Shown: piece by piece, positions 1 to 64,000 of the stretch
Layout: every line of letters starts with the position of its first letter
Numbering within the stretch: position 1 is the first letter of the stretch
NCBI RefSeq assembly: GCF_916700565.1
Contig: NZ_CAKAKO010000001.1
Span: 248,001 to 312,000, forward strand
From: Xenophilus sp. Marseille-Q4582
GTDB taxonomy: Bacteria; Pseudomonadota; Gammaproteobacteria; Burkholderiales; Burkholderiaceae_C
Direction: 5' to 3'
DNA length: 64,000 nt
Notes under the pieces: generated by a model
Database searches by the model: none
Told to the model about the DNA's origin: nothing
The model's input: the letters and a program-made list of their open reading frames with translations, nothing else
Translations under genes and position numbers: made by a program

Positions 1-471
1 GCGTTGGGCCAGGGCGGGCATCAGGCGCGCGAGGGCGGCGTACTGCGCCGGTTCGAAGGCGTCACCTTCGAGCCCCTCGAGTTCGATGCCCACCGAATCG
101 TCGTTGCAGTTGCTGCGCCCCCGCCAGGACGACGCGCCCGCGTGCCAGGCGCGGTCGTCGGCGCTCACGAACTGCCAGATCGCGCCGTCGCGCCGCACAT
201 AGAAATGCGCCGACACCTCCAGCCCGCGGATCTGCTGAAAGTAGGGGTGGGCGTCCCAGTCGAGCCGGTTCGTGAACAGCGCCTGCACCTCGTCGCCGCC
301 ATAGCGCCCCGGCGGCAGGCTGATGGAATGCAGCACGACCAGATCGATCTGCGCGCCCGCCGGCCGCGGCCCGAAGTTGGGCGAGGGCAGCCGGTGCGCC
401 GGCCGCCACCATCCCCCGTCCCAGGCCGCTTCGCCGCCCGGCACGGTGCCAGCGCTTTCAGCCGTCGTCAT
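1..471 (-). CDS. ampD: 1,6-anhydro-N-acetylmuramoyl-L-alanine amidase AmpD (3' end cut by window edge)
   Basis: Cytosolic zinc amidase that removes the peptide from anhydro-muropeptides during cell-wall recycling. Read directly from the minus strand, 157 codons are present and the C-terminus lies outside the window. The family signature HSISLPPGRYGG carries the first zinc-ligand histidine. It is followed by DAHPYFQQIRGLEVSAHF, by RAWHAGASSWRGRSNCND and by SVGIELEG, all in AmpD order. The ATG at 471 overlaps the last 14 bases of pilR, so the two are probably co-transcribed. The third zinc ligand, in the C-terminal part, cannot be checked. Amidase_2 proteins of other types are possible but the motif spacing fits AmpD best. 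Confidence 0.93.
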   Translation of the reverse strand, partial: MTTAESAGTVPGGEAAWDGGWWRPAHRLPSPNFGPRPAGAQIDLVVLHSISLPPGRYGGDEVQALFTNRLDWDAHPYFQQIRGLEVSAHFYVRRDGAIWQFVSADDRAWHAGASSWRGRSNCNDDSVGIELEGLEGDAFEPAQYAALARLMPALAQR

Positions 472-2002
472 CACCGGGGGCGGCGATGCCCAGCCGTGCG
501 ATGCGGTAGCGCATCTGGCGCAGGCTCAGGCCCAGGCGCGCCGCGGCCGCCGTGCGGTTGAAACCCGTGGCCTGCAGCGCTTGCACGAGGATCTCTCGCT
601 CCTTCTGGTCCAGGTAGTTCTGCAGGTCGGAAGGAATGGGGGGCGCCGCCCCCGGGCCGCCCTGCACGGGCCGCCCCTCGTCGCCGCTGAACGTGTCCGG
701 CTCGAAGGCGGCTCCCGGGGGCCCGAGCGGCTCGGGCAGCGGCTCGCCGGCGACGGGGTCGAGCTGCAGTTCCTCCCCCTCGCTGAGCGCAACGGCTCGA
801 TGCAGCAGGTTCTCCAGTTCGCGCACGTTGCCGTGCAGCGGATGGGCGGCCAGCGTGCGCAGCGCCTGCGCGGACAAGGCCGGCACGGGCTGGCCGCTGT
901 CGCGCGCGATGCGCTGCAGCAGCGCCTCGCACAGCGCGGGCAGGTCTTCGCGGCGTTCGCGCAGCGGCGGCAACGCCAGTTCGATCACGTTGAGCCGGTA
1001 GAACAGGTCCTGCCGGAAGCGGCCCGCCTGCACCTCGGCCTGCAGGTCCTTGTGGGTCGCGCTCACGATGCGCACGTCCACCGCGTCTTCCTGGGTCGAG
1101 CCGATGGGGCGCACGCTGCGTTCCTGGATGGCGCGCAACAGCTTGGACTGCATGGCCAGCGGCAGGTCGCCGATCTCGTCCAGAAAGAGCGTGCCGCCGC
1201 GCGCGGCCTGGAAATAGCCGTCGCGGTCCTGGGCCGAGCCGGTGTACGAGCCTTTGCGCGCGCCGAAGAATTCGGCCTCGAGCAGGTTCTCGGGAATGGC
1301 GCCGCAGTTCACGGCCACGAAGGGGCCTTCGCTGCGCTGGCTGCAGGCATGCACGGCGCTGGCCACCAGTTCCTTGCCGGTGCCCGACTCGCCGTGCACC
1401 AGCACCGGCGCCATGCTGCGGGCCACCTTGACGATGCGCGCCTTGACCTGGCGCATGGGCGCCGAATCGCCGACCAGCCGTTTCAGTGCCTCGGGCACGC
1501 CGGCTTGCGGCAGCGCGCCCCCCGCCGCCGAGGCCGCGAAGGCGGCCGGCGGCGCGGCCCCCGGCGGTGGCGGAACTCCGGCCGCGGCCACCGGCACCGG
1601 CGCACTGCCGCGCTGCTGCACGGCCGAGGCCACGACGGCGCGGAACTGCTTGAGGTCCACCGGCTTGGTGAGGTAGTCGAAGGCGCCGGCCTTGAGCGCT
1701 TCCACAGCGTTCTCGGCCGAGCCATAGGCGGTGATGACCACGCAGCGCTCGTTGCGCTGGCCGCGCTGCAGCCGCTGCAGCAGTTCCAGTCCCTGCCCAT
1801 CGGGCAGCCGCATGTCGGTGATCACGGCGTCGAAGCCGCGGCCTTCCAGCTGCTGCCAGGCCTCGGCCACGCTGCCTGCGGCTTCCACGCGGTAGCCCTC
1901 GCGCAGCAGCGTGAGTTCGTAGAGCGTGCGCAGATCGGGCTCGTCGTCGACGACCAGGATCTGGGCCGCAGGGGCGGAAAGGGAAGGCGCGGTGCTGCTC
2001 AC
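458..2002 (-). CDS. pilR: Sigma-54 dependent response regulator PilR
   Basis: 514-residue NtrC-type activator, predicted to switch on pilin transcription with sigma-54. The receiver domain (about 14-130) has acidic pocket D19-D20, phospho-acceptor D63 in ITDMRLP, T91 and K113. The AAA+ domain has Walker A GESGTGK at 204-210 and Walker B LFLDEIGD at about 272-279. The sigma-54 contact loop reads GSYTGS instead of GAFTGA. A Fis-type helix-turn-helix closes the protein (AARLGLSLRQMRYR). A proline/alanine-rich linker of about 40 residues separates receiver and AAA+ domains. The start is GTG, four bases after the pilS stop, so the two form one unit. Assignment to PilR rather than another NtrC-type regulator rests on the pilS neighbour. 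Confidence 0.9.
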   Translation of the reverse strand: MSSTAPSLSAPAAQILVVDDEPDLRTLYELTLLREGYRVEAAGSVAEAWQQLEGRGFDAVITDMRLPDGQGLELLQRLQRGQRNERCVVITAYGSAENAVEALKAGAFDYLTKPVDLKQFRAVVASAVQQRGSAPVPVAAAGVPPPPGAAPPAAFAASAAGGALPQAGVPEALKRLVGDSAPMRQVKARIVKVARSMAPVLVHGESGTGKELVASAVHACSQRSEGPFVAVNCGAIPENLLEAEFFGARKGSYTGSAQDRDGYFQAARGGTLFLDEIGDLPLAMQSKLLRAIQERSVRPIGSTQEDAVDVRIVSATHKDLQAEVQAGRFRQDLFYRLNVIELALPPLRERREDLPALCEALLQRIARDSGQPVPALSAQALRTLAAHPLHGNVRELENLLHRAVALSEGEELQLDPVAGEPLPEPLGPPGAAFEPDTFSGDEGRPVQGGPGAAPPIPSDLQNYLDQKEREILVQALQATGFNRTAAAARLGLSLRQMRYRIARLGIAAPGDDDG

Positions 2003-2006
2003 GCGG

Positions 2007-3719
2007 CTATTGTGGCAAAGGGGCGGGCGCCGACGCGCCCTGGGTCACGAAGTGCACCGAGAACAGGTTGCCCGCCGCGCCCCCGGTGCTCAGCGGCCGG
2101 CGTGCATAGCCGATCTGCGCGCCGTGGCGCTCGCACAGTTCGCGGCAGATGAACAGGCCCAGGCCGCTGGAGCGGCTTTCGGACGAGAAGAAGGGCTCGA
2201 ACAGGTGGCGCTGCACGGCCGGGTCCAGCGGCGCGCCGTCGCTCCACACATGCAGGCGCGCGCGCTGGTCGGTGCCCACGCGCGTCACGACCTGGATCGC
2301 ACCCTCGGCGGCGCTGGCATAGCGCGCCGCGTTGTCCAGCAGGTTGACCAGGATGCGGCGCAGGTGTTCGGCATCGAAGCGCACCTCGGCCTGCGCGCTC
2401 AGCGACAGCGCGATGCTGGTGCGCGCGTTCTGCCGCACCCATTCCTCGGTCATGTCGCGCACGGCGCGGTCCAGCACCAGCCAGGGCTGGTCCTGCAGCG
2501 GCTCGGTCTGCTGGCGCGCGCGCGCCATGTCCAGCACGTCGTCGACGATGCGCGCCAGCCGCTGCGCGTTGTTGCGCACCATGTCGTTCAGGCGCCGATG
2601 GCCCTCGTCGGCCAGGTCTTCGCCGAGCAGCGCGCTGGCCTGCGCGATGGCCGACAGCGGGTTGCGGATCTCGTGCGCCACGGCGGCCGACATGCGGCCC
2701 ATGGCCGCCAGCTTCTCGGTGCGGATGCGCGCTTCCAGCTCGCGCAGGTCGTGCAGGAACATCACGCACAGGCCATCGCTGGCCGGCGCCTGCGGCGGCG
2801 TGAGCCGCGTGAGCACCCGCACCTCGCGCGGGGCGCCGCGCTGCTGCGCGACGGGCAGCTCGTCGGACTGGCTCTGCTGCCGGGCGAAGGTCTGCGCCGC
2901 CAGCGCCGCGAGCGGGCGCCAGGCCGGGAAGCTGTCCAGCGCCATGGGCAGGGCGGCCTCGGCCAGCCCATGGCCCAGGATGGCATCGGCCGCGGGGTTG
3001 GCGGCATGGATGCGGCCGTCCACGTCGATCACCAGCACCCCTTCGCCCAGCGTCTCGATGACCAGCTCGTTCACATGGGCCTGCATCTGCGCCCGGCTGC
3101 GGCTGCGCTCGCCCAGGCGTTCCTCGCGCGCCAGGCGCTGGGCCAGCTGGTGGGCGAGCAGCGACACCAGGAACAGGCCCGTGCCCGTGAGCGCGGCCTG
3201 CAGGAAGCGGTTGCTCGGATCGCCGCCCGTGCCCCATTGCTGGCGCAGCGCATCGCCCAGCAGCAGCGTGGCCACGGCGGCGGCCGTGGCCAGGCCCACG
3301 GGCAGCGTGCCCACCACGGCGCCCATCAGCACGGGCAGCGCGAACAGGGGGGTGTAGTTGATGCTGCCGGACTGCAGCATGTGCAGCAGCGCCACCGTGG
3401 CCAGGTCCACGCCCACGCTCAGCAGCCAGTGCAGGCCCAGCCGGCGGATGGGCGGTTCGGGCTGCAGGAACTGGCGCCCGATCAGCGCCACGACCAGGTA
3501 GCCGATGGACAGGCTCAGCGCCCACACGTTGAGGGGCTGGCCCAGGCCGAAGGTGACGAGCTGCAGCGCCACCAGCACGGCGCCGACGACCAGGCGTGCC
3601 GTCATGAAGGCGCGCCACAGGCGGGTCAGCGAACTGCTGTGCGAAAGCGGCGGCAACCGCTCCAGCGTGCCCCAGTCGGTGGCGGCCATGCCGTCGCGTG
3701 CAGGGCCCAGCAGGGGCAC
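2007..3719 (-). CDS. pilS: Membrane sensor histidine kinase PilS
   Basis: Partner kinase of PilR. The N-terminal third holds about six hydrophobic segments, followed by a PAS-like domain (LVIETLGEGVLVIDVDGRIH). The phospho-acceptor histidine sits in AAVAHEIRNPLSAI (about H349). The ATPase domain has an N box (LVNLLDNAARYA) and a glycine box (SSGLGLFICREL). I chose the GTG at 3719 because GAGGG lies nine bases upstream and the preceding stop codon ends at 3725. An ATG at 3689 (MAATDW) is the main alternative but has no visible ribosome site. The family is usually about 530-580 residues, and 570 fits. Function in type IV pilus control is inferred from family and pairing. Confidence 0.87.
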   Translation of the reverse strand: MPLLGPARDGMAATDWGTLERLPPLSHSSSLTRLWRAFMTARLVVGAVLVALQLVTFGLGQPLNVWALSLSIGYLVVALIGRQFLQPEPPIRRLGLHWLLSVGVDLATVALLHMLQSGSINYTPLFALPVLMGAVVGTLPVGLATAAAVATLLLGDALRQQWGTGGDPSNRFLQAALTGTGLFLVSLLAHQLAQRLAREERLGERSRSRAQMQAHVNELVIETLGEGVLVIDVDGRIHAANPAADAILGHGLAEAALPMALDSFPAWRPLAALAAQTFARQQSQSDELPVAQQRGAPREVRVLTRLTPPQAPASDGLCVMFLHDLRELEARIRTEKLAAMGRMSAAVAHEIRNPLSAIAQASALLGEDLADEGHRRLNDMVRNNAQRLARIVDDVLDMARARQQTEPLQDQPWLVLDRAVRDMTEEWVRQNARTSIALSLSAQAEVRFDAEHLRRILVNLLDNAARYASAAEGAIQVVTRVGTDQRARLHVWSDGAPLDPAVQRHLFEPFFSSESRSSGLGLFICRELCERHGAQIGYARRPLSTGGAAGNLFSVHFVTQGASAPAPLPQ

Positions 3720-3724
3720 GGCGA

Positions 3725-3958
3725 TCAGCCCTCGATCAGGTCGCGATGGGCCGTGCTGCAGTAGCTGCCGCGCCGGCCGGTCACCGCGTCGGTGGCCGGC
3801 AGGTGCGTGCCGCACTGGGCGCAGCGCACCATGGCTTCAGGGGCGCCCGGCCGCCGGGAGGCCGGGGCGGCCGGCGGCGTGCGCAGGCTGTCGCGCCGAT
3901 TGCCGCGCCAGACATAGAAGGCGACCAGCAGCACGGCCAGCACCAGCAGGTATTTCAT
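3725..3958 (-). CDS. Small membrane-anchored zinc-ribbon protein, PP0621 family
   Basis: 77-residue protein with a single N-terminal membrane helix (LLVLAVLLVAFYVW). A short Pro/Arg-rich linker follows, then a probable zinc-binding knuckle CAQCGTHLP plus a third cysteine in SYCSTAHRD, where the following histidine could be the fourth ligand. This arrangement matches the small PP0621-type family that often sits beside pilS. Its ATG overlaps the stop of the upstream membrane-protein gene (ATGCA/TGA, four bases), and its own stop precedes pilS by only five bases, so all are likely one transcript. The molecular role is not known. Confidence 0.75.
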   Translation of the reverse strand: MKYLLVLAVLLVAFYVWRGNRRDSLRTPPAAPASRRPGAPEAMVRCAQCGTHLPATDAVTGRRGSYCSTAHRDLIEG

Positions 3959-4773
3959 GCACCGCCCCGGTTCAGGATCACTTCGATGACGAAGCGCGAG
4001 CCCACATACGCCAGCAGCAGCAGGCCGGCGCCCACGTAGAGCACGCGCTTGGCCGTGCGGCCGCGCCAGCCGAAGCGCGCGCGGCCGATCAGCAGCACCG
4101 CGAAGCTGGCCCAGGCAAGCAGCGAAAACACGGTCTTGTGGTCCCACTTCCAGCCGCGCACCGAGGCGCCGTAGAGCTGCTCGCTGAACAGCAGGCCCGC
4201 CAGCAGCGTGGCCGACAGCAGCACGAAGCCGGCGGTGACGAAGCGGAAAGTCAGGCGCTCCAGCGTCAGCAGCGGCACGCCGGATGAGCCGGACGGCGGC
4301 TCCACCGCCAGGCGGATCTGGCGCTCGGCGCGCGTGAGCAGCCAGGCATGCACCACAGCGGCCGCGAACAGGCCATAGGAGGCGATGCCCAGCGCCAGGT
4401 GCGCCGGCAGCCAGGGCGAAGCGGTGTGCGGCAGCGGCGCGCCCGGAAAGGCCAGCGCCAGCAGCACGGCGGCGGCGCCCAGCGCGGCCAGTGCGCGCCG
4501 CACTGTCAGCCGCGGGTAGAGCCGGCTTTCGACCGCATACACGGTGAGCACCAGCCAGGCCGTGACCGAGAGCGCCGGCGCGAAGCCGAAGCGCACGGGC
4601 GCCGCGCCCAGGGCCCACAGCAGCGCCGCGCCGTGCAGCAGCCAGGCCAGGGCCAGCAGCGTGCGGGTGTGCTGGCGGCCCAGGCGGTCCGCGCCGGCGG
4701 CCGTGGCGCCATAGGCCACGGCGGTGGCGAGCCCCAGGGCCATGCCGATCGGGGAGGGGCTCGCTAAAATCAT
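3955..4773 (-). CDS. Cytochrome c assembly-type inner membrane protein (YpjD/CcsA-like)
   Basis: 272 residues with about eight hydrophobic segments, a member of the CcmC/CcsA/HemX-type membrane family. The most telling stretch is GWKWDHKTVFSLLAW, which resembles the WxWD region facing the periplasm in heme-handling members, and SPWLPAHLALGIASYGLFA with a conserved histidine. In many beta- and gammaproteobacteria this gene is found next to ffh, as here, where it diverges from ffh across 177 bases. The ATG at 4773 follows AAA ATC. A role in heme export or cytochrome maturation is a family inference; no dedicated ccm or ccs genes are nearby. Confidence 0.8.
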   Translation of the reverse strand: MILASPSPIGMALGLATAVAYGATAAGADRLGRQHTRTLLALAWLLHGAALLWALGAAPVRFGFAPALSVTAWLVLTVYAVESRLYPRLTVRRALAALGAAAVLLALAFPGAPLPHTASPWLPAHLALGIASYGLFAAAVVHAWLLTRAERQIRLAVEPPSGSSGVPLLTLERLTFRFVTAGFVLLSATLLAGLLFSEQLYGASVRGWKWDHKTVFSLLAWASFAVLLIGRARFGWRGRTAKRVLYVGAGLLLLAYVGSRFVIEVILNRGGA

Positions 4774-4950
4774 CGGGCAAGTTTAGAGCGTGTTTGCAGA
4801 CTCTCCGGGAGTACGCATACACCCCGGATGGCGAAGCCGGCCCCGCGCCGTCCGCGCCTCCTCACCCGGCACGGGCCGTCTGCCCGTGGCGCCGTCCGGC
4901 CCGCCGGCATCGTCCGCTCCCGCCCCCCACGCAACCCCTCCCTACCTTTT

Positions 4951-6351
4951 ATGGCCACCGCCCTCACCGACAAGTTCTCCCGCATCGTCAAGCAGATGAG
5001 CGGCCAGGCGCGCATCACCGAAGCCAACGTGCAGGACATGATGCGCGAGGTGCGCATGGCCCTGCTCGAAGCCGACGTGGCGCTGCCCGTGGTGCGCGAT
5101 TTCGTCGCCCGCGTGAAGGACAAGGCGATGGGCGAGGAGGTGCTGGGCTCGCTCAAGCCGGGCCAGGCGCTGGTGGGCATCGTCAACCGCGAGTTGGCCG
5201 CCACCATGGGCGAGGGCGTGGCCGACATCAACCTGGCGGCCCAGCCGCCGGCCGTGATCCTGATGGCCGGCCTGCAGGGCGCGGGCAAGACCACCACCAC
5301 GGCCAAGCTGGCCAAGCACCTGATCGAAAAGCGCAAGAAGAAGGTGCTGACGGTGTCGGGCGACGTGTACCGCCCGGCGGCCATCGAGCAGCTCAAGACC
5401 GTGACCAGGCAGGCCGGCGCCGAGTGGTTCCCGAGCACGGCCGACCAGAAGCCGCTGGACATCGCCGCCGCCGCGCTGGACTACGCCAGGAAGCACCACT
5501 TCGACGTGCTGCTGGTCGACACCGCGGGCCGCCTGGCCATCGACGAGCTGCTGATGAACGAGATCAAGGGCCTGCATGCGGCCCTGAAGCCGGTCGAGAC
5601 GCTGTTCGTGGTCGACGCCATGCAGGGCCAGGACGCGGTGAACACCGCCAAGGCCTTCAAGGAAGCGCTGCCGCTGACCGGCATCATCCTGACCAAGATG
5701 GACGGCGACTCGCGCGGCGGGGCGGCGCTGTCGGTGCGCCAGATCACCGGCGTGCCCATCAAGTTCGCCGGCGTGTCCGAGAAGATCGACGGCCTGGAGC
5801 GCTTCGACGCCGAGCGCCATGCCGGCCGCATCCTGGGCATGGGCGACATCGTGGCGCTGGTCGAGCAGGTCTCGGCCGGCGTGGACGTGGAAGCGGCCAA
5901 GAAGCTGGCCGGCAAGGTCAAGAGCGGCCACTTCGACCTCGAGGATTTCCTGGCCCAGCTGCAGCAGATGAAGCAGATGGGCGGCCTGTCGGGCCTGATG
6001 GACAAGCTGCCCGCGCAGCTGGCGGGCAAGGCCACCGACGCCGACCTCACGCGCGCCGAGCGCGACGTGCGCCGCAAGGAAGGCATCATCCACAGCATGA
6101 CGCCGCTGGAGCGCCGCAAGCCCGAACTCATCAAGGCCACGCGCAAGAAGCGCATCGCCGCCGGTGCCGGCGTGCAGGTTCAGGAGGTGAACCGCCTGCT
6201 CAACGAATTCGAGCAGATGCAGGGCATGATGAAGAAGATGAAGGGCGGCGGCCTCATGAAGATGATGAAGCGCATGGGCGGCATGGGCGGCCTCAAGGGC
6301 ATGATGCCGCCGGGCATGGGCGGCCCGGGCGGCGGCAAGCTGCCGTTCTGA
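4951..6351 (+). CDS. ffh: Signal recognition particle GTPase Ffh
   Basis: Protein subunit of the signal recognition particle, which brings nascent membrane proteins to FtsY and SecYEG. 466 residues in N-G-M order. The N domain is helical. The G domain has the P loop GLQGAGKT (about 107-114), DTAGR and LTKMDGDSRGG. The M domain after about residue 300 ends in a methionine- and glycine-rich tail (GGMGGLKGMMPPGMGG). The ATG at 4951 gives the conserved start MATALTDKFSRIV. In-frame codons upstream lack the family sequence. A monocistronic arrangement is likely, followed by a repeat-containing spacer. Confidence 0.97.
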   Translation: MATALTDKFSRIVKQMSGQARITEANVQDMMREVRMALLEADVALPVVRDFVARVKDKAMGEEVLGSLKPGQALVGIVNRELAATMGEGVADINLAAQPPAVILMAGLQGAGKTTTTAKLAKHLIEKRKKKVLTVSGDVYRPAAIEQLKTVTRQAGAEWFPSTADQKPLDIAAAALDYARKHHFDVLLVDTAGRLAIDELLMNEIKGLHAALKPVETLFVVDAMQGQDAVNTAKAFKEALPLTGIILTKMDGDSRGGAALSVRQITGVPIKFAGVSEKIDGLERFDAERHAGRILGMGDIVALVEQVSAGVDVEAAKKLAGKVKSGHFDLEDFLAQLQQMKQMGGLSGLMDKLPAQLAGKATDADLTRAERDVRRKEGIIHSMTPLERRKPELIKATRKKRIAAGAGVQVQEVNRLLNEFEQMQGMMKKMKGGGLMKMMKRMGGMGGLKGMMPPGMGGPGGGKLPF

Positions 6352-6408
6352 TTGGAAGCCACTCCCCAGGCGGCTTCGCCGCTCCCTCCTTTGCTGCGCG
6401 AGGGGGGC

Positions 6409-6467
6409 GCACCCGGCGGCCTGGCAAAGCCAGTTCCGCGGGTGCCCTGAGGACTTCGCTGCGCTCG
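6409..6467. repeat. Intergenic repeat unit: stem-loop plus 29-base dispersed core (copy 1)
   Basis: The spacer between the convergent ffh and lspA genes contains a stem-loop: GCACCCG at 6409-6415 pairs with CGGGTGC at 6439-6445, with inner arms CTGGC and GCCAG around an AAA loop. The last 29 bases of the unit (6439-6467) recur exactly, in inverse orientation, at 53200-53228, and similarity continues a few bases on either side. It looks like a small dispersed intergenic element of the kind common in Comamonadaceae. It may also act as a transcription stop for the two converging genes, although no T-run follows. Confidence 0.7.
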
Positions 6468-6518
6468 CCAGCTTGGATCACACCGCGCGGGTGCGGCCCG
6501 AAGCGCTGAAAACTGCCG

Positions 6519-7043
6519 TCAGGCCCGCTTTCGCATCCGCCGCAGCTCGTCCAGGATCAGGCAGATGGCGCCCAGCGTGATGGCGCTGTCGGCCAGGTTG
6601 AAGGCCGGGAAGTGGCGGCCGGCCCAGTGGAAGTCGAGGAAGTCGACCACGTAGCCGTGCATGAGGCGGTCGATCACGTTGCCCAGCGCGCCGCCCAGGA
6701 TGCAGGCGAGCGCGAAGCAGAACAGGCGCTGGCCCGGGTGGGTGCGCAGCATCCAGACGATAAAGATGGCCGCGCCCACGCCGATGGCCGTGAAGAACCA
6801 GCGCTGCCAGCCCGAGGCCCCGGCCAGGAAGGAAAAGGCCGCGCCGGTGTTGTGCGCCCGCACGATGTTGAAGAAACCCGTGATGGGGGTGTAGTCGCCC
6901 AGCCGGTAGTGGCCCAGGATCAGCGTCTTGGTCCATTGGTCGGCGATGAAGATCAGCAGCGCCAGCGCCAGCCAGGGCCAGATGCCGAAGCGGGCCAGGG
7001 GCGGTGCGGCGCCCGGCGTGCTGGCAGAGCCGCCGGCGCTCAT
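6519..7043 (-). CDS. lspA: Lipoprotein signal peptidase LspA
   Basis: Inner-membrane aspartic peptidase that removes signal peptides from prolipoproteins. 174 residues with four membrane helices. The two catalytic aspartates lie in the conserved blocks [18 protein letters not shown] and FNLADSAI, and the family's early DQWTK and NTGAAFSF motifs are present. The ATG at 7043 overlaps the ileS stop as ATGA, the usual translational coupling of ileS-lspA. Substrates visible in this window include the lipobox proteins at 12907-14292, 46401-47081 and 51381-52061. Confidence 0.97.
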
Positions 7044-9907
7044 CAGGCGTGACTCCGGGCTTCGCCCGTGCCGTACAGGTTGCTGGTGCAGCGGCCGCAC
7101 AGCGTCGGATGGGCCGGGTCATGGCCCACGTCGGCGCGCCAGTGCCAGCAGCGCTCGCATTTGGCGTCCTGGCTGGCCAGCACTTCCACCGCCAGCGCTT
7201 CACCCGCGGCCAATTCGACCACCGAAGCGATGAAGACGAACTTCAGGTCCTCGCCCAGCGAGGCCAGCAGCGCATGGTCCTCGGGCGGCGCGACCACGCG
7301 CAGGTTGGCCTGCAGCGACGAGCCCAGGATGCCTTCGGCCCGCACGGCTTCGATCTGCTTGTTCGCCACGTCGCGGATCTCGCAGATGCGCGCCCACTTG
7401 GCCAGCAGCGCGTCGTTGCCGGCTTCCAGCGTGCTGTAGGTCTCCATGAAGATGGAATCCGAGCTGCCCACCAGCTTCCAGGCCTCCTCGGCCGTGAAGG
7501 AAAGGAAGGGCGCCATCCAGCGCAGCATGGCCTGCGTGATGTGCCACAGCGCGGTCTGTGCGCTGCGGCGCGCGCGGGAACCCGGCGCCGTGGTGTAGAG
7601 CCGGTCCTTGAGCACGTCCAGGTAGAAGGCGCCCAGATCCTCGGAGCAGTAGACCTGCAGCTTGGCGACCACCGGGTGGAACTCGTAGACCTTGTAGTGC
7701 GCCAGGATCTCGGCCTGGAACTGCGCCGCGCGCGCCAGCGCGTAGCGGTCGATCTCGAACAGCTCCTCCAAGGGAACGGCGTCGCGGTCGACGTCGAAGT
7801 CGCTGGTGTTGGCCAAGAGGAAGCGCAGCGTGTTGCGGATGCGGCGGTAGGCATCGACCACGCGCGCGAGGATCTTGTCGTCGCCCGCGATGTCGCCCGA
7901 ATAATCGCTGGCCGCCACCCACAGGCGCAGGATCTCGGCGCCCAGCTTCTTGCTCACCTCGTCGGGCTCGATGCCGTTGCCCAGCGACTTGCTCATCTTG
8001 CGGCCCTGGCTGTCCACCGTGAAGCCGTGGGTCAGCAGGCCTTTGTAGGGCGCGCGGCCTTCCAGCGCGCTGGCCAGCAGCAGCGAGGAGTGGAACCAGC
8101 CGCGGTGCTGATCGTGGCCTTCCAGATACAGGTCGGCTTCGGGGCCGCTGTCGTGGTGCACCTCGGGGTGTGTGCCGCGCAGCACGTGGAAGAAGGTGGA
8201 GCCGGAGTCGAACCACACTTCGAGGATGTCGGTGCTCTTGGTGTAATGCGGCGCGTCCTCGGCGCCCAGGATGTCCTCGGCCGTCACGCGGCTCCAGGCC
8301 TCGACGCCGCCCTTCTCGACGATGTCGGCCGCCTGGTCCAGGATCTCCATCGTGCGCGGGTGCAGCTCGCCCGAGTCCTTGTGCAGGAAGAAGGGAATCG
8401 GCACGCCCCAGCTGCGCTGGCGCGAGATGCACCAGTCGGGCCGGTTGGCGATCATGTCGTGCAGGCGCGCCTTGCCGTTCTCGGGGTAGAAGCTGGTGTG
8501 CTCGATGGCCGCGAGCGCGATCTGGCGCAGCGTCTGCGCGGGCTTCTCGCCGGGCTTGGTGAACACACCCTCGCCCTCGTCCATGCGCACGAACCACTGC
8601 GCCGCGGCGCGGTAGATCACCGGCGTCTTGTGGCGCCAGCAGTGCGGGTAGCTGTGGGTGATGGTCTCGGTCGCCAGCAGGCGGCCGGCGTCGCGCAGCG
8701 CCTCGATGATGTGCGGCACGGCCTTCCAGATGTGCTGGCCGCCAAAGAGCGGGAAATCGGCCGCGTAGCTGCCGTTGCCCTGCACCGGGTTCAGGATGTC
8801 GTCGTAGGCGATGCCGTTGGCGACGCAGGAGTTGAAGTCGTCCACGCCGTAGGCGGGCGAGGAATGCACGATGCCGGTGCCGTCGCTGGCCGTGGCGTAG
8901 TCGGCCACGAAGACGGGCGACAGGCGGCGGTAGCCGTAACGGCCGTCTTCGCTCTTCACGTCGTACAGCGGGTGCTCGAATTCGATGCCCGCCAGCGCCT
9001 TGCCGGGGGCCAGTGCAATGATCCTGCCGTCCAGCGCCCAGCGGTTCATGCACGACTCGACCAGCGAGTCGGCCAGGATCAGCAGGCCGCGTTCGGTGTC
9101 CACCAGCGCGTAGTTCAGCTCGGGGTTGAGGTTCAGCGCCTGGTTGGCCGGGATGGTCCACGCGGTGGTGGTCCAGATCACGGCGAAGGCGTCCTTGCTC
9201 AGCTTGTCGAGCCCGAAGGCGGCCGCCAGCTTCGCCGGGTCATGGGCCTTGAAGGCCACGTCCAGCGTCTGGCTCTTCTTGTCGGCGTACTCGATCTCGA
9301 ACTCGGCCAGCGAGGAGCCGCAATCGAAGCACCAGTACACGGGCTTGAGCCCGCGGTAGACGAAGCCGCGCTCGATGACCTTCTTGAAGGCGCGGATCTC
9401 GCCGGCCTCGTTGGCGAAGTTCATCGTCTTGTAGGGGTTGTCCCATTCGCCCAACACGCCCAGGCGCTTGAAGCCGGCCATCTGGATCGCGATCTGCTCG
9501 GTGGCGAAGGCGCGGCTCTTGGCCTGCATGTCGTCGCGGCTCAGGTTGCGGCCGTGCTTCTTCTCGATCGCGTTCTCGATCGGCAGGCCGTGGCAGTCCC
9601 AGCCCGGCACGTACATGGCGTCGAAGCCCTCGAGCTGGCGCGCCTTGGTGATCATGTCCTTGAGGATCTTGTTCACCGCATGGCCCATGTGCAGCGCGCC
9701 GTTGGCATAGGGGGGGCCGTCGTGCAGGATGAACTTGGGCGCACCCTTGCGCGCCACGCGCAGGCGCTTGTACAGGCCCTCCTCGTCCCACTGCCGGACC
9801 CAGCCCGGCTCGCGCTTGGGCAGGTCGCCGCGCATGGGGAAGGGCGTGTCGGGCAGGTTCAGCGTGGCACGGTAGTCGGGGGCGGAGGAGGGGGCAGCGT
9901 CAGACAT
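7043..9907 (-). CDS. ileS: Isoleucine-tRNA ligase
   Basis: Charges tRNA-Ile in the cytosol. 954 residues, near the usual bacterial length. The class I signature HMGH (73-76) lies in [15 protein letters not shown], and the second signature KMSKS lies in [15 protein letters not shown]. The CP1 editing domain lies between them. A C-terminal zinc finger with CERC and CGRC pairs places it among IleS forms with a terminal zinc site. The ATG at 9907 (MSDAAPSS) precedes the conserved [18 protein letters not shown]. It lies downstream of ribF and is coupled to lspA by a four-base overlap. Confidence 0.97.
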
Positions 9908-10065
9908 GGCGAAAGCGAAGTGGGGGCTTGGACGGGCTCGGCCCCGGAACAGGTGGGGCGGGTGGGCGGCGCGGCAGCCGGGCGGGGCCGGACTGCGCGG
10001 CAATGTTCGGAGCGTCTGCCCCGAGCCTGTCGATGGGGGGCGGCCGCACGCTGAAAGGGCGCGGG

Positions 10066-11199
10066 CTAAATTCGGTCGCGCGTGGTCTGGCGACGGGTCT
10101 GGGCGTGGCTGTCCGCGGCCCGCGACGCGAAGAAGGCGCGCGCGTCGTCACGGTCCTTGGCGATGCCGGCCGTGAGCGCTTCCAGGCTGGTGTAGCGCAG
10201 TTCGTCGTGCAGTTTGTGCAGCAGTTCCACGCGCACGAGTTTACCGTAGGCCCCCTCGGCCCCCAGTCCGGCGGGCCATTCCAGGCAGTGGGTTTCGAGC
10301 AGCACGCGGCCGCCGTTGACGTCGTTGGCGTCCAGCGAGGGGCGCACGCCCAGGTTGGCGACGCCGGGCAGGGGCCGGCCATAAGCCCCCACGCTCGGCA
10401 CTGACGTGTCCTCGCCGTCCCCCCCGGGGGCGCCCGCCGCCTTGGGGCGGCCCGGCGGCGGCTCGGTCAGGCCGTGCACGAGCACGGCAAAGATGCCGCT
10501 GGCGGCCGGCTTCCAGTGCTTGAAGCGCAGATTGAGGGTGCGAAAGCCGTCGTCGCGCCCCGGCCGGGAGGCGCCCAGCGCGCGGCCGAGCTTGCGGCCA
10601 TGCACCACGTGGCCCGAGATGGCGTAGGGGCGGCCCAGCAGCGCCTGGGCATCGTCCATGCGGCCCTCGGCCAGCGCCTCGCGCACGGCGGTGCTCGACA
10701 CGCGCAAGCCCCGCACTTCATAGGCATTCATGCGTGCGACGTCGAAGCCGCGCGCCTGGCCGGCCGCATCGAGCATCGCGTAATCGCCGGCGCGCTTGGC
10801 GCCGAAACGGAAATCGTCGCCCACCAGCACGTAGCGCGCGCCCAGGCCGTCCACCAGCACCTCGTCAATGAACTGCTGGGGCGACTGCCCGGCCAGCCGC
10901 GCGTCGAAAGGCAGCACGACCACCTGGTCCACGCCGCAGGCCTGCAGCTCGCTGAGCTTGTCGCGCAGCGTGGCGATGCGCGCGGGCGCGAGTTCGGGCT
11001 GGCGCGTCACGCCCGCGAAATAGTCGCGCGGATGCGGCTCGAAAGTCATCACGCAGCTGGGCAGGCCGCGGTGGCGCGCCTCGGTCTGCAGCAGCGCCAG
11101 CATGGCCTGGTGGCCGCGATGCACGCCGTCGAAGTTGCCGATGGTCAAGGCGCAGGCCGGGGCCACGCCCGGGTGCCGGAAGCCGCGAAATATCTGCAT
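10066..11199 (-). CDS. ribF: Bifunctional riboflavin kinase / FAD synthetase
   Basis: Makes FMN and FAD from riboflavin. The N-terminal adenylyltransferase half has [24 protein letters not shown] and SSTAVREAL. The C-terminal flavokinase half has [33 protein letters not shown] and the terminal helix region. At 377 residues it is longer than the usual 310-340. About 30 extra residues (approximately 245-274) sit between FAVLVHGL and [10 protein letters not shown] and are encoded by GC-rich repeat-like DNA (10378-10467). The ATG at 11199 gives [11 protein letters not shown]. The gene heads the ribF-ileS-lspA group; no FMN riboswitch is visible upstream. Confidence 0.94.
10378..10467. repeat. Repeat-like GC-rich segment read in frame inside ribF
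   Basis: This 90-base segment encodes the extra loop of RibF. On the plus strand it has a run of C then G (CCCCCCGGGGGCG at about 10428-10441) and a self-complementary stretch GCCGCC...GGCGGC, unlike the flanking flavokinase codons. In style it resembles the C/G-run intergenic elements of Comamonadaceae, as in the spacer at 56448-56528. The segment length is a multiple of three, so the frame stays open. That this is an inserted element is an inference from composition and from the normal length of RibF. Confidence 0.45.
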
Positions 11200-11480
11200 G
11201 AGGGAGTCTTCTTCTGTCGCCGCGCCGCCCCGCGGAACGCCGCCCTTCATGGGCGGCAAGGTCGCCGGGCGGGGCGGCGAAGGGTTTCATTTCGATAGCG
11301 GCCTGCGGGCGTCCTGCCTGGCCGCCTTCGGCCTGCGGCACACCGATGTCACCGTGCCGGGTTATATTGTGGCGCGTTCGTTGCATTCATTCGCGTCCAA
11401 CTTCCTGCCGAGTGTCTCGGCCTCCCGGCGCGGGGGGCCCGGTGAGGCTCCGGCGCCCTCTTCGAGAGGAGGCTTGTGTG

Positions 11481-12041
11481 GTGAAGGTATTGAAGCTGTC
11501 GGCCCAGGGCCTGCCGCAATCGTGGATCACGCTGGAACAGGCGGTGACCCACTATGCGGCGGACGAGGTGCGCTGGGAAGCCGGCGGCCAGGTGGCCCTG
11601 TTCCGCGGCGGGCACAACGCGCTCACGGGCGAGCAGTCGCAGATCGCCGTGGCCAGCATCATCGGCACCAAGGGCGTGCCGCGCATCAGCCCGTTCTCGA
11701 TGCGGCCGGGGCTGACGAACAGCAAGCTCTTCGCGCGCGACCGCAACATCTGCGCCTACTGCGGCGGCCATTTCCACGAGGACGAACTCACGCGCGAGCA
11801 CATCGTGCCCTTCGCGCAGAAGGGCGCGGACCACTGGATGAACGTGGTCACGGCCTGCCGGCCCTGCAACCACCGCAAGAGCAGCCGCACGCCCGAGCAG
11901 GCGCACATGCCGCTGCTCTACGCCCCCTACGTGCCCAGCCTGTGGGAAGACTTCATCCTGCGCAACCGCCGCATCCTGGCGGACCAGATGGAGTTCCTGA
12001 TGGCGCACCTGCCGCGCAGTTCGCGGCTGCATGACGGCTGA
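11481..12041 (+). CDS. HNH endonuclease domain protein
   Basis: 186-residue protein with a C-terminal HNH nuclease fold: CAYCGG, then LTREHIVPFAQKG, then MNVVTACRPCNHRK, giving the two CxxC zinc pairs and the catalytic His region. The N-terminal half (KVLKLSAQGLPQSW) is conserved in Burkholderiales homologues. The GTG at 11481 is preceded at eight bases by GGAGG; a GTG three bases earlier is an equal alternative. It is a single gene, divergent from ribF, with a strong terminator behind it. No restriction, phage or intron context surrounds it. A housekeeping DNA- or RNA-processing role is likely but undefined. Confidence 0.82.
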   Translation: MKVLKLSAQGLPQSWITLEQAVTHYAADEVRWEAGGQVALFRGGHNALTGEQSQIAVASIIGTKGVPRISPFSMRPGLTNSKLFARDRNICAYCGGHFHEDELTREHIVPFAQKGADHWMNVVTACRPCNHRKSSRTPEQAHMPLLYAPYVPSLWEDFILRNRRILADQMEFLMAHLPRSSRLHDG

Positions 12042-12063
12042 GCGCTTCGGCGAGCGCGTGCGA

Positions 12064-12087
12064 AAAGGGGCGCCCGGGCGCCCCTTT
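12064..12087. terminator. Bidirectional intrinsic terminator
   Basis: A perfect 24-base palindrome (AAAGGGGCGCCC and its complement) has A-runs and T-runs at its ends. It lies between the plus-strand HNH gene and the minus-strand enoyl-CoA hydratase-like gene, which converge here. Confidence 0.85.
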
Positions 12088-12112
12088 CCGTCTGGCCTTT
12101 CACCGCGGCCCC

Positions 12113-12892
12113 TCAACGCCAGGCCGGCGGCCGCTTGTCGAGGAAGGCCTGCACGCCCTCCAGCGCCGTCTCGTGCGCCATGTTGCAGGCCATGGTGCGG
12201 CCCGCGTCGTCGAGGGCCGCGTCCAGGCCGGCCTCGAGCTGGCGGTAGAACAGCGCCTTGCCCATTTCCAGCGCGATGCGCGGCTTGTCCAGGATGCGGG
12301 CCAGCAGCGCCTGCACCTCGGCATCGATATGCTCGGGTGTCGCCACGCGGTTGACCAGCCCGCGCTCGCGCGCGGTGTCGGCATCGATGAAATCGCCCGT
12401 CACCAGCATCTCGAAAGCCGCCTTGCGGGACACGTTGCGCGACAGCGTGACGCTGGGGGTGGCGCAGAACAGGCCGACGTCGATGCCGCTGGTGGCGAAG
12501 CGCGCATCGCGCGCGGCCACCGCCAGGTCGCACAGCGCGACCAGCTGGCAGCCGGCCGCGGTGGCGATGCCGTGCACGCGCGCGATCACGGGCACGGGCA
12601 GCTGGTGCAGCGCGCGCATCATGGCGCTGCAGCGCGCGAAGAGTTCGGCGTAGTAGGCCTGGCTGGGCGTGGCGCGCATCTGCCGCAGGTCGTGGCCGGC
12701 GCAGAAGGCCTTGCCGGCGCCGGCGATGACCACGGCGCGCAGCGTTTCGTCGGCCGCCAGGCGGTCGGCCGTGCGGTGCAAGGCGTCGATCAGCGCTTCG
12801 GACAGCGCATTGAAGGCCTGCGGGCGGTTCAGGGTCAGGGTGACGACGCCGCGCGCATCGCGCGTTTCGAGCAGGACGGGGGGCTCTTCCAT
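12113..12892 (-). CDS. Enoyl-CoA hydratase/isomerase family protein lacking both hydratase glutamates
   Basis: 259-residue crotonase-fold protein. The oxyanion-hole blocks GAGKAFCAGHDLRQM and HGIATAAGCQLVALCD are clear, and the C-terminal trimerisation helices follow. The two glutamates of classical enoyl-CoA hydratase are absent: the position after GC is Gln (GCQL), and the QPE position reads SGI (ATSGIDVG). This resembles the ECHDC3-like subgroup, so simple hydration of crotonyl-type CoA is not assured; isomerase, hydrolase or other CoA-ester chemistry is possible. It is followed 14 bases away by the hydrolase gene on the same strand, which is transcribed first. Start ATG at 12892. Confidence 0.85.
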   Translation of the reverse strand: MEEPPVLLETRDARGVVTLTLNRPQAFNALSEALIDALHRTADRLAADETLRAVVIAGAGKAFCAGHDLRQMRATPSQAYYAELFARCSAMMRALHQLPVPVIARVHGIATAAGCQLVALCDLAVAARDARFATSGIDVGLFCATPSVTLSRNVSRKAAFEMLVTGDFIDADTARERGLVNRVATPEHIDAEVQALLARILDKPRIALEMGKALFYRQLEAGLDAALDDAGRTMACNMAHETALEGVQAFLDKRPPAWR

Positions 12893-12906
12893 GGCGCGCC
12901 TGTCTT

Positions 12907-14292
12907 TCAGTAGGTCAGCTCGAGCACGGTGACGTGGCCCTGCGCCGCCGGCCAGCTCTGGCCGGCGATGCGTTCGCCGTTGAATTCGCCCACGATGCTG
13001 CGCGGGGCCTCGCTGGCCAGCTTGAGCCGGGCGCTGGCCACGCCGGCGCCGCGCGGCGGCACGCCCGGAAGCCGGGCCTGCCCGTTCAGCCGCATCGTGT
13101 CGCGCTCGGCATCGAAGTAGCCGCGCGGGCGCGTGAAGATCACGAGGGCCTTCGCGTCCCGGTCGGCCGCTGCGATGCGCTCGGGGCGCAGGTTGACGAT
13201 GCGGCTCGAACGCGGAAAGGGGCTGCGGTAGAGGTGCGTGGTGGCGTAGCCGGGGGCGGTGATCTCGAATTCGTAGGCCACGCGCGGGTCAGCCGCGAAC
13301 GGCCCCCAGCGGCCGTCGGCGCCGATGGTCTTGCGCCAGGCCGGCGCGCCCGTGCGTGCGCCCGTGGCCGGGTCGGTGGCGTACACCGCCAGCTGCGCGC
13401 CGGCCAGCGCGAGGTTGTTGGCGAAAGCGCCGCTGGAAGGGTCGGTGCCGACCAGGCCGAGGCCGGTCAGGCGGCCGTCCAGGACCACGCGCGCCTCGGG
13501 CGCAATCGCCGTGCTGCGCGGCGGCGCGCCGGTGAGGAACTCCCAGGTCGCGGCGAAGGCGGCCGGCGAGAAGGAAGTCTCGCGGTGGTCCACGCGCGGC
13601 AGCACGAGGTTGCGTGCGCCGCGCAGCGCCGGGCCGTCGAAGCCGATGCCGGTGGGCGTGCCCGGCCGTCCGATCCACACGCCGTCGGGCTGGGCGTACT
13701 TGTCGTTGGTGTCCGAGCGCAGCGTGAGCCAGCGCACGCCGGGTGTGACCTCGTCGCCGTTCGGGCCCTTGGGCGCATTGAGCTGCGCGAGGAAGTCGGA
13801 GCGCGCCGAGAACTCGTTCTGCTCCAGATGGCCGGGGATGTTCCAGATGCCATGCGCCGGGTTGCCGCCCAGCACGACATGGCTGACCTTGGCCGCGCCG
13901 CCGCCGCTCTGCACGTAGTGGCGGATGGTGTTGCCGCCGCGCGAGTTGCCGACCAGCACCACGCTGGGCGCACCGGTCTCGCGCAGCACGGCGTCCACGC
14001 GCTCGGCCAGGAAGGCCATCGACTCGGCGGTGGAGCTGCGGCCGGGCTGCGCCCGGGTGTCGTCGTCGCGCGCCAGCGGCATGGGCTGGTCGAAGGCGAA
14101 GAGCCGCTCGCGCGGCCAGCCGTTGGATTCGAAGCGCCACACGGTGGTCTGCCACAGCGCGGCCGAATCGCCGTTGCCGTGCACGAAGACGATGGGCGGG
14201 CGTTCGGCGCCAGGGGCGGCGGGCATGGTCGAGCAGGCGGCAAGGGTGAGCAGGGCAGGGGCGCCGAGCAGCAGGGTGCGGCGTTGGGTCAT
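12907..14292 (-). CDS. Lipoprotein alpha/beta hydrolase with AFL-type C-terminal domain (probable lipase/esterase)
   Basis: 461 residues. The N-terminus has a Tat-like or Sec signal (MTQRRTLLLG) and the lipobox LAAC with Cys20, so it should be a periplasmic or outer-membrane lipoprotein. The hydrolase core has HGNGDSAALW, the nucleophile elbow GNSRG (Ser117) and a late histidine in VDHRETSFSP. The last 200 residues form beta-rich segments like the C-terminal domain of AF1763-type lipases (AGYATTHLYRSPFPRSSRIV). Substrate unknown. The terminator at 14324-14353 insulates it from the acyl-CoA dehydrogenase genes, so it probably has its own promoter just upstream. Confidence 0.82.
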   Translation of the reverse strand: MTQRRTLLLGAPALLTLAACSTMPAAPGAERPPIVFVHGNGDSAALWQTTVWRFESNGWPRERLFAFDQPMPLARDDDTRAQPGRSSTAESMAFLAERVDAVLRETGAPSVVLVGNSRGGNTIRHYVQSGGGAAKVSHVVLGGNPAHGIWNIPGHLEQNEFSARSDFLAQLNAPKGPNGDEVTPGVRWLTLRSDTNDKYAQPDGVWIGRPGTPTGIGFDGPALRGARNLVLPRVDHRETSFSPAAFAATWEFLTGAPPRSTAIAPEARVVLDGRLTGLGLVGTDPSSGAFANNLALAGAQLAVYATDPATGARTGAPAWRKTIGADGRWGPFAADPRVAYEFEITAPGYATTHLYRSPFPRSSRIVNLRPERIAAADRDAKALVIFTRPRGYFDAERDTMRLNGQARLPGVPPRGAGVASARLKLASEAPRSIVGEFNGERIAGQSWPAAQGHVTVLELTY

Positions 14293-14323
14293 GGTCGGCG
14301 GTCTCCTTGCCCCGCTTTATAAA

Positions 14324-14353
14324 GAAAAAACCCGCCAGTGCGGCACTGGCGGG
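14324..14353 (-). terminator. Intrinsic terminator of the acyl-CoA dehydrogenase operon
   Basis: Stem CCCGCCAGTG / CACTGGCGGG with a three-base loop, followed on the minus strand by six T's. It lies just after the stop codon at 14391 and before the hydrolase gene. Confidence 0.88.
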
Positions 14354-14390
14354 TGCGTGGGCGCGAGCCCGGCGCGGCGCAGGCCGCCGG

Positions 14391-15506
14391 TCAGGCGAAC
14401 ACGCCGGCGGTCTCTTCCATGCGCGCCGACACTTCGCCCAGGTGGTGCAGGGTGTCGCCGTAGACCATTTCCATCTGCGTGAGCTTGCGGAAGTAGTGGC
14501 TGCCCACGTATTCGTCGGTCACGCCGATGCCGCCGTGCATCTGCACCGACTGCTGCCCCACGAAGCGCAGCGACACGCCCAGCTGGTACTTGGCGCGCGC
14601 CAGCGCCTGGCGCCGCTCGGCGGCGGGCGCGTTGAGCTTGAGGCTGGCGTAGTAGCTCATCGAGCGGGCCAGCTCCAGCTGCATCTTCATGTCGGCCACG
14701 CGGTGGCGCAGGGCCTGGAAGCTGCCGATCAGCACGCCGAACTGCTTGCGCGTGTTGAGGTACTCCACCGTCAGCGCCAGCGTTTTCTCCATCGCACCCA
14801 CGCCTTCGGCGCAGGTGGCGGCAATGCCGATGTCCACCGCATGCTCCAGCACCGGCAGGCCGTCGGCGGCCAGCAGCGTGGCGGCGGCCTGGTCGAACAC
14901 CACTTCCGCCGCGCGGCTGCCGTCCTGCGTGCCGTAGCCGCGCGCGGCCACGCCGTCTTCGGAACGCGCGACCAGGAACAGCGCGATCTGGCCGTTCAGC
15001 TGCGCGGGCACGATGAAGGCATCGGCCTGGTCGCCGGCGGGCACCAGGCTCTTGGTGCCGCTGACGGTGTAGGCGTTGCCGGCCTGGGCCGCGGTGGCGG
15101 CGCAGACGTCCAGGCGGTAGCGCGCCTTCTTCTCCTGGTGGGCCAGCACGACCAGCGCCTCGCCGCTGGCGATGCCGGGCAGCCAGCGTTCCTTGGTGGC
15201 CGCGTCGGCATGGCCCGACAGCACGGCACCGGTGATCAGCGACTGCGCCAGCGGCTCCAGCACGATGCCGCGGCCCAGCTCCTCCATCACCACCATGCCT
15301 TCGACGGGGCCCATGCCCAGGCCGCCATCGGCCTCGGGGATGTACAGGCCGCCCAGGCCCAGCTCGGCCAGGCTGCTCCAGGCCTCGCGCGAGAAGCCGC
15401 CTTCGGCTTCGATCTTGCGGCGGCGCTCGAAGTCGTAGCTCTTTTGCACCCACTTCGCGACGGCGTCGCGCAGTTGCTGCTGATCGTCGGAAAAATTGAA
15501 GTCCAT
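14391..15506 (-). CDS. Acyl-CoA dehydrogenase, pimeloyl-CoA dehydrogenase small-subunit type
   Basis: 371-residue FAD flavoprotein of the acyl-CoA dehydrogenase family, predicted to introduce an alpha-beta double bond in an acyl- or dicarboxyl-CoA. The N-terminal helical domain (FNFSDDQQQLRDAVAKW), a middle beta domain and the C-terminal helical bundle (NTRKQFGVLIGSFQALRHRVADM, QMHGGIGVTDEY) are in the standard order. Sequence style matches the small subunit annotated with PimD-like partners. It follows the second dehydrogenase gene after 11 bases, supporting a two-component enzyme. The true substrate (dicarboxylate, aromatic-derived or medium chain) cannot be read from sequence. Confidence 0.88.
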   Translation of the reverse strand: MDFNFSDDQQQLRDAVAKWVQKSYDFERRRKIEAEGGFSREAWSSLAELGLGGLYIPEADGGLGMGPVEGMVVMEELGRGIVLEPLAQSLITGAVLSGHADAATKERWLPGIASGEALVVLAHQEKKARYRLDVCAATAAQAGNAYTVSGTKSLVPAGDQADAFIVPAQLNGQIALFLVARSEDGVAARGYGTQDGSRAAEVVFDQAAATLLAADGLPVLEHAVDIGIAATCAEGVGAMEKTLALTVEYLNTRKQFGVLIGSFQALRHRVADMKMQLELARSMSYYASLKLNAPAAERRQALARAKYQLGVSLRFVGQQSVQMHGGIGVTDEYVGSHYFRKLTQMEMVYGDTLHHLGEVSARMEETAGVFA

Positions 15507-15517
15507 TTCTGTTCCTT

Positions 15518-16699
15518 TCAGCCCAGCACGGTTTGAGCCACGATGTTTCGCTGAACTTCGTTCGAGCCGCCGTAGATGGTGGTCTTGCGGTAGTTGAAGA
15601 AGGTCGACGCCAGCGGCGCCAGCGCGGGGTTGCCGCCGGGGAAGTCGCCCTGCCAGCCGGCATGCATGGCTTCGCGTACCAGCGGCAGCGAGAAGGCGCC
15701 GCCGGCCAGCATCATCAGTTCGGTGTAGCGCTGCTGGATCTCGCTGCCCTTGATCTTGAGCAGGCCGGCGATGTCCAGCGGGTTCTTGCCCGACTTCTCG
15801 GCCGACAGCACGCGCAGCACGAGCATCTCGAGCGCGACCACGTCCACCTCCAGCTTGGCGATCTCGTCGCGAAAGCGCAGGTCGTCGTACACGCCCTCGG
15901 TCTTGGCGATGCGCTTGAGGCGCTCGAGCTCGCGCTTGGCGCGGTTCACGTCCGCGATATTGGTGCGCTCATGGCTCAGCAGGTGCTTGGCATAGGTCCA
16001 GCCCTTGTTCTCCTCGCCGATCAGGTTCTCGACCGGCACCTCGACGTTGTCGAAGAACACGTCGTTGACCTCGAAGCTGCCGTCCAGCAGCTTGATCGGG
16101 CGCACCGTCACGCCGGGCGTCTTCATGTCCAGCACGATGAAGCTGATGCCGGTTTGCGGCTTGCCCTCGTTGCTGGTGCGCACGAGGTTGAACATCCAGT
16201 CGCCGTACTGGCCCAGCGTGGTCCAGGTCTTCTGGCCGTTGAGGATGTACTTGTCGCCCTTGCGTTCGGCCTTGGTGCGCAGCGAGGCCAGGTCGGAGCC
16301 CGAGCCCGGCTCGCTGTAGCCCTGGCTCCACCAGACCTCGCCGCTGGCGATGCCGGGCAAGAGGCGCTCCTGCTGCTCCTTGTTGCCATAGGCCATGATG
16401 ACCGGGGCCACCATCACCGGGCCGAAAGGAATGATGCGCGGCGCGCCGGCCATGGCGCATTCCTCTTCGAACAGGTGCTTCTGCACGGCCGTCCAGCCCG
16501 GGCCGCCGAATTCCTTGGGCCAGCCGTAGCCGAGCCAGCCCTTCTTGCCCAGGATCTTGGCCCAGCCCTGCATGTCGTCGCGGGTCAGTTCCAGGGCGTT
16601 GTGCACCTTGTGCGAGATGTCCTTGGGCAGGTTCTGCGCGACCCAGGCGCGGATGTCTTCGCGGAACTTCTGTTCCTCGGGGGTAAAGGCCAAATCCAT
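15518..16699 (-). CDS. Acyl-CoA dehydrogenase, pimeloyl-CoA dehydrogenase large-subunit type
   Basis: 393 residues with complete acyl-CoA dehydrogenase architecture: MDLAFTPEEQKFREDIR at the N-terminus, the flavin-contacting WWSQGYSEPGSGSDLAS, NGQKTWTT, and a C-terminal YGGSNEVQRNIVAQTVLG. The ATG at 16699 is supported by the conserved first residues; the in-frame upstream extension overlaps the purN start region and is not family sequence. It is first in the two-gene minus-strand operon and diverges from purN with 92 bases between starts. It probably forms a heteromer with the product of the next gene. Confidence 0.9.
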   Translation of the reverse strand: MDLAFTPEEQKFREDIRAWVAQNLPKDISHKVHNALELTRDDMQGWAKILGKKGWLGYGWPKEFGGPGWTAVQKHLFEEECAMAGAPRIIPFGPVMVAPVIMAYGNKEQQERLLPGIASGEVWWSQGYSEPGSGSDLASLRTKAERKGDKYILNGQKTWTTLGQYGDWMFNLVRTSNEGKPQTGISFIVLDMKTPGVTVRPIKLLDGSFEVNDVFFDNVEVPVENLIGEENKGWTYAKHLLSHERTNIADVNRAKRELERLKRIAKTEGVYDDLRFRDEIAKLEVDVVALEMLVLRVLSAEKSGKNPLDIAGLLKIKGSEIQQRYTELMMLAGGAFSLPLVREAMHAGWQGDFPGGNPALAPLASTFFNYRKTTIYGGSNEVQRNIVAQTVLG

Positions 16700-16791
16700 G
16701 GGAAAGTCTCCAGAGAAGCCGGGATTTTTAGCACGGTCGTTCGCATCGTCCAGTCCGCCCGGCGACAGCCTGATAATGCGCCGCCTCATCT

Positions 16792-17391
16792 ATGCGCAAC
16801 ATCGTCATTCTCATTTCCGGCGGCGGCTCCAACATGACGGCGCTGGTGCGCGCCGCGCAGGCCGGGCGCTGGGCCGAGCGGCTGGATGCCCGCGTGGCTG
16901 CGGTGCTCAGCAACCGCGCCGACGCGGCCGGCCTGCGCTGGGCGCGCGAGCAGGGGCTGGCCACTGCCGTGGTGGCCCACACCGACCATGCCAGCCGCGA
17001 GGCTTTCGACGCCGCGCTGATGCAGGCCATCGATGCGCACCAGCCCGCGCTCGTGCTGCTGGCGGGCTTCATGCGCATCCTCACGCCTGGCTTCGTCGAG
17101 CACTACGCCGGCCGGCTGCTCAACATCCACCCATCCCTGCTGCCGGCCTTCCCGGGCCTGCACACGCACCGGCGCGCCATCGAGGCCGGCTGCCGCGTGG
17201 CGGGCGCCACCGTGCACGTGGTCACGCCCGAGCTGGACCATGGGCCGATCCTGGCCCAGGCCGCGGTGCCGGTGCTGGCCGGCGATACGCCGGAAGTTCT
17301 GGCCGCCCGCGTGCTGTCGCAGGAACACCGCATCTATCCGCAGGCCGTGGCCGATTGGCTGCGCACCCGGCCCACGGCCGCCCCGATTTGA
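16792..17391 (+). CDS. purN: Phosphoribosylglycinamide formyltransferase
   Basis: Third step of purine biosynthesis: transfers a formyl group from 10-formyl-tetrahydrofolate to GAR in the cytosol. 199 residues. The N-terminal nucleotide fold starts VILISGGGSNMTAL. The catalytic Asn and His lie in LLNIHPSLLPAFPGLHTH, and the third catalytic residue, Asp, in VTPELDHGPILAQ. Start ATG at 16792, preceded by a short divergent region shared with the acyl-CoA dehydrogenase operon. It is a single gene here, not linked to purM. Confidence 0.96.
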   Translation: MRNIVILISGGGSNMTALVRAAQAGRWAERLDARVAAVLSNRADAAGLRWAREQGLATAVVAHTDHASREAFDAALMQAIDAHQPALVLLAGFMRILTPGFVEHYAGRLLNIHPSLLPAFPGLHTHRRAIEAGCRVAGATVHVVTPELDHGPILAQAAVPVLAGDTPEVLAARVLSQEHRIYPQAVADWLRTRPTAAPI

Positions 17392-17503
17392 TTGACAATT
17401 GGTTACGTTTGCAGCGGAGGCTGCCGACGTGCGCTTCGCGTGACTCGTGGGGCGAGGGCCAAGAGGCGGGTGCCCGATCACCGCCGCGTCGCGGGCCGGC
17501 GGT

Positions 17504-17764
17504 TCAGTCGCCCACGCGTTCGAAGCGCGGGCGCAGCCGGCCGCCGACCTGCACCGACCCGTTGAACAGGGCGGCCGGGCGCACCCAGAGGCCGCCGGCG
17601 CCGTACAGCGCGCGGTAGAGGGTCATCGGCTCCAGCGTCTCGCTGTGGCGCACGGTGTCGAGCACCTGGTATTCGCCGCCCTTGTAGTGGCGGTAGCGTC
17701 CGGGTGCGGTGGGGACGAGCGGAGGCAGATCGGCATCGGTCGGCGAAGCGGGGGTGGAAGTCAT
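17504..17764 (-). CDS. DUF1653 domain protein
   Basis: 86 residues. The core GRYRHYKGGEYQVLDTVRHSE followed by LYRALYGAGGLWVRP matches the small DUF1653 family found in many proteobacteria. These proteins have a compact beta fold and no assigned function. The ATG at 17764 is followed by a low-complexity Ser/Pro/Thr leader of about 20 residues. It diverges from the M48 protease gene, with 63 bases between start codons, and converges on purN. Confidence 0.8.
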   Translation of the reverse strand: MTSTPASPTDADLPPLVPTAPGRYRHYKGGEYQVLDTVRHSETLEPMTLYRALYGAGGLWVRPAALFNGSVQVGGRLRPRFERVGD

Positions 17765-17827
17765 CGGCAGGCCCTCGGCCCGTGAGGGCGGGGTGGAAAA
17801 GAGGGTGCCGCGAGGCACGGGCGAGGG

Positions 17828-19696
17828 ATGGAAAGAGCGGATTTTGTACATCTGGTGCGCCTGAGCGAGCAGGCCAGTGCGCGGGATGGCGCGGCCTACC
17901 GCCGCGGCGTGGCGGCCTTTGCGGCGCTGGGCTACCTGTGGGTGCTGGGCTGCCTGGCGCTGGCGCTGGCGGCCCTGGGCTGGGTGTTCGGCGCCTGGAG
18001 CAGCGAGCCGGTGCGCTGGGGCGGCGCACGACTCATGGCCTTGCTCTCGGCGCTCGGCCTGCTGTGGACCACACTGCATGCGCTGTGGCTGCGGGCCGAA
18101 GCACCCGAGGGCGTGGAACTGCAGCGCGAGGACGCGCCCGCGCTTTTCGAGGCGCTGGAGCGCATCCGCCGCAAGGTCCAGGGACCGCCGATCCACCATG
18201 TCTACCTCGACGATGCCTTCAATGCCAGCATCCGCCAGTGGCCACGCTTCGGCCTGCTGGGCGGCGCCGTGAACACGCTGACCGTCGGCCTGCCCTTGCT
18301 GATGGCGCTGGAGCGGCGGCGCTTGCTGTCGGTGCTGGCGCATGAATACGGCCACCTGCGCGGCAATCACGGCCGGCTCAGCGCCTGGATCTATCGCACC
18401 CGCCTGGCCTGGCTGCGCATGGATGCGCGCCTGCAGCAGCACGACGGCCCGATGGCGCAGCTGTCGCAGGCCTTCCTGCGCTGGTACTTCCCGCGCTTTG
18501 CCGCCCGCACCTTCGCGCTGGCGCGCCAGGACGAGTACGAGGCCGATCGCCTGTCGGCCCGGCTGCTGGGGCCGCGCGTGGCCGCCTCCGCGCTCAGCGA
18601 GATCGCCGTCAAGGCGCAATGGCTGGACGAGCAGCTGATGCCCGCCCACTGGGCCCAGGCGGCGGTGCAGGCCGAGCCGGCCGGACCGTTCGCGCGCCTG
18701 CAGCAGCAGCTGTGCAGCGCGCCGCCGGCCGGACTGGCGCGCCGTGCGCTGCGCGCCGCCCTGCGCCGCGTGAGCGACGTGAGCGACACCCATCCGGGGC
18801 TGCGCGACCGCCTCGACGCCTGGGGTGAAAAGCCGCGCCTGCCGCGCTGGTCCGAAACGGGGTCGCTCGACCTGCTGGCCGTGCCGGCGCGCTGGGTGGC
18901 GCATTTCGACGCCCGATGGTGCCGTGCCCACGGCCCCGACTGGCGCCACCACCACGCCTGGCTGGAGCGCCTGCGCGAGCGGGCGGCGCTGCTGGCGGCG
19001 CGCGCCGACCGGCTGTCGGCCGACGAGTGGGTCGAATGGGCCAACCTGGAGCGCCGGCGCGACGCGCAGGCCGACGTGCGGTCGCGCTACGAACACGCCT
19101 TGCGCCTGAATCCCGCCCATCCGGGCGCCTTGCGCGGCCTGGTGCAGGCCCTGCCAGCCGCCGACCGCGCGGCCCGGCTGGCGCTGCTGGAGCGGCTGCA
19201 CGACACGGGCGCCGCGCAGCACGCGTGGGCGGCGCGCGAAGCCGTGGCGCTGCTGGAAGACAGCGACGGGGGCGAGCATGACGCACCCGCGCTGCAGCGC
19301 TGGCGCGAACGCCTGCGCACCGCCGGCGAGACCGAGCGCCTCGCCTGGCAAGAGCTGGCCGAGCCGCCCTATTTGGAGCGCACCGGCCTGCATGCGCTGG
19401 ACGAATTCGCACTCGGCGAACTGCGCATCGCGCTGGGCCGCTGCCAGCCCGTGGAGCGGGCCTGGCTGCTCAAGCGAGAGCTGCGCGCCATGCCCTGGCG
19501 CGCCGCGCACCTCCTCATCCTGGACCTGCCGGCGCTTGGCGACGACGACGCCTACGAACTGTGCCGGATGCTGGAGCGCCAGCTCGACGTCCCCGGCGCG
19601 CTGCTCGTGATCTGCCTGGGCGAGGACCTGCCGCTGGAAGACGTGGCGCGCCACGCCCGCACGCCGATCTGGCAGCGCGCACGGGCGCTCGGCTAG
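17828..19696 (+). CDS. M48-family membrane metalloprotease with long C-terminal extension
   Basis: 622 residues. Two N-terminal membrane segments (about 30-55 and 68-88) precede an M48-type peptidase core. The zinc site HEYGH is at 172-176, with the third ligand probably in QDEYEAD (236-239). A second hydrophobic patch is absent. After about residue 330 comes a largely helical region with TPR-like stretches (RYEHALRLNPAHPGALRGLVQAL), unusual in length compared with the approximately 290 residues of HtpX. Function is likely membrane or envelope proteostasis, by family inference. ATG at 17828. It ends 39 bases before the rRNA methyltransferase gene. Confidence 0.83.
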   Translation: MERADFVHLVRLSEQASARDGAAYRRGVAAFAALGYLWVLGCLALALAALGWVFGAWSSEPVRWGGARLMALLSALGLLWTTLHALWLRAEAPEGVELQREDAPALFEALERIRRKVQGPPIHHVYLDDAFNASIRQWPRFGLLGGAVNTLTVGLPLLMALERRRLLSVLAHEYGHLRGNHGRLSAWIYRTRLAWLRMDARLQQHDGPMAQLSQAFLRWYFPRFAARTFALARQDEYEADRLSARLLGPRVAASALSEIAVKAQWLDEQLMPAHWAQAAVQAEPAGPFARLQQQLCSAPPAGLARRALRAALRRVSDVSDTHPGLRDRLDAWGEKPRLPRWSETGSLDLLAVPARWVAHFDARWCRAHGPDWRHHHAWLERLRERAALLAARADRLSADEWVEWANLERRRDAQADVRSRYEHALRLNPAHPGALRGLVQALPAADRAARLALLERLHDTGAAQHAWAAREAVALLEDSDGGEHDAPALQRWRERLRTAGETERLAWQELAEPPYLERTGLHALDEFALGELRIALGRCQPVERAWLLKRELRAMPWRAAHLLILDLPALGDDDAYELCRMLERQLDVPGALLVICLGEDLPLEDVARHARTPIWQRARALG

Positions 19697-19735
19697 CCTG
19701 CGGGGCGCTCGCAGGTGCGATGGGACAATCGCCCC

Positions 19736-21007
19736 ATGCACCCCAAAGCCCTGCTCGACACCTGCGCTGCCCTCGTGGCCCGGGTGCTCCAGTTCGACCA
19801 TCCCGCCGACGCCATCGTCTCCCGCTTCTTCCGCGACAACCGCCAGCTGGGCCCGCGCGAGCGCGCCACCCTGGCCGAAACCGCCTATGCCGTGCTGCGC
19901 CGCAAGCTGCTGTACGAACACCTGGCCCGTTCGGGCAGCGGCCCGCGCGAACGGCGCCTGGCCATCCTGGGCTTTCATGGCCCGCGCGACTTCCTCAAGA
20001 GCGCCCTGAGCGAGCAGGAGTCGCGCTGGGTCGACGCCTGCGACGCCGTGCGGCCCACCGAACTGCTGGCGCCGCACCGCCACAACCTGCCCGAATGGCT
20101 GGCCGCGCCCCTGCAGCAGCAGCTGGGCGCGGACTTCGACGCGCTGGCCGAATCCCTGCTGCAGCCCGCGCCGCTGGACCTGCGCGTGAACACCCTCGCG
20201 GCCAAGCGCGACGAGGTGCGCGCGGGTCTCAAGAAGGCCGGTGTCGCGACCCGGCCCACGCCCTATTCGCCGTGGGGCCTGCGCGCCGAAGGCAAGCCGC
20301 CCGTCCACCGGCTGGACCTGTTCACCGGCGGCGCCATCGAGGTGCAGGACGAGGGCTCGCAGCTGCTGGCCCTGCTGCTGGACGCCAAGCGCGGCGAGAT
20401 GGTGGTGGACTTCTGTGCCGGCGCCGGCGGCAAGACGCTGGCGCTCGGCGCGGCCATGCGCAACACGGGCCGGCTGTACGCCTTCGATGTTTCCGCGCAC
20501 CGGCTCGACGCGCTCAAGCCGCGCCTGGCGCGCAGCGGGCTGTCGAACGTGCACCCGGCGGCCATCGCGCACGAGCGCGACGAGCGTGTGAAACGCCTGG
20601 CCGGCAAGATCGACCGCGTGCTGGTCGACGCGCCCTGCTCGGGCTTGGGCACGCTGCGCCGCAACCCCGATCTCAAATGGCGCCAGACGCCCGAGGCGGT
20701 GCGGGAACTGGTGGCCAAGCAGGGGGCGATCCTGCAGAGCGCGGCGCGGCTGGTGAAGCCGGGCGGGCGCCTCGTCTACGCCACCTGCAGCGTGCTGCCG
20801 GAAGAAAACGAGGCCATCGCCGAAGCCTTCGGCGCGGCGCATGCCGATTTCGTGCTGCAACCCGCGGCCGGGCTGCTCGAAGGCCTGAAGGTCGACGGCG
20901 CCGCGGGCTTGTGCGCGGGCGGTGAGGACGGGCACCGCTACCTGCGCCTGTGGCCCCACCGCCATGGCACGGACGGCTTCTTCGCCGCGGTGTGGAACCG
21001 ACGCTAG
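19736..21007 (+). CDS. RsmB/NOP-family RNA 5-methylcytosine methyltransferase
   Basis: 423 residues. The Rossmann methyltransferase domain has VVDFCAGAGGKTLALGAAM (SAM site), VLVDAPCSGLGTLRRNPDL with the PC cysteine, and RLVYATCSVLPEENE with the catalytic TC cysteine. These are the paired cysteines of m5C methyltransferases. The N-terminal region is shorter than in E. coli RsmB and lacks a clear NusB-like domain; it resembles the RsmB-like proteins typical of Burkholderiales. The target, 16S rRNA C967 or another site, is not certain. Start ATG at 19736. Confidence 0.88.
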   Translation: MHPKALLDTCAALVARVLQFDHPADAIVSRFFRDNRQLGPRERATLAETAYAVLRRKLLYEHLARSGSGPRERRLAILGFHGPRDFLKSALSEQESRWVDACDAVRPTELLAPHRHNLPEWLAAPLQQQLGADFDALAESLLQPAPLDLRVNTLAAKRDEVRAGLKKAGVATRPTPYSPWGLRAEGKPPVHRLDLFTGGAIEVQDEGSQLLALLLDAKRGEMVVDFCAGAGGKTLALGAAMRNTGRLYAFDVSAHRLDALKPRLARSGLSNVHPAAIAHERDERVKRLAGKIDRVLVDAPCSGLGTLRRNPDLKWRQTPEAVRELVAKQGAILQSAARLVKPGGRLVYATCSVLPEENEAIAEAFGAAHADFVLQPAAGLLEGLKVDGAAGLCAGGEDGHRYLRLWPHRHGTDGFFAAVWNRR

Positions 21008-21139
21008 CCGCAGGTCTCCAAGAAAGGCAAAAGCCCTTCGCAGGGTTGTCCCGGCTGCCTGAAAAATGGGCAGCGCCCTTAGAATTGTGGGAACTGTCTG
21101 ACAGACCGCCGGCAGCGTCCGGCGCCGGAGTAAATCACC

Positions 21140-22354
21140 TTGATCCTTGCTGATTCCGCCGTTCTGAGCGCGGCCCTCGACTGGCTTGGCCACGGCCTGT
21201 GGAACCTCACGTGGTGGCAGATCGTGCTGTACACGCTGGCCACCACGCACGTCACCATCCTGGCCGTGACGATCTTCCTGCATCGCACACAGGCGCACCG
21301 GTCCATGGATCTCGGGCCCGTGCCTTCGCACTTCTTCCGCTTCTGGCTGTGGATCGGCACCGGCATGGTGACCAAGGAATGGGTCGCCATCCACCGCAAG
21401 CACCACGCCAAGTGCGAGACCGAGGACGATCCGCACAGCCCGCAGACGCGCGGCATCGACACCGTGATGTGGCGCGGCGCCGAGCTCTACCGCGCGGAGG
21501 CGAAGAACGCCGAGACGCTGAAGAAATTCGGCCACGGCACGCCCGACGACTGGATGGAGCGCAACGTCTACAGCCGCTTCGGCTGGCAGGGCGTGGGCCT
21601 GATGCTGATCCTCAACCTGGCGCTGTTCGGCGTCCTGGGGCTGACGGTGTGGGCCGTGCAGATGCTGTGGATTCCCTTCTGGGCCGCGGGCGTGGTCAAC
21701 GGCCTGGGCCATTTCTGGGGCTACCGCAACTTCGAGGCGCAGGACGCCAGCACCAACCTCTCGCCCTGGGGCGTGATCATCGGCGGCGAGGAACTGCACA
21801 ACAACCACCACACCTACCCGACTTCGGCCAAGTTCTCGGTCAAGAAGTACGAGTTCGACATTGCCTGGGGCTGGATCCGCGCCTTCGAGATGATCGGCTG
21901 GGCCAAGGTCAAGAAGGTGGCCCCGCGCCTGCAGATGGGCGCGGTGCGCCCGGTGGCCGACGAAAAGACGCTGGAAGCGGTGATCGCCAACCGCTACGAA
22001 GTCATGGCGGGCTACGCGCGCGAGATGCGCCGTGCCTGCAAGGACGAGATCGCGCTGCTGAAGGCCCGGGGCGGGGACCTGTCGGTGCTGCAGGCCGCCA
22101 AGCGCTGGCTGCACCGGGACGACGACAAGGTGCCGGTCGCCGCCCGCACCCACCTGGTGCAGGCCCGCGCCGCGCATCCGGTGCTCGACAAGATGGTGGT
22201 GATGCGCGAGGAACTGCGCCAGATGTGGCTCAACACCTCGCATTCCCGCGAGCAGCTGGCGGCCGACCTGGCGGCCTGGTGCCACCGCGCCGAAGCGAGC
22301 GGCATCGCCGCGCTGCGCGACTTCTCGATCCGGCTGCGCGCGGCGCACGTCTGA
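21140..22354 (+). CDS. Membrane fatty acid (acyl-CoA/acyl-lipid) desaturase
   Basis: 404-residue di-iron membrane desaturase. The three histidine boxes are complete: HRTQAH (48-53), HRKHH (85-89) and HNNHH (220-224), with hydrophobic segments between. The last 130 residues form a soluble helical extension beyond the usual stearoyl-CoA desaturase core. The start is TTG at 21140, nine bases after GGAG; no ATG gives the conserved N-terminus. A TAGAAT hexamer at 21080-21085 may be part of its promoter, but I could not find a convincing -35. A terminator follows. It would raise membrane unsaturation. Confidence 0.88.
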   Translation: MILADSAVLSAALDWLGHGLWNLTWWQIVLYTLATTHVTILAVTIFLHRTQAHRSMDLGPVPSHFFRFWLWIGTGMVTKEWVAIHRKHHAKCETEDDPHSPQTRGIDTVMWRGAELYRAEAKNAETLKKFGHGTPDDWMERNVYSRFGWQGVGLMLILNLALFGVLGLTVWAVQMLWIPFWAAGVVNGLGHFWGYRNFEAQDASTNLSPWGVIIGGEELHNNHHTYPTSAKFSVKKYEFDIAWGWIRAFEMIGWAKVKKVAPRLQMGAVRPVADEKTLEAVIANRYEVMAGYAREMRRACKDEIALLKARGGDLSVLQAAKRWLHRDDDKVPVAARTHLVQARAAHPVLDKMVVMREELRQMWLNTSHSREQLAADLAAWCHRAEASGIAALRDFSIRLRAAHV

Positions 22355-22401
22355 TCGCACCTCCGGCCCGCGGGGCTTTGGCCTGGCGGGTTGTCCTGCG
22401 G

Positions 22402-22434
22402 AAAGCCGGCACCGAAAGGGCGCCGGCTTTTTTT
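22402..22434 (+). terminator. Intrinsic terminator of the desaturase gene
   Basis: AAAGCCGGC pairs with GCCGGCTTT around an 11-base loop and runs into seven T's on the plus strand. Confidence 0.9.
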
Positions 22435-22548
22435 GTGGGCGGGCGGTGGATGCTGAATGCTGAGGCTGGAAGGCGAGCCGGCGATCCAGGGCCAGAGCGG
22501 CGCCTGGCGCTCATGGCGTGACCGCGAGGAACGGACGGCCGGGCAATG

Positions 22549-22579
22549 AAAAAACCCGCTGGATCGCAGCGGGTTTTTT
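22549..22579 (-). terminator. Bidirectional terminator behind rpmG
   Basis: AAAAAACCCGCT and its exact complement flank a seven-base loop, giving a T-run in both directions. It lies 16 bases past the rpmG stop and also backs up the desaturase terminator. Confidence 0.92.
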
Positions 22580-22594
22580 CGGTCTGAGGCTGAA

Positions 22595-22768
22595 TTACTT
22601 CAGCTTGATTTCCTTGTATTCGACGTGCTTGCGCGCCTTCGGGTCGAACTTCATGATCGACATCTTCTCGGGCATCGTCTTCTTGTTCTTGCTGGTCGTG
22701 TAGAAATGGCCGGTACCCGCGGTGGATTCCAGCTTGATCTTCTCGCGTCCGCCTTTGCTCGTAGCCAT
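22595..22768 (-). CDS. rpmG: 50S ribosomal protein L33
   Basis: 57 residues: [18 protein letters not shown], then [12 protein letters not shown], ending in the conserved [18 protein letters not shown]. The zinc-binding cysteine pairs of some L33 forms are absent, so this is the cysteine-free type. It lies 28 bases behind rpmB and is co-transcribed with it. One residue longer than the usual betaproteobacterial form because of Ser4. Confidence 0.97.
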
Positions 22769-22796
22769 GGTGCTGCGCTCCTAGTTCTAAGGCCGA

Positions 22797-23030
22797 TCAG
22801 GCCTGGCCGCGTGCACGCATGTCGGCGAGCACGGCGTCGATGCCGTTCTTGTCGATCAGGCGCAGGGCTGCGCTGGAAACGCGCAGACGCACCCAGCGGT
22901 TCTCGCTTTCGACCCAGAAACGGCGGTGTTGCAGGTTCGGCAGGAACCGGCGCTTGGTTTTGTTGTTGGCGTGGGAGACGTTGTTCCCGACCATCGGGCC
23001 CTTGCCCGTGACTTCACATACGCGTGCCAT
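22797..23030 (-). CDS. rpmB: 50S ribosomal protein L28
   Basis: 77 residues with [23 protein letters not shown] and [18 protein letters not shown], the normal L28 sequence. First gene of the rpmB-rpmG operon. It is preceded by a leader of about 180 bases that includes a small stem-loop (23072-23090, CGCTTCGT/ACGAAGCG). Confidence 0.98.
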
Positions 23031-23346
23031 GAGGACACTCTTTCATGAACAGCCGGCACCGCGCGAAAGGCCGCTTCGTCGCACGAAGCGCCCTGGATTC
23101 GGGGTGGATTTCGGCTTGACCTCGCCAGATGCGGGTGGCGGTAACCCGTTCTTGCCCTGCGACGGCCCGCTCCTGCAAGAAGCGGGGCAGCGAATGCGAA
23201 TTCGGCAAAGCCGGCAATTCTAGCCCAGCCCGCGAGAAAGAGGCAAGCCGCCGGCCAGCGGGCAGGTCCGCAACCCGCGGCGGAGGACGCCGCAGGCCAG
23301 GCATGGGGCGCGCGCGCGTGCGTCCGGGCAACGGCGCGCCGGCCTC
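23031..23346. other. Spacer between rpmB and trxB: promoter and leader, no gene seen
   Basis: 316 bases without a convincing reading frame. It contains the rpmB promoter (23217-23246), the untranslated leader with a stem-loop at 23072-23090, and, towards trxB, a GC-rich tail. No clear terminator for trxB was found. Confidence 0.6.
23217..23246 (-). promoter_or_regulatory. Sigma-70 type promoter for rpmB-rpmG
   Basis: On the minus strand TTGCCT (23246-23241) is separated by 18 bases from TAGAAT (23222-23217), five of six matches to the -10 consensus and four of six to the -35. Transcription would start near 23210. Confidence 0.6.
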
Positions 23347-24426
<1,080 letters not shown>

Positions 24427-24433
24427 TTAATTC

Positions 24434-24448
24434 ATTGTTTTTCACAAT
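24434..24448. promoter_or_regulatory. Inverted repeat in the trxB / Crp-Fnr divergent promoter
   Basis: ATTGT-N5-ACAAT, a perfect dyad 25-39 bases before the regulator start, in a stretch distinctly richer in A and T than its surroundings. It could be an operator for the adjacent Crp/Fnr-type protein. It is not the E. coli CRP or FNR consensus. Confidence 0.35.
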
Positions 24449-24472
24449 TCGGCCAGCGACGAGGATTCGTGC

Positions 24473-25147
24473 ATGTCAATGTTGTCCAATCTTGAACTGC
24501 TGCGTCGGGTGCCCCTGTTCTCGGCGCTCACGCCTTCCCAATCGGCCAGCATTGCAGACGCCATTATCAAGAAGCGCTTCAAGCGGGCCGAAATCGTGGT
24601 GGAGCAGGGCAAGAAGTCGGACGCGCTCTACATCATCCTGACCGGGCGCGCGCGGGTGATGAGTGCCGACAGCCGCGGCCGCGAAGTGATCCTGGCCACG
24701 CTGCAGCCGGGCGACTACATCGGCGAGATGAGCCTGATCGACGACGAGCCGCATTCCGCGACGGTGCGCACCGAGATCCAGACCGACGTGCTGATGCTGG
24801 GCCGGGAGGCCTTCTCGCGCTGCCTGCCCGAGAACTCCTCGATGGCCTACAACATCATGCGCGGCCTGGTGCAGCGCCTGCGCCACGCCGACCGCAAGAT
24901 CGAATCGCTGGCCCTGATGGACGTCTACGGCCGCGTCGCCCGCTCGCTGCTGGAGTTCGCCGTGAACGACGGCGCCGGCAACCTCAAGGTGCGCGAGAAG
25001 ATCTCGCGCCAGGACCTGGCCAAGATGGTCGGCGCCTCGCGCGAGATGGTCAGCCGCGTGATGAAGGACCTGGAAGAGCGCGGTTTCGTCCAGACGCTGG
25101 ACGACGGCTCGATGATCATCAAGGAACGCCTGATGAGCATGGCCTGA
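24473..25147 (+). CDS. Crp/Fnr family transcriptional regulator
   Basis: 224 residues. The N-terminal cyclic-nucleotide-binding-like beta roll has GYxIGEMSL-type sequence (LQPGDYIGEMSLIDDEPHSATV). A long dimer helix follows, then the winged helix-turn-helix ISRQDLAKMVGASREMVSRVMKDLEERGFV. The phosphate-binding pocket is partly kept (IGEMSLIDDEPHSATVR), so a nucleotide ligand is possible. No N-terminal cysteine cluster exists, so it is not an FNR-type iron-sulfur sensor. It lies between trxB and ftsK, a placement common in Comamonadaceae. Target genes unknown. Confidence 0.88.
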   Translation: MSMLSNLELLRRVPLFSALTPSQSASIADAIIKKRFKRAEIVVEQGKKSDALYIILTGRARVMSADSRGREVILATLQPGDYIGEMSLIDDEPHSATVRTEIQTDVLMLGREAFSRCLPENSSMAYNIMRGLVQRLRHADRKIESLALMDVYGRVARSLLEFAVNDGAGNLKVREKISRQDLAKMVGASREMVSRVMKDLEERGFVQTLDDGSMIIKERLMSMA

Positions 25148-25207
25148 GGCCGCGCACGCGCCTGCTTGCCTTTTCCTTTTTTCTGCCAACGGTGCACGTG
25201 GGTGTGG

Positions 25208-25241
25208 GCCGGTCCGTGTTGCAAGAGGCGCCCGGACCGGC
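25208..25241 (+). terminator. Stem-loop between the Crp/Fnr gene and ftsK
   Basis: GCCGGTCCG and CGGACCGGC pair perfectly around a 16-base loop and are followed by TTTCTC. The T-tract is short, so it is a weak terminator or attenuator. Confidence 0.45.
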
Positions 25242-25299
25242 TTTCTCGTTGTAGGCTCGGGGATTGCACGCGCGGCCGGCCGCGCTGCCCTGGATAGTC

Positions 25300-27747
25300 A
25301 TGACTTACTCTTTGCACACCCTCCATTCCGCCGATGCCGCGCCGCCCGCGCGTCAGCGCGCCTTGCGTTTCGCGCATGAGATCTCGCTGATCGTCGGTTT
25401 CATGGCCCTGCTGTTCTGGCTGCTGGCCATGCTGAGCTACACGCCTTCCGATGCGGCCTGGTCCACCTCGGGCACCGGCGGCGCCGTGAAGAACTGGGCC
25501 GGCCGCCTGGGGGCGTGGATCGCCGACGCGAGCTATTACCTCGCGGGCTACTCGGTCTGGTGGTGCCTGGGGGCGAGCCTGCGCGCGTGGCTGTCGTCGC
25601 TGGCGCGCTGGCTGCGCGGCGGAGAAGCCCTGGGTGCGGGCGGGGCGCCCGCCGCCGAACCGGCGCCGCGCGGCCGTTTCAACCGCAGCCGCCTGGCCTT
25701 CTGGGCCGGCCTGCTGCTGCTGCTGGCCGCCAGCGCGGTGCTGGAATGGTCGCGCCTGTACCGGCTCGAGTTCCGCCTGCCGGGCCATGGCGGCGGCGTG
25801 CTGGGCTATTTCGTCGGCCCGCTGGGCGTGAAATGGCTGGGCTTCACGGGCTCGGCGCTGGTCGCCATCGCGGCGGGCGTGGTCGGCTCGGCGCTGGTCT
25901 TCCGCTTCTCGTGGAGCCAGGTGGCCGAGCGCATCGGCGAGCGGCTGTATGGGCTGTTCGAGATGCGGCGCGAGAAGCGCGAGCGCGCGCAGGACATCGC
26001 GATGGGCAAGCAGGCGCGGCGCGAACGCGAGGAGGAGTCGGCGCTGGAGCGCGACTTCTCCGACCTGGACGAAGGCGCTCCCGCCGCGCCGCCGCCGGCC
26101 GATCCGCGCCAGCCCAGCCTGGAGCCCGAACTGCTGCCGCGCCCGGTGGCCAGGAAGCGCGAGAAGGCGCCGCCGGTGCAGATCGAGCCCGCCCTCACCG
26201 AAGTGCCGCGCAGCGACCGCGTGGTGAAGGAGCGCCAGAAGCCGCTGTTCAAGGAACTGCCCGACAGCAGGCTGCCGCAGGTCGACCTGCTCGATGCCGC
26301 GCCGGGCCGCCAGGAGACCGTCTCGCCCGAGACGCTGGAGATGACCTCGCGCCTGATCGAGAAGAAGCTCAAGGACTTCGGCGTGGAAGTGCGCGTGGTG
26401 CTGGCCTCGCCCGGCCCGGTCATCACGCGCTACGAGATCGAGCCGGCCACCGGCGTGAAGGGCTCGCAGATCGTCAACCTGGCCAAGGACCTGGCACGCT
26501 CGCTCTCGCTGGTGTCCATCCGTGTGATCGAGACCATCCCCGGCAAGAACTACATGGCGCTGGAACTGCCCAACGCCAAGCGCCAGACCATCAAGCTCAG
26601 CGAGATCCTGGGCTCGCAGGTCTACCACGAGGCCAAGTCCATGCTCACCATGGGCCTGGGCAAGGACATCGTGGGCAACCCGGTGGTGGCCGACCTGGCC
26701 AAGATGCCGCACGTGCTGGTGGCGGGTACCACGGGCTCGGGCAAGTCGGTGGGGATCAACGCCATGATCCTTTCGCTGCTCTACAAGGCCGAGGCGAGCG
26801 ACGTGCGCCTCTTGATGATCGACCCCAAGATGCTGGAGATGTCGGTCTACGAAGGCATCCCGCACCTGCTGGCGCCGGTGGTCACCGACATGAAGCAGGC
26901 CGCCCACGGCCTGAACTGGTGCGTGGCCGAGATGGAGCGCCGCTACAAGCTGATGAGCAAGCTGGGCGTGCGCAACCTGGCCGGCTACAACACCAAGATC
27001 GACGAGGCCAAGGCGCGCGAGGAGTTCATCTACAACCCCTTCAGCCTCACGCCCGACGACCCCGAGCCGCTCAAGCGCGAGCCGCACATCGTCGTCGTCA
27101 TCGACGAACTGGCCGACCTGATGATGGTGGTCGGCAAGAAGATCGAGGAACTGATCGCGCGCCTGGCGCAGAAGGCGCGCGCCGCCGGCATCCACCTCAT
27201 CCTCGCGACGCAGCGCCCGAGCGTGGACGTGATCACCGGCCTCATCAAGGCCAACATCCCGACCCGCATCGCCTTCCAGGTCAGCAGCAAGATCGACAGC
27301 CGCACCATCCTCGACCAGATGGGCGCCGAGGCGCTGCTGGGCATGGGCGACATGCTCTACATGGCCAGCGGCACCGGCCTGCCCGTGCGTGTGCACGGTG
27401 CCTTCGTCTCCGATGACGAGGTGCACCGCGTGGTCGCCTACCTCAAGAGCCAGGGCGAGCCCGACTATATCGAGGGCGTGCTCGAAGGCGGCACGGTGGA
27501 TGGAGAGGGCGGCGACATCTTCGGCGGCGCCGGCGAGGGCGGCGGCGAGAAGGACCCGATGTACGACATGGCCGTGGAGGTGGTGCTCAAGAACCGCAAG
27601 GCCAGCATCTCGCTGGTGCAGCGCCATCTGAAGATCGGCTACAACCGCGCCGCGCGCTTGGTCGAGGACATGGAGAACGCCGGCCTGGTCAGCGCCATGA
27701 CGGCCGACGGCAAGCGCGACATCCTCGTGCCGGCGCGTGCCGAGTAG
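25300..27747 (+). CDS. ftsK: DNA translocase FtsK
   Basis: 815-residue septal DNA pump that clears the chromosome dimer region and activates XerCD. N-terminal hydrophobic segments (about 30-50, 75-100, 130-150, 170-200) form the membrane anchor. A rather short Pro/Glu/Arg-rich linker follows, and the RecA-like motor has Walker [15 protein letters not shown] (about 475-488), [18 protein letters not shown] and [14 protein letters not shown]. The C-terminal gamma winged helix ([22 protein letters not shown]) is complete. ATG at 25300; the upstream in-frame codons have no family match. The order ftsK-lolA-rarA is conserved widely in proteobacteria. Confidence 0.95.
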
Positions 27748-27962
27748 CGCATCGCGCCACGCCGCACTGCGCCGCGCGGCGCCTGTCGGACGCCACCGCA
27801 TGCCGTCGCTGCGCCGCGCCTGATGGCCTGCCGGGCACGCCGCCGTGACGATTGCTTGCCCGGCTTTGCCAACGCGATACGCCCCCGATACGCAGGGCAC
27901 GCAACCTTGCGGTGCGGCGAAAGTCGGATGGCTTCACCGCATCGCCGAAGAACAGGAGAACC

Positions 27963-28604
27963 ATGAACCGATCCTCCCGCCTGCTTGCCGCCCTGCTGCT
28001 GGGCACCGCGTCCTGGGCCGCCAGCGCCGCCGGCATGGCCAGCCTGGAAGCCTTCGTGAAGAACGCCCGATCGGGCCGCGCGGAGTTCACGCAGACCGTG
28101 ACGCCGCCCGCGCGCGAGGGCCAGCCCCCACGGGCCAAGACCTCCAGCGGCACCTTCGAATTCCAGCGTCCCGGCCGCTTCCGTTTCGACTATCGCAAGC
28201 CTTTCGCACAGACCATCGTGGCCGACGGCACGACGCTGTCGCTGTACGACGCCGACCTCAACCAGGTGACGCAGCGCGCCCAGGCGCAGGCGCTGGGCTC
28301 GACGCCGGCCGCGATCATCGCGTCGGCCGCCGACCTGAAGGCGCTGCAGGCCGACTTCACGCTCGAGGAGGAAGCCGCGCGCGACGGCCTGGAATGGGTC
28401 AAGGCCACGCCCAAGTCGCGTGACGCGCAGCTGCAGAGCGTGCAGATCGGCTTCCAGGGCGAGTCGCTGGCCGCCCTCGAGATCCTCGATGCCTTCGGCC
28501 AGCGCTCGGTGCTGCGCTTCACGAAGGTGGAGCTCAACCCCGCGCTGCCGGCGCAGACCTTCCAGTTCAAGGCGCCGGCCGGGGCCGACATCATCCGGCA
28601 GTAG
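27963..28604 (+). CDS. lolA: Outer-membrane lipoprotein carrier protein LolA
   Basis: 213 residues. A signal peptide (LLAALLLGTASWAASA) sends it to the periplasm, where LolA shuttles lipoproteins from LolCDE to LolB. The mature part begins with LEAFVKNARSGRAEFTQTV and contains GTFEFQRPGRFRFDYRKPF, the characteristic LolA hydrophobic-cup sequence. AGGAGA precedes the ATG at 27963. It lies between ftsK and rarA, as in most proteobacteria. Confidence 0.95.
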   Translation: MNRSSRLLAALLLGTASWAASAAGMASLEAFVKNARSGRAEFTQTVTPPAREGQPPRAKTSSGTFEFQRPGRFRFDYRKPFAQTIVADGTTLSLYDADLNQVTQRAQAQALGSTPAAIIASAADLKALQADFTLEEEAARDGLEWVKATPKSRDAQLQSVQIGFQGESLAALEILDAFGQRSVLRFTKVELNPALPAQTFQFKAPAGADIIRQ

Positions 28605-28763
28605 CGCAGGGGGCACGGCCCGGCGGACCTCCCGGGGCCAGTGCCGCATCGGCCGCCTTGCGCGGCCGGGCGCTGACAATGGGGGCCGCGCGCGAGGCGA
28701 CGCGGCCGTGCCTGCAGCCGGCGGCGGCCCACCCCGTCCACGCGCCCGCGCCTCCGATCCGCC

Positions 28764-30068
28764 ATGACCCGACCCGCTTCCGTGCCCCACCAGCCCCTTC
28801 CCGAACGCCTGCGCCCGCGCCACCTCGGCGAGGTCATCGGCCAGCAGCACCTGCTGGGGCCGGGCATGCCGCTGCGCATCGCCTTCGAATCGGGCCGGCC
28901 GCATTCCTGCATCCTCTGGGGGCCGCCGGGCACGGGCAAGACGACCATCGCGCGCCTGATGGCCGATGCCTTCGACGCGCAGTTCATCGCCATCAGTGCG
29001 GTGCTGGGCGGCGTCAAGGACATCCGCGAAGCGGTGGAGCGCGCCACGCTGGCGCGCGACGGCCTCACGCAGCAGCAGACCATCGTCTTCGTCGACGAGG
29101 TGCACCGCTTCAACAAGAGCCAGCAGGACGCCTTCCTGCCGCACGTGGAAAGCGGGCTCTTCACCTTCATCGGCGCCACCACCGAAAACCCGTCCTTCGA
29201 GGTCAACTCGGCGCTGCTGTCGCGCGCGGCCGTCTATGTGCTGCAGTCGCTGACCGAAGAGGATCTGAAGCAGATCGTGGCCCGCGCGCAGGCCATCGAT
29301 GCGGTGCCCGCCATCGAGGGCGCGGCGCTGGAGCGCCTGATCGCCTATGCCGACGGCGATGCGCGGCGCTTGCTCAACACGCTGGAGACGCTGGCCGTGG
29401 CGGCGGGCGCCGAGAAGCTCTCGCGCATCGACGACGCCTGGCTGCTGCGCGTGCTGGGCGAGCGCATGCGCCGCTACGACAAGGGCGGCGAACAGTTCTA
29501 CGACACCATCAGCGCGCTGCACAAGTCCGTGCGCGGCAGCGACCCCGATGCGGCGCTGTACTGGTTCGTGCGCATGCTCGACGGCGGCGCCGACCCGCGC
29601 TACATGGCGCGCCGCCTGGTGCGCATGGCCAGCGAGGACATTGGCCTGGCCGACCCGCGCGCGCTGCGCCTGGCGCTCGACGCCGCCGAAACCTATGAGC
29701 GCCTGGGCTCGCCCGAAGGCGAGCTGGCGCTGGCGCAATGCGTGGTCTACCTGGCCGTCGCGCCCAAGTCCAACGCCGTCTACCAGGCCTACAACGAGAT
29801 GCGCGCCTTCGTGAAGAAGGACGGCACGCGCCCCGTGCCGCTGCACCTGCGCAATGCGCCGACGAAGCTCATGAAGCAGCTGGACTACGGCAAGGACTAC
29901 CGCTACGCGCACGACGAGGCGGGCGGCTTCGCGGCCGGGGAGAACTACTTCCCCGAAGGGATGACGCCGCCTGCCTTCTACCGGCCGGTGGAGCGCGGGC
30001 TGGAGATCCGCATCGCAGAGAAGATGCGCGAACTGCGCCGCCTGAACGACGAAGCACGGGGCGGCTGA
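28764..30068 (+). CDS. rarA: Replication-associated recombination protein A (MgsA/RarA AAA+ ATPase)
   Basis: 434 residues acting at stalled replication forks. N-terminal PLPERLRPRHLGEVIGQQHL, Walker A WGPPGTGKTTIARLMAD, Walker B and box VFVDEVHRFNKSQQDAFLP, sensor 1 FIGATTENPSFEVN, and the C-terminal tetramerisation part with YDTISALHKSVRGSDPDAAL and YAHDEAGGFAAGENYFPEG. ATG at 28764. No catalytic residues appear changed. Confidence 0.96.
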   Translation: MTRPASVPHQPLPERLRPRHLGEVIGQQHLLGPGMPLRIAFESGRPHSCILWGPPGTGKTTIARLMADAFDAQFIAISAVLGGVKDIREAVERATLARDGLTQQQTIVFVDEVHRFNKSQQDAFLPHVESGLFTFIGATTENPSFEVNSALLSRAAVYVLQSLTEEDLKQIVARAQAIDAVPAIEGAALERLIAYADGDARRLLNTLETLAVAAGAEKLSRIDDAWLLRVLGERMRRYDKGGEQFYDTISALHKSVRGSDPDAALYWFVRMLDGGADPRYMARRLVRMASEDIGLADPRALRLALDAAETYERLGSPEGELALAQCVVYLAVAPKSNAVYQAYNEMRAFVKKDGTRPVPLHLRNAPTKLMKQLDYGKDYRYAHDEAGGFAAGENYFPEGMTPPAFYRPVERGLEIRIAEKMRELRRLNDEARGG

Positions 30069-30369
30069 ACCGTCGCGCCTTGTCTTCGGCGCATCGCCCC
30101 ATCGTGGTGCGTGTGGGCGGGCGCCGCGACCTCGTGCAGGCATGTGGCGCATGCATGCAGCCATGCACATGAAGCGGGCGTTCTCAGGGGAAAACCCCGG
30201 CTTCCGGCGCACCAAAGCCGCGCAAACCCGTGCCTAAAATCCCGCCCACTTCGGCCCGCGGCCACCATGCTGGCGGGTTTTTTGCTACATGCAGGCCAGG
30301 TGCCGACCCGCGCATCGACTGGCTAGAAAAGCCCCGCAACCGGGGCGTACACGGAAGGGAATCCTCTTT
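30069..30369. other. Spacer between rarA and livH: hairpins, no gene seen
   Basis: 301 bases. It contains an imperfect inverted repeat at 30141-30171 (CATGTG...CACATG with an inner GCATGCATGC stretch), a TAAAAT hexamer at 30235-30240 that could be a -10 element without a clear -35, and the stem-loop with T-run at 30241-30283. It presumably holds the end of rarA transcription and the start of the liv operon. Confidence 0.5.
30241..30283 (+). terminator. Probable terminator or attenuator before the liv genes
   Basis: CCCGCC and GGCGGG flank a region that itself contains GGCC-CGC-GGCC, and six T's follow. The position, directly after a possible -10 element and 87 bases before livH, suits either the end of rarA transcription or control of the liv operon. 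Confidence 0.5.
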
Positions 30370-31299
30370 ATGGACATCTTGCTGCAGCAGATCATCAACG
30401 GTCTGGTCCTCGGCAGCATGTACGCCTTGATAGCCCTCGGCTACACCATGGTGTACGGCATCATCAACCTCATCAATTTCGCCCATGGCGAAGTGCTCAT
30501 GGTCGGCGCATTGACGAGCTGGACCGTGATCGGCTGGATGCAGACGTCCATGGCGGGCTCGCCGGGCTGGTTGATCCTGTTCCTGGCGCTGGTCATCGCC
30601 TGCGTGGTGGCCGCCACGCTGAACTTCGTGATCGAGAAGGTGGCCTACCGGCCGCTGCGCAACAGCCCCAAGCTGGCCCCGCTGATCACCGCGATCGGCA
30701 TGTCCATCCTGCTGCAGACGCTGGCCATGATCATCTGGCGCCCCACCAACAAGGCTTATCCCACACTGCTGCCCAGCGAGTCGATCAAGCTGGCCGGTGC
30801 GTCCATCTCGCCCACGCAAGTCATGATCCTGGTGGTGACGGCCATCTCGCTGCTCATCCTGATGTGGCTGGTCAACTACACCAAGCTCGGCCGCGCAATG
30901 CGCGCCACGGCCGAGAATCCGCGCGTGGCGGCGCTGATGGGCATCCGTCCGGACACGGTGATTTCCGCCACCTTCATCATCGGGGCCGTGCTGGCAGCCA
31001 TCGCGGGCGTCATGTATGCCTCCAACTACGGCATCGCGCAGCATGCGATGGGCTTCATCCCCGGCCTCAAGGCCTTCACGGCGGCCGTGTTCGGCGGCAT
31101 CGGCAACCTGGCCGGCGCCGTGGTCGGCGGCATCCTGCTGGGCCTGATCGAGGCCATCGGCGCGGGCTACCTGAGCGACGTGACCGGCGGCATCCTGGGC
31201 AGCCAGCACAGCGACATCTTCGCGTTCATCATCCTGATCCTCACGCTGACCGTGCGGCCCTCGGGCCTGCTGGGCGAGCGCGTGGCGGACCGCGCCTGA
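30370..31299 (+). CDS. livH: Branched-chain amino acid-type ABC transporter permease LivH
   Basis: 309-residue inner-membrane permease of the HAAT family with about eight membrane segments. The start is typical (MDILLQQIINGLVLGSMYAL) and GYTMVYGIINLINFAHGE follows. The EAA-like loop TKLGRAMRATAENPRVAALMGI should contact the ATPases. ATG at 30370 after GGAAGGGAATCC. First gene of livHMGF; the spacing to livM is 11 bases. The substrate could be branched-chain amino acids, urea, amides or aromatic acids; no binding protein is encoded in the cluster to decide. Confidence 0.92.
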   Translation: MDILLQQIINGLVLGSMYALIALGYTMVYGIINLINFAHGEVLMVGALTSWTVIGWMQTSMAGSPGWLILFLALVIACVVAATLNFVIEKVAYRPLRNSPKLAPLITAIGMSILLQTLAMIIWRPTNKAYPTLLPSESIKLAGASISPTQVMILVVTAISLLILMWLVNYTKLGRAMRATAENPRVAALMGIRPDTVISATFIIGAVLAAIAGVMYASNYGIAQHAMGFIPGLKAFTAAVFGGIGNLAGAVVGGILLGLIEAIGAGYLSDVTGGILGSQHSDIFAFIILILTLTVRPSGLLGERVADRA

Positions 31300-31310
31300 G
31301 GAGACGAGAC

Positions 31311-32498
31311 ATGCCGGACATCAAGAAACTCGTCGTCTTCCTGGTCGCCGCGATCGCGCTGGTGGCGCTGCCGCTGGTGCTGCAGACGCAGGGCAATGCC
31401 TGGGTGCGCATCGTCGACATCGCGCTGCTGTACGTGCTGCTGGCGCTGGGCCTGAACATCGTGGTGGGCTATGCGGGCCTGCTGGACCTGGGCTACGTGG
31501 CCTTCTTCGCCATCGGCGCCTACCTGTTCGCGCTGTTGGGCTCGACGCAGCTGACCGACAACTTCGCCGCCCTCAAGGCGATGTTCCCCAACGGCTTCCA
31601 CACCTCGCTGATCCTGGTCATCCCGGCGGCCCTCGGGCTGGCGGCGCTGCTGGGCATGCTGCTGGGCGCGCCCACGCTCAAGCTGCGCGGCGACTACCTG
31701 GCGATCGTGACGCTGGGCTTCGGCGAGATCATCCGCGTGTTCCTCAACACGCTGGACCATCCCTACAACATCACCAACGGCCCCAAGGGCATCACCTCGA
31801 TCGACTCGATCAAGTTCTGGGGGCTGGACCTGGGCCGGCCGCTGAAGCTGGGCGACTACACCATCTCTTCGGTGTCGCTGTACTACTACCTGTTCCTGGT
31901 TCTGGTGGTGTTCACGGTCATCATTTCCTACCGCCTGCAGAATTCGCGCGTGGGCCGCGGCTGGATGGCGATCCGCGAGGACGAGATCGCCGCCAAGGCG
32001 ATGGGCATCAACACCCGCAACATGAAGCTGCTGGCCTTCGGCATGGGCGCGAGCTTCGGCGGCGTGGCCGGCGCCATGTTCGCGGCCTTCCAGGGCTTCG
32101 TCTCGCCCGAGTCCTTCAGCCTGATGGAGTCGGTGATGATCGTGGCCATGGTGGTGCTGGGCGGCATCGGCCACCTGCCGGGCGTGATCCTCGGCGCCGT
32201 GCTGCTGGCCGCGCTGCCCGAGGTGCTGCGCTACGTGGCCGGCCCGCTGCAGGCCATGACGGGCGGCCGGCTGGACGCCTCCATCCTGCGCCAGCTGTTC
32301 ATCGCGCTGGCCATGATCGTGATCATGCTGACGCGTCCGCGCGGCCTGTGGCCCTCGCCGGAGCACGGCAAGTCGCTCAAGAGCCGCAAGGCACCCGACC
32401 CGGTGCCCGGCTCCACCCAGGCCATCGAGCCCGGCGTGGACACGCCGGCCGACGAGATCGCCGGCGGCGCCAACCGTCCGATGTCGATCAACCCCTGA
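31311..32498 (+). CDS. livM: Branched-chain amino acid-type ABC transporter permease LivM
   Basis: 395-residue second permease with about ten membrane segments. Conserved LLYVLLALGLNIVVGYAGLLDLGYVAFFAIGAY and the cytoplasmic loop VGRGWMAIREDEIAAKAMGIN are present. The last 50 residues are a hydrophilic tail (SRKAPDPVPGSTQAIEPG) not needed in short homologues. ATG at 31311 with GAGGAGACGAG upstream. Forms a heterodimer with LivH. Confidence 0.93.
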   Translation: MPDIKKLVVFLVAAIALVALPLVLQTQGNAWVRIVDIALLYVLLALGLNIVVGYAGLLDLGYVAFFAIGAYLFALLGSTQLTDNFAALKAMFPNGFHTSLILVIPAALGLAALLGMLLGAPTLKLRGDYLAIVTLGFGEIIRVFLNTLDHPYNITNGPKGITSIDSIKFWGLDLGRPLKLGDYTISSVSLYYYLFLVLVVFTVIISYRLQNSRVGRGWMAIREDEIAAKAMGINTRNMKLLAFGMGASFGGVAGAMFAAFQGFVSPESFSLMESVMIVAMVVLGGIGHLPGVILGAVLLAALPEVLRYVAGPLQAMTGGRLDASILRQLFIALAMIVIMLTRPRGLWPSPEHGKSLKSRKAPDPVPGSTQAIEPGVDTPADEIAGGANRPMSINP

Positions 32499-32517
32499 GC
32501 GGACGGAGCACGGCAAC

Positions 32518-33288
32518 ATGGCAGACACCATCCTCCACGTCAGCGGCATTTCCAAGCGTTTCGGCGGGCTGCAGGCCCTGTCGGACGTGGGCATCAAGAT
32601 CGAGCGCGGCCAGGTCTATGGCCTGATCGGCCCCAACGGCGCCGGCAAGACCACCTTCTTCAACGTGATCACCGGGCTGTACACGCCCGACAGCGGGACC
32701 TTCGAGCTGGCCGGCAAACCCTACCAGCCCACGGCCGTGCATGAAGTGGCCAAGGCCGGCATCGCACGCACCTTCCAGAACATCCGCCTCTTCGCCGAAA
32801 TGACGGCGCTGGAGAACGTGATGGTCGGACGCCACGTGCGCACGCATTCGGGCATCTTCGGCGCCATCTTCCGCACCGGCGCCTTCAAGGCCGAAGAGAA
32901 AGCCATCGAGGCGCGCGCGCACGAGCTGCTCGAGTACGTCGGCGTGGCCAAGTACGCCGACTACAAGGCCCGCACGCTGAGCTACGGCGACCAGCGCCGC
33001 CTGGAGATCGCCCGCGCGCTGGCCACCGACCCGCAGCTGATCGCGCTCGACGAGCCCGCCGCGGGCATGAACGCGACCGAGAAGGTGCAGCTGCGCGAGC
33101 TGATCGACCGAATCCGCCGCGACGACCGGACCATCCTGATCATCGAGCACGACGTCAAGCTCATCATGGGGCTGTGTGACCGCGTGACGGTGCTGGACTA
33201 CGGCAAGCAGATCGCCGAAGGCACGCCCGCCGAGGTGCAGAAGAACGAAAAGGTGATCGAGGCCTACCTCGGCACCGGTGCCCACTGA
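32518..33288 (+). CDS. livG: Branched-chain amino acid-type ABC transporter ATP-binding protein LivG
   Basis: 256-residue ATPase. Walker A GPNGAGKTT, signature LSYGDQRRLEIARAL (YGDQ form typical of LivG), Walker B LIALDEPAAGMN and switch histidine in ILIIEHDVKL. ATG at 32518, 19 bases after livM. Pairs with LivF to drive the LivHM channel. Confidence 0.94.
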   Translation: MADTILHVSGISKRFGGLQALSDVGIKIERGQVYGLIGPNGAGKTTFFNVITGLYTPDSGTFELAGKPYQPTAVHEVAKAGIARTFQNIRLFAEMTALENVMVGRHVRTHSGIFGAIFRTGAFKAEEKAIEARAHELLEYVGVAKYADYKARTLSYGDQRRLEIARALATDPQLIALDEPAAGMNATEKVQLRELIDRIRRDDRTILIIEHDVKLIMGLCDRVTVLDYGKQIAEGTPAEVQKNEKVIEAYLGTGAH

Positions 33289-33298
33289 GAGGCCGCGC

Positions 33299-34015
<717 letters not shown>

Positions 34016-34035
34016 GCGTCCTTCTCACTTCGTCG

Positions 34036-34069
34036 GGCCGTGGACGCCGGAAGGCGCCCACGGCCTTTT
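34036..34069 (+). terminator. Intrinsic terminator of the liv operon
   Basis: GGCCGTGG and CCACGGCC, with inner arms CGCC and GGCG around GGAA, are followed by four T's. It lies 21 bases past the livF stop, between convergent livF and yceI. Confidence 0.9.
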
Positions 34070-34090
34070 CCATGGCGGTTGGGGTGCACC

Positions 34091-34678
34091 TTATTTCCGC
34101 ACGGCCTCGATCTGCGCCACGATGCGCACCGACTTGCTCATGCCCATGTTCACCGCGTAGTCCAGCCCGAAGGCCGTGCGGTCGATGGTGGTCTCGAAGT
34201 CGCCGCCGCAGACTTCGGCCTTGAGGATCGGGCTCTGGTAGCAGTTGAACTGCCTGGCCGTGAAAGTGACGGGCTGGCTCTTGCCCTTGAGCGTGAGCTG
34301 GCCCGTCACGCTGCGCACCTTGTCGCCCTCGAAAGCGAACTGCTGGCCCTTGAAAGTGGCGGTCGGGAATCTTGCCGCGTCGAAGATGTCGGGTGCGAGC
34401 AGGTGCTTGTCGAACTCGGGTGTGCCGGTGTTCACCGAAGCAATGTGGAAGGTGATTTCGAAGCGGCCCGTCCGGGCCTGGCGGTCCAGCTCGATGAAAC
34501 CTTCCTTGCGGTCGAAGCGGCCGCGATTCACGCTGGCGCCGAAATGGTCGATCTCGAAGGTGGCGAAGGTGTGCGTGGGTTCGACCTCGTAGCGCGCGGT
34601 CTGCGCCTGGGCGGGCAGGGCGGCGCCGATGAGGGCGGCGGTCGCGAGGGCGAGCGAGGGCGTGAAGGCAGGGGTCAT
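34091..34678 (-). CDS. YceI family periplasmic protein
   Basis: 195 residues with a signal peptide (LALATAALIGAALPAQAQ). The mature part has the lipocalin-like YceI barrel: YEVEPTHTFATFEIDHFG, GRFDRKEGFIELD, and GDKVRSVTGQLTLKGKSQPV. Members bind isoprenoid-type lipids such as polyprenyl quinones, but physiological roles vary. ATG at 34678. A single gene converging on the liv operon. A cysteine pair (NCYQSP...EVCGG) may form a disulfide. Confidence 0.9.
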   Translation of the reverse strand: MTPAFTPSLALATAALIGAALPAQAQTARYEVEPTHTFATFEIDHFGASVNRGRFDRKEGFIELDRQARTGRFEITFHIASVNTGTPEFDKHLLAPDIFDAARFPTATFKGQQFAFEGDKVRSVTGQLTLKGKSQPVTFTARQFNCYQSPILKAEVCGGDFETTIDRTAFGLDYAVNMGMSKSVRIVAQIEAVRK

Positions 34679-34850
34679 GCAGGAGTGTCCGATGGGTGGG
34701 CCGTGAGGAGCCGCGGCCTGCGCTGGAAGCCGCGGCGCGATGCAGCGCGCCATGTTGCCGCCTGTTGCCGCGCCCGGGCCCAGCCTCCCCATGCAGAGCC
34801 AGGCCTTTGCGCCGGCAGGGCCCTGCGCCGGCCGCCAGCGGGCGTGCCCC

Positions 34851-35897
34851 TCAAGGCAGGTTCTCGCGAAAGATCACCTGGCTGCGCGTGCTTTCCACGC
34901 CCGACAGTGGCGGCCGCCCCTCGCGCACGTTGACGAAGATGCGCACCGCGCTGGCCAGCGCCGCCTGCGGGCTCTGGGTGATCACGGCATCCATGCTGCC
35001 GTCGATGAGCAGGGCGCGCGTGTCGGGCGTCAGGCCGTGGCCGATGAACACCACCTTCTGGTCGCGGCCTGCGTCCTTCAGCGCGCGCGCCACGCCGTCG
35101 GACGCGCCGCCGATGTTGTAGATGCCGGCCAGCGTCGGGTGCTGTTCCAGCAGCGAGCGCGTCTGCAGGTAGTTCTGCTGCGAATCGTCATGGCCTTCGC
35201 GCAGGCCCACCACGTCCAGCTGCTCGAACATTTCCGAGAGCACGTGCAGGAAGCCGGCCTCGCGCTCCTCGTGCGCGCGGTAGCTGCGGCTGCCCGCGAT
35301 CAGCGCCACCTTGGCCGGCCGCGCGCCGATGAAGCGGCCGATCAGGTAACCCGCCGTGCGGCCCGCGGCGCGGTTGTCCAGGCCCAGATAGGCGGTGCGG
35401 CCCGAGTTGGACAGGTCCGAGATCAGCGTCACCACCGGCACGCCCGCGGCCACCAGTTCGCCCACGGCCTCGCGCACCGCGGGATGCTCCAGCGCCATCA
35501 GCGCGATGCCGTCGGCGCGCTCGCCATGCCGGCGCAGCGCTGTGGCCAGCTCGTGCGGGTTGAAGCTCTCGATGAATTCGGTGCGGCAGCGCACGTTGAA
35601 GGGCGTCCAGTGCTCCTGCGAGTAATGGACCATGTCGCCCAGCATGCGGATGAAGCGGTTGTTGCCGGCCGGCAGCAGGAAGCTCAGGCGCATGGGGCGC
35701 GGCGCGGCCGCGAAGGCCGCGGCGCCCTGCTCACCGGACGGGGCGGCGGGCAGGTACTCCAGTTCCGCCGCGGCCCGCATGACGCGCTGCACGGTGCCCG
35801 CCCGCACGCCGGCACGCCCGTTCAGCACCCGGTCCACGGTGGCCGTGGACACGCCGGCCAGGCGGGCGATGTCGGGGATGCGAGGGGCCTTGGACAT
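34851..35897 (-). CDS. LacI family transcriptional regulator of the transporter / RuBisCO-like gene cluster
   Basis: 348 residues. The N-terminal helix-turn-helix (IPDIARLAGVSTATVDRVLNG) and hinge are followed by a periplasmic-binding-protein-like ligand domain with LIAGSRSYRAHEEREAGFLH and GIYNIGGASDGVARAL, more like the sugar- and cyclitol-type LacI members. It diverges from the ABC transporter operon, so it most likely represses that operon and responds to the transported compound or an intermediate. No ribosome site is visible before the ATG; a palindrome TGATTCAATCA ends three bases upstream, suggesting self-control or a nearly leaderless message. Confidence 0.88.
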   Translation of the reverse strand: MSKAPRIPDIARLAGVSTATVDRVLNGRAGVRAGTVQRVMRAAAELEYLPAAPSGEQGAAAFAAAPRPMRLSFLLPAGNNRFIRMLGDMVHYSQEHWTPFNVRCRTEFIESFNPHELATALRRHGERADGIALMALEHPAVREAVGELVAAGVPVVTLISDLSNSGRTAYLGLDNRAAGRTAGYLIGRFIGARPAKVALIAGSRSYRAHEEREAGFLHVLSEMFEQLDVVGLREGHDDSQQNYLQTRSLLEQHPTLAGIYNIGGASDGVARALKDAGRDQKVVFIGHGLTPDTRALLIDGSMDAVITQSPQAALASAVRIFVNVREGRPPLSGVESTRSQVIFRENLP

Positions 35898-35899
35898 AC

Positions 35900-36009
35900 T
35901 GATTCAATCAAAAACCATCAAATCATCGGGTGGCGGAATGATGTGCTGATCGATACTATCACCGGCAGATCGATGGAGCCATCCATCAAATTTAATCAGG
36001 GTTAACCCT
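35900..36009. promoter_or_regulatory. Operator/promoter region between the LacI gene and the transporter operon
   Basis: This A/T-richer stretch holds several candidate operators: the palindrome TGATTCAATCA (35900-35910), the direct repeat CCATCAAAT at 35915-35923 and 35983-35991, two GATCGAT copies, and the perfect 12-base palindrome AGGGTTAACCCT (35998-36009). Any of these could bind the LacI-type protein; none has the usual central CG of LacI-family operators. Confidence 0.4.
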
Positions 36010-36042
36010 CTCTCGAGCGGTTCCCGCTGCAGGAGACAGGCC

Positions 36043-36120
36043 ATGCCCCATGCCCCTCGTTCCACCCTGGCCGGTGCGCGTCCGTGCACGCCGTACGGCC
36101 GCGGCGCCACGCAGGGCTGA
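36043..36120 (+). CDS. Possible 25-residue leader peptide upstream of the transporter operon
   Basis: An ATG at 36043 has AGGAG seven bases upstream and opens a 25-codon frame (MPHAPRSTLAGARPCTPYGR...) whose TGA ends 20 bases before the first permease. The permease itself has no good ribosome site. It may be a translated leader coupling ribosome entry to the permease, or a chance frame. No similarity to any family is recognised. Confidence 0.3.
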   Translation: MPHAPRSTLAGARPCTPYGRGATQG

Positions 36121-36140
36121 GGCGCTCGCGGCCACCATCC

Positions 36141-36836
36141 ATGGGTTACGACTTCGACTTCGCCAGCGTGCTGGCGGCCTGGCCCCAGTTCCTGGAAGGC
36201 GCCTGGCTGACCATCCAGCTGTCCTTCCCCGCCACCGTGATCGGTTTCGTCATGGGCACGCTGTGCGCCATCGGCCGCCGCAGCCGCGTGCGCTGGCTCA
36301 GCAGGGCCTGCGGGGCCTACGTGGAGGTGATCCGCAACACGCCGCTGCTGGTGCAGGTCTTCCTGGTCTTCTTCGGCCTGGCCACGCTGGGCTGGAAGGT
36401 GCCGGCCTTCACGGCGGCGCTGCTGGCGCTGGTGATCAACGTGGCGGCCTACTCCTGCGAAATCATGCGCGCGGGCATGGATTCGATCCACCGGGGCCAG
36501 CTCGAAGCCGCCGAATGCCTGGGCCTCACGCGCCGGCAGATCTACTGGCACGTGGTCCTGCGCCCCGCCATGGAGAAGGTGTATCCGGCGCTCACCAGCC
36601 AGTTCGTGCTGCTGATGCTGGCCACCTCCATCACCTCGCAGATTTCGGTGGAAGAGCTCACGGCCGTCGCGGCGCGCGTGCAGTCCGAGACCTTCCGCCC
36701 CTTCGAGGCCTACATCCTCGTGGCCATCGCCTACCTGGGCCTGTCCCTGCTGATGCGCCTGGGCCTGTGGTTGTTCGGCCTGATGGTCTTCACGCGCAAG
36801 CGCCGCCTCGCGGCATCGGGAGGGGCCCGCGCATGA
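36141..36836 (+). CDS. Polar amino acid-type ABC transporter permease (subunit 1)
   Basis: 231 residues, five membrane segments, HisM/GlnP-like. The early AAWPQFLEGAWLTIQLSFPA, VEVIRNTPLLVQVFLVFFGL and the EAA loop SIHRGQLEAAECLGLTRRQIYW are the family hallmarks. It is the first transporter gene after the LacI-type control region. Its ATG at 36141 lacks a clear ribosome site, possibly relying on the leader frame at 36043-36120. It overlaps the next permease by ATGA. Confidence 0.9.
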   Translation: MGYDFDFASVLAAWPQFLEGAWLTIQLSFPATVIGFVMGTLCAIGRRSRVRWLSRACGAYVEVIRNTPLLVQVFLVFFGLATLGWKVPAFTAALLALVINVAAYSCEIMRAGMDSIHRGQLEAAECLGLTRRQIYWHVVLRPAMEKVYPALTSQFVLLMLATSITSQISVEELTAVAARVQSETFRPFEAYILVAIAYLGLSLLMRLGLWLFGLMVFTRKRRLAASGGARA

Positions 36837-37513
36837 TCGACGGCGGCCTGAACATCCATCACCTGCAGTTCCTGCTGATCGGGGCGCTGTGGACGATCTG
36901 TCTGTCCATCATCGCCTTCGTGGGCGGGGGCCTGGCCGGCGGCGTGATCGCGCTGGCGCGCATCAGCCCGGTGAAGGCCGTGCGCTGGCTGGCCATCGCC
37001 TGGATCCAGCTGATCCAGGGCACGCCGCTGCTGGTGGTGCTCTTCGTGTGCTACTTCGGCCTGTCGATCATGGGGCTGGAGCTGCCAGGCCTGGTGGCCG
37101 CGAGCATCGCGATGATCGTCTACGTCAGCGCCTACCTGGGCGAGATCTGGCGCGGCTGCATCGAGTCGGTGCCGCGCACGCAATGGGAAGCGGCCGAATG
37201 CCTGGCCCTGTCGCGCGCCCAGCGCATGCGGCTGGTGGTGCTGCCCCAGGCCATCCGCATTGCCACGCCGCCCACGGTCGGTTTCATGGTGCAGATCGTC
37301 AAAAACACCTCGCTGGCGTCCATCGTCGGTTTCGTCGAGCTGGTGCGTGCCGGCCAGCTCATCAACAACTCCATCTTCCAGCCCTTCCTGGTCTACGTGC
37401 TGATCGCGGTCCTGTACTTCGCCATGTGCTATCCGCTGTCGGTGTGGAGCCGCAAGCTGGAACGGCGCCTGCATGTCGGCAGCCGCACCAGCCCTTCCGC
37501 CGCCGAGGCCTGA
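36833..37513 (+). CDS. Polar amino acid-type ABC transporter permease (subunit 2)
   Basis: 226-residue partner permease with QFLLIGALWTICLSIIAFVGGG, IQLIQGTPLLVVLFVCYFGL and EAA loop SVPRTQWEAAECLALSRAQR. Starts at the ATGA overlap with subunit 1, so the two are translated as a pair and form a heterodimeric channel. Polar-amino-acid-type channels carry amino acids, opines and some other small carboxylated compounds. Confidence 0.9.
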   Translation: MIDGGLNIHHLQFLLIGALWTICLSIIAFVGGGLAGGVIALARISPVKAVRWLAIAWIQLIQGTPLLVVLFVCYFGLSIMGLELPGLVAASIAMIVYVSAYLGEIWRGCIESVPRTQWEAAECLALSRAQRMRLVVLPQAIRIATPPTVGFMVQIVKNTSLASIVGFVELVRAGQLINNSIFQPFLVYVLIAVLYFAMCYPLSVWSRKLERRLHVGSRTSPSAAEA

Positions 37514-37529
37514 GAGACAAGAACAGCCC

Positions 37530-38258
<729 letters not shown>

Positions 38259-38294
38259 CCGCTTTTCCATCGCATACCACCAGGAGACCTTCGC

Positions 38295-39089
38295 ATGACC
38301 GCTTCCCGCATCCTCCGCCGCACGCTGCTGGCCGCCACCCTGGGCGCGCTGTGCCTGCCGGCCCTGGCCGAACTGGCCGACATCAAGGCCGCCGGCAAGA
38401 TCCGCATCGGCATCGACCTGAGCGCCCCCTTCTACGGCTACGTGGACGACAAGATGAACCCGGCCGGCTCCGACGTGGAAGCCGCGCAGCTGCTGGCCAA
38501 GGACCTGGGCGTCCAGCTGGAGATCGTGAACACGACCAACTCGGCGCGCATCCCGAACCTGCTGTCGAACAAGGCCGACCTGATCATCTCCTCGCTGTCG
38601 ATCACGCCCGAGCGCCAGAAGGCGGTGGACTTCTCCCTTCCCTATGGGGCCATCCAGGCCGCCGTGGGCGCGCCCAGGAGCCTCAAGCTCAGCGGCATCG
38701 AAGACCTGGCCGGCAAGAGCGTGGCCGTCACGCGCGGCGGTCCGCAGGACAAGATCGTGACCGAGCGTGCACCGCAGGCCAAGGTGGTGCGCTTCGACGA
38801 CGAAGCCGCGTCCATCACGGCGGCCGCCAGCGGCCAGACCGACATCGTGGCCATCACGCCGCCGATCATCGCGGCCATTGCCAAGCGCAGCCCGCAGCGC
38901 GAGTTCGAAGTGAAGTTCATCCTCCAGTCCTACCAGCTGGGCGTGGCCATGCGCAAGAACCAGCCCGAGCTGATGAACTGGGTCAATGGCTGGATCAGGA
39001 CCAACCTGGCCAACGGCAAGCTCAACGACATCCACGCCAAACACGCCGGCGTTCCGATCCCGAAGGAAATCCTCGACGGCGCCAAGTAA
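38295..39089 (+). CDS. Periplasmic substrate-binding protein of the polar amino acid-type transporter
   Basis: 264 residues with a signal peptide ending around LCLPALA. SBP family 3 fold: GKIRIGIDLSAPFYGYVDD, GSDVEAAQLLAKDLG, ADLIISSLSITPERQKAVDFS. NSARIPNLLSNKADLI carries the arginine that in amino acid-binding members clamps the ligand carboxylate, so a carboxylated ligand is likely. The family's aromatic lid at FYGYVDD is kept. The product delivers ligand to the channel encoded upstream. Ligand identity would set the entry compound of the RuBisCO-like pathway. Confidence 0.9.
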   Translation: MTASRILRRTLLAATLGALCLPALAELADIKAAGKIRIGIDLSAPFYGYVDDKMNPAGSDVEAAQLLAKDLGVQLEIVNTTNSARIPNLLSNKADLIISSLSITPERQKAVDFSLPYGAIQAAVGAPRSLKLSGIEDLAGKSVAVTRGGPQDKIVTERAPQAKVVRFDDEAASITAAASGQTDIVAITPPIIAAIAKRSPQREFEVKFILQSYQLGVAMRKNQPELMNWVNGWIRTNLANGKLNDIHAKHAGVPIPKEILDGAK

Positions 39090-39215
39090 ACCCCGCCGGT
39101 TCCCTCGACTTCTGGCCATGCACCTGCGTGCCTTCGGGCGCGCGGGCGGGGCATTGCTGCGCCCGCGCAGTGCCAGGGCCAGGGCGGACCGTCTCTCGCA
39201 CACAAGGAAAACATC

Positions 39216-39758
39216 ATGAGCCGTCATTTCGGCGCCATCCGCCAGCTGGGCTACGTGGTCCACGACATCGAAGCCGCCATGGACTACTGGAGCCGCACGC
39301 TGGGCGTGGGCCCGTGGTTCTACAACCCGCGCGTGCCGATCGTGAACTACGAGTACCGCGGCGAGAAGCACGCGCCGCACAACTCGGTCGCGCTGGCCAA
39401 TTCAGGCTACGTGCAGGTCGAACTGATCCAGACCCGCAACGACGTGCCGTCGATGTACCGCGACTTCCTGCAGGCCGGCCGCACCGGGCTGCAGCACGTC
39501 GCCTACTGGACCAGCGACTACGACGCCGACCTCGCGCGCCTGATTGCCGAAGGCTTCAAGCCCGTCATGAGCGGTGAAGTGGGCGAGAAGGGCCGCTTCG
39601 TCTACTTCGACACCGAATACCACCCGGGCACCGTGATCGAGCTGTCGGAAGTGGCCGGCCCCAAGGGCCGCATGTTCGACCTGATCCGCGCCGAGTCCGA
39701 AACGTGGGACGGCAAGACCGACCCGGTGCGTCCTTTCCCTGACCTGAGCAAGATCTGA
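39216..39758 (+). CDS. VOC superfamily protein, probable metal-dependent isomerase/epimerase of the cluster
   Basis: 180 residues with two beta-alpha-beta-beta-beta units. Candidate metal ligands fall at the four family positions: Gln10 (RQLGYVV), Glu69 (QVELIQ), His94 (GLQHVAYW) and Glu142 (TVIELSE). This Q/E/H/E set resembles the divalent-metal site of methylmalonyl-CoA epimerase-type members, which remove a proton next to a carbonyl. Its stop overlaps the start of the RuBisCO-like gene by one base (TGATG), so both are made together. The reaction is unknown; an aldose-ketose or keto-acid shift feeding the RuBisCO-like enzyme is an inference. Confidence 0.85.
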   Translation: MSRHFGAIRQLGYVVHDIEAAMDYWSRTLGVGPWFYNPRVPIVNYEYRGEKHAPHNSVALANSGYVQVELIQTRNDVPSMYRDFLQAGRTGLQHVAYWTSDYDADLARLIAEGFKPVMSGEVGEKGRFVYFDTEYHPGTVIELSEVAGPKGRMFDLIRAESETWDGKTDPVRPFPDLSKI

Positions 39759-41023
39759 TGAGCACCGAGCGCATCCACGCCAGCTACCTGATCGAGACGC
39801 CCTTCGCCCCCGAGGCCGTGGCCGAGGTGATGGCCGGCGAGCAGTCCTGCGGCACCTTCAAGCGCGTGGAGGGCGAGACCGACGCGCTGCGCGCGCGGGC
39901 GCGTGCGAACGTGGAGCGCATCGAGGCGCTGGAAACGGTGGATGCGCCCAGCCTGCCCAATGCGCTGCTGGAGCGCCAGGGCCACCCCGGCCCCTGGCGG
40001 CGCGCACGCGTGCACCTGTCCTTCCCGGTCGCCAACATCGGCGCCAACCTGCCCACGCTGGCCGCCACCGTCGCCGGCAACCTGTACGACCTGGGCGAGA
40101 GCACGGGCATGCGGCTGGAAACGCTGCAGGTGCCGGCCGACTACCGCCGCCGCTTCGAGTTGCCGCGCGTGGGCATCGCGGGCACGCGGGCCGCCACCGG
40201 CGTGGCCAGCGGCGCGCTGGTGGGCACCATCATCAAACCCAACGTGGGCTTCTCGGCCGCGCAGACGGCCGAGCTCGTCGGCCGTCTGTGCGCGGCCGGC
40301 GTGGACTTCATCAAGGACGACGAGGTCTGCGCCGACCCGGACCACGCCCCGCTGGCCGAGCGCGTGCCGGCCGTGATGGCCGTGGTGCGCGAACACCAGC
40401 AGCGCACCGGCAAGCATGTGATGGTGGCCTTCAACATCACGGACGAGGTGGACGCCATGCGCCGCCATGCCGACCTGGTGCAGCGCGAAGGCGGCAGCTG
40501 CGTGATGGCCAGCCTCAACTGGTGCGGCTACTCGGCCATTCAGGCGCTGCGCCGCCACACGCCGCTGGCACTGCACGGCCACCGCAACGGCTTCGGTGCG
40601 CTGTCGCGCCATCCGCTGCTGGGCATGGGCTATCAGGCCTACCAGGTGCTGTGGCGCCTGGCGGGGGTGGACCACATGCACGTGCATGGGCTGGGCGGCA
40701 AGTTCGCGCAGCCGGATTCCGAAGTGATCGCCGGCGCGCGTGACAGCTACACGCCGTTGGCCGAAGGCCTGGACGACACCGTGATGCCCGCCTTTTCGTC
40801 GGGCCAGTGGGCGGGCACCGTGCCCGCCACCTGGGCCGCGGTGCAGCGCGACGACCTGCTGTTCATGTCGGGCGGCGGCATCCTCGCGCACCCGGGCGGC
40901 GCGGCGGCGGGCGTGGCCAGCATCCGGCAGGCCTGGGCCGCGGTGCGTGCGGGCCAGTCGCTGCAGCAGGCCGCGCAGCAGCATGCCGAGCTGGCGCAGG
41001 CGCTGGCCTTTTTCGGCCGCTGA
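39758..41023 (+). CDS. RuBisCO-like protein (form IV type), possible OiaX-like acid-sugar phosphate decarboxylase
   Basis: 421 residues with the RuBisCO large-subunit fold. Kept, by RuBisCO numbering: K175 (K160 in TIIKPNVG), carbamylation K201 with metal ligands D203 and E204 (K186-D188-E189 in GVDFIKDDE), H294 and R295 (HGHR, 275-276), loop-6 K334 (K315 in GLGGKF), S379-GG (371-373) and the GG after HP (380-381). Changed: K177 is Asn162 and H298 is Phe. The enolisation machinery is therefore present, but true carboxylase catalysis is unlikely, and no small subunit or phosphoribulokinase is nearby. In known D-apiose/isoapionate pathways a protein of this kind (OiaX) decarboxylates a phosphate made by a DUF1537 kinase, which is the next gene here. 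Confidence 0.92.
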   Translation: MSTERIHASYLIETPFAPEAVAEVMAGEQSCGTFKRVEGETDALRARARANVERIEALETVDAPSLPNALLERQGHPGPWRRARVHLSFPVANIGANLPTLAATVAGNLYDLGESTGMRLETLQVPADYRRRFELPRVGIAGTRAATGVASGALVGTIIKPNVGFSAAQTAELVGRLCAAGVDFIKDDEVCADPDHAPLAERVPAVMAVVREHQQRTGKHVMVAFNITDEVDAMRRHADLVQREGGSCVMASLNWCGYSAIQALRRHTPLALHGHRNGFGALSRHPLLGMGYQAYQVLWRLAGVDHMHVHGLGGKFAQPDSEVIAGARDSYTPLAEGLDDTVMPAFSSGQWAGTVPATWAAVQRDDLLFMSGGGILAHPGGAAAGVASIRQAWAAVRAGQSLQQAAQQHAELAQALAFFGR

Positions 41024-41070
41024 CCCTCCGCGCGGCCCGCAGCCGCGCCTTTCTTTTCCTCTGCGCCCGC

Positions 41071-42393
41071 ATGTCCCCTCCGCCCGCCATCCTCTACTAC
41101 GGCGACGACTTCACCGGCGCCACCGACACTCTGGGCACGGCCGCGCGCGCGGGCCTGCGGGCGCTGCTGTTCCTGCGCCTGCCCGACGCGGCGCAGTTGC
41201 AGGCGGCCGGTCCGCTGGACTGCGTGGGCGTGGCGGGCGCGGCGCGGGCCATGAGTCCGGCCGAGATGCGCGCCGAGCTGGCGCCGATCGCCGCGCTGTT
41301 CGCGCAGCTGGGTGCGCGCGTGCTGCACTACAAGCTGTGTTCCACCTTCGACAGCGCGCCCGAGGTGGGCAGCATTGGCGTGGCGCTGCAGACACTGCGT
41401 GCAGGTCTGCCAGGCCACGTGCGCACGGCCGTGATCGGCGGCCAGCCCGACCTGGGCCGCTACTGCCTGTTCGGCAACCTCTACGCGCGCGCGGGCAGCG
41501 CGGGCGAAGTCTTCCGCATCGACCGCCACCCGACCATGAGCCGCCACCCGGTCACGCCCATGCACGAGGCCGACCTGCGGCGCCACCTGGCGGCGCAGGG
41601 CCTGGCCGATCTGCGGCTGGCGCCCTGGCTGCTGCACGACGCGGGGGAGCCGGCGCTGGCGCAGGCCTGGGGCGCAGCGGCGGGCTCGGACGGGCTGCTC
41701 TTCGACGTGCGCGACAACGACGACCTGCGGCGCATCGGCGCCGTGCTGTGGCGTGCGGCGCAGCAGGAGCCGCTGCTCGCGGCCGGGGCCAGCAGCGTGG
41801 TGCAGGCGCTGGCGCCGCAACTGGTGCAAGGCACCGCGCCCTCACAGGCGTTGGCGCCGGCCGTGTCGCCGGTTTTCGCCCTGGCCGGCAGCCTGTCGCC
41901 CGTCACGGCGGCGCAGGTCGCGGCGGCGCAGTCCTTCGAAGTGGCCTGGATCGAGCCGCTGCCGCTGTGCACGGACGCGGCCTTTCTGCAGCGCCAGGCT
42001 GAAGCGCTGGCCGCGCGCCTGCAGGCCGGCCGTCACGTGCTGGCCTGCACGGTACGCCCGGGCCAGTCGCCGGCCGCCGATGCCGGCGTGAGCGGCCGCG
42101 AACTGGCGCTGGCCGGCGGCCGGCTGCTGCGCGCCGTGCTGCACCTGGCGCCGCTCGTGCGGCGCGTGGGCGTGGCGGGGGGCGACACCTCCAGCCATGC
42201 GGTGCAGGCGCTCGACGCCTGGGGCCTGTCCTACCGCGCCGTGGTGTCGGCCGGCGTGTCGCTGTGCCGGCTGCACAGCGACGAGGTGCTGCGCGACGGG
42301 CTGGAGATCGCACTCAAGGGCGGGCAGATGGGGCCGGTCGACCTGTTCGAGCGTCTCGTGCATGGCGCGCCGGATGAGGGAGCCGGGGCCTGA
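41071..42393 (+). CDS. DUF1537 four-carbon acid sugar kinase family protein (OiaK/OtnK-like)
   Basis: 440 residues. The N-terminal substrate domain begins ILYYGDDFTGATDTLGTAAR, the family's acid-binding signature, and contains HYKLCSTFDSAPEVGSIG. The C-terminal nucleotide domain has VAGGDTSSHAVQALDAWG and the terminal LKGGQMGPVDLFERL (usual form KxGgfG). Members phosphorylate 3-oxo or 2-oxo four-carbon acid sugars, or 3-oxo-isoapionate in OiaK. It follows the RuBisCO-like gene by 47 bases and is last before a strong terminator. Phosphorylation would supply the phosphate that the RuBisCO-like fold binds. Confidence 0.92.
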   Translation: MSPPPAILYYGDDFTGATDTLGTAARAGLRALLFLRLPDAAQLQAAGPLDCVGVAGAARAMSPAEMRAELAPIAALFAQLGARVLHYKLCSTFDSAPEVGSIGVALQTLRAGLPGHVRTAVIGGQPDLGRYCLFGNLYARAGSAGEVFRIDRHPTMSRHPVTPMHEADLRRHLAAQGLADLRLAPWLLHDAGEPALAQAWGAAAGSDGLLFDVRDNDDLRRIGAVLWRAAQQEPLLAAGASSVVQALAPQLVQGTAPSQALAPAVSPVFALAGSLSPVTAAQVAAAQSFEVAWIEPLPLCTDAAFLQRQAEALAARLQAGRHVLACTVRPGQSPAADAGVSGRELALAGGRLLRAVLHLAPLVRRVGVAGGDTSSHAVQALDAWGLSYRAVVSAGVSLCRLHSDEVLRDGLEIALKGGQMGPVDLFERLVHGAPDEGAGA

Positions 42394-42490
42394 CAGCCCT
42401 CCATTGTTCGCAACCAGCGCAGGCGCTTTCAAGGCGCCCTTTTCTTGCCCGCGCTCTGCTCGCACCAACGCCGACCAAGACATGGCGCCC

Positions 42491-42522
42491 ATGAAAAAAC
42501 CCGCCGAAGCGGGTTTCTTCAT
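42491..42522. terminator. Bidirectional terminator between the acid-sugar kinase and opgH
   Basis: ATGAAaAAACCCGC and GCGGGTTTcTTCAT pair around CGAA with one mismatch, with A- and T-rich arms on both sides. It separates the convergent transporter/RuBisCO-like operon from opgH. Confidence 0.9.
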
Positions 42523-42539
42523 GAGATGCCGGGCGCTGA

Positions 42540-44570
42540 TCAGGCCGCGGCCAGCATGCGCGCGTCGTTGGCGGCGCTCAGGCGGTCGGCGTGCATCCAG
42601 GCACGGCGCAGCACGGCGGGCGAGCGCGATTCCTCGGGAATCAGCAGGTAGCTGCGTTCGCGCATCTGCGTGCCCAGGGCGATCTGGCTCGTGACCACGG
42701 CCATCGGGATGGCCAGCAGCAGCGGCAGGCCCACCGGCAGCAGCCACATCAGGGCGCTGGCGTCGATGGCGGCCACACCCAGGGCCAGGGCCGCGATCAC
42801 GCCGCTCATCGGCAGCAGGCGGGCGGCGGCTTCGCGCCACGGCACGGCGGCGGCTTCGCGGGGGGGCGACTTCCAGTCCAGCTTGATGCCGGTCAGCGCG
42901 ACCACGACGAACAGCGAATGGGCCAGCATGCGCACGGGGGCCTGCACGATGGCCATGCCGGCTTCCAGCACGGCGCTCTTGAGCAGGGCGCCCACGCCAC
43001 CGTATTGCTTCTGCTCGCCCTTCATCAGAACGGCGGCCAGGCCCAGCACGCGCGGCAGGAACAGCAGGCACAGGGTCCACAGCCACAGGGCGGCCAGTTC
43101 CATGGGCATCACCATCCAGTGCGAGATCAGGCTCGAGCCCGACAGCCACAGGGCCGTGCCGAGGGTCAGGAAGGCCAGCCACAGCGGCGCCGACACATAG
43201 GCCATGGTGCCCGTCACGAACATGGCGCGGTGCACCGGGGCGATGCCGGGCTCGGCCATCAGGCGGGCGTTCTGCAGGTTGCCCTGGCACCAGCGGCGGT
43301 CACGCTGCAGCTCGGCCAGCAGGTCCGGCGGTTGCTGCTCGTAGCTGCCGACCAAGTCGGACACCAGCCACACGTGGTAGCCGGCGCGGCGCATCAGGGC
43401 GGCCTCGACGAAGTCGTGGCTCATGATGCCGCCGGACATGCCGCCCGTGCCCTTGATCGGCGCCAGCGCGCAATGCTTCATGAAGGGCTCGACGCGGATG
43501 ATGGCGTTGTGGCCGAAGAAATGCGATTCGCCCAGCTGCCAGAACTGCATGCCCAGGGTGAACAGGCGGCCGGTCACGCGGGCACCGAACTGCTGGGCGC
43601 GGGCGTGCAGGGTCACGTGGCCGATGGCTTGCGTGGCGGTCTGGATGATGCCGGCCGACGGATTGGCTTCCATCAGCTTGACCATGTTGACCAGGCAGTC
43701 GCCGCTCATCACGGAGTCGGCGTCCAGCACGACCATGTAGCGGTAGTCCTTGCCCCAGCGGCGGCAGAAGTCGGCCACGTTGCCGGCCTTGCGGTGCGTG
43801 CGGCGGGTGCGCAGGCGGTAGTACACCTCGACCTGCGGCTGGTTCGGATGCTCGGCCAGCGCGGCGCGCAGCTCTTCCCAGGCGGCGCGTTCGGCCTTGG
43901 CGATCTCGGGGTTGTAGCTGTCCGACAGCACGAACACGTCGAACTGCGGGGCATGGCCCGTGTTCGCCACCGATTCGCAGGTGGCGCGCAGGCCCGCGAA
44001 CACCGTCGCCACATCCTCGTTGCAGATGGGCATGACGATGGCGGTGCGCGCCTCGGGGTTCATGGGATGGTGCGCGACCTGCTTGGCCGACAGCGCATGC
44101 TTGTCGCCGCGCACGGAGACGTAGAAGCCCATCAGCGCCGTGACGAAGCCGGTCACCACCCAGCCCGACAGCAGGCCGTACAGGGCGATCTGGCCCCATT
44201 CCAGCAGCTTGTTGTCGTAGTCGGGCTGCACCTGCGCGAACAGCGTGGACGCCAGCACCGTGCTGAGCAGGGCCAGCAGGGTGAAGACGGTGCGGCGCTG
44301 CTTCGCTGCGCGCTGCCACGGCTGCGGCGGGAAGGGTTGCGCCGGCACGGCCGCGTCGCGCGTGCCCGCGCCCAGCTTCAGCAGCAGGGCGGTGCCGATG
44401 CTGTTCCAGAAACCGCGCCAGGGGCGGGGGGTCATGGAGCCGCGGTTGATGGGGGGCGCCGTCACCGAATTCGGATGGCGCTCCTCGCGCAGCGTGCTGC
44501 GCGACGACGGCGTCTTGACGGCCGATGGCATGGCCGCGGCGGTCAGGGCGGAAAAGTCGTTGGGTTTCAT
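42540..44570 (-). CDS. opgH: Glucans biosynthesis glucosyltransferase H
   Basis: 676-residue inner-membrane family 2 glycosyltransferase that polymerises the backbone of osmoregulated periplasmic glucans. Two N-terminal membrane segments lead into the catalytic domain: MPICNEDVATVFAGL, VVLDADSVMSGDC and RRWCQGNLQN (QxxRW-type motif). Further membrane segments follow. It is shorter than E. coli OpgH (about 850), mainly at both termini. GGAG lies six bases before the ATG at 44570. No opgG is adjacent. A sigma-54 promoter 224 bases upstream and two GlrR boxes point to control by the neighbouring GlrR. Confidence 0.93.
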   Translation of the reverse strand: MKPNDFSALTAAAMPSAVKTPSSRSTLREERHPNSVTAPPINRGSMTPRPWRGFWNSIGTALLLKLGAGTRDAAVPAQPFPPQPWQRAAKQRRTVFTLLALLSTVLASTLFAQVQPDYDNKLLEWGQIALYGLLSGWVVTGFVTALMGFYVSVRGDKHALSAKQVAHHPMNPEARTAIVMPICNEDVATVFAGLRATCESVANTGHAPQFDVFVLSDSYNPEIAKAERAAWEELRAALAEHPNQPQVEVYYRLRTRRTHRKAGNVADFCRRWGKDYRYMVVLDADSVMSGDCLVNMVKLMEANPSAGIIQTATQAIGHVTLHARAQQFGARVTGRLFTLGMQFWQLGESHFFGHNAIIRVEPFMKHCALAPIKGTGGMSGGIMSHDFVEAALMRRAGYHVWLVSDLVGSYEQQPPDLLAELQRDRRWCQGNLQNARLMAEPGIAPVHRAMFVTGTMAYVSAPLWLAFLTLGTALWLSGSSLISHWMVMPMELAALWLWTLCLLFLPRVLGLAAVLMKGEQKQYGGVGALLKSAVLEAGMAIVQAPVRMLAHSLFVVVALTGIKLDWKSPPREAAAVPWREAAARLLPMSGVIAALALGVAAIDASALMWLLPVGLPLLLAIPMAVVTSQIALGTQMRERSYLLIPEESRSPAVLRRAWMHADRLSAANDARMLAAA

Positions 44571-44580
44571 GGCCGGCTCC

Positions 44581-44781
44581 TCAGGCGTGGGTGTCCAGGA
44601 CCGGCGTCTCGCCGATCGCAGGCAGTCGCTTGAACACGCTGTCCGATGCACTGCCGTGGCCGGCGGGCAGAACGGAAGGGGGGGTGCCGGACGCGCGGGC
44701 GCGGCTGGCGTGGAACTGCTTGTGCCGCAGGCTGTCACGCTGCGGACGCAGAGCGAAAGATGGGCGAGTGAAGGTGTTCAT
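44581..44781 (-). CDS. Small open frame (66 residues) in the opgH leader
   Basis: Frame MNTFTRPSFALRPQRDSL... to PVLDTHA, ending ten bases before opgH so that its stop abuts the opgH ribosome site. Codon third positions are largely G or C, as in real genes here. No domain or signal is recognised and it is basic at the start. The predicted sigma-54 start site lies at about 44782, so this ATG would be at or within a base or two of the 5' end: either a leaderless gene translationally coupled to opgH, or merely part of a 210-base leader. Confidence 0.4.
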   Translation of the reverse strand: MNTFTRPSFALRPQRDSLRHKQFHASRARASGTPPSVLPAGHGSASDSVFKRLPAIGETPVLDTHA

Positions 44782-44793
44782 GCCAGCCATAGG

Positions 44794-44808
44794 GCAAACC
44801 CCGTGCCA
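44794..44808 (-). promoter_or_regulatory. Sigma-54 promoter for opgH
   Basis: On the minus strand TGGCACG-N4-TTGC is an exact match to the sigma-54 consensus, with GG and GC twelve bases apart. Expected start of transcription is about 44782, towards opgH. The gene directly upstream encodes a sigma-54 activator. Confidence 0.85.
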
Positions 44809-44827
44809 GCGTGAATTTCCTCTTTCA

Positions 44828-44840
44828 GTTCAATAGGTTG
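44828..44840. promoter_or_regulatory. Possible IHF site between promoter and activator boxes
   Basis: GTTCAATAGGTTG matches the IHF core WATCAA-N4-TTR at all but two positions. It is centred about 50 bases before the predicted start, where a DNA bend is normally needed for sigma-54 activation. Confidence 0.35.
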
Positions 44841-44903
44841 CGAAGGTTTTTTGGGGTGATGTCGATGCATCGCAGCGCCATTGGCCCGCCAAACCCTTCT
44901 TTT

Positions 44904-44921
44904 TGTCGCCGCAGCCCGACA
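44904..44921. promoter_or_regulatory. GlrR binding box 1 (TGTC-N10-GACA)
   Basis: Exact match to the TGTC-N10-GACA activator box known for enterobacterial GlrR. It is centred about 130 bases upstream of the predicted sigma-54 start. Confidence 0.7.
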
Positions 44922-44970
44922 AGTCGGGCGGGTGGCTCATCGAAACCCAATGAAATCAAGCACTTGAGCC

Positions 44971-44988
44971 TGTCGCTACTCGGCGACA
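44971..44988. promoter_or_regulatory. GlrR binding box 2 (TGTC-N10-GACA)
   Basis: Second exact TGTC-N10-GACA box, inside a longer 11-base dyad (44966-44993) that spans the glrR stop codon, about 200 bases upstream of the predicted sigma-54 start. The dyad could also fold as an RNA stem-loop ending glrR transcripts, but no T-run follows. Confidence 0.65.
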
Positions 44989-46391
44989 GGCTCGCTGCCC
45001 CCGGAGACACCCTCGCCCTTGAAGTGGCCGGGTGTGAGTGCGTGCTTCTGCAGCAGGCGATAGAACTCGGTGCGGTTGCGATCGGCCAGGCGCGCAGCGT
45101 CGGCCACGTTACCGTCCGTCAATTTCAGCAGGCCGACCAGGTAGTCGCGTTCGAAGCGCTCCTTGGCCTGCGCGTAGGTCTGCACTTCCACTGTCGGCAC
45201 GCGCAGCGCGCGCTGCACCAGGGCCAGCGGGATCAGCGGCGAGCTGGACAGCGCGCACACCTGCTCGACCACGTTGTAGAGCTGGCGCACGTTCCCGGGC
45301 CAGGCGGCCGTGGTCAGCGCCTTGAGCGCCTCGGGCGCAAAGCCCGACAGGCGCTTGCCGTACTTGCCCGCCAGCTTGTGCAGGAAATGGTTGGCCAGCA
45401 GCGGGATGTCCTCGCGCCGCGCCGCCAGCGGCGGCAGCGTGAGCGTGACCACGTTGAGGCGGTAATAGAGGTCCTCGCGGAACTGGCCGGCCTCCATGGC
45501 CGCTTCCAGGTCGCGGTGCGTGGCCGAGATGATGCGCACGTCCACGGCGATGGACTGGGCCGCGCCCACCGGGCGCACCGCGCGTTCCTGCAGCACGCGC
45601 AGCAGCTTGACCTGCAGCGCGGGTGGCATGTCGCCGATTTCGTCCAGCATCAGCGTGCCGCCGTCGGCCTGCTGGAACAGGCCCTTGTGGTTGGCGTGCG
45701 CGTCGGTGAAGGCGCCCTTCATGTGGCCGAAGAGCTCGGACTCGAGCAGCGCCTCGGGGATGGCACCGCAATTGACGGCCACGAAGGGCTTCTTCGCGCG
45801 CGCACTGGCCTTGTGGATGGCGCGCGCCAGCACTTCCTTGCCGGCGCCTGAGTCGCCGCGCAGCAGCACGCTGGCATCGGACTTGGCCACCATGCGCGCC
45901 TCGGCCAGCACCTCGGCCATGCGGCTGGAGCGGCTCACGATCTCTGCGCGCCAGCTCTCGTCGCCGCTGGCGGCCGGCGTGGCGGCAGGTGCGCCCAGCG
46001 CCAGGGCCTGTGCGATCTTGTCGAGCAGCTCGCGCGCGTCGTAGGGCTTGGTCAGGTAGGTGAACACGCCGCGCGCCGTCGCCTCCACCGCGTCGGGAAT
46101 GGTGCCGTGCGCGGTGAGCAGGATCACGGGCAGCGTCGGGTGCCGCTTGCGGATCTCGTCGAACAGCTGCAGCCCGTCGCGCCCCGGCAGGCGCACGTCG
46201 CTGAGCACCAGGCGCGGATGCTCGATCTCCAGCTGCGTGAGCGCCGATTCGGCCGAGGTCACGGCCGTCACCTGGTAGCCCGCGCCCGTCAGGCGCAGCG
46301 ACAGCAGGCGCAGGATGTCCGGGTCGTCATCCACGACCAGGATGCGGGCGCCGGTGGCGGCGGGCGGGTTGGACGGCGGGCTCTGGCTCAT
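44976..46391 (-). CDS. glrR: Sigma-54 dependent response regulator GlrR (QseF-like)
   Basis: 471 residues. Receiver domain with D21-D22, phospho-acceptor D65 (LSDVRLPG) and K115. AAA+ domain with Walker A GDSGAGK (179-185) and Walker B LMLDEIGD. The sigma-54 contact loop reads GAFTDA (226-231) in place of GAFTGA. C-terminal helix-turn-helix ADAARLADRNRTEFYRLL. It is the third gene of a miaB-glrK-qseG-glrR series matching the enterobacterial glrK-qseG-glrR order. Two boxes of the GlrR type lie between it and opgH, which carries a sigma-54 promoter. Identity with GlrR is inferred from sequence class, operon order and boxes together. Confidence 0.88.
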   Translation of the reverse strand: MSQSPPSNPPAATGARILVVDDDPDILRLLSLRLTGAGYQVTAVTSAESALTQLEIEHPRLVLSDVRLPGRDGLQLFDEIRKRHPTLPVILLTAHGTIPDAVEATARGVFTYLTKPYDARELLDKIAQALALGAPAATPAASGDESWRAEIVSRSSRMAEVLAEARMVAKSDASVLLRGDSGAGKEVLARAIHKASARAKKPFVAVNCGAIPEALLESELFGHMKGAFTDAHANHKGLFQQADGGTLMLDEIGDMPPALQVKLLRVLQERAVRPVGAAQSIAVDVRIISATHRDLEAAMEAGQFREDLYYRLNVVTLTLPPLAARREDIPLLANHFLHKLAGKYGKRLSGFAPEALKALTTAAWPGNVRQLYNVVEQVCALSSSPLIPLALVQRALRVPTVEVQTYAQAKERFERDYLVGLLKLTDGNVADAARLADRNRTEFYRLLQKHALTPGHFKGEGVSGGSEPVAE

Positions 46392-46400
46392 GCGCGGGAC

Positions 46401-47081
46401 TTATTGCGGCGCATGCGGCGCGCGGGGCGTGCCGTTGGCCGGGGCCGGCCGGCCGAAGCTGCGCTCGATGGCGCGCAGCGCCTCCAGCCGGTCGTTGAGC
46501 TGGTCGATGCGGCGCTGGGCGTCCTTGAGCTGCTGGCCCTGGCGGTCGCGCTCGTCTTCCACGCGGCGCTGCTCCTGGTAGCGCGCCACCAGCAGGCGCG
46601 CCAGCGGCTGCAGGGCGCGGCCGGTTTCGCTGTTGTCGGCCGCCACGCGCTGCATCAGGCCCAGCGCGCGCGCCAGGTCGGCGGCATTGCGGGTCTGCGC
46701 GAGCGCGATGGCCTGCTGCATCAGCAGCGTGGGGTCGTTGCTCGCGCTGCCGGCGGCGTCGTTGAGGCGCGCGACTTCGGCGCTGAGGTCGGCCGCCGAC
46801 AGGCTGCGCACGCGGTCCGCATGGGCGAGCATGTGGCCCACCGGTCCGGGCGCGCGCGGCTGCATCTGCGTGGCGGGAGCCTGCGGTTCGGCTTCGACCG
46901 GGCGCAGCGCCGGGGCGGCGCGGGCGGGCGGGGCTGGCGGCCGGCGGGGCCGGCGGCGGGGCGGCGCCGGGGCCTCGGGGGCGGCCGACGGCAGGGTGCA
47001 GGCCGAGAGCAGCGCGCTCAGGGCCAGCAGCAGGCCGGGCGCGCGGGCCAGGCCGGGTCGGCGGGGAAATCGTTGGGGCAT
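46401..47081 (-). CDS. QseG-like lipoprotein of the GlrKR operon
   Basis: 226 residues. Signal peptide with lipobox LSAC, so an outer-membrane or periplasmic lipoprotein. A Pro/Arg/Ala-rich linker (about 35-60) precedes a helical domain ending in a coiled-coil-like stretch (DERDRQGQQLKDAQRRIDQL). In Enterobacteria QseG sits between glrK and glrR and touches GlrK in the periplasm. Position, lipobox and coiled coil here fit that role, although sequence similarity cannot be judged by eye. Ten bases separate it from both glrK and glrR. Confidence 0.75.
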   Translation of the reverse strand: MPQRFPRRPGLARAPGLLLALSALLSACTLPSAAPEAPAPPRRRPRRPPAPPARAAPALRPVEAEPQAPATQMQPRAPGPVGHMLAHADRVRSLSAADLSAEVARLNDAAGSASNDPTLLMQQAIALAQTRNAADLARALGLMQRVAADNSETGRALQPLARLLVARYQEQRRVEDERDRQGQQLKDAQRRIDQLNDRLEALRAIERSFGRPAPANGTPRAPHAPQ

Positions 47082-47091
47082 GTGAAAGCGT

Positions 47092-48585
47092 TCAGGCGGA
47101 GCGCGGCAGTTCGATGCGGAAATGCGCGCCGGGGCCGTGGGGATCGTGGGGCAGCAGCTCGATGCGGCCCCCGTGGGCTGCAATGTACTCCTGCACGATG
47201 GACAGGCCGATGCCGGTGCCTTTGACCGCATGCTCGGGCTGGCGTTCGCCGCGGTAGAAAGGCTCGAACACGCGCTCGCGGTCTTCGGGCGCCACGCCGG
47301 GGCCGGCGTCCTGCAGGTCGATGAACACGGTGTCGGGGCTGGCCGAAACGGTGAAGGCGATGGTGCCGCCGCGCGCCGAGAAGCGGATCGCGTTGGACAG
47401 CAGGTTGCCGATGACGGTGCCCAGCTTGCCCGGATCCACGTGCACGGCCACGGGCTCGCCCTCGGCGCGCACCTGCAGGCCCTGGGCCTGCCATTGCAGG
47501 CGCTGGGCTTCGATCTGGCTTTCGATCAGCGGCAGCAGCGGTGTGCGCTCGCGCTGGAGCTGGCGCGCCTCGAAGGCGGCGGCGTTGAAGCGCAGCAGCG
47601 CCTCGATCTGGCCCTGCAGCGCGACGGTGTTCTGTTGCAGGATCTGCGCCACTTCCCGCTGCGCCGGGTTCAGCGCGCCGGTCACGCCTTCTTCCAGCAG
47701 CGACACGCCTTCGCGCAGCGCGGCCAGCGGCGTCTTGAGTTCATGCGACACGTGCCGCAGGAAACGCGCCTTGTCGGCGTCCAGCTCCATCAGCCGCAGG
47801 CGCAACCAGTCCAGCTCCTGCGACACGCGGCGCACGTCCGCGGGGCCGTGGATGTCGATGGGTTCGTCCAGCCGGTTCTCGCCCAGGCCGTGGATGGCGC
47901 GCTCCAGCCGCTTGAAGGGGCGCGCGAGCCAGATGCCGAAGGCCAGCGCCATCGCCACCGACAGCGCGGCCGCCGCGATCACCTGCTGCATCAGGCGCCG
48001 GCGCGCGCGCTCCAGCCGCTCGGCCAGCGCATTGTTCTGCGCCTCGATCAGGAACTGGGCCTGCTGCGCGATCTGGGTGTTGATGGTTTCCAGCTCGCGG
48101 AACTGCATGGCCATCGAGCCTTCGCGTGCCAGCGCCGTGTCGGCGGGGCCGCTCAGCAGTTCCTCGATGAGCGCCAGCTGCGCGCGCCACTGCTCGGCCG
48201 ATTGCGCGAGCAGGCCGTTGTCTACCAGCCGCTGCACCACGGCCTGCGCGTCGCGCGAGGCGTCGTTGAAGCGCCGCCGCAGCACCGCGTCGTTGAGCAC
48301 CAGCGACTGGCGGCCCGAGCGCTCCATGGCCGCGCTGCGCTCGGCCAGCGTCTGCGCCGCGCCCGACAGCTGCAGCGCGCTGCGCGCCGTGTCGCGGCTT
48401 TGCTTCATCAGCTCGTCGTACTGGAACACGGCGCGCAGCGCCACCGCCAGCAGCAGCGCGGTGATGAGCAGGAAGGCGAACAGCAGCAGCTGCTGGAAGG
48501 AGCCGCGGGCCCGCGTGCGCGGGCCCGGGCGCTGCCGCGCGCCGGCCGGCGCCAGCGGCTGCACGGCGCTGTCGGGGCCCGACAT
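47092..48585 (-). CDS. glrK: Sensor histidine kinase GlrK (QseE-like)
   Basis: 497 residues. Membrane helices at about 32-52 and 202-221 enclose a helical periplasmic sensor of about 150 residues. A HAMP segment (LARPFKRLERAIHGLG) is followed by the phospho-acceptor H281 (HVSHELKTPLAAL), N box IGNLLSNAIRFSA, and G boxes LQDAGPGV and VKGTGIGLSIVQEY. Its ATG overlaps the miaB stop (ATGA), so sensor expression is tied to miaB. Partner regulator is GlrR two genes on. Confidence 0.87.
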   Translation of the reverse strand: MSGPDSAVQPLAPAGARQRPGPRTRARGSFQQLLLFAFLLITALLLAVALRAVFQYDELMKQSRDTARSALQLSGAAQTLAERSAAMERSGRQSLVLNDAVLRRRFNDASRDAQAVVQRLVDNGLLAQSAEQWRAQLALIEELLSGPADTALAREGSMAMQFRELETINTQIAQQAQFLIEAQNNALAERLERARRRLMQQVIAAAALSVAMALAFGIWLARPFKRLERAIHGLGENRLDEPIDIHGPADVRRVSQELDWLRLRLMELDADKARFLRHVSHELKTPLAALREGVSLLEEGVTGALNPAQREVAQILQQNTVALQGQIEALLRFNAAAFEARQLQRERTPLLPLIESQIEAQRLQWQAQGLQVRAEGEPVAVHVDPGKLGTVIGNLLSNAIRFSARGGTIAFTVSASPDTVFIDLQDAGPGVAPEDRERVFEPFYRGERQPEHAVKGTGIGLSIVQEYIAAHGGRIELLPHDPHGPGAHFRIELPRSA

Positions 48586-49982
48586 CAGGCGGCCAGCGGC
48601 GCGTTCGACGGCGCAGCCGGCAATGCGCTGCCGAAGGCAGTGCCCTCGGCCGTCACCACCTCGCCGCGCAGCGTGTGCGAGAGCGCGCGGGTGATCCTCA
48701 CGTCCACCATCTGGCCGACCAGGCGCGCATGCGCGGCTTCAGGCGCTTCGAAATTGACGACGCGGAAACAGTCGGTGCGGCCCATGAGTTCCTTCGGGTC
48801 CTTCTTCGAGGGACCTTCCACGAGGATGCGCTGGGTCTGGCCCACCAGCGCGTCGGACAGGCGCTTCACGTTGTCGTCGATGGTCTTCTGCAGGTGCTGA
48901 AGGCGCCGGAGCTTGACCTCGTGCGGCGTGTCGTCGTGCAGCTGCGCCGCCGGCGTGCCGGGCCGCGGGCTGAAGATGAAGCTGAAGCTGGCGTCGAAGC
49001 CGACGTCCTCGATCAGCTTCATCATCTTGCCGAAGTCGTCGTCGGTCTCGCCCGGAAAGCCGACGATGAAATCGCTCGACAGTGCCAACTGCGGGCGGAT
49101 GGCGCGGAGCTTGCGGATCGTGCTCTTGTATTCCATGGCCGTGTAGCCGCGCTTCATCGCCATCAGGATGCGGTCGCTGCCGTGCTGCACGGGCAGGTGC
49201 AGGTGGCTCACCAGCTGTGGCACCTTGGCATACGCCTCGATCAGCCGCGGTGTGAACTCGTTCGGGTGGCTGGTCGTGTAGCGGATGCGCTCGATGCCCG
49301 GGATCTCGGCGATGTACTCGATGAGCAGCGCGAAGTCGGCAATCTCGGCCGTGTCGCCCATCCGGCCGCGGTACGCGTTCACGTTCTGGCCCAGCAGCGT
49401 GATCTCGCGCACGCCCTGGTCGGCCAGGCCCGCCACCTCCACCAGCACGTCGTCCAGCGGGCGGTTGACCTCCTCGCCGCGGGTGTAGGGCACCACGCAG
49501 TAGCTGCAGTACTTGGAGCAGCCTTCCATGATCGACACGTAGGCCGTCGCGCCCTCGACGCGCGCGGGAGGCAGGTGGTCGAACTTCTCGATTTCGGGGA
49601 AGGAGATGTCCACCTGCGGGCGCTTCTCGGCCTCGCGCCGCGCCAGCATCTCGGGCAGGCGGTGCAGGGTCTGCGGGCCGAACACCACATCGACATAGGG
49701 TGCGCGCTGGATGATGGCGTCGCCCTCCTGGCTGGCGACGCAGCCGCCGACGCCGATCTTCACGCCCTTGGCCTTCAGGTGCTGCACACGGCCGAGGTCG
49801 GAGAACACCTTCTCTTGCGCCTTCTCGCGCACCGAGCAGGTGTTGAAGAGGATCAGGTCGGCTTCCTCTACGTCCTGCGTGGGGGTGTAGCCCTCGGCGG
49901 CGGCGAGCAGGTCGGCCATCTTGTCCGAGTCGTACTCGTTCATCTGGCAGCCGAAGGTCTTGATGAAAACTTTGCGGGACAT
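48585..49982 (-). CDS. miaB: tRNA-2-methylthio-N6-dimethylallyladenosine synthase MiaB
   Basis: 465-residue radical SAM methylthiotransferase acting on A37 of tRNAs. N-terminal UPF0004 domain with [17 protein letters not shown] and the other two cluster cysteines in [10 protein letters not shown] and [10 protein letters not shown]. The radical SAM motif is [10 protein letters not shown]-terminal TRAM domain has [21 protein letters not shown] at 49982. Codes upstream of glrK in one operon. Confidence 0.97.
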
Positions 49983-50090
49983 GGGGCACCTCGGTCGAGG
50001 GGGCGAGGCCGTGCGCCTCAGGCAGGGCGCGACCACGGAAAAAGGGAAAAGGCCGCTGTCGCGGCCGGTGCGAAGGAAGCGGGCGGGGGC

Positions 50091-50570
50091 CTATTCGTTC
50101 TCGGCGCGCGAGACGAAAGGCCAGAAATTCAGGAAGGGCGTGCCGCCGGCCGACACGCGCGCGGCGCCGGCTTCGGTGGGCGTGAGGATCCACACGTCGC
50201 TGACCAGCCCGGCCGCGTCGCGGCGGTAGTTCACCGCCAGGTACTGGCCACCGAGGGTGCTGGGCACGGCCAGCATGTTCTGCGCATTGCGGATGCGCGC
50301 GCCCGGCGCGAGCCGCTCGGCGCGGCCGTCGAGCTCGACCTCGGGAAAGACGCCGAAGGCGATCTTGCCGCGCAGGGTGTTGACCGGGAAATTGCGGCCG
50401 CCCAGGGCCGCTTCATTCTGGGTCTGCACCGGCGCGGCGAGGGTTTCCTGGGCCTGCGCCGGCCCCTGCAGCGCGACGGCGAGCAGGCACGCGGCGGCCA
50501 GCTGCGGCACGCGCAGCCGGAAGCAAAGGGGCGGGGGGTGAGGCGTGGGGCAGCGGTTCATGGGGTTCAT
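50091..50570 (-). CDS. Hypothetical secreted protein
   Basis: 159 residues from the ATG at 50570; a second ATG three codons on (50561) is as likely, and neither has a good ribosome site. A signal peptide is clear (PQLAAACLLAVALQGPAQAQ). The mature part has ALGGRNFPVNTLRGKIAFG, AQNMLAVPSTLGGQYLAVNYR and GLVSDVWILTPTEAGAA, and reads as a compact beta-rich periplasmic protein. I do not recognise a family. It sits alone between miaB and the histidine phosphatase gene. Confidence 0.7.
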   Translation of the reverse strand: MNPMNRCPTPHPPPLCFRLRVPQLAAACLLAVALQGPAQAQETLAAPVQTQNEAALGGRNFPVNTLRGKIAFGVFPEVELDGRAERLAPGARIRNAQNMLAVPSTLGGQYLAVNYRRDAAGLVSDVWILTPTEAGAARVSAGGTPFLNFWPFVSRAENE

Positions 50571-50647
50571 CCAGAGGCTGGCAACCGCGCATTCTAGAAG
50601 CCGGCCTGCCGCGCCCGCGGGCAAAGGCCCGGCCCGCACCGCCCGCG

Positions 50648-51298
50648 TCAGGTCGTGCTTTCGTCCAGCACGTCGCTTTGCTGCAAATGCCCGCTGTCGT
50701 TCCAGCCCACCAGGCTGAAGCCCTGCGGCGTCCACAGCAGGCGGTTGATGGCGGCATTGCCCAGCTGCCAGGTGCGCGGCGCCTGCAGTTCCTGCGAGGT
50801 GGCGGCGCGGTAGAGCAGGTCCATCACGCCGCCGTGCGCGACCAGCAGCACCAGCTGGCCCGGGTGGCGCGCCGCCAGCTCGGCCGCGGCGCCGACCACG
50901 CGGTCGCGGAACTGGCGCAGGCTTTCGCCGCCGCCCGGCGGCACGAAGTCGGGATCGCGCTGGCGCCAGCGGCGGGCGTCCTCGGGCCGGTCGGCCTCGA
51001 TCTCGGTGAACAGCCGGCCCTGGAAATCGCCGAAGGCCCGCTCGCGCAAGCGCTCGTCGGCCTGCACGATGGGCGGCTGGGCCTGGGCCTGCGCGATGGC
51101 CTGGGCCGTCTGCCAGGCACGCTGCAGGTCGCTGGCGTAGATCGCGCCGATGCTTTCCTCGGCCAGGGCCGCGCCGGTGCGCTCGGCCTGCCAGAGGCCG
51201 CGGTCATTGAGTGGAATGTCCAGGTGGCCCTGGAGGCGGCCGTCGGCATTCCACGCGGTTTCGCCGTGGCGCACGGCAAGAAGTCGGGTCACCTGCAT
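50648..51298 (-). CDS. Histidine phosphatase family protein (phosphoglycerate mutase-like)
   Basis: 216 residues of the branch-2 phosphoglycerate mutase fold. The catalytic RHGETAWNADGRLQGHLD is at the N-terminus, the second arginine region in IYASDLQRAWQTA, the acid donor near RERAFGDFQGRLF, and the second catalytic histidine in LLVAHGGVMD. Such GpmB/CobC-like proteins are phosphatases of many small phosphates; no cobalamin genes are near, so the substrate is unknown. ATG at 51298. Confidence 0.88.
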   Translation of the reverse strand: MQVTRLLAVRHGETAWNADGRLQGHLDIPLNDRGLWQAERTGAALAEESIGAIYASDLQRAWQTAQAIAQAQAQPPIVQADERLRERAFGDFQGRLFTEIEADRPEDARRWRQRDPDFVPPGGGESLRQFRDRVVGAAAELAARHPGQLVLLVAHGGVMDLLYRAATSQELQAPRTWQLGNAAINRLLWTPQGFSLVGWNDSGHLQQSDVLDESTT

Positions 51299-51380
51299 GC
51301 GGCCATTCTAGGGATACGCTTCGCAACACTTCCGTGACGCGGGCGCCGCCGCTCGCGGGCGGCGTGCAGGCGCCCGCCCC

Positions 51381-52061
51381 TCAAGGCTGGGCGGGGGCGG
51401 GCGGCGCCTCCACGGCAGGCGCCTCGCCGCCGAGCGGAATGTCCACGCGGCGCTCGCCCGCCGGCGGGTTCGGAAAGCCCTGCAGCGCGGCCCGGAACAT
51501 CAAGGGCAGCACGTCGCGGCTGCGGTGGTAGGGGCCGTCGTGGCGCGCGCGGGTTTCGTACACCACCTCGTTGCCGGGCAGCTGGCGCATCACCACGCCC
51601 ACCTCGCGCAGGTACCAGGGCTGCGGCGGCGGGCCGAAATAGCCGGGCCCGTACCAGCCGGCGCCGTACCACCCCGGTCCCCAGCCGGGGCCCCAGCCCC
51701 AGGCGCCGTAGCCGCGCCAGCGCGGGCCCCAGGGGCCGTGGTCCCACGGGTCGTCCCAGGGCGAGGGCACGCGCGTGACGCGGGCCGAGACCTGCACGGT
51801 GTAGCGCGGCGCGGCCGTGTCGGGGCGCAGGCCCACGGCGGCCAGGGCCGGGGCGGCCATGGCTTCGAGGTCGTCCTGGGCGGCGCGGGCCGGCTCGGAA
51901 TCGGTCTGCGAGGGCAGCCGCTCGAAGCGGTAGCCCGCGCCGGGCACGAAACCCTGCAGGCTCGAATGGCTGCGCACCTCGCTGTCGACCACCCAGGAGG
52001 TGGCGCAGCCTGAAAGGGCAATGCAGATGGCAGGAAGGGCAAGAACTTTGAGCGTACGCAT
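51381..52061 (-). CDS. DUF4136-type lipoprotein with Gly/Trp-rich segment
   Basis: 226 residues from the ATG at 52061 (an ATG nine bases earlier is possible). Signal peptide with lipobox LSGC. A DUF4136-like pattern follows (GAGYRFERLPSQTDSEPA, VQVSARVTRVPSPW, VVYETRARHDGPYHRS). Between them is a low-complexity run of about 45 residues made almost wholly of Gly, Trp, Tyr and Pro (about 115-160). The C-terminus is Ala/Pro-rich. Outer-membrane or periplasmic location is expected; function unknown. Confidence 0.8.
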   Translation of the reverse strand: MRTLKVLALPAICIALSGCATSWVVDSEVRSHSSLQGFVPGAGYRFERLPSQTDSEPARAAQDDLEAMAAPALAAVGLRPDTAAPRYTVQVSARVTRVPSPWDDPWDHGPWGPRWRGYGAWGWGPGWGPGWYGAGWYGPGYFGPPPQPWYLREVGVVMRQLPGNEVVYETRARHDGPYHRSRDVLPLMFRAALQGFPNPPAGERRVDIPLGGEAPAVEAPPAPAQP

Positions 52062-52214
52062 AAGCAGCATCCTTGGGTGCCCGCCACGCAAAGGGCGGGC
52101 GCCGGGGCGTCGTCAGCGCTGGCTCGGGTGCGCGCGCGGGGCGCGGCACCCTGGCGGGCCTGGGCGGCGTCTGGCGTTCCGGACCGGCCGCCGAGCCGGC
52201 CGGCCTCCCGACTT

Positions 52215-53171
52215 CTAGCCGATCTTCAGCACCTGCAGCGTCGGCAGACCGGCCGCGGGCGAGGAAGCCGGCAACTCCGGCGGATCGAAGGCCTTGTCGC
52301 CGTTCTCGTCGGCCACGCCCGTGGGCTTGAGACCCTTGAAGTCGTGCAGGGTTCCGTCGAGCAGGTGCGAGGGGGCCACGTTCTGCAGCGCATGGAACAT
52401 GTTCTCGATGCGGCCCGGATGCTTGCGCTCCCACTCGCGCAGCATGTCGGCCACCACCTGCCGCTGCAGGTTCTCCTGGCTGCCGCACAGGTTGCACGGA
52501 ATGATCGGAAAGCCCCGGTGCTGCGCCCAGCGGACGAGGTCCTTCTCGGGCACGTAGGCCAGCGGTCGGATCACCACGTGCTTGCCGTCGTCGCTCACCA
52601 GCTTGGGCGGCATGGCCTTGAGCTTGGCGGCGAAGAACATGTTGAGGAAGAAGGTGGCCAGGATGTCGTCGCGGTGGTGGCCCAGCGCGATCTTGGTGGC
52701 GCCCAGCTCGTCGGCCACGCGGTACAGAATGCCCCGGCGCAGGCGCGAGCACAGGCCGCAGGTGGTCTTGCCCTCGGGCACCACGCGCTTGACGATGCTG
52801 TAGGTGTCCTGTTCCTCGATGTGGAAGGGCACGCCCACCTGCTGGAGGTAGGCGGGCAGCACGTCCTCGGGAAAGCCGGGCTGCTTCTGGTCGAGGTTGA
52901 CCGCGATCAGGTCGAAATGCACCGGCGCGCGGGCCTTGAGCTTGAGCAGGATGTCCAGCATCCCGTAGCTGTCCTTGCCGCCCGACAGGCACACCATGAC
53001 CTTGTCGCCGGCCTCGATCATTTGGTAGTCGCTGATCGCGCGGCCCACCTCGCGGCACAGGCGCTTTTCCAGCTTGTGCGCCTCGCGCTCGATCTTGAAG
53101 CTGTTGGCGGCCGGTGCCGCGTCGGCTGGTTCGGTGCCTGCGGCGGTTTCGTCGTTCCAGACGGCACTCAT
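52215..53171 (-). CDS. ttcA: tRNA 2-thiocytidine(32) synthetase TtcA
   Basis: 318 residues. The PP-loop [16 protein letters not shown] binds ATP. The cysteine pair [10 protein letters not shown] and [13 protein letters not shown] match the iron-sulfur cluster motifs of TtcA, which thiolates C32 of some tRNAs. Also [20 protein letters not shown] at 53171. Its C-terminus after [10 protein letters not shown] extends about 30 residues in a poorly conserved tail. Confidence 0.95.
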
Positions 53172-53199
53172 CTCGGTTCTCCATCGCGATTGAGGCTGA

Positions 53200-53228
53200 C
53201 GAGCGCAGCGAAGTCCTCAGGGCACCCG
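53200..53228. repeat. Dispersed intergenic repeat core (copy 2, inverse to 6439-6467)
   Basis: 29 bases identical to the reverse complement of 6439-6467, with partial similarity continuing outwards, for example AGCC-TTCC-CGGGTG. Located in the 79-base spacer between ttcA and folB. One of a set of small dispersed intergenic units; only two copies lie in this window. Confidence 0.7.
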
Positions 53229-53250
53229 AGGAAGAGGCTGGGGGGGTGTT

Positions 53251-53637
53251 TCACGTCTTGCTCCGAAAGACTTCGACGCCCACCGCCGCGCAGTCGGGGT
53301 AGACGTCGGGCTTGGCCGTGGACACGCGCACGGCGTGCACCTTGGGGTGCGCCAGCAGCTGCGTCAGCAGCTCGTCGCACAGCGTTTCCTGCAGGTGGAT
53401 GTGGCCCTTGGACAGGCGCTGCGCCACCGTGCGGCGGATGAAGTCGTAGTCCACCACCTCGTCGAGTTGGTCGGCCTGCGGCGTCGACACGGCCAGCGGC
53501 ACCCACAGGTCGACGTTGATGATCACGCGCTGCTCGGCGCGCTTCTCGAAATCGTGCACGCCGATGTTGATCCACACCTCGTAGTCGCGCAGGAAGAGGC
53601 GGCGGCACTGCGCCAGGAGCGGGTCGGGGACGGTCAT
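53251..53637 (-). CDS. folB: Dihydroneopterin aldolase
   Basis: 128 residues. Begins FLRDYEVWINIGVHDFEKRAEQ, then INVDLWVP, DYDFIRRTVAQRLSKG and LQETLCDELLTQLL, the FolB pattern with the catalytic lysine likely in VRVSTAKPDVYPD. Converts dihydroneopterin to hydroxymethyl-dihydropterin in folate synthesis. The ATG at 53637 overlaps the upstream reductase stop (ATGA), linking the two as a pterin pair. Confidence 0.93.
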   Translation of the reverse strand: MTVPDPLLAQCRRLFLRDYEVWINIGVHDFEKRAEQRVIINVDLWVPLAVSTPQADQLDEVVDYDFIRRTVAQRLSKGHIHLQETLCDELLTQLLAHPKVHAVRVSTAKPDVYPDCAAVGVEVFRSKT

Positions 53638-54431
53638 GAGGGGAGGTGTCTTTTCAGCAGCTCGTCGGTGACGAACATGATGTCGCGCGGCAGCGGCACG
53701 AGGTGCTGCCCATTGTCGACGCAGACCGTGGTGCCCGTCAGGCTGGGGGTTTGGGCCAGGAACAGGCAGGTGGCGGCCACGTCGACCGGGTCGATCGGGC
53801 GGCGCAGCAGGTTGGCATGCGCGGCGATGGCGAAGTTGCCCTCGGCCTGCGGCCCGCTCGGGTACAGGATGCCCGGCGCCACGCCGGCGACGCGCAGCCG
53901 CGGCGCCAGCGACTGCGCCTGCAGCGCCACCGCGCGTTCCAATGCCAGCTTGGACACCGTGTAGGAGAAATAGTCCGGGTTCAGGTTGTAGACCTTCTGG
54001 TCCAGCACATGGATGGCGCAGCACTCGTGCGTGCCGGGCTGGGCCGCCAGCTGGCGCGCCAGGTCCAGCGGCGCGATCAGGTTCACGCCGATCTGGCGCA
54101 GTGCCGCTTCCTCGTCGAAATCGGCGCCGGTGTCGGGCTCGAAGGCCGAGGCGTTGTTGACCACGCAGGTCAGCGGCGCGGCGGCCGTCAGCTGCGCCAT
54201 CAGCGCACGGCGGCCGGCGGCGGTGGTGATGTCGGCTTCCACGGCTTCGATCGAGGCCCCTTCGCCGCGCAGGCGGTGCGCCAGCGCCCGGGCCTCGTCG
54301 CCCGAGGCGCGGTACTGGCACCACACGTGCCAGCCCGCGCGCGCGAAGGCTTCGCAGAGGGCGGCGCCGAGCCGGCGCGCGCCACCCGTCACGAGCACCG
54401 CACGCGCAGGCGAAGAGAGCTGAGCGTTCAT
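53634..54431 (-). CDS. Short-chain reductase, probable dihydromonapterin/pteridine reductase (FolM-like)
   Basis: 265 residues. The nucleotide site [16 protein letters not shown] has the TGxxRxG pattern of pteridine reductases rather than TGxxxGxG, favouring NADPH. NNASAFEPDTGADFDEE follows, with catalytic YSYTVSK-type residues in DYFSYTVSKLALERAVAL. Coupled by ATGA to folB, which strengthens a pterin role such as making tetrahydromonapterin. Start ATG at 54431, divergent from the MidA-type gene. Confidence 0.85.
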   Translation of the reverse strand: MNAQLSSPARAVLVTGGARRLGAALCEAFARAGWHVWCQYRASGDEARALAHRLRGEGASIEAVEADITTAAGRRALMAQLTAAAPLTCVVNNASAFEPDTGADFDEEAALRQIGVNLIAPLDLARQLAAQPGTHECCAIHVLDQKVYNLNPDYFSYTVSKLALERAVALQAQSLAPRLRVAGVAPGILYPSGPQAEGNFAIAAHANLLRRPIDPVDVAATCLFLAQTPSLTGTTVCVDNGQHLVPLPRDIMFVTDELLKRHLPS

Positions 54432-54500
54432 GGAAGAAGAAAAAGAAGGAAAAAGGGCGGCAGGCCGGGCGCGACCCGCAGGCACTTCGATAATCGCCCG

Positions 54501-55664
54501 ATGACTCTGGAGCCCGGCGCGCAAGGCGCAACCCCCGATGCCACGCCTTCGGACGCGATGGCACGGATTATCGACGCCGCCCTGGCCCGCCACGACGGCT
54601 GGCTGCCCTTCGACCAGTTCATGGCGCTGGCGCTGTATGCGCCGGGCGCCGGCTACTACGCACACGGCAGTCGCAAGTTCGGCCACCTGCCGGGCTCGGG
54701 CAGCGACTTCGTGACCGCGCCCGAGCTGTCGCCGCTCTTCGGCCAGACCCTGGCCGTGCAGGTGCAGGAGGCGCTGGCCCACAGCGGCACCGACGAGGTG
54801 TGGGAGTTCGGTGCCGGCAGCGGCGCGCTGGCCGAACAGTTGCTGGGCGCACTGGAGGATGGACAAGGTGGGGGCGTGGCGCGCTACACCATCGTCGACC
54901 TGTCGGGCGCGCTGCGCGAGCGCCAGCGCGAGCGCCTGGCGCCCTTCGGCGACAAGGTGCGCTGGGTCAGCGAATTGCCGCAGCGCATCGAAGGCGTGGT
55001 GGTGGGCAACGAGGTGCTGGACGCCATGCCCGTGAAGCTGCTGCACCGCGTGAAAGGCGTGTGGCACGAGCGCGGCGTAGTCCGCGCGGGGCACGATGCA
55101 CGCGGCGGGGGCCGCGCGGCCGACGGCGCACTGGGCTGGGAAGACCGCCCCACCGACCTGCGCCCGCCCGTGGACATCGGCGGCCCGCACGACTACCTGA
55201 CCGAGATCCACCCGCAGGCGCGCGCCTGGGTCGCCACCTTGGCCGAGCGGCTGGCGCGCGGCGCGGCCTTCCTGATCGACTACGGCTTTCCGGAGTCCGA
55301 GTACTACCACCCGCAGCGCCACATGGGCACCGTGATGTGCCACCAGGCGCACCGGTCCGATTCCAACCCGCTCGTGGCCGTGGGCGACAAGGACATCACG
55401 GCGCACGTCGACTTCACCGGCATCGCGCTCGCGGCGCAGGATGCGGGCCTGACGGTGCTGGGCTACACCAGCCAGGCGCGCTTTCTGCTCAACTGCGGGC
55501 TGGGCCCGCGCATGGACGCGGCCCCGCTGGCCGAGCGCGCCCTGGCCGCCCGGCTGGTGCACGAGCACGAGATGGGCGAGTTCTTCAAGGTGCTCGGCCT
55601 CGCGGCCGGCGAGCCGTGGGAGCCCGTGGGCTTTGCGCACGGCGACCGCAGCCACACGCTCTGA
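54501..55664 (+). CDS. SAM-dependent methyltransferase of the MidA/NDUFAF7 family
   Basis: 387 residues. PFDQFMALALYAPGAGYYAHG and KFGHLPGSGSDFVTAPELSPLFGQ are signatures of this family. The SAM site is VWEFGAGSGALAEQLL, then VVVGNEVLDAMPVKLL and FLIDYGFPESEYYHPQRHMG. The mitochondrial member methylates an arginine of a complex I subunit; bacterial members are little studied. ATG at 54501; the gene precedes the hisN-like gene by 18 bases. Confidence 0.9.
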   Translation: MTLEPGAQGATPDATPSDAMARIIDAALARHDGWLPFDQFMALALYAPGAGYYAHGSRKFGHLPGSGSDFVTAPELSPLFGQTLAVQVQEALAHSGTDEVWEFGAGSGALAEQLLGALEDGQGGGVARYTIVDLSGALRERQRERLAPFGDKVRWVSELPQRIEGVVVGNEVLDAMPVKLLHRVKGVWHERGVVRAGHDARGGGRAADGALGWEDRPTDLRPPVDIGGPHDYLTEIHPQARAWVATLAERLARGAAFLIDYGFPESEYYHPQRHMGTVMCHQAHRSDSNPLVAVGDKDITAHVDFTGIALAAQDAGLTVLGYTSQARFLLNCGLGPRMDAAPLAERALAARLVHEHEMGEFFKVLGLAAGEPWEPVGFAHGDRSHTL

Positions 55665-55682
55665 TTTCCTTTTTCCTGCCGC

Positions 55683-56447
55683 ATGACCGATCTTCTGCAC
55701 ACCGCCCACGCCCTGGCCGATGCCGCCGCCGCGCAATCGATGGCCTGGTTCCGCCAGCCCCTGGAGGTCATCACCAAGGCCGATGAAAGCCCCGTGACGC
55801 TGGCCGACCGCGCCGCCGAGACCGCCATGCGCGCCGTGCTGGGCGCGCAGGCGCCGGCCGACGGCATCTACGGCGAGGAGCATGGCCAGGAACGGCTGGA
55901 CGCCGCGCGCGTCTGGGTGCTGGACCCGATCGACGGCACGCGCAGCTTCATCACCGGCTCGCCGCTGTGGGGCACGCTGATCGCGGCGCTGGAGGCGGGC
56001 CGCGTGACGCTGGGCATGATCGACATGCCCGTGCTCGGCGAACGCTGGGTGGGCGCCAACGGCGTGGCCACGCGCAACGGCCGCCCCGTGCGCACGCGCG
56101 CCACCACCGACATCGCGCAGGCGCGCATCGTCACCACCTCGCCCGACATCTTCAACGCCGCCGACTGGCAGGCCTTCGACCGCTTGAGCCGCCGGTGCGC
56201 GATGCGCCGCTTCGGCGGCGACTGCTACGGCTACGCCCAACTGGCCGGCGGCACCCTCGACCTGGTGGTCGAGACGGGTCTTCAGCCCTACGACTACCTG
56301 GGCCCGGCCGGCGTCATCGAAGCCGCAGGCGGCGTGGTCACCGACTGGGAAGGCCGGCCGCTGGGCCTGGTGCCCGACTGCCGCGTGATCGCCGCCGCCA
56401 CGCCCGAGCTGCACCGCGCCGCGCTGGCCGTGCTGCAGTCGGCCTGA
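55683..56447 (+). CDS. hisN: Inositol monophosphatase-family phosphatase, HisN-like (histidinol-phosphatase)
   Basis: 254 residues. Metal-binding motifs are GEEHGQE, WVLDPIDGTRSFITG and QPYDYLGPAGVIEAAGG, standard for the Mg-dependent Li-sensitive family. Sequence style (SMAWFRQPLEVITKADESPVTLAD) matches the HisN group that dephosphorylates L-histidinol phosphate. Inositol or nucleotide phosphatase activity cannot be excluded, and no other his gene is nearby. ATG at 55683. Confidence 0.85.
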   Translation: MTDLLHTAHALADAAAAQSMAWFRQPLEVITKADESPVTLADRAAETAMRAVLGAQAPADGIYGEEHGQERLDAARVWVLDPIDGTRSFITGSPLWGTLIAALEAGRVTLGMIDMPVLGERWVGANGVATRNGRPVRTRATTDIAQARIVTTSPDIFNAADWQAFDRLSRRCAMRRFGGDCYGYAQLAGGTLDLVVETGLQPYDYLGPAGVIEAAGGVVTDWEGRPLGLVPDCRVIAAATPELHRAALAVLQSA

Positions 56448-56528
56448 GATGAGGCGCCTGCCCGCCTCGCGTGGCCCGCTGTTCCCCGAGGGGGCCACAG
56501 CGCCTGCTCGCAGCCGGGCGACGCTGAC

Positions 56529-56723
56529 ATGATCCGCTGGCTGCTGGTCGTCGCGCTGGCCCTGCTGCTGATGCAGGGCCTCACGGGCTGGCTGCGCAAG
56601 ATCGGCTTCGGCAAGCTGCCGGGCGATTTCGAGTTCCGCGCTTTCGGCCGGCTGTGGCAGTTGCCGCTGGCCAGCACCGTGGTGCTGAGCCTGATCGCGG
56701 CGGGCATCGCCCGGCTGCTTTGA
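56529..56723 (+). CDS. DUF2905 small membrane protein
   Basis: 64 residues with two membrane segments (LLVVALALLLMQGL and STVVLSLIAAGIARLL) joined by IGFGKLPGDFEFRAFGRLW, the DUF2905 signature with KLPGD. Function unknown. The 81-base spacer before it contains a C/G-run intergenic element (56470-56520) of the kind that may have entered ribF. It is followed after 46 bases by the ROK kinase. Confidence 0.85.
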   Translation: MIRWLLVVALALLLMQGLTGWLRKIGFGKLPGDFEFRAFGRLWQLPLASTVVLSLIAAGIARLL

Positions 56724-56769
56724 CACGTTTTTCCGATCTACGAACCCCGCAACAAGGAGACCCCGCACG

Positions 56770-57699
56770 ATGAAAGCCTGTGTCGACATCGGTGGCACCA
56801 AAGTGGCCGTGAGCCTGGCCGAAACCGGCAGCCGCACGCTGCTGCACCGCCACAGCGAGCCCACGGCCAAGCAGGGCGCGAACGACGCGGTCGCGCAGCA
56901 GGTGCTGCGCCTCATCGATGCGGCCTGCGCGGCCCAGGGCGTGAAGCGCGAATCGCTCACCGGCGTGGGCGTGGCCGCGCCCGGCCCCTTCGTGCTGAAC
57001 GCGGGCGCCGTGGAGCTGACCACCCCCAACATCTGCGGCGGCATGGCCGGCGCCGAGCGCGGCCTGCCCAACGACTGGGTCACGGCCACCTTGGAGGCCC
57101 CGCTGCGCGCGCATTTCAAGCAGGTGCGCGTGGCCAACGACGCCGTCGCCGCGCTGGAAGCCGAGCGCCGCTGGGGCGCGCTGCAGGGCCTTCAGCACTG
57201 CGCCTACGTGACCTGGAGCACCGGCGTGGGTGTGGGCCTGTGCGTGGACGGCCATGCGCTGGCCGGCAAGAACGGCAACGCGGGCCATGCGGGCCACAGC
57301 TTCGTGGCCGACGACGACAACCACGACGCGCTGTGCGGCTGCGGCAACCGCGGCGACGTGGAGGGTCTGATCGCCGGCAATTCCATCGAGCGCCGCTTCG
57401 GCCGCACGGCCGAGCAGCTCTTCACCGCCGCGCAGCAGGGCGACAAGGCCGCGCTGGACATCGCCGAAGGCCTGGTGCGCGTGATGGGTCGGCTGCTCTA
57501 CAACCTCATCGCCACGCTGGACCTGCAGCGCGTGAGCCTGGGCGGCAGCGTGTTCTGGCACAACCGCGACTGGCTGCTGCCGCGCCTTTCGGCGCAGATT
57601 AACGGCAAGCTGCCGGCGATCACGGGCGGCGTGCAGCTGGTGGCGGCGGGGCTGGGCAGCCAGGTGGGGGACTATGGCCCGCTGGCGCTGATGGACTGA
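56770..57699 (+). CDS. ROK-family sugar kinase
   Basis: 309 residues. ATP site DIGGTKVAVSLAE, second phosphate motif YVTWSTGVGVGLCVDG, ROK signature with zinc ligands GNAGHAGHSF and CGCGNRGDVEGLIAG. Members phosphorylate glucose, fructose, N-acetylglucosamine or N-acetylmannosamine. AAGGAGA lies 12 bases before the ATG. No regulator domain is present, so it is a kinase and not a repressor. Substrate not decidable from context. Confidence 0.88.
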   Translation: MKACVDIGGTKVAVSLAETGSRTLLHRHSEPTAKQGANDAVAQQVLRLIDAACAAQGVKRESLTGVGVAAPGPFVLNAGAVELTTPNICGGMAGAERGLPNDWVTATLEAPLRAHFKQVRVANDAVAALEAERRWGALQGLQHCAYVTWSTGVGVGLCVDGHALAGKNGNAGHAGHSFVADDDNHDALCGCGNRGDVEGLIAGNSIERRFGRTAEQLFTAAQQGDKAALDIAEGLVRVMGRLLYNLIATLDLQRVSLGGSVFWHNRDWLLPRLSAQINGKLPAITGGVQLVAAGLGSQVGDYGPLALMD

Positions 57700-57780
57700 G
57701 AAGGAAGGCGAAGGCTGCGAGCGGGATCCGCCCTGCACCGCGCAGGGTCGGCATGCCCCCGGTGGCGTGGAAGCGCCGGA

Positions 57781-57797
57781 TGGCGCAAAATGCGCCA
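57781..57797. promoter_or_regulatory. Palindromic operator of the ParD-like/zeta toxin-antitoxin operon
   Basis: TGGCGCA-AAA-TGCGCCA, a perfect seven-base dyad, ends 14 bases before the antitoxin start. Type II antitoxins usually bind such sites to repress their own operon. Confidence 0.6.
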
Positions 57798-57811
57798 GAA
57801 AGGAACTCGCC

Positions 57812-58159
57812 ATGCCCGCCTCCTCTTCCGCCTTCGCTTCCGTCAAGCTGCCCGTGGCACTCGTGGACCGTGCGCGGCAGTCGGCCCAGCCGCTGCGCCG
57901 TTCGGTGGCCAGCCAGATCGAATACTGGGCCACGCTGGGCCAGATCGTCGAGAGCACGGGCCTGAGCGTGCAGGAGGCGCGTGCCGCCATCGAGGCGCAC
58001 GAGGCCGCCGCCCGCGCCGAACCGGCCGAGGCCCTGCAGGCCGACGCCATCGCCGCGCACTTCCTGGCCGCCGAGGCCGACCGCAGCCTGGCCCAGCGCG
58101 TGCGCGAGGTCGTGGCCCAGAACCGGCGCCGCGCCGCAACGACCCAGGCTCGGGCTTGA
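57812..58159 (+). CDS. ParD-like type II antitoxin
   Basis: 115 residues. The N-terminal part SVKLPVALVDRARQSAQPL followed by RRSVASQIEYWATLGQIVE matches the ParD_like (ribbon-helix-helix style) antitoxin family. The C-terminal half is Ala/Glu-rich and helical, suited to wrapping a toxin. AAAGGAA precedes the ATG at 57812. Its stop overlaps the TTG start of the zeta-type kinase gene by the sequence TTGA, so both proteins are made together. A palindromic operator lies immediately upstream. Confidence 0.8.
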   Translation: MPASSSAFASVKLPVALVDRARQSAQPLRRSVASQIEYWATLGQIVESTGLSVQEARAAIEAHEAAARAEPAEALQADAIAAHFLAAEADRSLAQRVREVVAQNRRRAATTQARA

Positions 58160-58848
58160 GCGCGGCCGAGCGCCCGCCGCGCCGCGCCGCGGCCGCCCGG
58201 ACCGGCGCGCGCGCCCTGCGGGCGGTGCCGCCGCCGGCCCCGCGCCCCGTCTTCTATCTGCTGGCCGGCCCCAACGGCGCGGGCAAGAGCACGCTCTACA
58301 AGGCGCTGGCGGCCAACGGCACCCTCACGCCGCCGGACATCGAGTTCGTCAATGCCGACCTGCACGAGGCGGCACACCTGCGGCACATCGCCGATCCGCA
58401 GGCGCGCTCCGAAGCGGCGCGTGCCTGGGCCGAGCAGCGCCGCGCCGCCTTGCTCGCGCAGCGGCAGTCCTTCGTGAGCGAGACGGTGTTCTCGCATCCG
58501 TCCAAGCTCGCGCTCATCGACGAGGCGCAGGCCGCCGGCTTCCTGGTGGTGCTGATCGTGGTCGCGCTCGACGACCCGCAGCGTCTGCTGGCCCGCGTGC
58601 GCCAGCGCGTGCAGGAGGGCGGCCATGACGTGCCCGAGGCGCGCGTGCTGGCGCGCTACCCGCGCACGCTGGCGTTGCTGGCGCAGGCCGTACAGCGCGT
58701 GCCCCTCGCGCTGCTCTACGACTCCGAGACGGTCGAGCCCGGCACGCACCGGCTCGTGGCCCTGTGCCGCGACGGCCTGGCGCAGCCGCAGGTCGCTGCG
58801 CTGCCGGCCTGGGCCGTGACGCTGCTGGGCAGCCTGCCGCCGGCCTGA
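58156..58848 (+). CDS. Zeta toxin family kinase
   Basis: 230 residues from the TTG at 58156. Walker A AGPNGAGKST (37-46), catalytic region EFVNADLHEAAHL (Asp68), SFVSETVFSHPSK, and GGHDVPEARVLARYPRTLALL with the phosphate-clamping arginines. Zeta toxins phosphorylate UDP-N-acetylamino sugars and block wall synthesis; smaller homologues may have other targets. The usual partner is an epsilon antitoxin; here a ParD-like protein takes that place. An Arg/Ala-rich leader of about 30 residues precedes the core, so the true start could be later. Confidence 0.82.
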   Translation: MSAAERPPRRAAAARTGARALRAVPPPAPRPVFYLLAGPNGAGKSTLYKALAANGTLTPPDIEFVNADLHEAAHLRHIADPQARSEAARAWAEQRRAALLAQRQSFVSETVFSHPSKLALIDEAQAAGFLVVLIVVALDDPQRLLARVRQRVQEGGHDVPEARVLARYPRTLALLAQAVQRVPLALLYDSETVEPGTHRLVALCRDGLAQPQVAALPAWAVTLLGSLPPA

Positions 58849-58919
58849 GCCGCGTGCCGGCCGCCGCCTGCGCGCAGCCGCGTGCGCCGGGCCGCCGGGA
58901 CGGAGCCGTTCCCACCTTC

Positions 58920-60428
58920 TCAGCCGGGGCTCGGCAGCCGCCGGCCCGGGCGCGCCGCGGTTCCGGCGCGCGGCGCCGCCGGCGCAGGGGCCGCCGCCAC
59001 TTCGGCGGCGATCTCGCCCAGCCGGCGCAGCCCGGCTTCCAGCGCGGGCGACCAGGGCCAGCCGCAGTTGAGCCGCAGGAAGTGGTCGCAGCGCGAGGAA
59101 TTCGAGAACAGCGTGCCCGGCGCGAACAGGATGTGCTCGCGCAGCGCGGCGTCGAACACGCGGTCGGAAGACAGCCGCTCGGGCAGTTCCACCCACAGCT
59201 GCAGCCCGCCCGGCGGCAGGTTGATGCGCGTGCCGGCCGGAAAGTGGCGCGCCACGCTGTCGGCCGTGCGTTCGCGCTGCAGGCGCAGCCGGTCGCGCAG
59301 CTGGCGCAGGTGGCGGTCGTAGGCGCCCGTGCCCATGTACTGGCCGGCGGCCCACTGCGACAGTTCTTCGTTGCTGCGCGTCTGCGCGTACTTGAGCATC
59401 TGCACGCGCGCATGCCAGCGCCCCGCATGCACCCAGCCCAGGCGCAGGCCCGGCGCCAGCACCTTGTGCAGCGAGGCGCAATGGATCACGTTGCCGCTGC
59501 GGTCGAAGGCCTTGAGCGCGGGGGGCGACGCGGGCCCGTCCAGCAGCTCGGTGTAGGTGTCGTCCTCGATCAGCGCGATGCCCTGCTGCTCGCACAGCGC
59601 GACCAGCCGCGCCTTGTGGCTGTCGGGCATGACGCTGCCCAGCGGGTTCTGCAGGTGCGGCACCACCACCACCGCCTGGATGTTCGGGTAGGCGCCGATC
59701 GCCAGTTCCAGCGCCTCGATCGACAGGCCGGTCTGCGGGCTGGTCGGGATCTCCAGCGCGCGCATGCCCAGGCTTTCCAGCACCTGCAGCAGGCCGTAGA
59801 AGGTGGGTGATTCCACCGCCACCGTGTCGCCCGGCTTGGCCACGGCGCGCAGCGCGAGGTTCAGCGCCTCGATGCAGCCGTTGGTCGGCAGTACGTCGTC
59901 GGGCGAAAGCGCCATGCCCGCGCGCAGCGCCCGATGCGCGATGGCTTCCTTGAAGGGCGTGCGGCTGCGCGAGGGCGCGGCCGTGGTCAGCATCTGCGGG
60001 CGCTGGCGCAGCAGCCGCGTCATCTGCGCGCGCAGGGCCTCGAAGGGGTAGAGCGAGGGTGCGCCGCGCGCCACCGACAGATCCAGCTGCACCTCGCCAT
60101 AGCGGCGGCGCGTGACGAAGTCGGACACGCGCTCGTGGATGCCCACGTACTGCGCCGGATCGGGCGCGCGGTCGGTCGCCGGCTCGTCCATGGGCGGCGT
60201 GCGCAGCCGCTGCGGCCGGCGCACGAAGTAGCCCGAGCGCTCGCGCGCCTCGGCCCAGCCTTCGCTTTCCAGCGTGCGGCACAGCTGCAGCGCGGTGGAC
60301 AGGCTGATGCCGTGCTGCCTCATCAGCGCGCGCAGCGAGGGCAGCCTGTCGCCGGGCTGCAGCGTACCGGCCTGGATGGCCTGCAGGTAGTGCTGGGCGA
60401 GCTGGCGGTAGCGCGGCGGAGAGTCCAT
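58920..60428 (-). CDS. MocR-type regulator (GntR helix-turn-helix fused to aminotransferase fold)
   Basis: 502 residues. N-terminal winged helix (YLQAIQAGTLQPGDRLPSLR) belongs to the GntR family. After a linker the class I aminotransferase-like domain has the PLP lysine in CASLHKVLAPGLRLGWV, NPLGSVMPDSHKAR and IALIEDDTYTELL. MocR proteins sense PLP or amino compounds. The last 40 residues are Ala/Pro/Arg-rich and look non-essential. ATG at 60428 (MDSPPRYRQL). It diverges from the small protein gene at 60632, its likely target, across 203 bases with repeats. Confidence 0.9.
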   Translation of the reverse strand: MDSPPRYRQLAQHYLQAIQAGTLQPGDRLPSLRALMRQHGISLSTALQLCRTLESEGWAEARERSGYFVRRPQRLRTPPMDEPATDRAPDPAQYVGIHERVSDFVTRRRYGEVQLDLSVARGAPSLYPFEALRAQMTRLLRQRPQMLTTAAPSRSRTPFKEAIAHRALRAGMALSPDDVLPTNGCIEALNLALRAVAKPGDTVAVESPTFYGLLQVLESLGMRALEIPTSPQTGLSIEALELAIGAYPNIQAVVVVPHLQNPLGSVMPDSHKARLVALCEQQGIALIEDDTYTELLDGPASPPALKAFDRSGNVIHCASLHKVLAPGLRLGWVHAGRWHARVQMLKYAQTRSNEELSQWAAGQYMGTGAYDRHLRQLRDRLRLQRERTADSVARHFPAGTRINLPPGGLQLWVELPERLSSDRVFDAALREHILFAPGTLFSNSSRCDHFLRLNCGWPWSPALEAGLRRLGEIAAEVAAAPAPAAPRAGTAARPGRRLPSPG

Positions 60429-60491
60429 GGGCGCAATGGTCGGATGCGGCGGTGCCGGGCGACAGATGCAGTTGGCCCGCAAATCGACCAT

Positions 60492-60552
60492 AACAGAGCG
60501 CCGCGCGTGGCGTCTGTTGCGGTGCAGATGGGCGGGCGTGTGCCTGTTGCGG
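60492..60552. promoter_or_regulatory. Candidate MocR operator: inverted and direct repeats
   Basis: AACAGAgCGCC (60492-60502) is the inverse of GGCGTCTGTT (60509-60518), apart from one extra base. TGTTGCGG occurs at 60515-60522 and 60545-60552, exactly 30 bases apart. Such helically phased direct repeats are typical of MocR binding regions. Confidence 0.4.
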
Positions 60553-60631
60553 CCGGGGGGCGCTTCCTAGCATGGAGTCCCTGTCACCGCACCCCCTTCC
60601 GTCTTCCACCCAGCGCCCCAGGAGCCCTGCC

Positions 60632-60958
60632 ATGACCGCCGTCCCCGCCCCTTGCGAAAACACCTTTCTCTCGCCCGGCCAATGCCTGTTCCAGGCCGTG
60701 GACGCGGGCACCGTGCTGATGGCGGCTGCAGGCCGCCTGCACATCGAGGAAGCGCCGCAGTGGCTCGCGCAGCGCTGCGTGCGGGCCAGCCGCACACTGG
60801 AAGCCGGTGAGCACCATGTCGTCGCCCAGGCGGGCTGGATCGCCATCACGGCGCTGGGCCCGGGCGCGCAGGGCGCCTGCCTGCGCCAGTGGCTGCCGGC
60901 GCGGGCCGCCGCCCGGCGGCCCGTGTGGCGCTTCATGCGGCGGCTGGTCGGGATCTGA
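60632..60958 (+). CDS. Hypothetical protein, possibly DUF2917-like
   Basis: 108 residues. FLSPGQCLFQAVDAGTVL, GRLHIEEAPQWLAQRC and LEAGEHHVVAQAGWIAITAL suggest a small cupin-like beta barrel of the DUF2917 kind, but I cannot confirm it. A basic tail (RAAARRPVWRFMRRLVGI) ends it. AGGAG lies seven bases before the ATG. It is divergent from the MocR-type gene and is the most likely target of that regulator. Confidence 0.6.
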   Translation: MTAVPAPCENTFLSPGQCLFQAVDAGTVLMAAAGRLHIEEAPQWLAQRCVRASRTLEAGEHHVVAQAGWIAITALGPGAQGACLRQWLPARAAARRPVWRFMRRLVGI

Positions 60959-61018
60959 GCGCGCCGCCCGCGCCGCCGCGCGTGGCGCGCGCCGCCGGCC
61001 GGCCCGATCCCTGCGGGC

Positions 61019-61798
61019 TCAGAGGAACATGCCGCCCGACACCTCCACGCGCTGCCCCGTCATCCAGCCGTTGCCCGGCTGCAGCAGCGCGGCGATGGCG
61101 CCGCCGATGTCGTCGGGCAGGCCCACGCGGCCCAGCGCGGTCTGGGCGGCGATGGCGGCGTTCAGGTCCTTGTTGTCGCGCACCGCGCCGCCGCCGAAGT
61201 CGGTCTCGATGGCGCCGGGCGCGATCACGTTCACCGCGATGCCGCGTGCGCCCAGTTCCTTGGCCAGGTAGCGGGTCAGCACCTCGATGCCGCCTTTCAT
61301 GGTGGCGTAGGCGCCGTAGCCCGGCAGCGCGAAGCGCGCCAGCCCGCTGGACACGTTGAGGATGCGCCCGCCGTCGGCGATCAGCGGCAGCAGCGCCTGC
61401 GTCAGGAAGAAGGGGCCCTTGAGGTGCACGGCGACCAGCTCGTCGAACTGGGCCTCGGTGGTTTCGGCGATGGGCGCGTGCACGCCATGGCCGGCGTTGT
61501 TGATCAGGTAGTCGAAGTGCGTGCGCTGCCACCGGTCGGCCAGCGTGCGCCCGAGCTGCGCCGCGAAATCGCCGAAGCTGCGCGACTGTGCCATGTCCAG
61601 CGGCAGGGCCGCGGCGCGGCGGCCCAGGGCCTCGATCTGCTGCACCACCGCCTGCGCCTCGGCGGCCTGGCTGCGGTAGGTCAGCACGACGTCGACGCCG
61701 CTGCGGGCGAGATGCAGCGCGGCGTTGCGGCCCAGGCCGCGGCTGCCGCCGGTGATGAGGGCGATGGGCGTTTGTGGGGTGGAAGCGGTGTTCGTCAT
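61019..61798 (-). CDS. Short-chain dehydrogenase/reductase
   Basis: 259 residues. Cofactor site ITGGSRGLGRNAALHLA, YLINNAGHGVHAP, and the catalytic Tyr-Lys in GYGAYATMKGGIEVLTRYLAKE; C-terminus NGWMTGQRVEVSGGMFL. An arginine after the glycine motif (GGSRG) hints at NADPH. The ATG at 61798 has AAGGA five bases upstream; an ATG ten codons earlier has none. It is divergent from the LysR gene, the classic pairing of a regulator and its target. Substrate unknown. Confidence 0.88.
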   Translation of the reverse strand: MTNTASTPQTPIALITGGSRGLGRNAALHLARSGVDVVLTYRSQAAEAQAVVQQIEALGRRAAALPLDMAQSRSFGDFAAQLGRTLADRWQRTHFDYLINNAGHGVHAPIAETTEAQFDELVAVHLKGPFFLTQALLPLIADGGRILNVSSGLARFALPGYGAYATMKGGIEVLTRYLAKELGARGIAVNVIAPGAIETDFGGGAVRDNKDLNAAIAAQTALGRVGLPDDIGGAIAALLQPGNGWMTGQRVEVSGGMFL

Positions 61799-61878
61799 GT
61801 CGGTCCTTGAAGAGGTTGTTGAAGCCATGGGTTTGCGATGGACTGAACTTTAGGGATGGACAATGAGCCGATAAAGAA

Positions 61879-61908
61879 GTGAAAAATCCCTTCACTGTTC
61901 TCCATGAA
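61879..61908. promoter_or_regulatory. Candidate LysR-type operator between the dehydrogenase and LysR genes
   Basis: Two overlapping dyads: GTGAA-N7-TTCAC (61879-61895) and TTCA-N10-TGAA (61891-61908). They lie in the A/T-rich divergent promoter, 20-50 bases before the LysR start. Confidence 0.4.
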
Positions 61909-61927
61909 TTGACAATCAAGGCGGCCC

Positions 61928-62848
61928 ATGGACCTCGACGCACTGCGCACCTACCTGCTGGTGGCCGAATCGGCCAGCTTCACGCGCGCCGCCGAACGGC
62001 TGGGCCTCACGCGGGCGCGCGTGTCCACCGTCGTGCAGCAGCTGGAGGCCGAATTGGGCACGCGCCTGCTGCAGCGCACCACGCGCAGCGTGCGCGTGAC
62101 GCCCGACGGGCAGCTCTTCGCCGAGCGCGCGCAGGCGCTGGTGGGCGACGCGGACGAGCTGCAGGCCCTGTTCCAGCGCCAGCCTGCGGCGCTGCGCGGC
62201 CGCCTGCGGGTGGACATGCCGGGCCAGATGTCCAGCCAGGTGCTGATCCCGCGCCTGCCCGAATTCCTGGCCGCCCATCCGCAGGTCGAGATCGAGCTGA
62301 GCAGCACCGACCGCCGCGTGGACCTGGTGCATGAAGGCTTCGATTGCGTGATCCGCGCCGGCGCGCTGCGCGAATCGGGCCTGGTCGCGCGGCCGCTCGG
62401 GTTGCTGCCGCAGATCAATGTCGCCAGCCCGGCCTACCTGGCCGCCTTCGGCCTGCCGCGCACGCTGGACGACCTGGCGCATCACCGCATCGTGCGCTAT
62501 TCGTCCACGCTGGGCGGCGCGGCGGCCGGCTGGGAATATGTCGAAGGCGGCGAGCCGCGCATGCGGCCCATGGCCGCCGTGCTCACGGTGAACAACACCT
62601 TCGCCTACGAATCGGCCTGCCTCGCGGGCCTGGGCCTGATCCAGGCGCCCGCGCTGGGCCTGCGCGAGCTGATCGATGCAGGCCGGCTGGTGGAGGTGCT
62701 GCCCGCGCACCGGCCCGAGCCGCTGCCCGTGACGCTGCTCTATGCGCACCGCCGCCAGGTCGCGCGGCGCGTGCAGGCCTTCATGGACTGGGTGGCCGGC
62801 GTGATGGCCGAAGTGCTGGCGCCGGCGGCGCCGCCGCCACGCGCCTGA
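61928..62848 (+). CDS. LysR family transcriptional regulator
   Basis: 306 residues. N-terminal helix-turn-helix ESASFTRAAERLGLTRARVSTVVQQLE, then the two-lobed effector domain (LRGRLRVDMPGQMSSQVLIP, GFDCVIRAGALRESGLVARP). This resembles the CrgA/DsdC-like LysR branch often paired with short-chain dehydrogenases. Start ATG at 61928. Expected to activate the divergent dehydrogenase gene. Confidence 0.92.
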   Translation: MDLDALRTYLLVAESASFTRAAERLGLTRARVSTVVQQLEAELGTRLLQRTTRSVRVTPDGQLFAERAQALVGDADELQALFQRQPAALRGRLRVDMPGQMSSQVLIPRLPEFLAAHPQVEIELSSTDRRVDLVHEGFDCVIRAGALRESGLVARPLGLLPQINVASPAYLAAFGLPRTLDDLAHHRIVRYSSTLGGAAAGWEYVEGGEPRMRPMAAVLTVNNTFAYESACLAGLGLIQAPALGLRELIDAGRLVEVLPAHRPEPLPVTLLYAHRRQVARRVQAFMDWVAGVMAEVLAPAAPPPRA

Positions 62849-62866
62849 GCGGCCACCGTCCGGCCG

Positions 62867-62868
<2 letters not shown>
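62848..62868. terminator. Stem-loop between convergent lysR and otsA
   Basis: AGCGGCC and GGCCGCT pair around a seven-base loop exactly between the two converging stop codons. No T-run, so a weak or factor-assisted terminator. Confidence 0.35.

Positions 62869-64000
<1,132 letters not shown>

Follow-up and report, generated by a model that had tools for sequence, protein, structure and literature searches.

A conserved LacI-regulated acid-catabolic operon built around a distinct clade of RuBisCO-like proteins

RuBisCO-like proteins (RLPs) illustrate how the active site of RuBisCO can be reused. In the catabolism of D-apiose and D-apionate, an RLP (OiaX) is encoded next to a DUF1537 kinase (OiaK), and the RLP of a further branch, OiaT, yields 3-phosphoglycerate and glycolate. 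As described in PMC6302742, RLPs from A. radiobacter K84 and X. autotrophicus act on 3-oxo-isoapionate-4-phosphate by decarboxylation and, in the OiaT branch, by transcarboxylation/hydrolysis. We analyzed a stretch of 64,000 nucleotides from Xenophilus sp. Marseille-Q4582 (hereafter the window) in which an RLP and a DUF1537 kinase likewise adjoin each other. Compared with the apiose and apionate systems, however, both proteins score far below the OiaX and OiaK cut-offs and the RLP falls in a separate clade. The window operon has neither a lactonase nor a sugar importer, and it adds a VOC protein and a LacI-family regulator. The ApnO family (PF16896) was not found in the source genome, in a search whose built-in controls also gave no match. 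The open-access literature yielded no paper on such an operon, which is weak evidence given that VOC was not among the search terms and that subscription journals lay mostly outside the search.

A preliminary description of this DNA had listed a LacI regulator, an ABC importer, a VOC protein, an RLP and a DUF1537 kinase, and all eight genes are supported by Pfam matches where they had been placed. The LacI-family regulator (34,851-35,897, minus strand; LacI and Peripla_BP_4) is transcribed divergently from the plus-strand genes. These encode two permeases of the polar-amino-acid type (36,141-36,836 and 36,833-37,513; BPD_transp_1 and HEQRo_perm_3TM in both), an ABC ATPase (37,530-38,258; ABC_tran), a solute-binding protein (38,295-39,089; SBP_bac_3), the VOC protein (39,216-39,758; Glyoxalase_4), the RLP (39,758-41,023; RuBisCO_large) and the DUF1537 acid-sugar kinase (41,071-42,393; SBD_N and NBD_C). 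The VOC and RLP genes share one base, and the largest intergenic gap in the operon is 126 bases. ATG starts at 36,141, 36,833, 37,530 and 41,071 were chosen by eye; for permease 1, the ATPase and the kinase they are shifted inward relative to the longest open reading frames, which begin at 36,084 for permease 1 and at 37,473 for the ATPase. The terminator that had been claimed at 42,491-42,522 is borne out in part: an inverted repeat flanked by A and T runs is visible by eye at 42,494-42,519, but a terminator scan of the window did not include it among its sites and reported 42,422-42,438 instead. In all, the scan gave four terminator-like sites, where shuffled sequence averaged 3.5; a terminator role for the repeat is plausible. 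In the source genome (5.5 Mb, 99.99% complete), the RuBisCO large-chain family has a single match, the window RLP. A second DUF1537-family gene is present elsewhere in the same genome.

We sought relatives in one genome per species across 84,980 species and found relatives of the RLP encoded at no fewer than 447 places. A survey of the neighborhood in these relatives upheld the cluster: among the best 80 of these places (68-95% identity), 76 carry the LacI, VOC, RLP and kinase genes, all 76 in an identical layout with the LacI homolog divergent from importer-VOC-RLP-kinase, and the remaining four (L008, L022, L063 and L074) are interrupted by contig ends. This arrangement is a conserved unit and not a chance layout, and the RLP clade recurs in many Alpha- and Betaproteobacteria. 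The polar-amino-acid-type importer and the VOC protein had both been taken for peculiarities of the window cluster, and neither view survives the comparison. Across relatives the VOC gene is a constant member of the unit, and the ABC importer is a minority replacement: among the best 80 related loci, 67 carry a TRAP importer and 12 a polar-amino-acid ABC importer, and at L022 the importer is unseen beyond the contig end. TRAP identity was assigned from annotated plasmids and from comparison of the TRAP binding protein (DctP). At five loci, four of them from Acidovorax, identity to the window protein is 93-94% for the VOC and 69-70% for the RLP, a disparity to be compared with a mean of 6 points and a maximum of 14 in the 67 TRAP loci. 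The ABC importer and the VOC gene therefore seem to have been transferred jointly as a block. An SDR gene lies between LacI and the importer in nine of the best 80 loci and in L263, and for some of these ten operons an alcohol-level substrate therefore exists. The earlier statement that no dehydrogenase is encoded thus stands for the window operon, where it fits an already oxidized entry compound, but does not extend to these ten relatives. In the source genome, the SDR of the sister loci has no close relative (five matches, of which the four listed are 35-40% identical).

Site comparison across loci revealed an operator-like direct repeat, AATCAAAAACCATCA, at 35,906-35,920 on the plus strand (consensus CATCA-N5-CATCA). 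A site with at most three mismatches to ATCAAAAACCATCA is present in all 87 regulator/importer intergenic regions, the window included, and is exact in 47; base shuffling produced a site in 6 of 435 controls. The TRAP and ABC variants of the operon have this one operator in common. When 18 newly fetched loci were compared with the 15-base consensus, the best match was exact in 14, had one mismatch in two and two mismatches in one; at L263 it has four mismatches, and the operator may be absent there. A shared palindromic operator was sought in 11 regulator/importer regions and none was found; a direct repeat is an unusual operator form for a LacI-type regulator. A degenerate version of the pattern occurs in 27 of 30 operon-bearing genomes, 23 of which have a single match and 4 of which have two or three; the reversed pattern, used as a control, matches in none of the 30. 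In the source genome the degenerate pattern matches once, at window position 35,906. The direct repeat with its single genomic match suggests a one-operon regulon, and because of that single match we predict no further dehydrogenase under the same operator.

Among named models, the RLP is best matched by OiaX (NF042437), at 411 bits against a curated cut-off of 700. A role in methionine salvage was considered and rejected by score (114.5 bits to MtnW, TIGR03332, with a cut-off of 513.6), in keeping with the earlier placement of the RLP outside that pathway. A grouping with OiaX does not hold at the level of clades. The OiaX cut-off is passed by 7 of 397 genomes of the phylum, with a gap in scores from 772 to 472 bits, and in a quick tree with SH-aLRT support only, the VOC-linked RLPs and the over-cut-off OiaX proteins form separate clades, each with a value of 100. 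Active-site residues point the same way (L135 is counted with the VOC clade both in the tree and in what follows, and we take the positions to be in RuBisCO numbering). K175, K201, D203, E204, H294, R295, H327 and K334 are the same in all 38 VOC-clade rows as in two RuBisCO rows, and the position of K177 is N in all 38. Residues N123 and H327 are kept in 38/38 VOC-clade rows and in 22/22 other OiaX-like rows, and are replaced by G and Q, respectively, in 7/7 OiaX rows; at position 60, 11 of 13 rows examined have E and the two OiaX rows among them have D. From this pattern we infer that the full RuBisCO residue set may go with transcarboxylase/hydrolase activity. Because the window RLP lies outside the OiaX clade and keeps the residues that OiaX lost, context and residues make it more likely to be OiaT-like than a plain decarboxylase. 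Its nearest solved relative is 3nwr (660 bits over 417 residues; the next solved RLP reaches 172 bits), for which the structure search names no function, and the clade near this structure points, through its operon, to a few enzymes that can be tested.

An exchange of the RLP-kinase pair inside one operon provides a natural experiment that narrows the intermediate. We searched 265 genomes of one genus with the VOC protein (E ≤ 1e-70) and found it in 19, of which 14 have an exchanged pair and five, including G185, the native pair. In the 14 exchanged loci, LacI, TRAP and VOC are those of the VOC operon, and the RLP and the kinase come from another clade. For instance, L123 is about 70% identical to the nearest Azospirillum loci in LacI, 79-84% in DctP, 80% in DctQM and 87% in VOC, and its RLP has its nearest relatives at L131 (74%), L129 (73%) and L144 (71%) and its kinase at L144 (61%) and L131 (60%). 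The exchanged RLPs form one group (support 100) within a clade of 33 rows (support 95), to which the window RLP is 46-56% identical. A topology that holds every VOC-linked RLP in a single clade is rejected by the AU test (p 0.003, from two quick trees). The kinase tree, too, has the native and exchanged kinases as one group each, apart from one another. In one of the 14 genomes, G440, there is a stop within the VOC gene. The exchanged pair presumably works in its genomes, because it was kept through the divergence of 14 species, and since the swap took place within the same operon, native and exchanged pairs probably act on a similar intermediate.

The clade that supplied the exchanged pair is rich in ApnO-type genes, by which we mean PGDH_C with a KARI-like N-domain, presumably ApnO. 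Such a gene lies nearby in 11 of its 19 rows without VOC. L131 and L144 carry genes of the ApnO type together with ApnL-like ones, and at L089 the ApnL-like gene reaches 313 bits with a cut-off of 750. The exchange is our strongest argument that VOC-operon and apionate-type pairs share an intermediate. The caveat lies in L129 and L091, which carry an SDR and a pyruvate kinase with no ApnO within the 19 kb of L129 or near L091, so that 3-oxo-isoapionate is only a candidate for the intermediate of this clade; the L123 RLP is nearly as similar to that of L129 as to that of the ApnO-bearing L131. Together with the retained residues, exchangeability with a pair from this ApnO-rich clade is suggestive of membership in the OiaT branch. 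More broadly, the original idea that an RLP and a DUF1537 kinase act in an acid pathway akin to the D-apiose/isoapionate route is supported.

The predicted model of the VOC protein (pLDDT 93.3) has its best structural matches among methylmalonyl-CoA epimerases. It shares their fold and the aligned metal-site positions (3gm5 and 1jc4) at an identity of 22-28%, but it scores 25.1 bits against an epimerase cut-off of 114.95 (TIGR03081) and the window operon has no CoA genes. Profile alignment to what we take to be the epimerase metal site gives Q10, Q67 or E69, H94 and E142 as candidate ligands, and these are invariant in 98 rows, some genes being counted twice. The VOC protein is likely a metal enzyme that would abstract a proton or shift a carbonyl beside a carboxylate; which reaction it performs is our guess from fold and chemistry. 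Eight loci with VOC relatives at 51-55% identity have no RLP and no notable neighbors in common. Near two other RLP-kinase clusters (L145 and L149) we noted an Asp/Glu-racemase-family gene, perhaps an analogous helper.

The operon is real, conserved, self-contained and acid-catabolic. For its pathway we propose, with a probability of roughly one half, that a keto-level acid is imported and isomerized by the VOC protein, that it is then phosphorylated, and that an OiaT-like RLP cleaves it, with all these functions encoded in one self-contained LacI-regulated operon. The imported compound would be a keto-acid with several hydroxyl groups, probably a branched one of the 2-hydroxy-3-oxo type or the corresponding 2-oxo isomer, entering mostly through TRAP importers and here through the ABC importer. 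The VOC protein, likely a metal enzyme of the epimerase fold, would isomerize it to the 3-oxo form, and the DUF1537 kinase would phosphorylate a terminal hydroxyl. Using the RuBisCO active site, the RLP would then shift the carboxyl and split the chain, most likely into 3-phosphoglycerate and glycolate. The probable intermediate is 3-oxo-isoapionate, or else a compound closely analogous to it. The ApnO family is absent in 33 of 41 operon-bearing rows (G328 and G412 are one genome; 4/4 controls positive) and is encoded elsewhere in the genome for the other eight. A bolder version, which we offer only tentatively and hold to be doubtful, makes the VOC protein a new cofactor-free ketol-acid isomerase that moves a hydroxymethyl or carbonyl group on a chelated metal in a further RLP-based sugar-acid route, doing the oxido-isomerization job of ApnO without NAD. 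Three enzymes would then turn an environmental branched keto-acid into 3-phosphoglycerate and glycolate, with RuBisCO chemistry serving a purely catabolic end. We regard the VOC protein as a candidate new type of isomerase.

Taken at face value, the best named models, OiaX for the RLP and OiaK (NF042436; 293 bits, cut-off 700) for the kinase, would have the RLP only decarboxylate a 3-oxo acid 4-phosphate, giving a tetrulose phosphate, as in the L-erythrulose-1-phosphate route. We consider this unlikely in view of the shortfall from the OiaX cut-off, the separate clade of the over-cut-off OiaX proteins and their G and Q in place of N123 and H327. An erythrulose-phosphate product would, moreover, require an RpiB type (PF02502), which was not found in the source genome, is absent in 35 of 41 operon rows and is present in all three OiaX genomes tested of the seven known. 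This absence is in line with direct entry of the product into lower glycolysis and may in part be a taxonomic habit; the ApnO-bearing genome G091 also lacks the RpiB type. Rather unlikely as well is a linear C4 acid, for which the VOC protein would interconvert 2-oxo- and 3-oxo-tetronate, the kinase would make 3-oxo-tetronate-4-phosphate, and the RLP would replace OtnC to give DHAP with no further enzyme needed. It would suit the minimal operon, the enediol chemistry that glyoxalase-fold enzymes perform and the presence of 3-oxo-tetronate kinase among the DUF1537 kinases, but the window kinase scores 144 bits to that kinase, and its OiaK score is double. The exchanged kinases are still more OiaK-like (551 bits at L123 and 537 at L258, with 551 bits to OiaK standing against 164 to 3-oxo-tetronate kinase).

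The hamamelose pathway includes dehydrogenase and lactonase genes, and the window operon has neither, which makes it improbable that the RLP is an oxygenase that uses O2 to cleave a pentulose phosphate into 3-phosphoglycerate and glycolate. Such an RLP does have a precedent, reported by Kim et al. 2018 as cited in PMC8914248 and PMC10176493. Least credible, in our view, is an importer for an amino acid that has no connection with the genes behind it, even though the binding protein belongs to SBP_bac_3 (110 bits) and its nearest solved relatives are amino-acid binders and ancestral cyclohexadienyl dehydratases. The permeases are of the polar-amino-acid family (108 and 92 bits to TIGR01726, cut-off 42), and the ATPase has GlnQ as its best NCBIfam match (296 bits, cut-off 379). 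The ABC type nonetheless occupies the place of the TRAP importer in 12 of the best 80 related loci, under the operator common to both variants. Arg107 and Thr188 of the binding protein are invariant in 15 rows (one gene appearing twice) and again in 10 of 10, and Thr188 aligns with an Asp of AncCDT-1 that we take to hold the amino group of the ligand. Because Thr replaces this Asp in all 15 rows, with Arg107 kept, an ordinary amino acid is disfavored as the ligand. The predicted model of the binding protein (pLDDT 51) is too poor for use.

Among solved structures, 4oan is nearest to the DctP of the TRAP variant (65% identity to L012 of Polaromonas JS666). In the genome with a 100% match to 4oan, the 14 kb examined contain TRAP genes but nothing that matches VOC, RLP, LacI or the kinase, and two annotated relatives likewise lie in different operons. 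Presumably, 4oan was modelled with 2-acetolactate, a 2-hydroxy-2-alkyl-3-oxo acid. In PMC5812351, 2-acetolactate is named as one of the TRAP ligands.

We find that the VOC protein (window 39216-39758) is 93-94% identical to its counterparts at five loci from other genomes (L050, L060, L069, L070 and L140), where the ABC importer is also close and adjoins, together with the VOC gene, a RuBisCO-like protein (RLP) that has diverged to 69-70% identity with that of the window (39758-41023). The kinase and LacI genes are likewise present beside this importer-VOC block. Because so similar a VOC protein stands next to an RLP of only 69-70% identity in all five loci, these sequence comparisons are a sign that the ABC importer and VOC genes were transferred as a block. 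Relatives with 51-55% identity to the VOC protein occur at 11 loci (L162-L170, L178 and L179); a single genus (g124) accounts for seven of these loci, and no RLP was seen nearby in the 8 of the 11 neighbourhoods inspected.

RLP-kinase pairs also occur with other neighbors. On a Cupriavidus pinatubonensis plasmid (L090), the pair shares a cluster with an ApnO-type gene and with otnK, otnC and the genes for enolase, pyruvate kinase and PEP carboxylase; pyruvate kinase is also nearby at L091, L129 and L146. An Asp/Glu-racemase-family gene lies close to the RLP-DUF1537 pair on an archaeal plasmid (Natronosalvus, L145) and a Bacteroidota plasmid (Rufibacter, L149).

A Rhizobium phaseoli plasmid (NZ_CP013541.1, 934068-935279) encodes an RLP with 71% identity to that of L131, a locus bearing an ApnO-type gene. 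According to one report (PMC8914248), growth recovery without biotin needs an RLP of R. phaseoli CIAT652, and this requirement may be worth considering as sugar-acid catabolism.

Downstream in the window, ORF calling places a large minus-strand ORF (42540-44738) converging on the operon; judged by eye, it looks like a candidate OpgH-type glucan glucosyltransferase.
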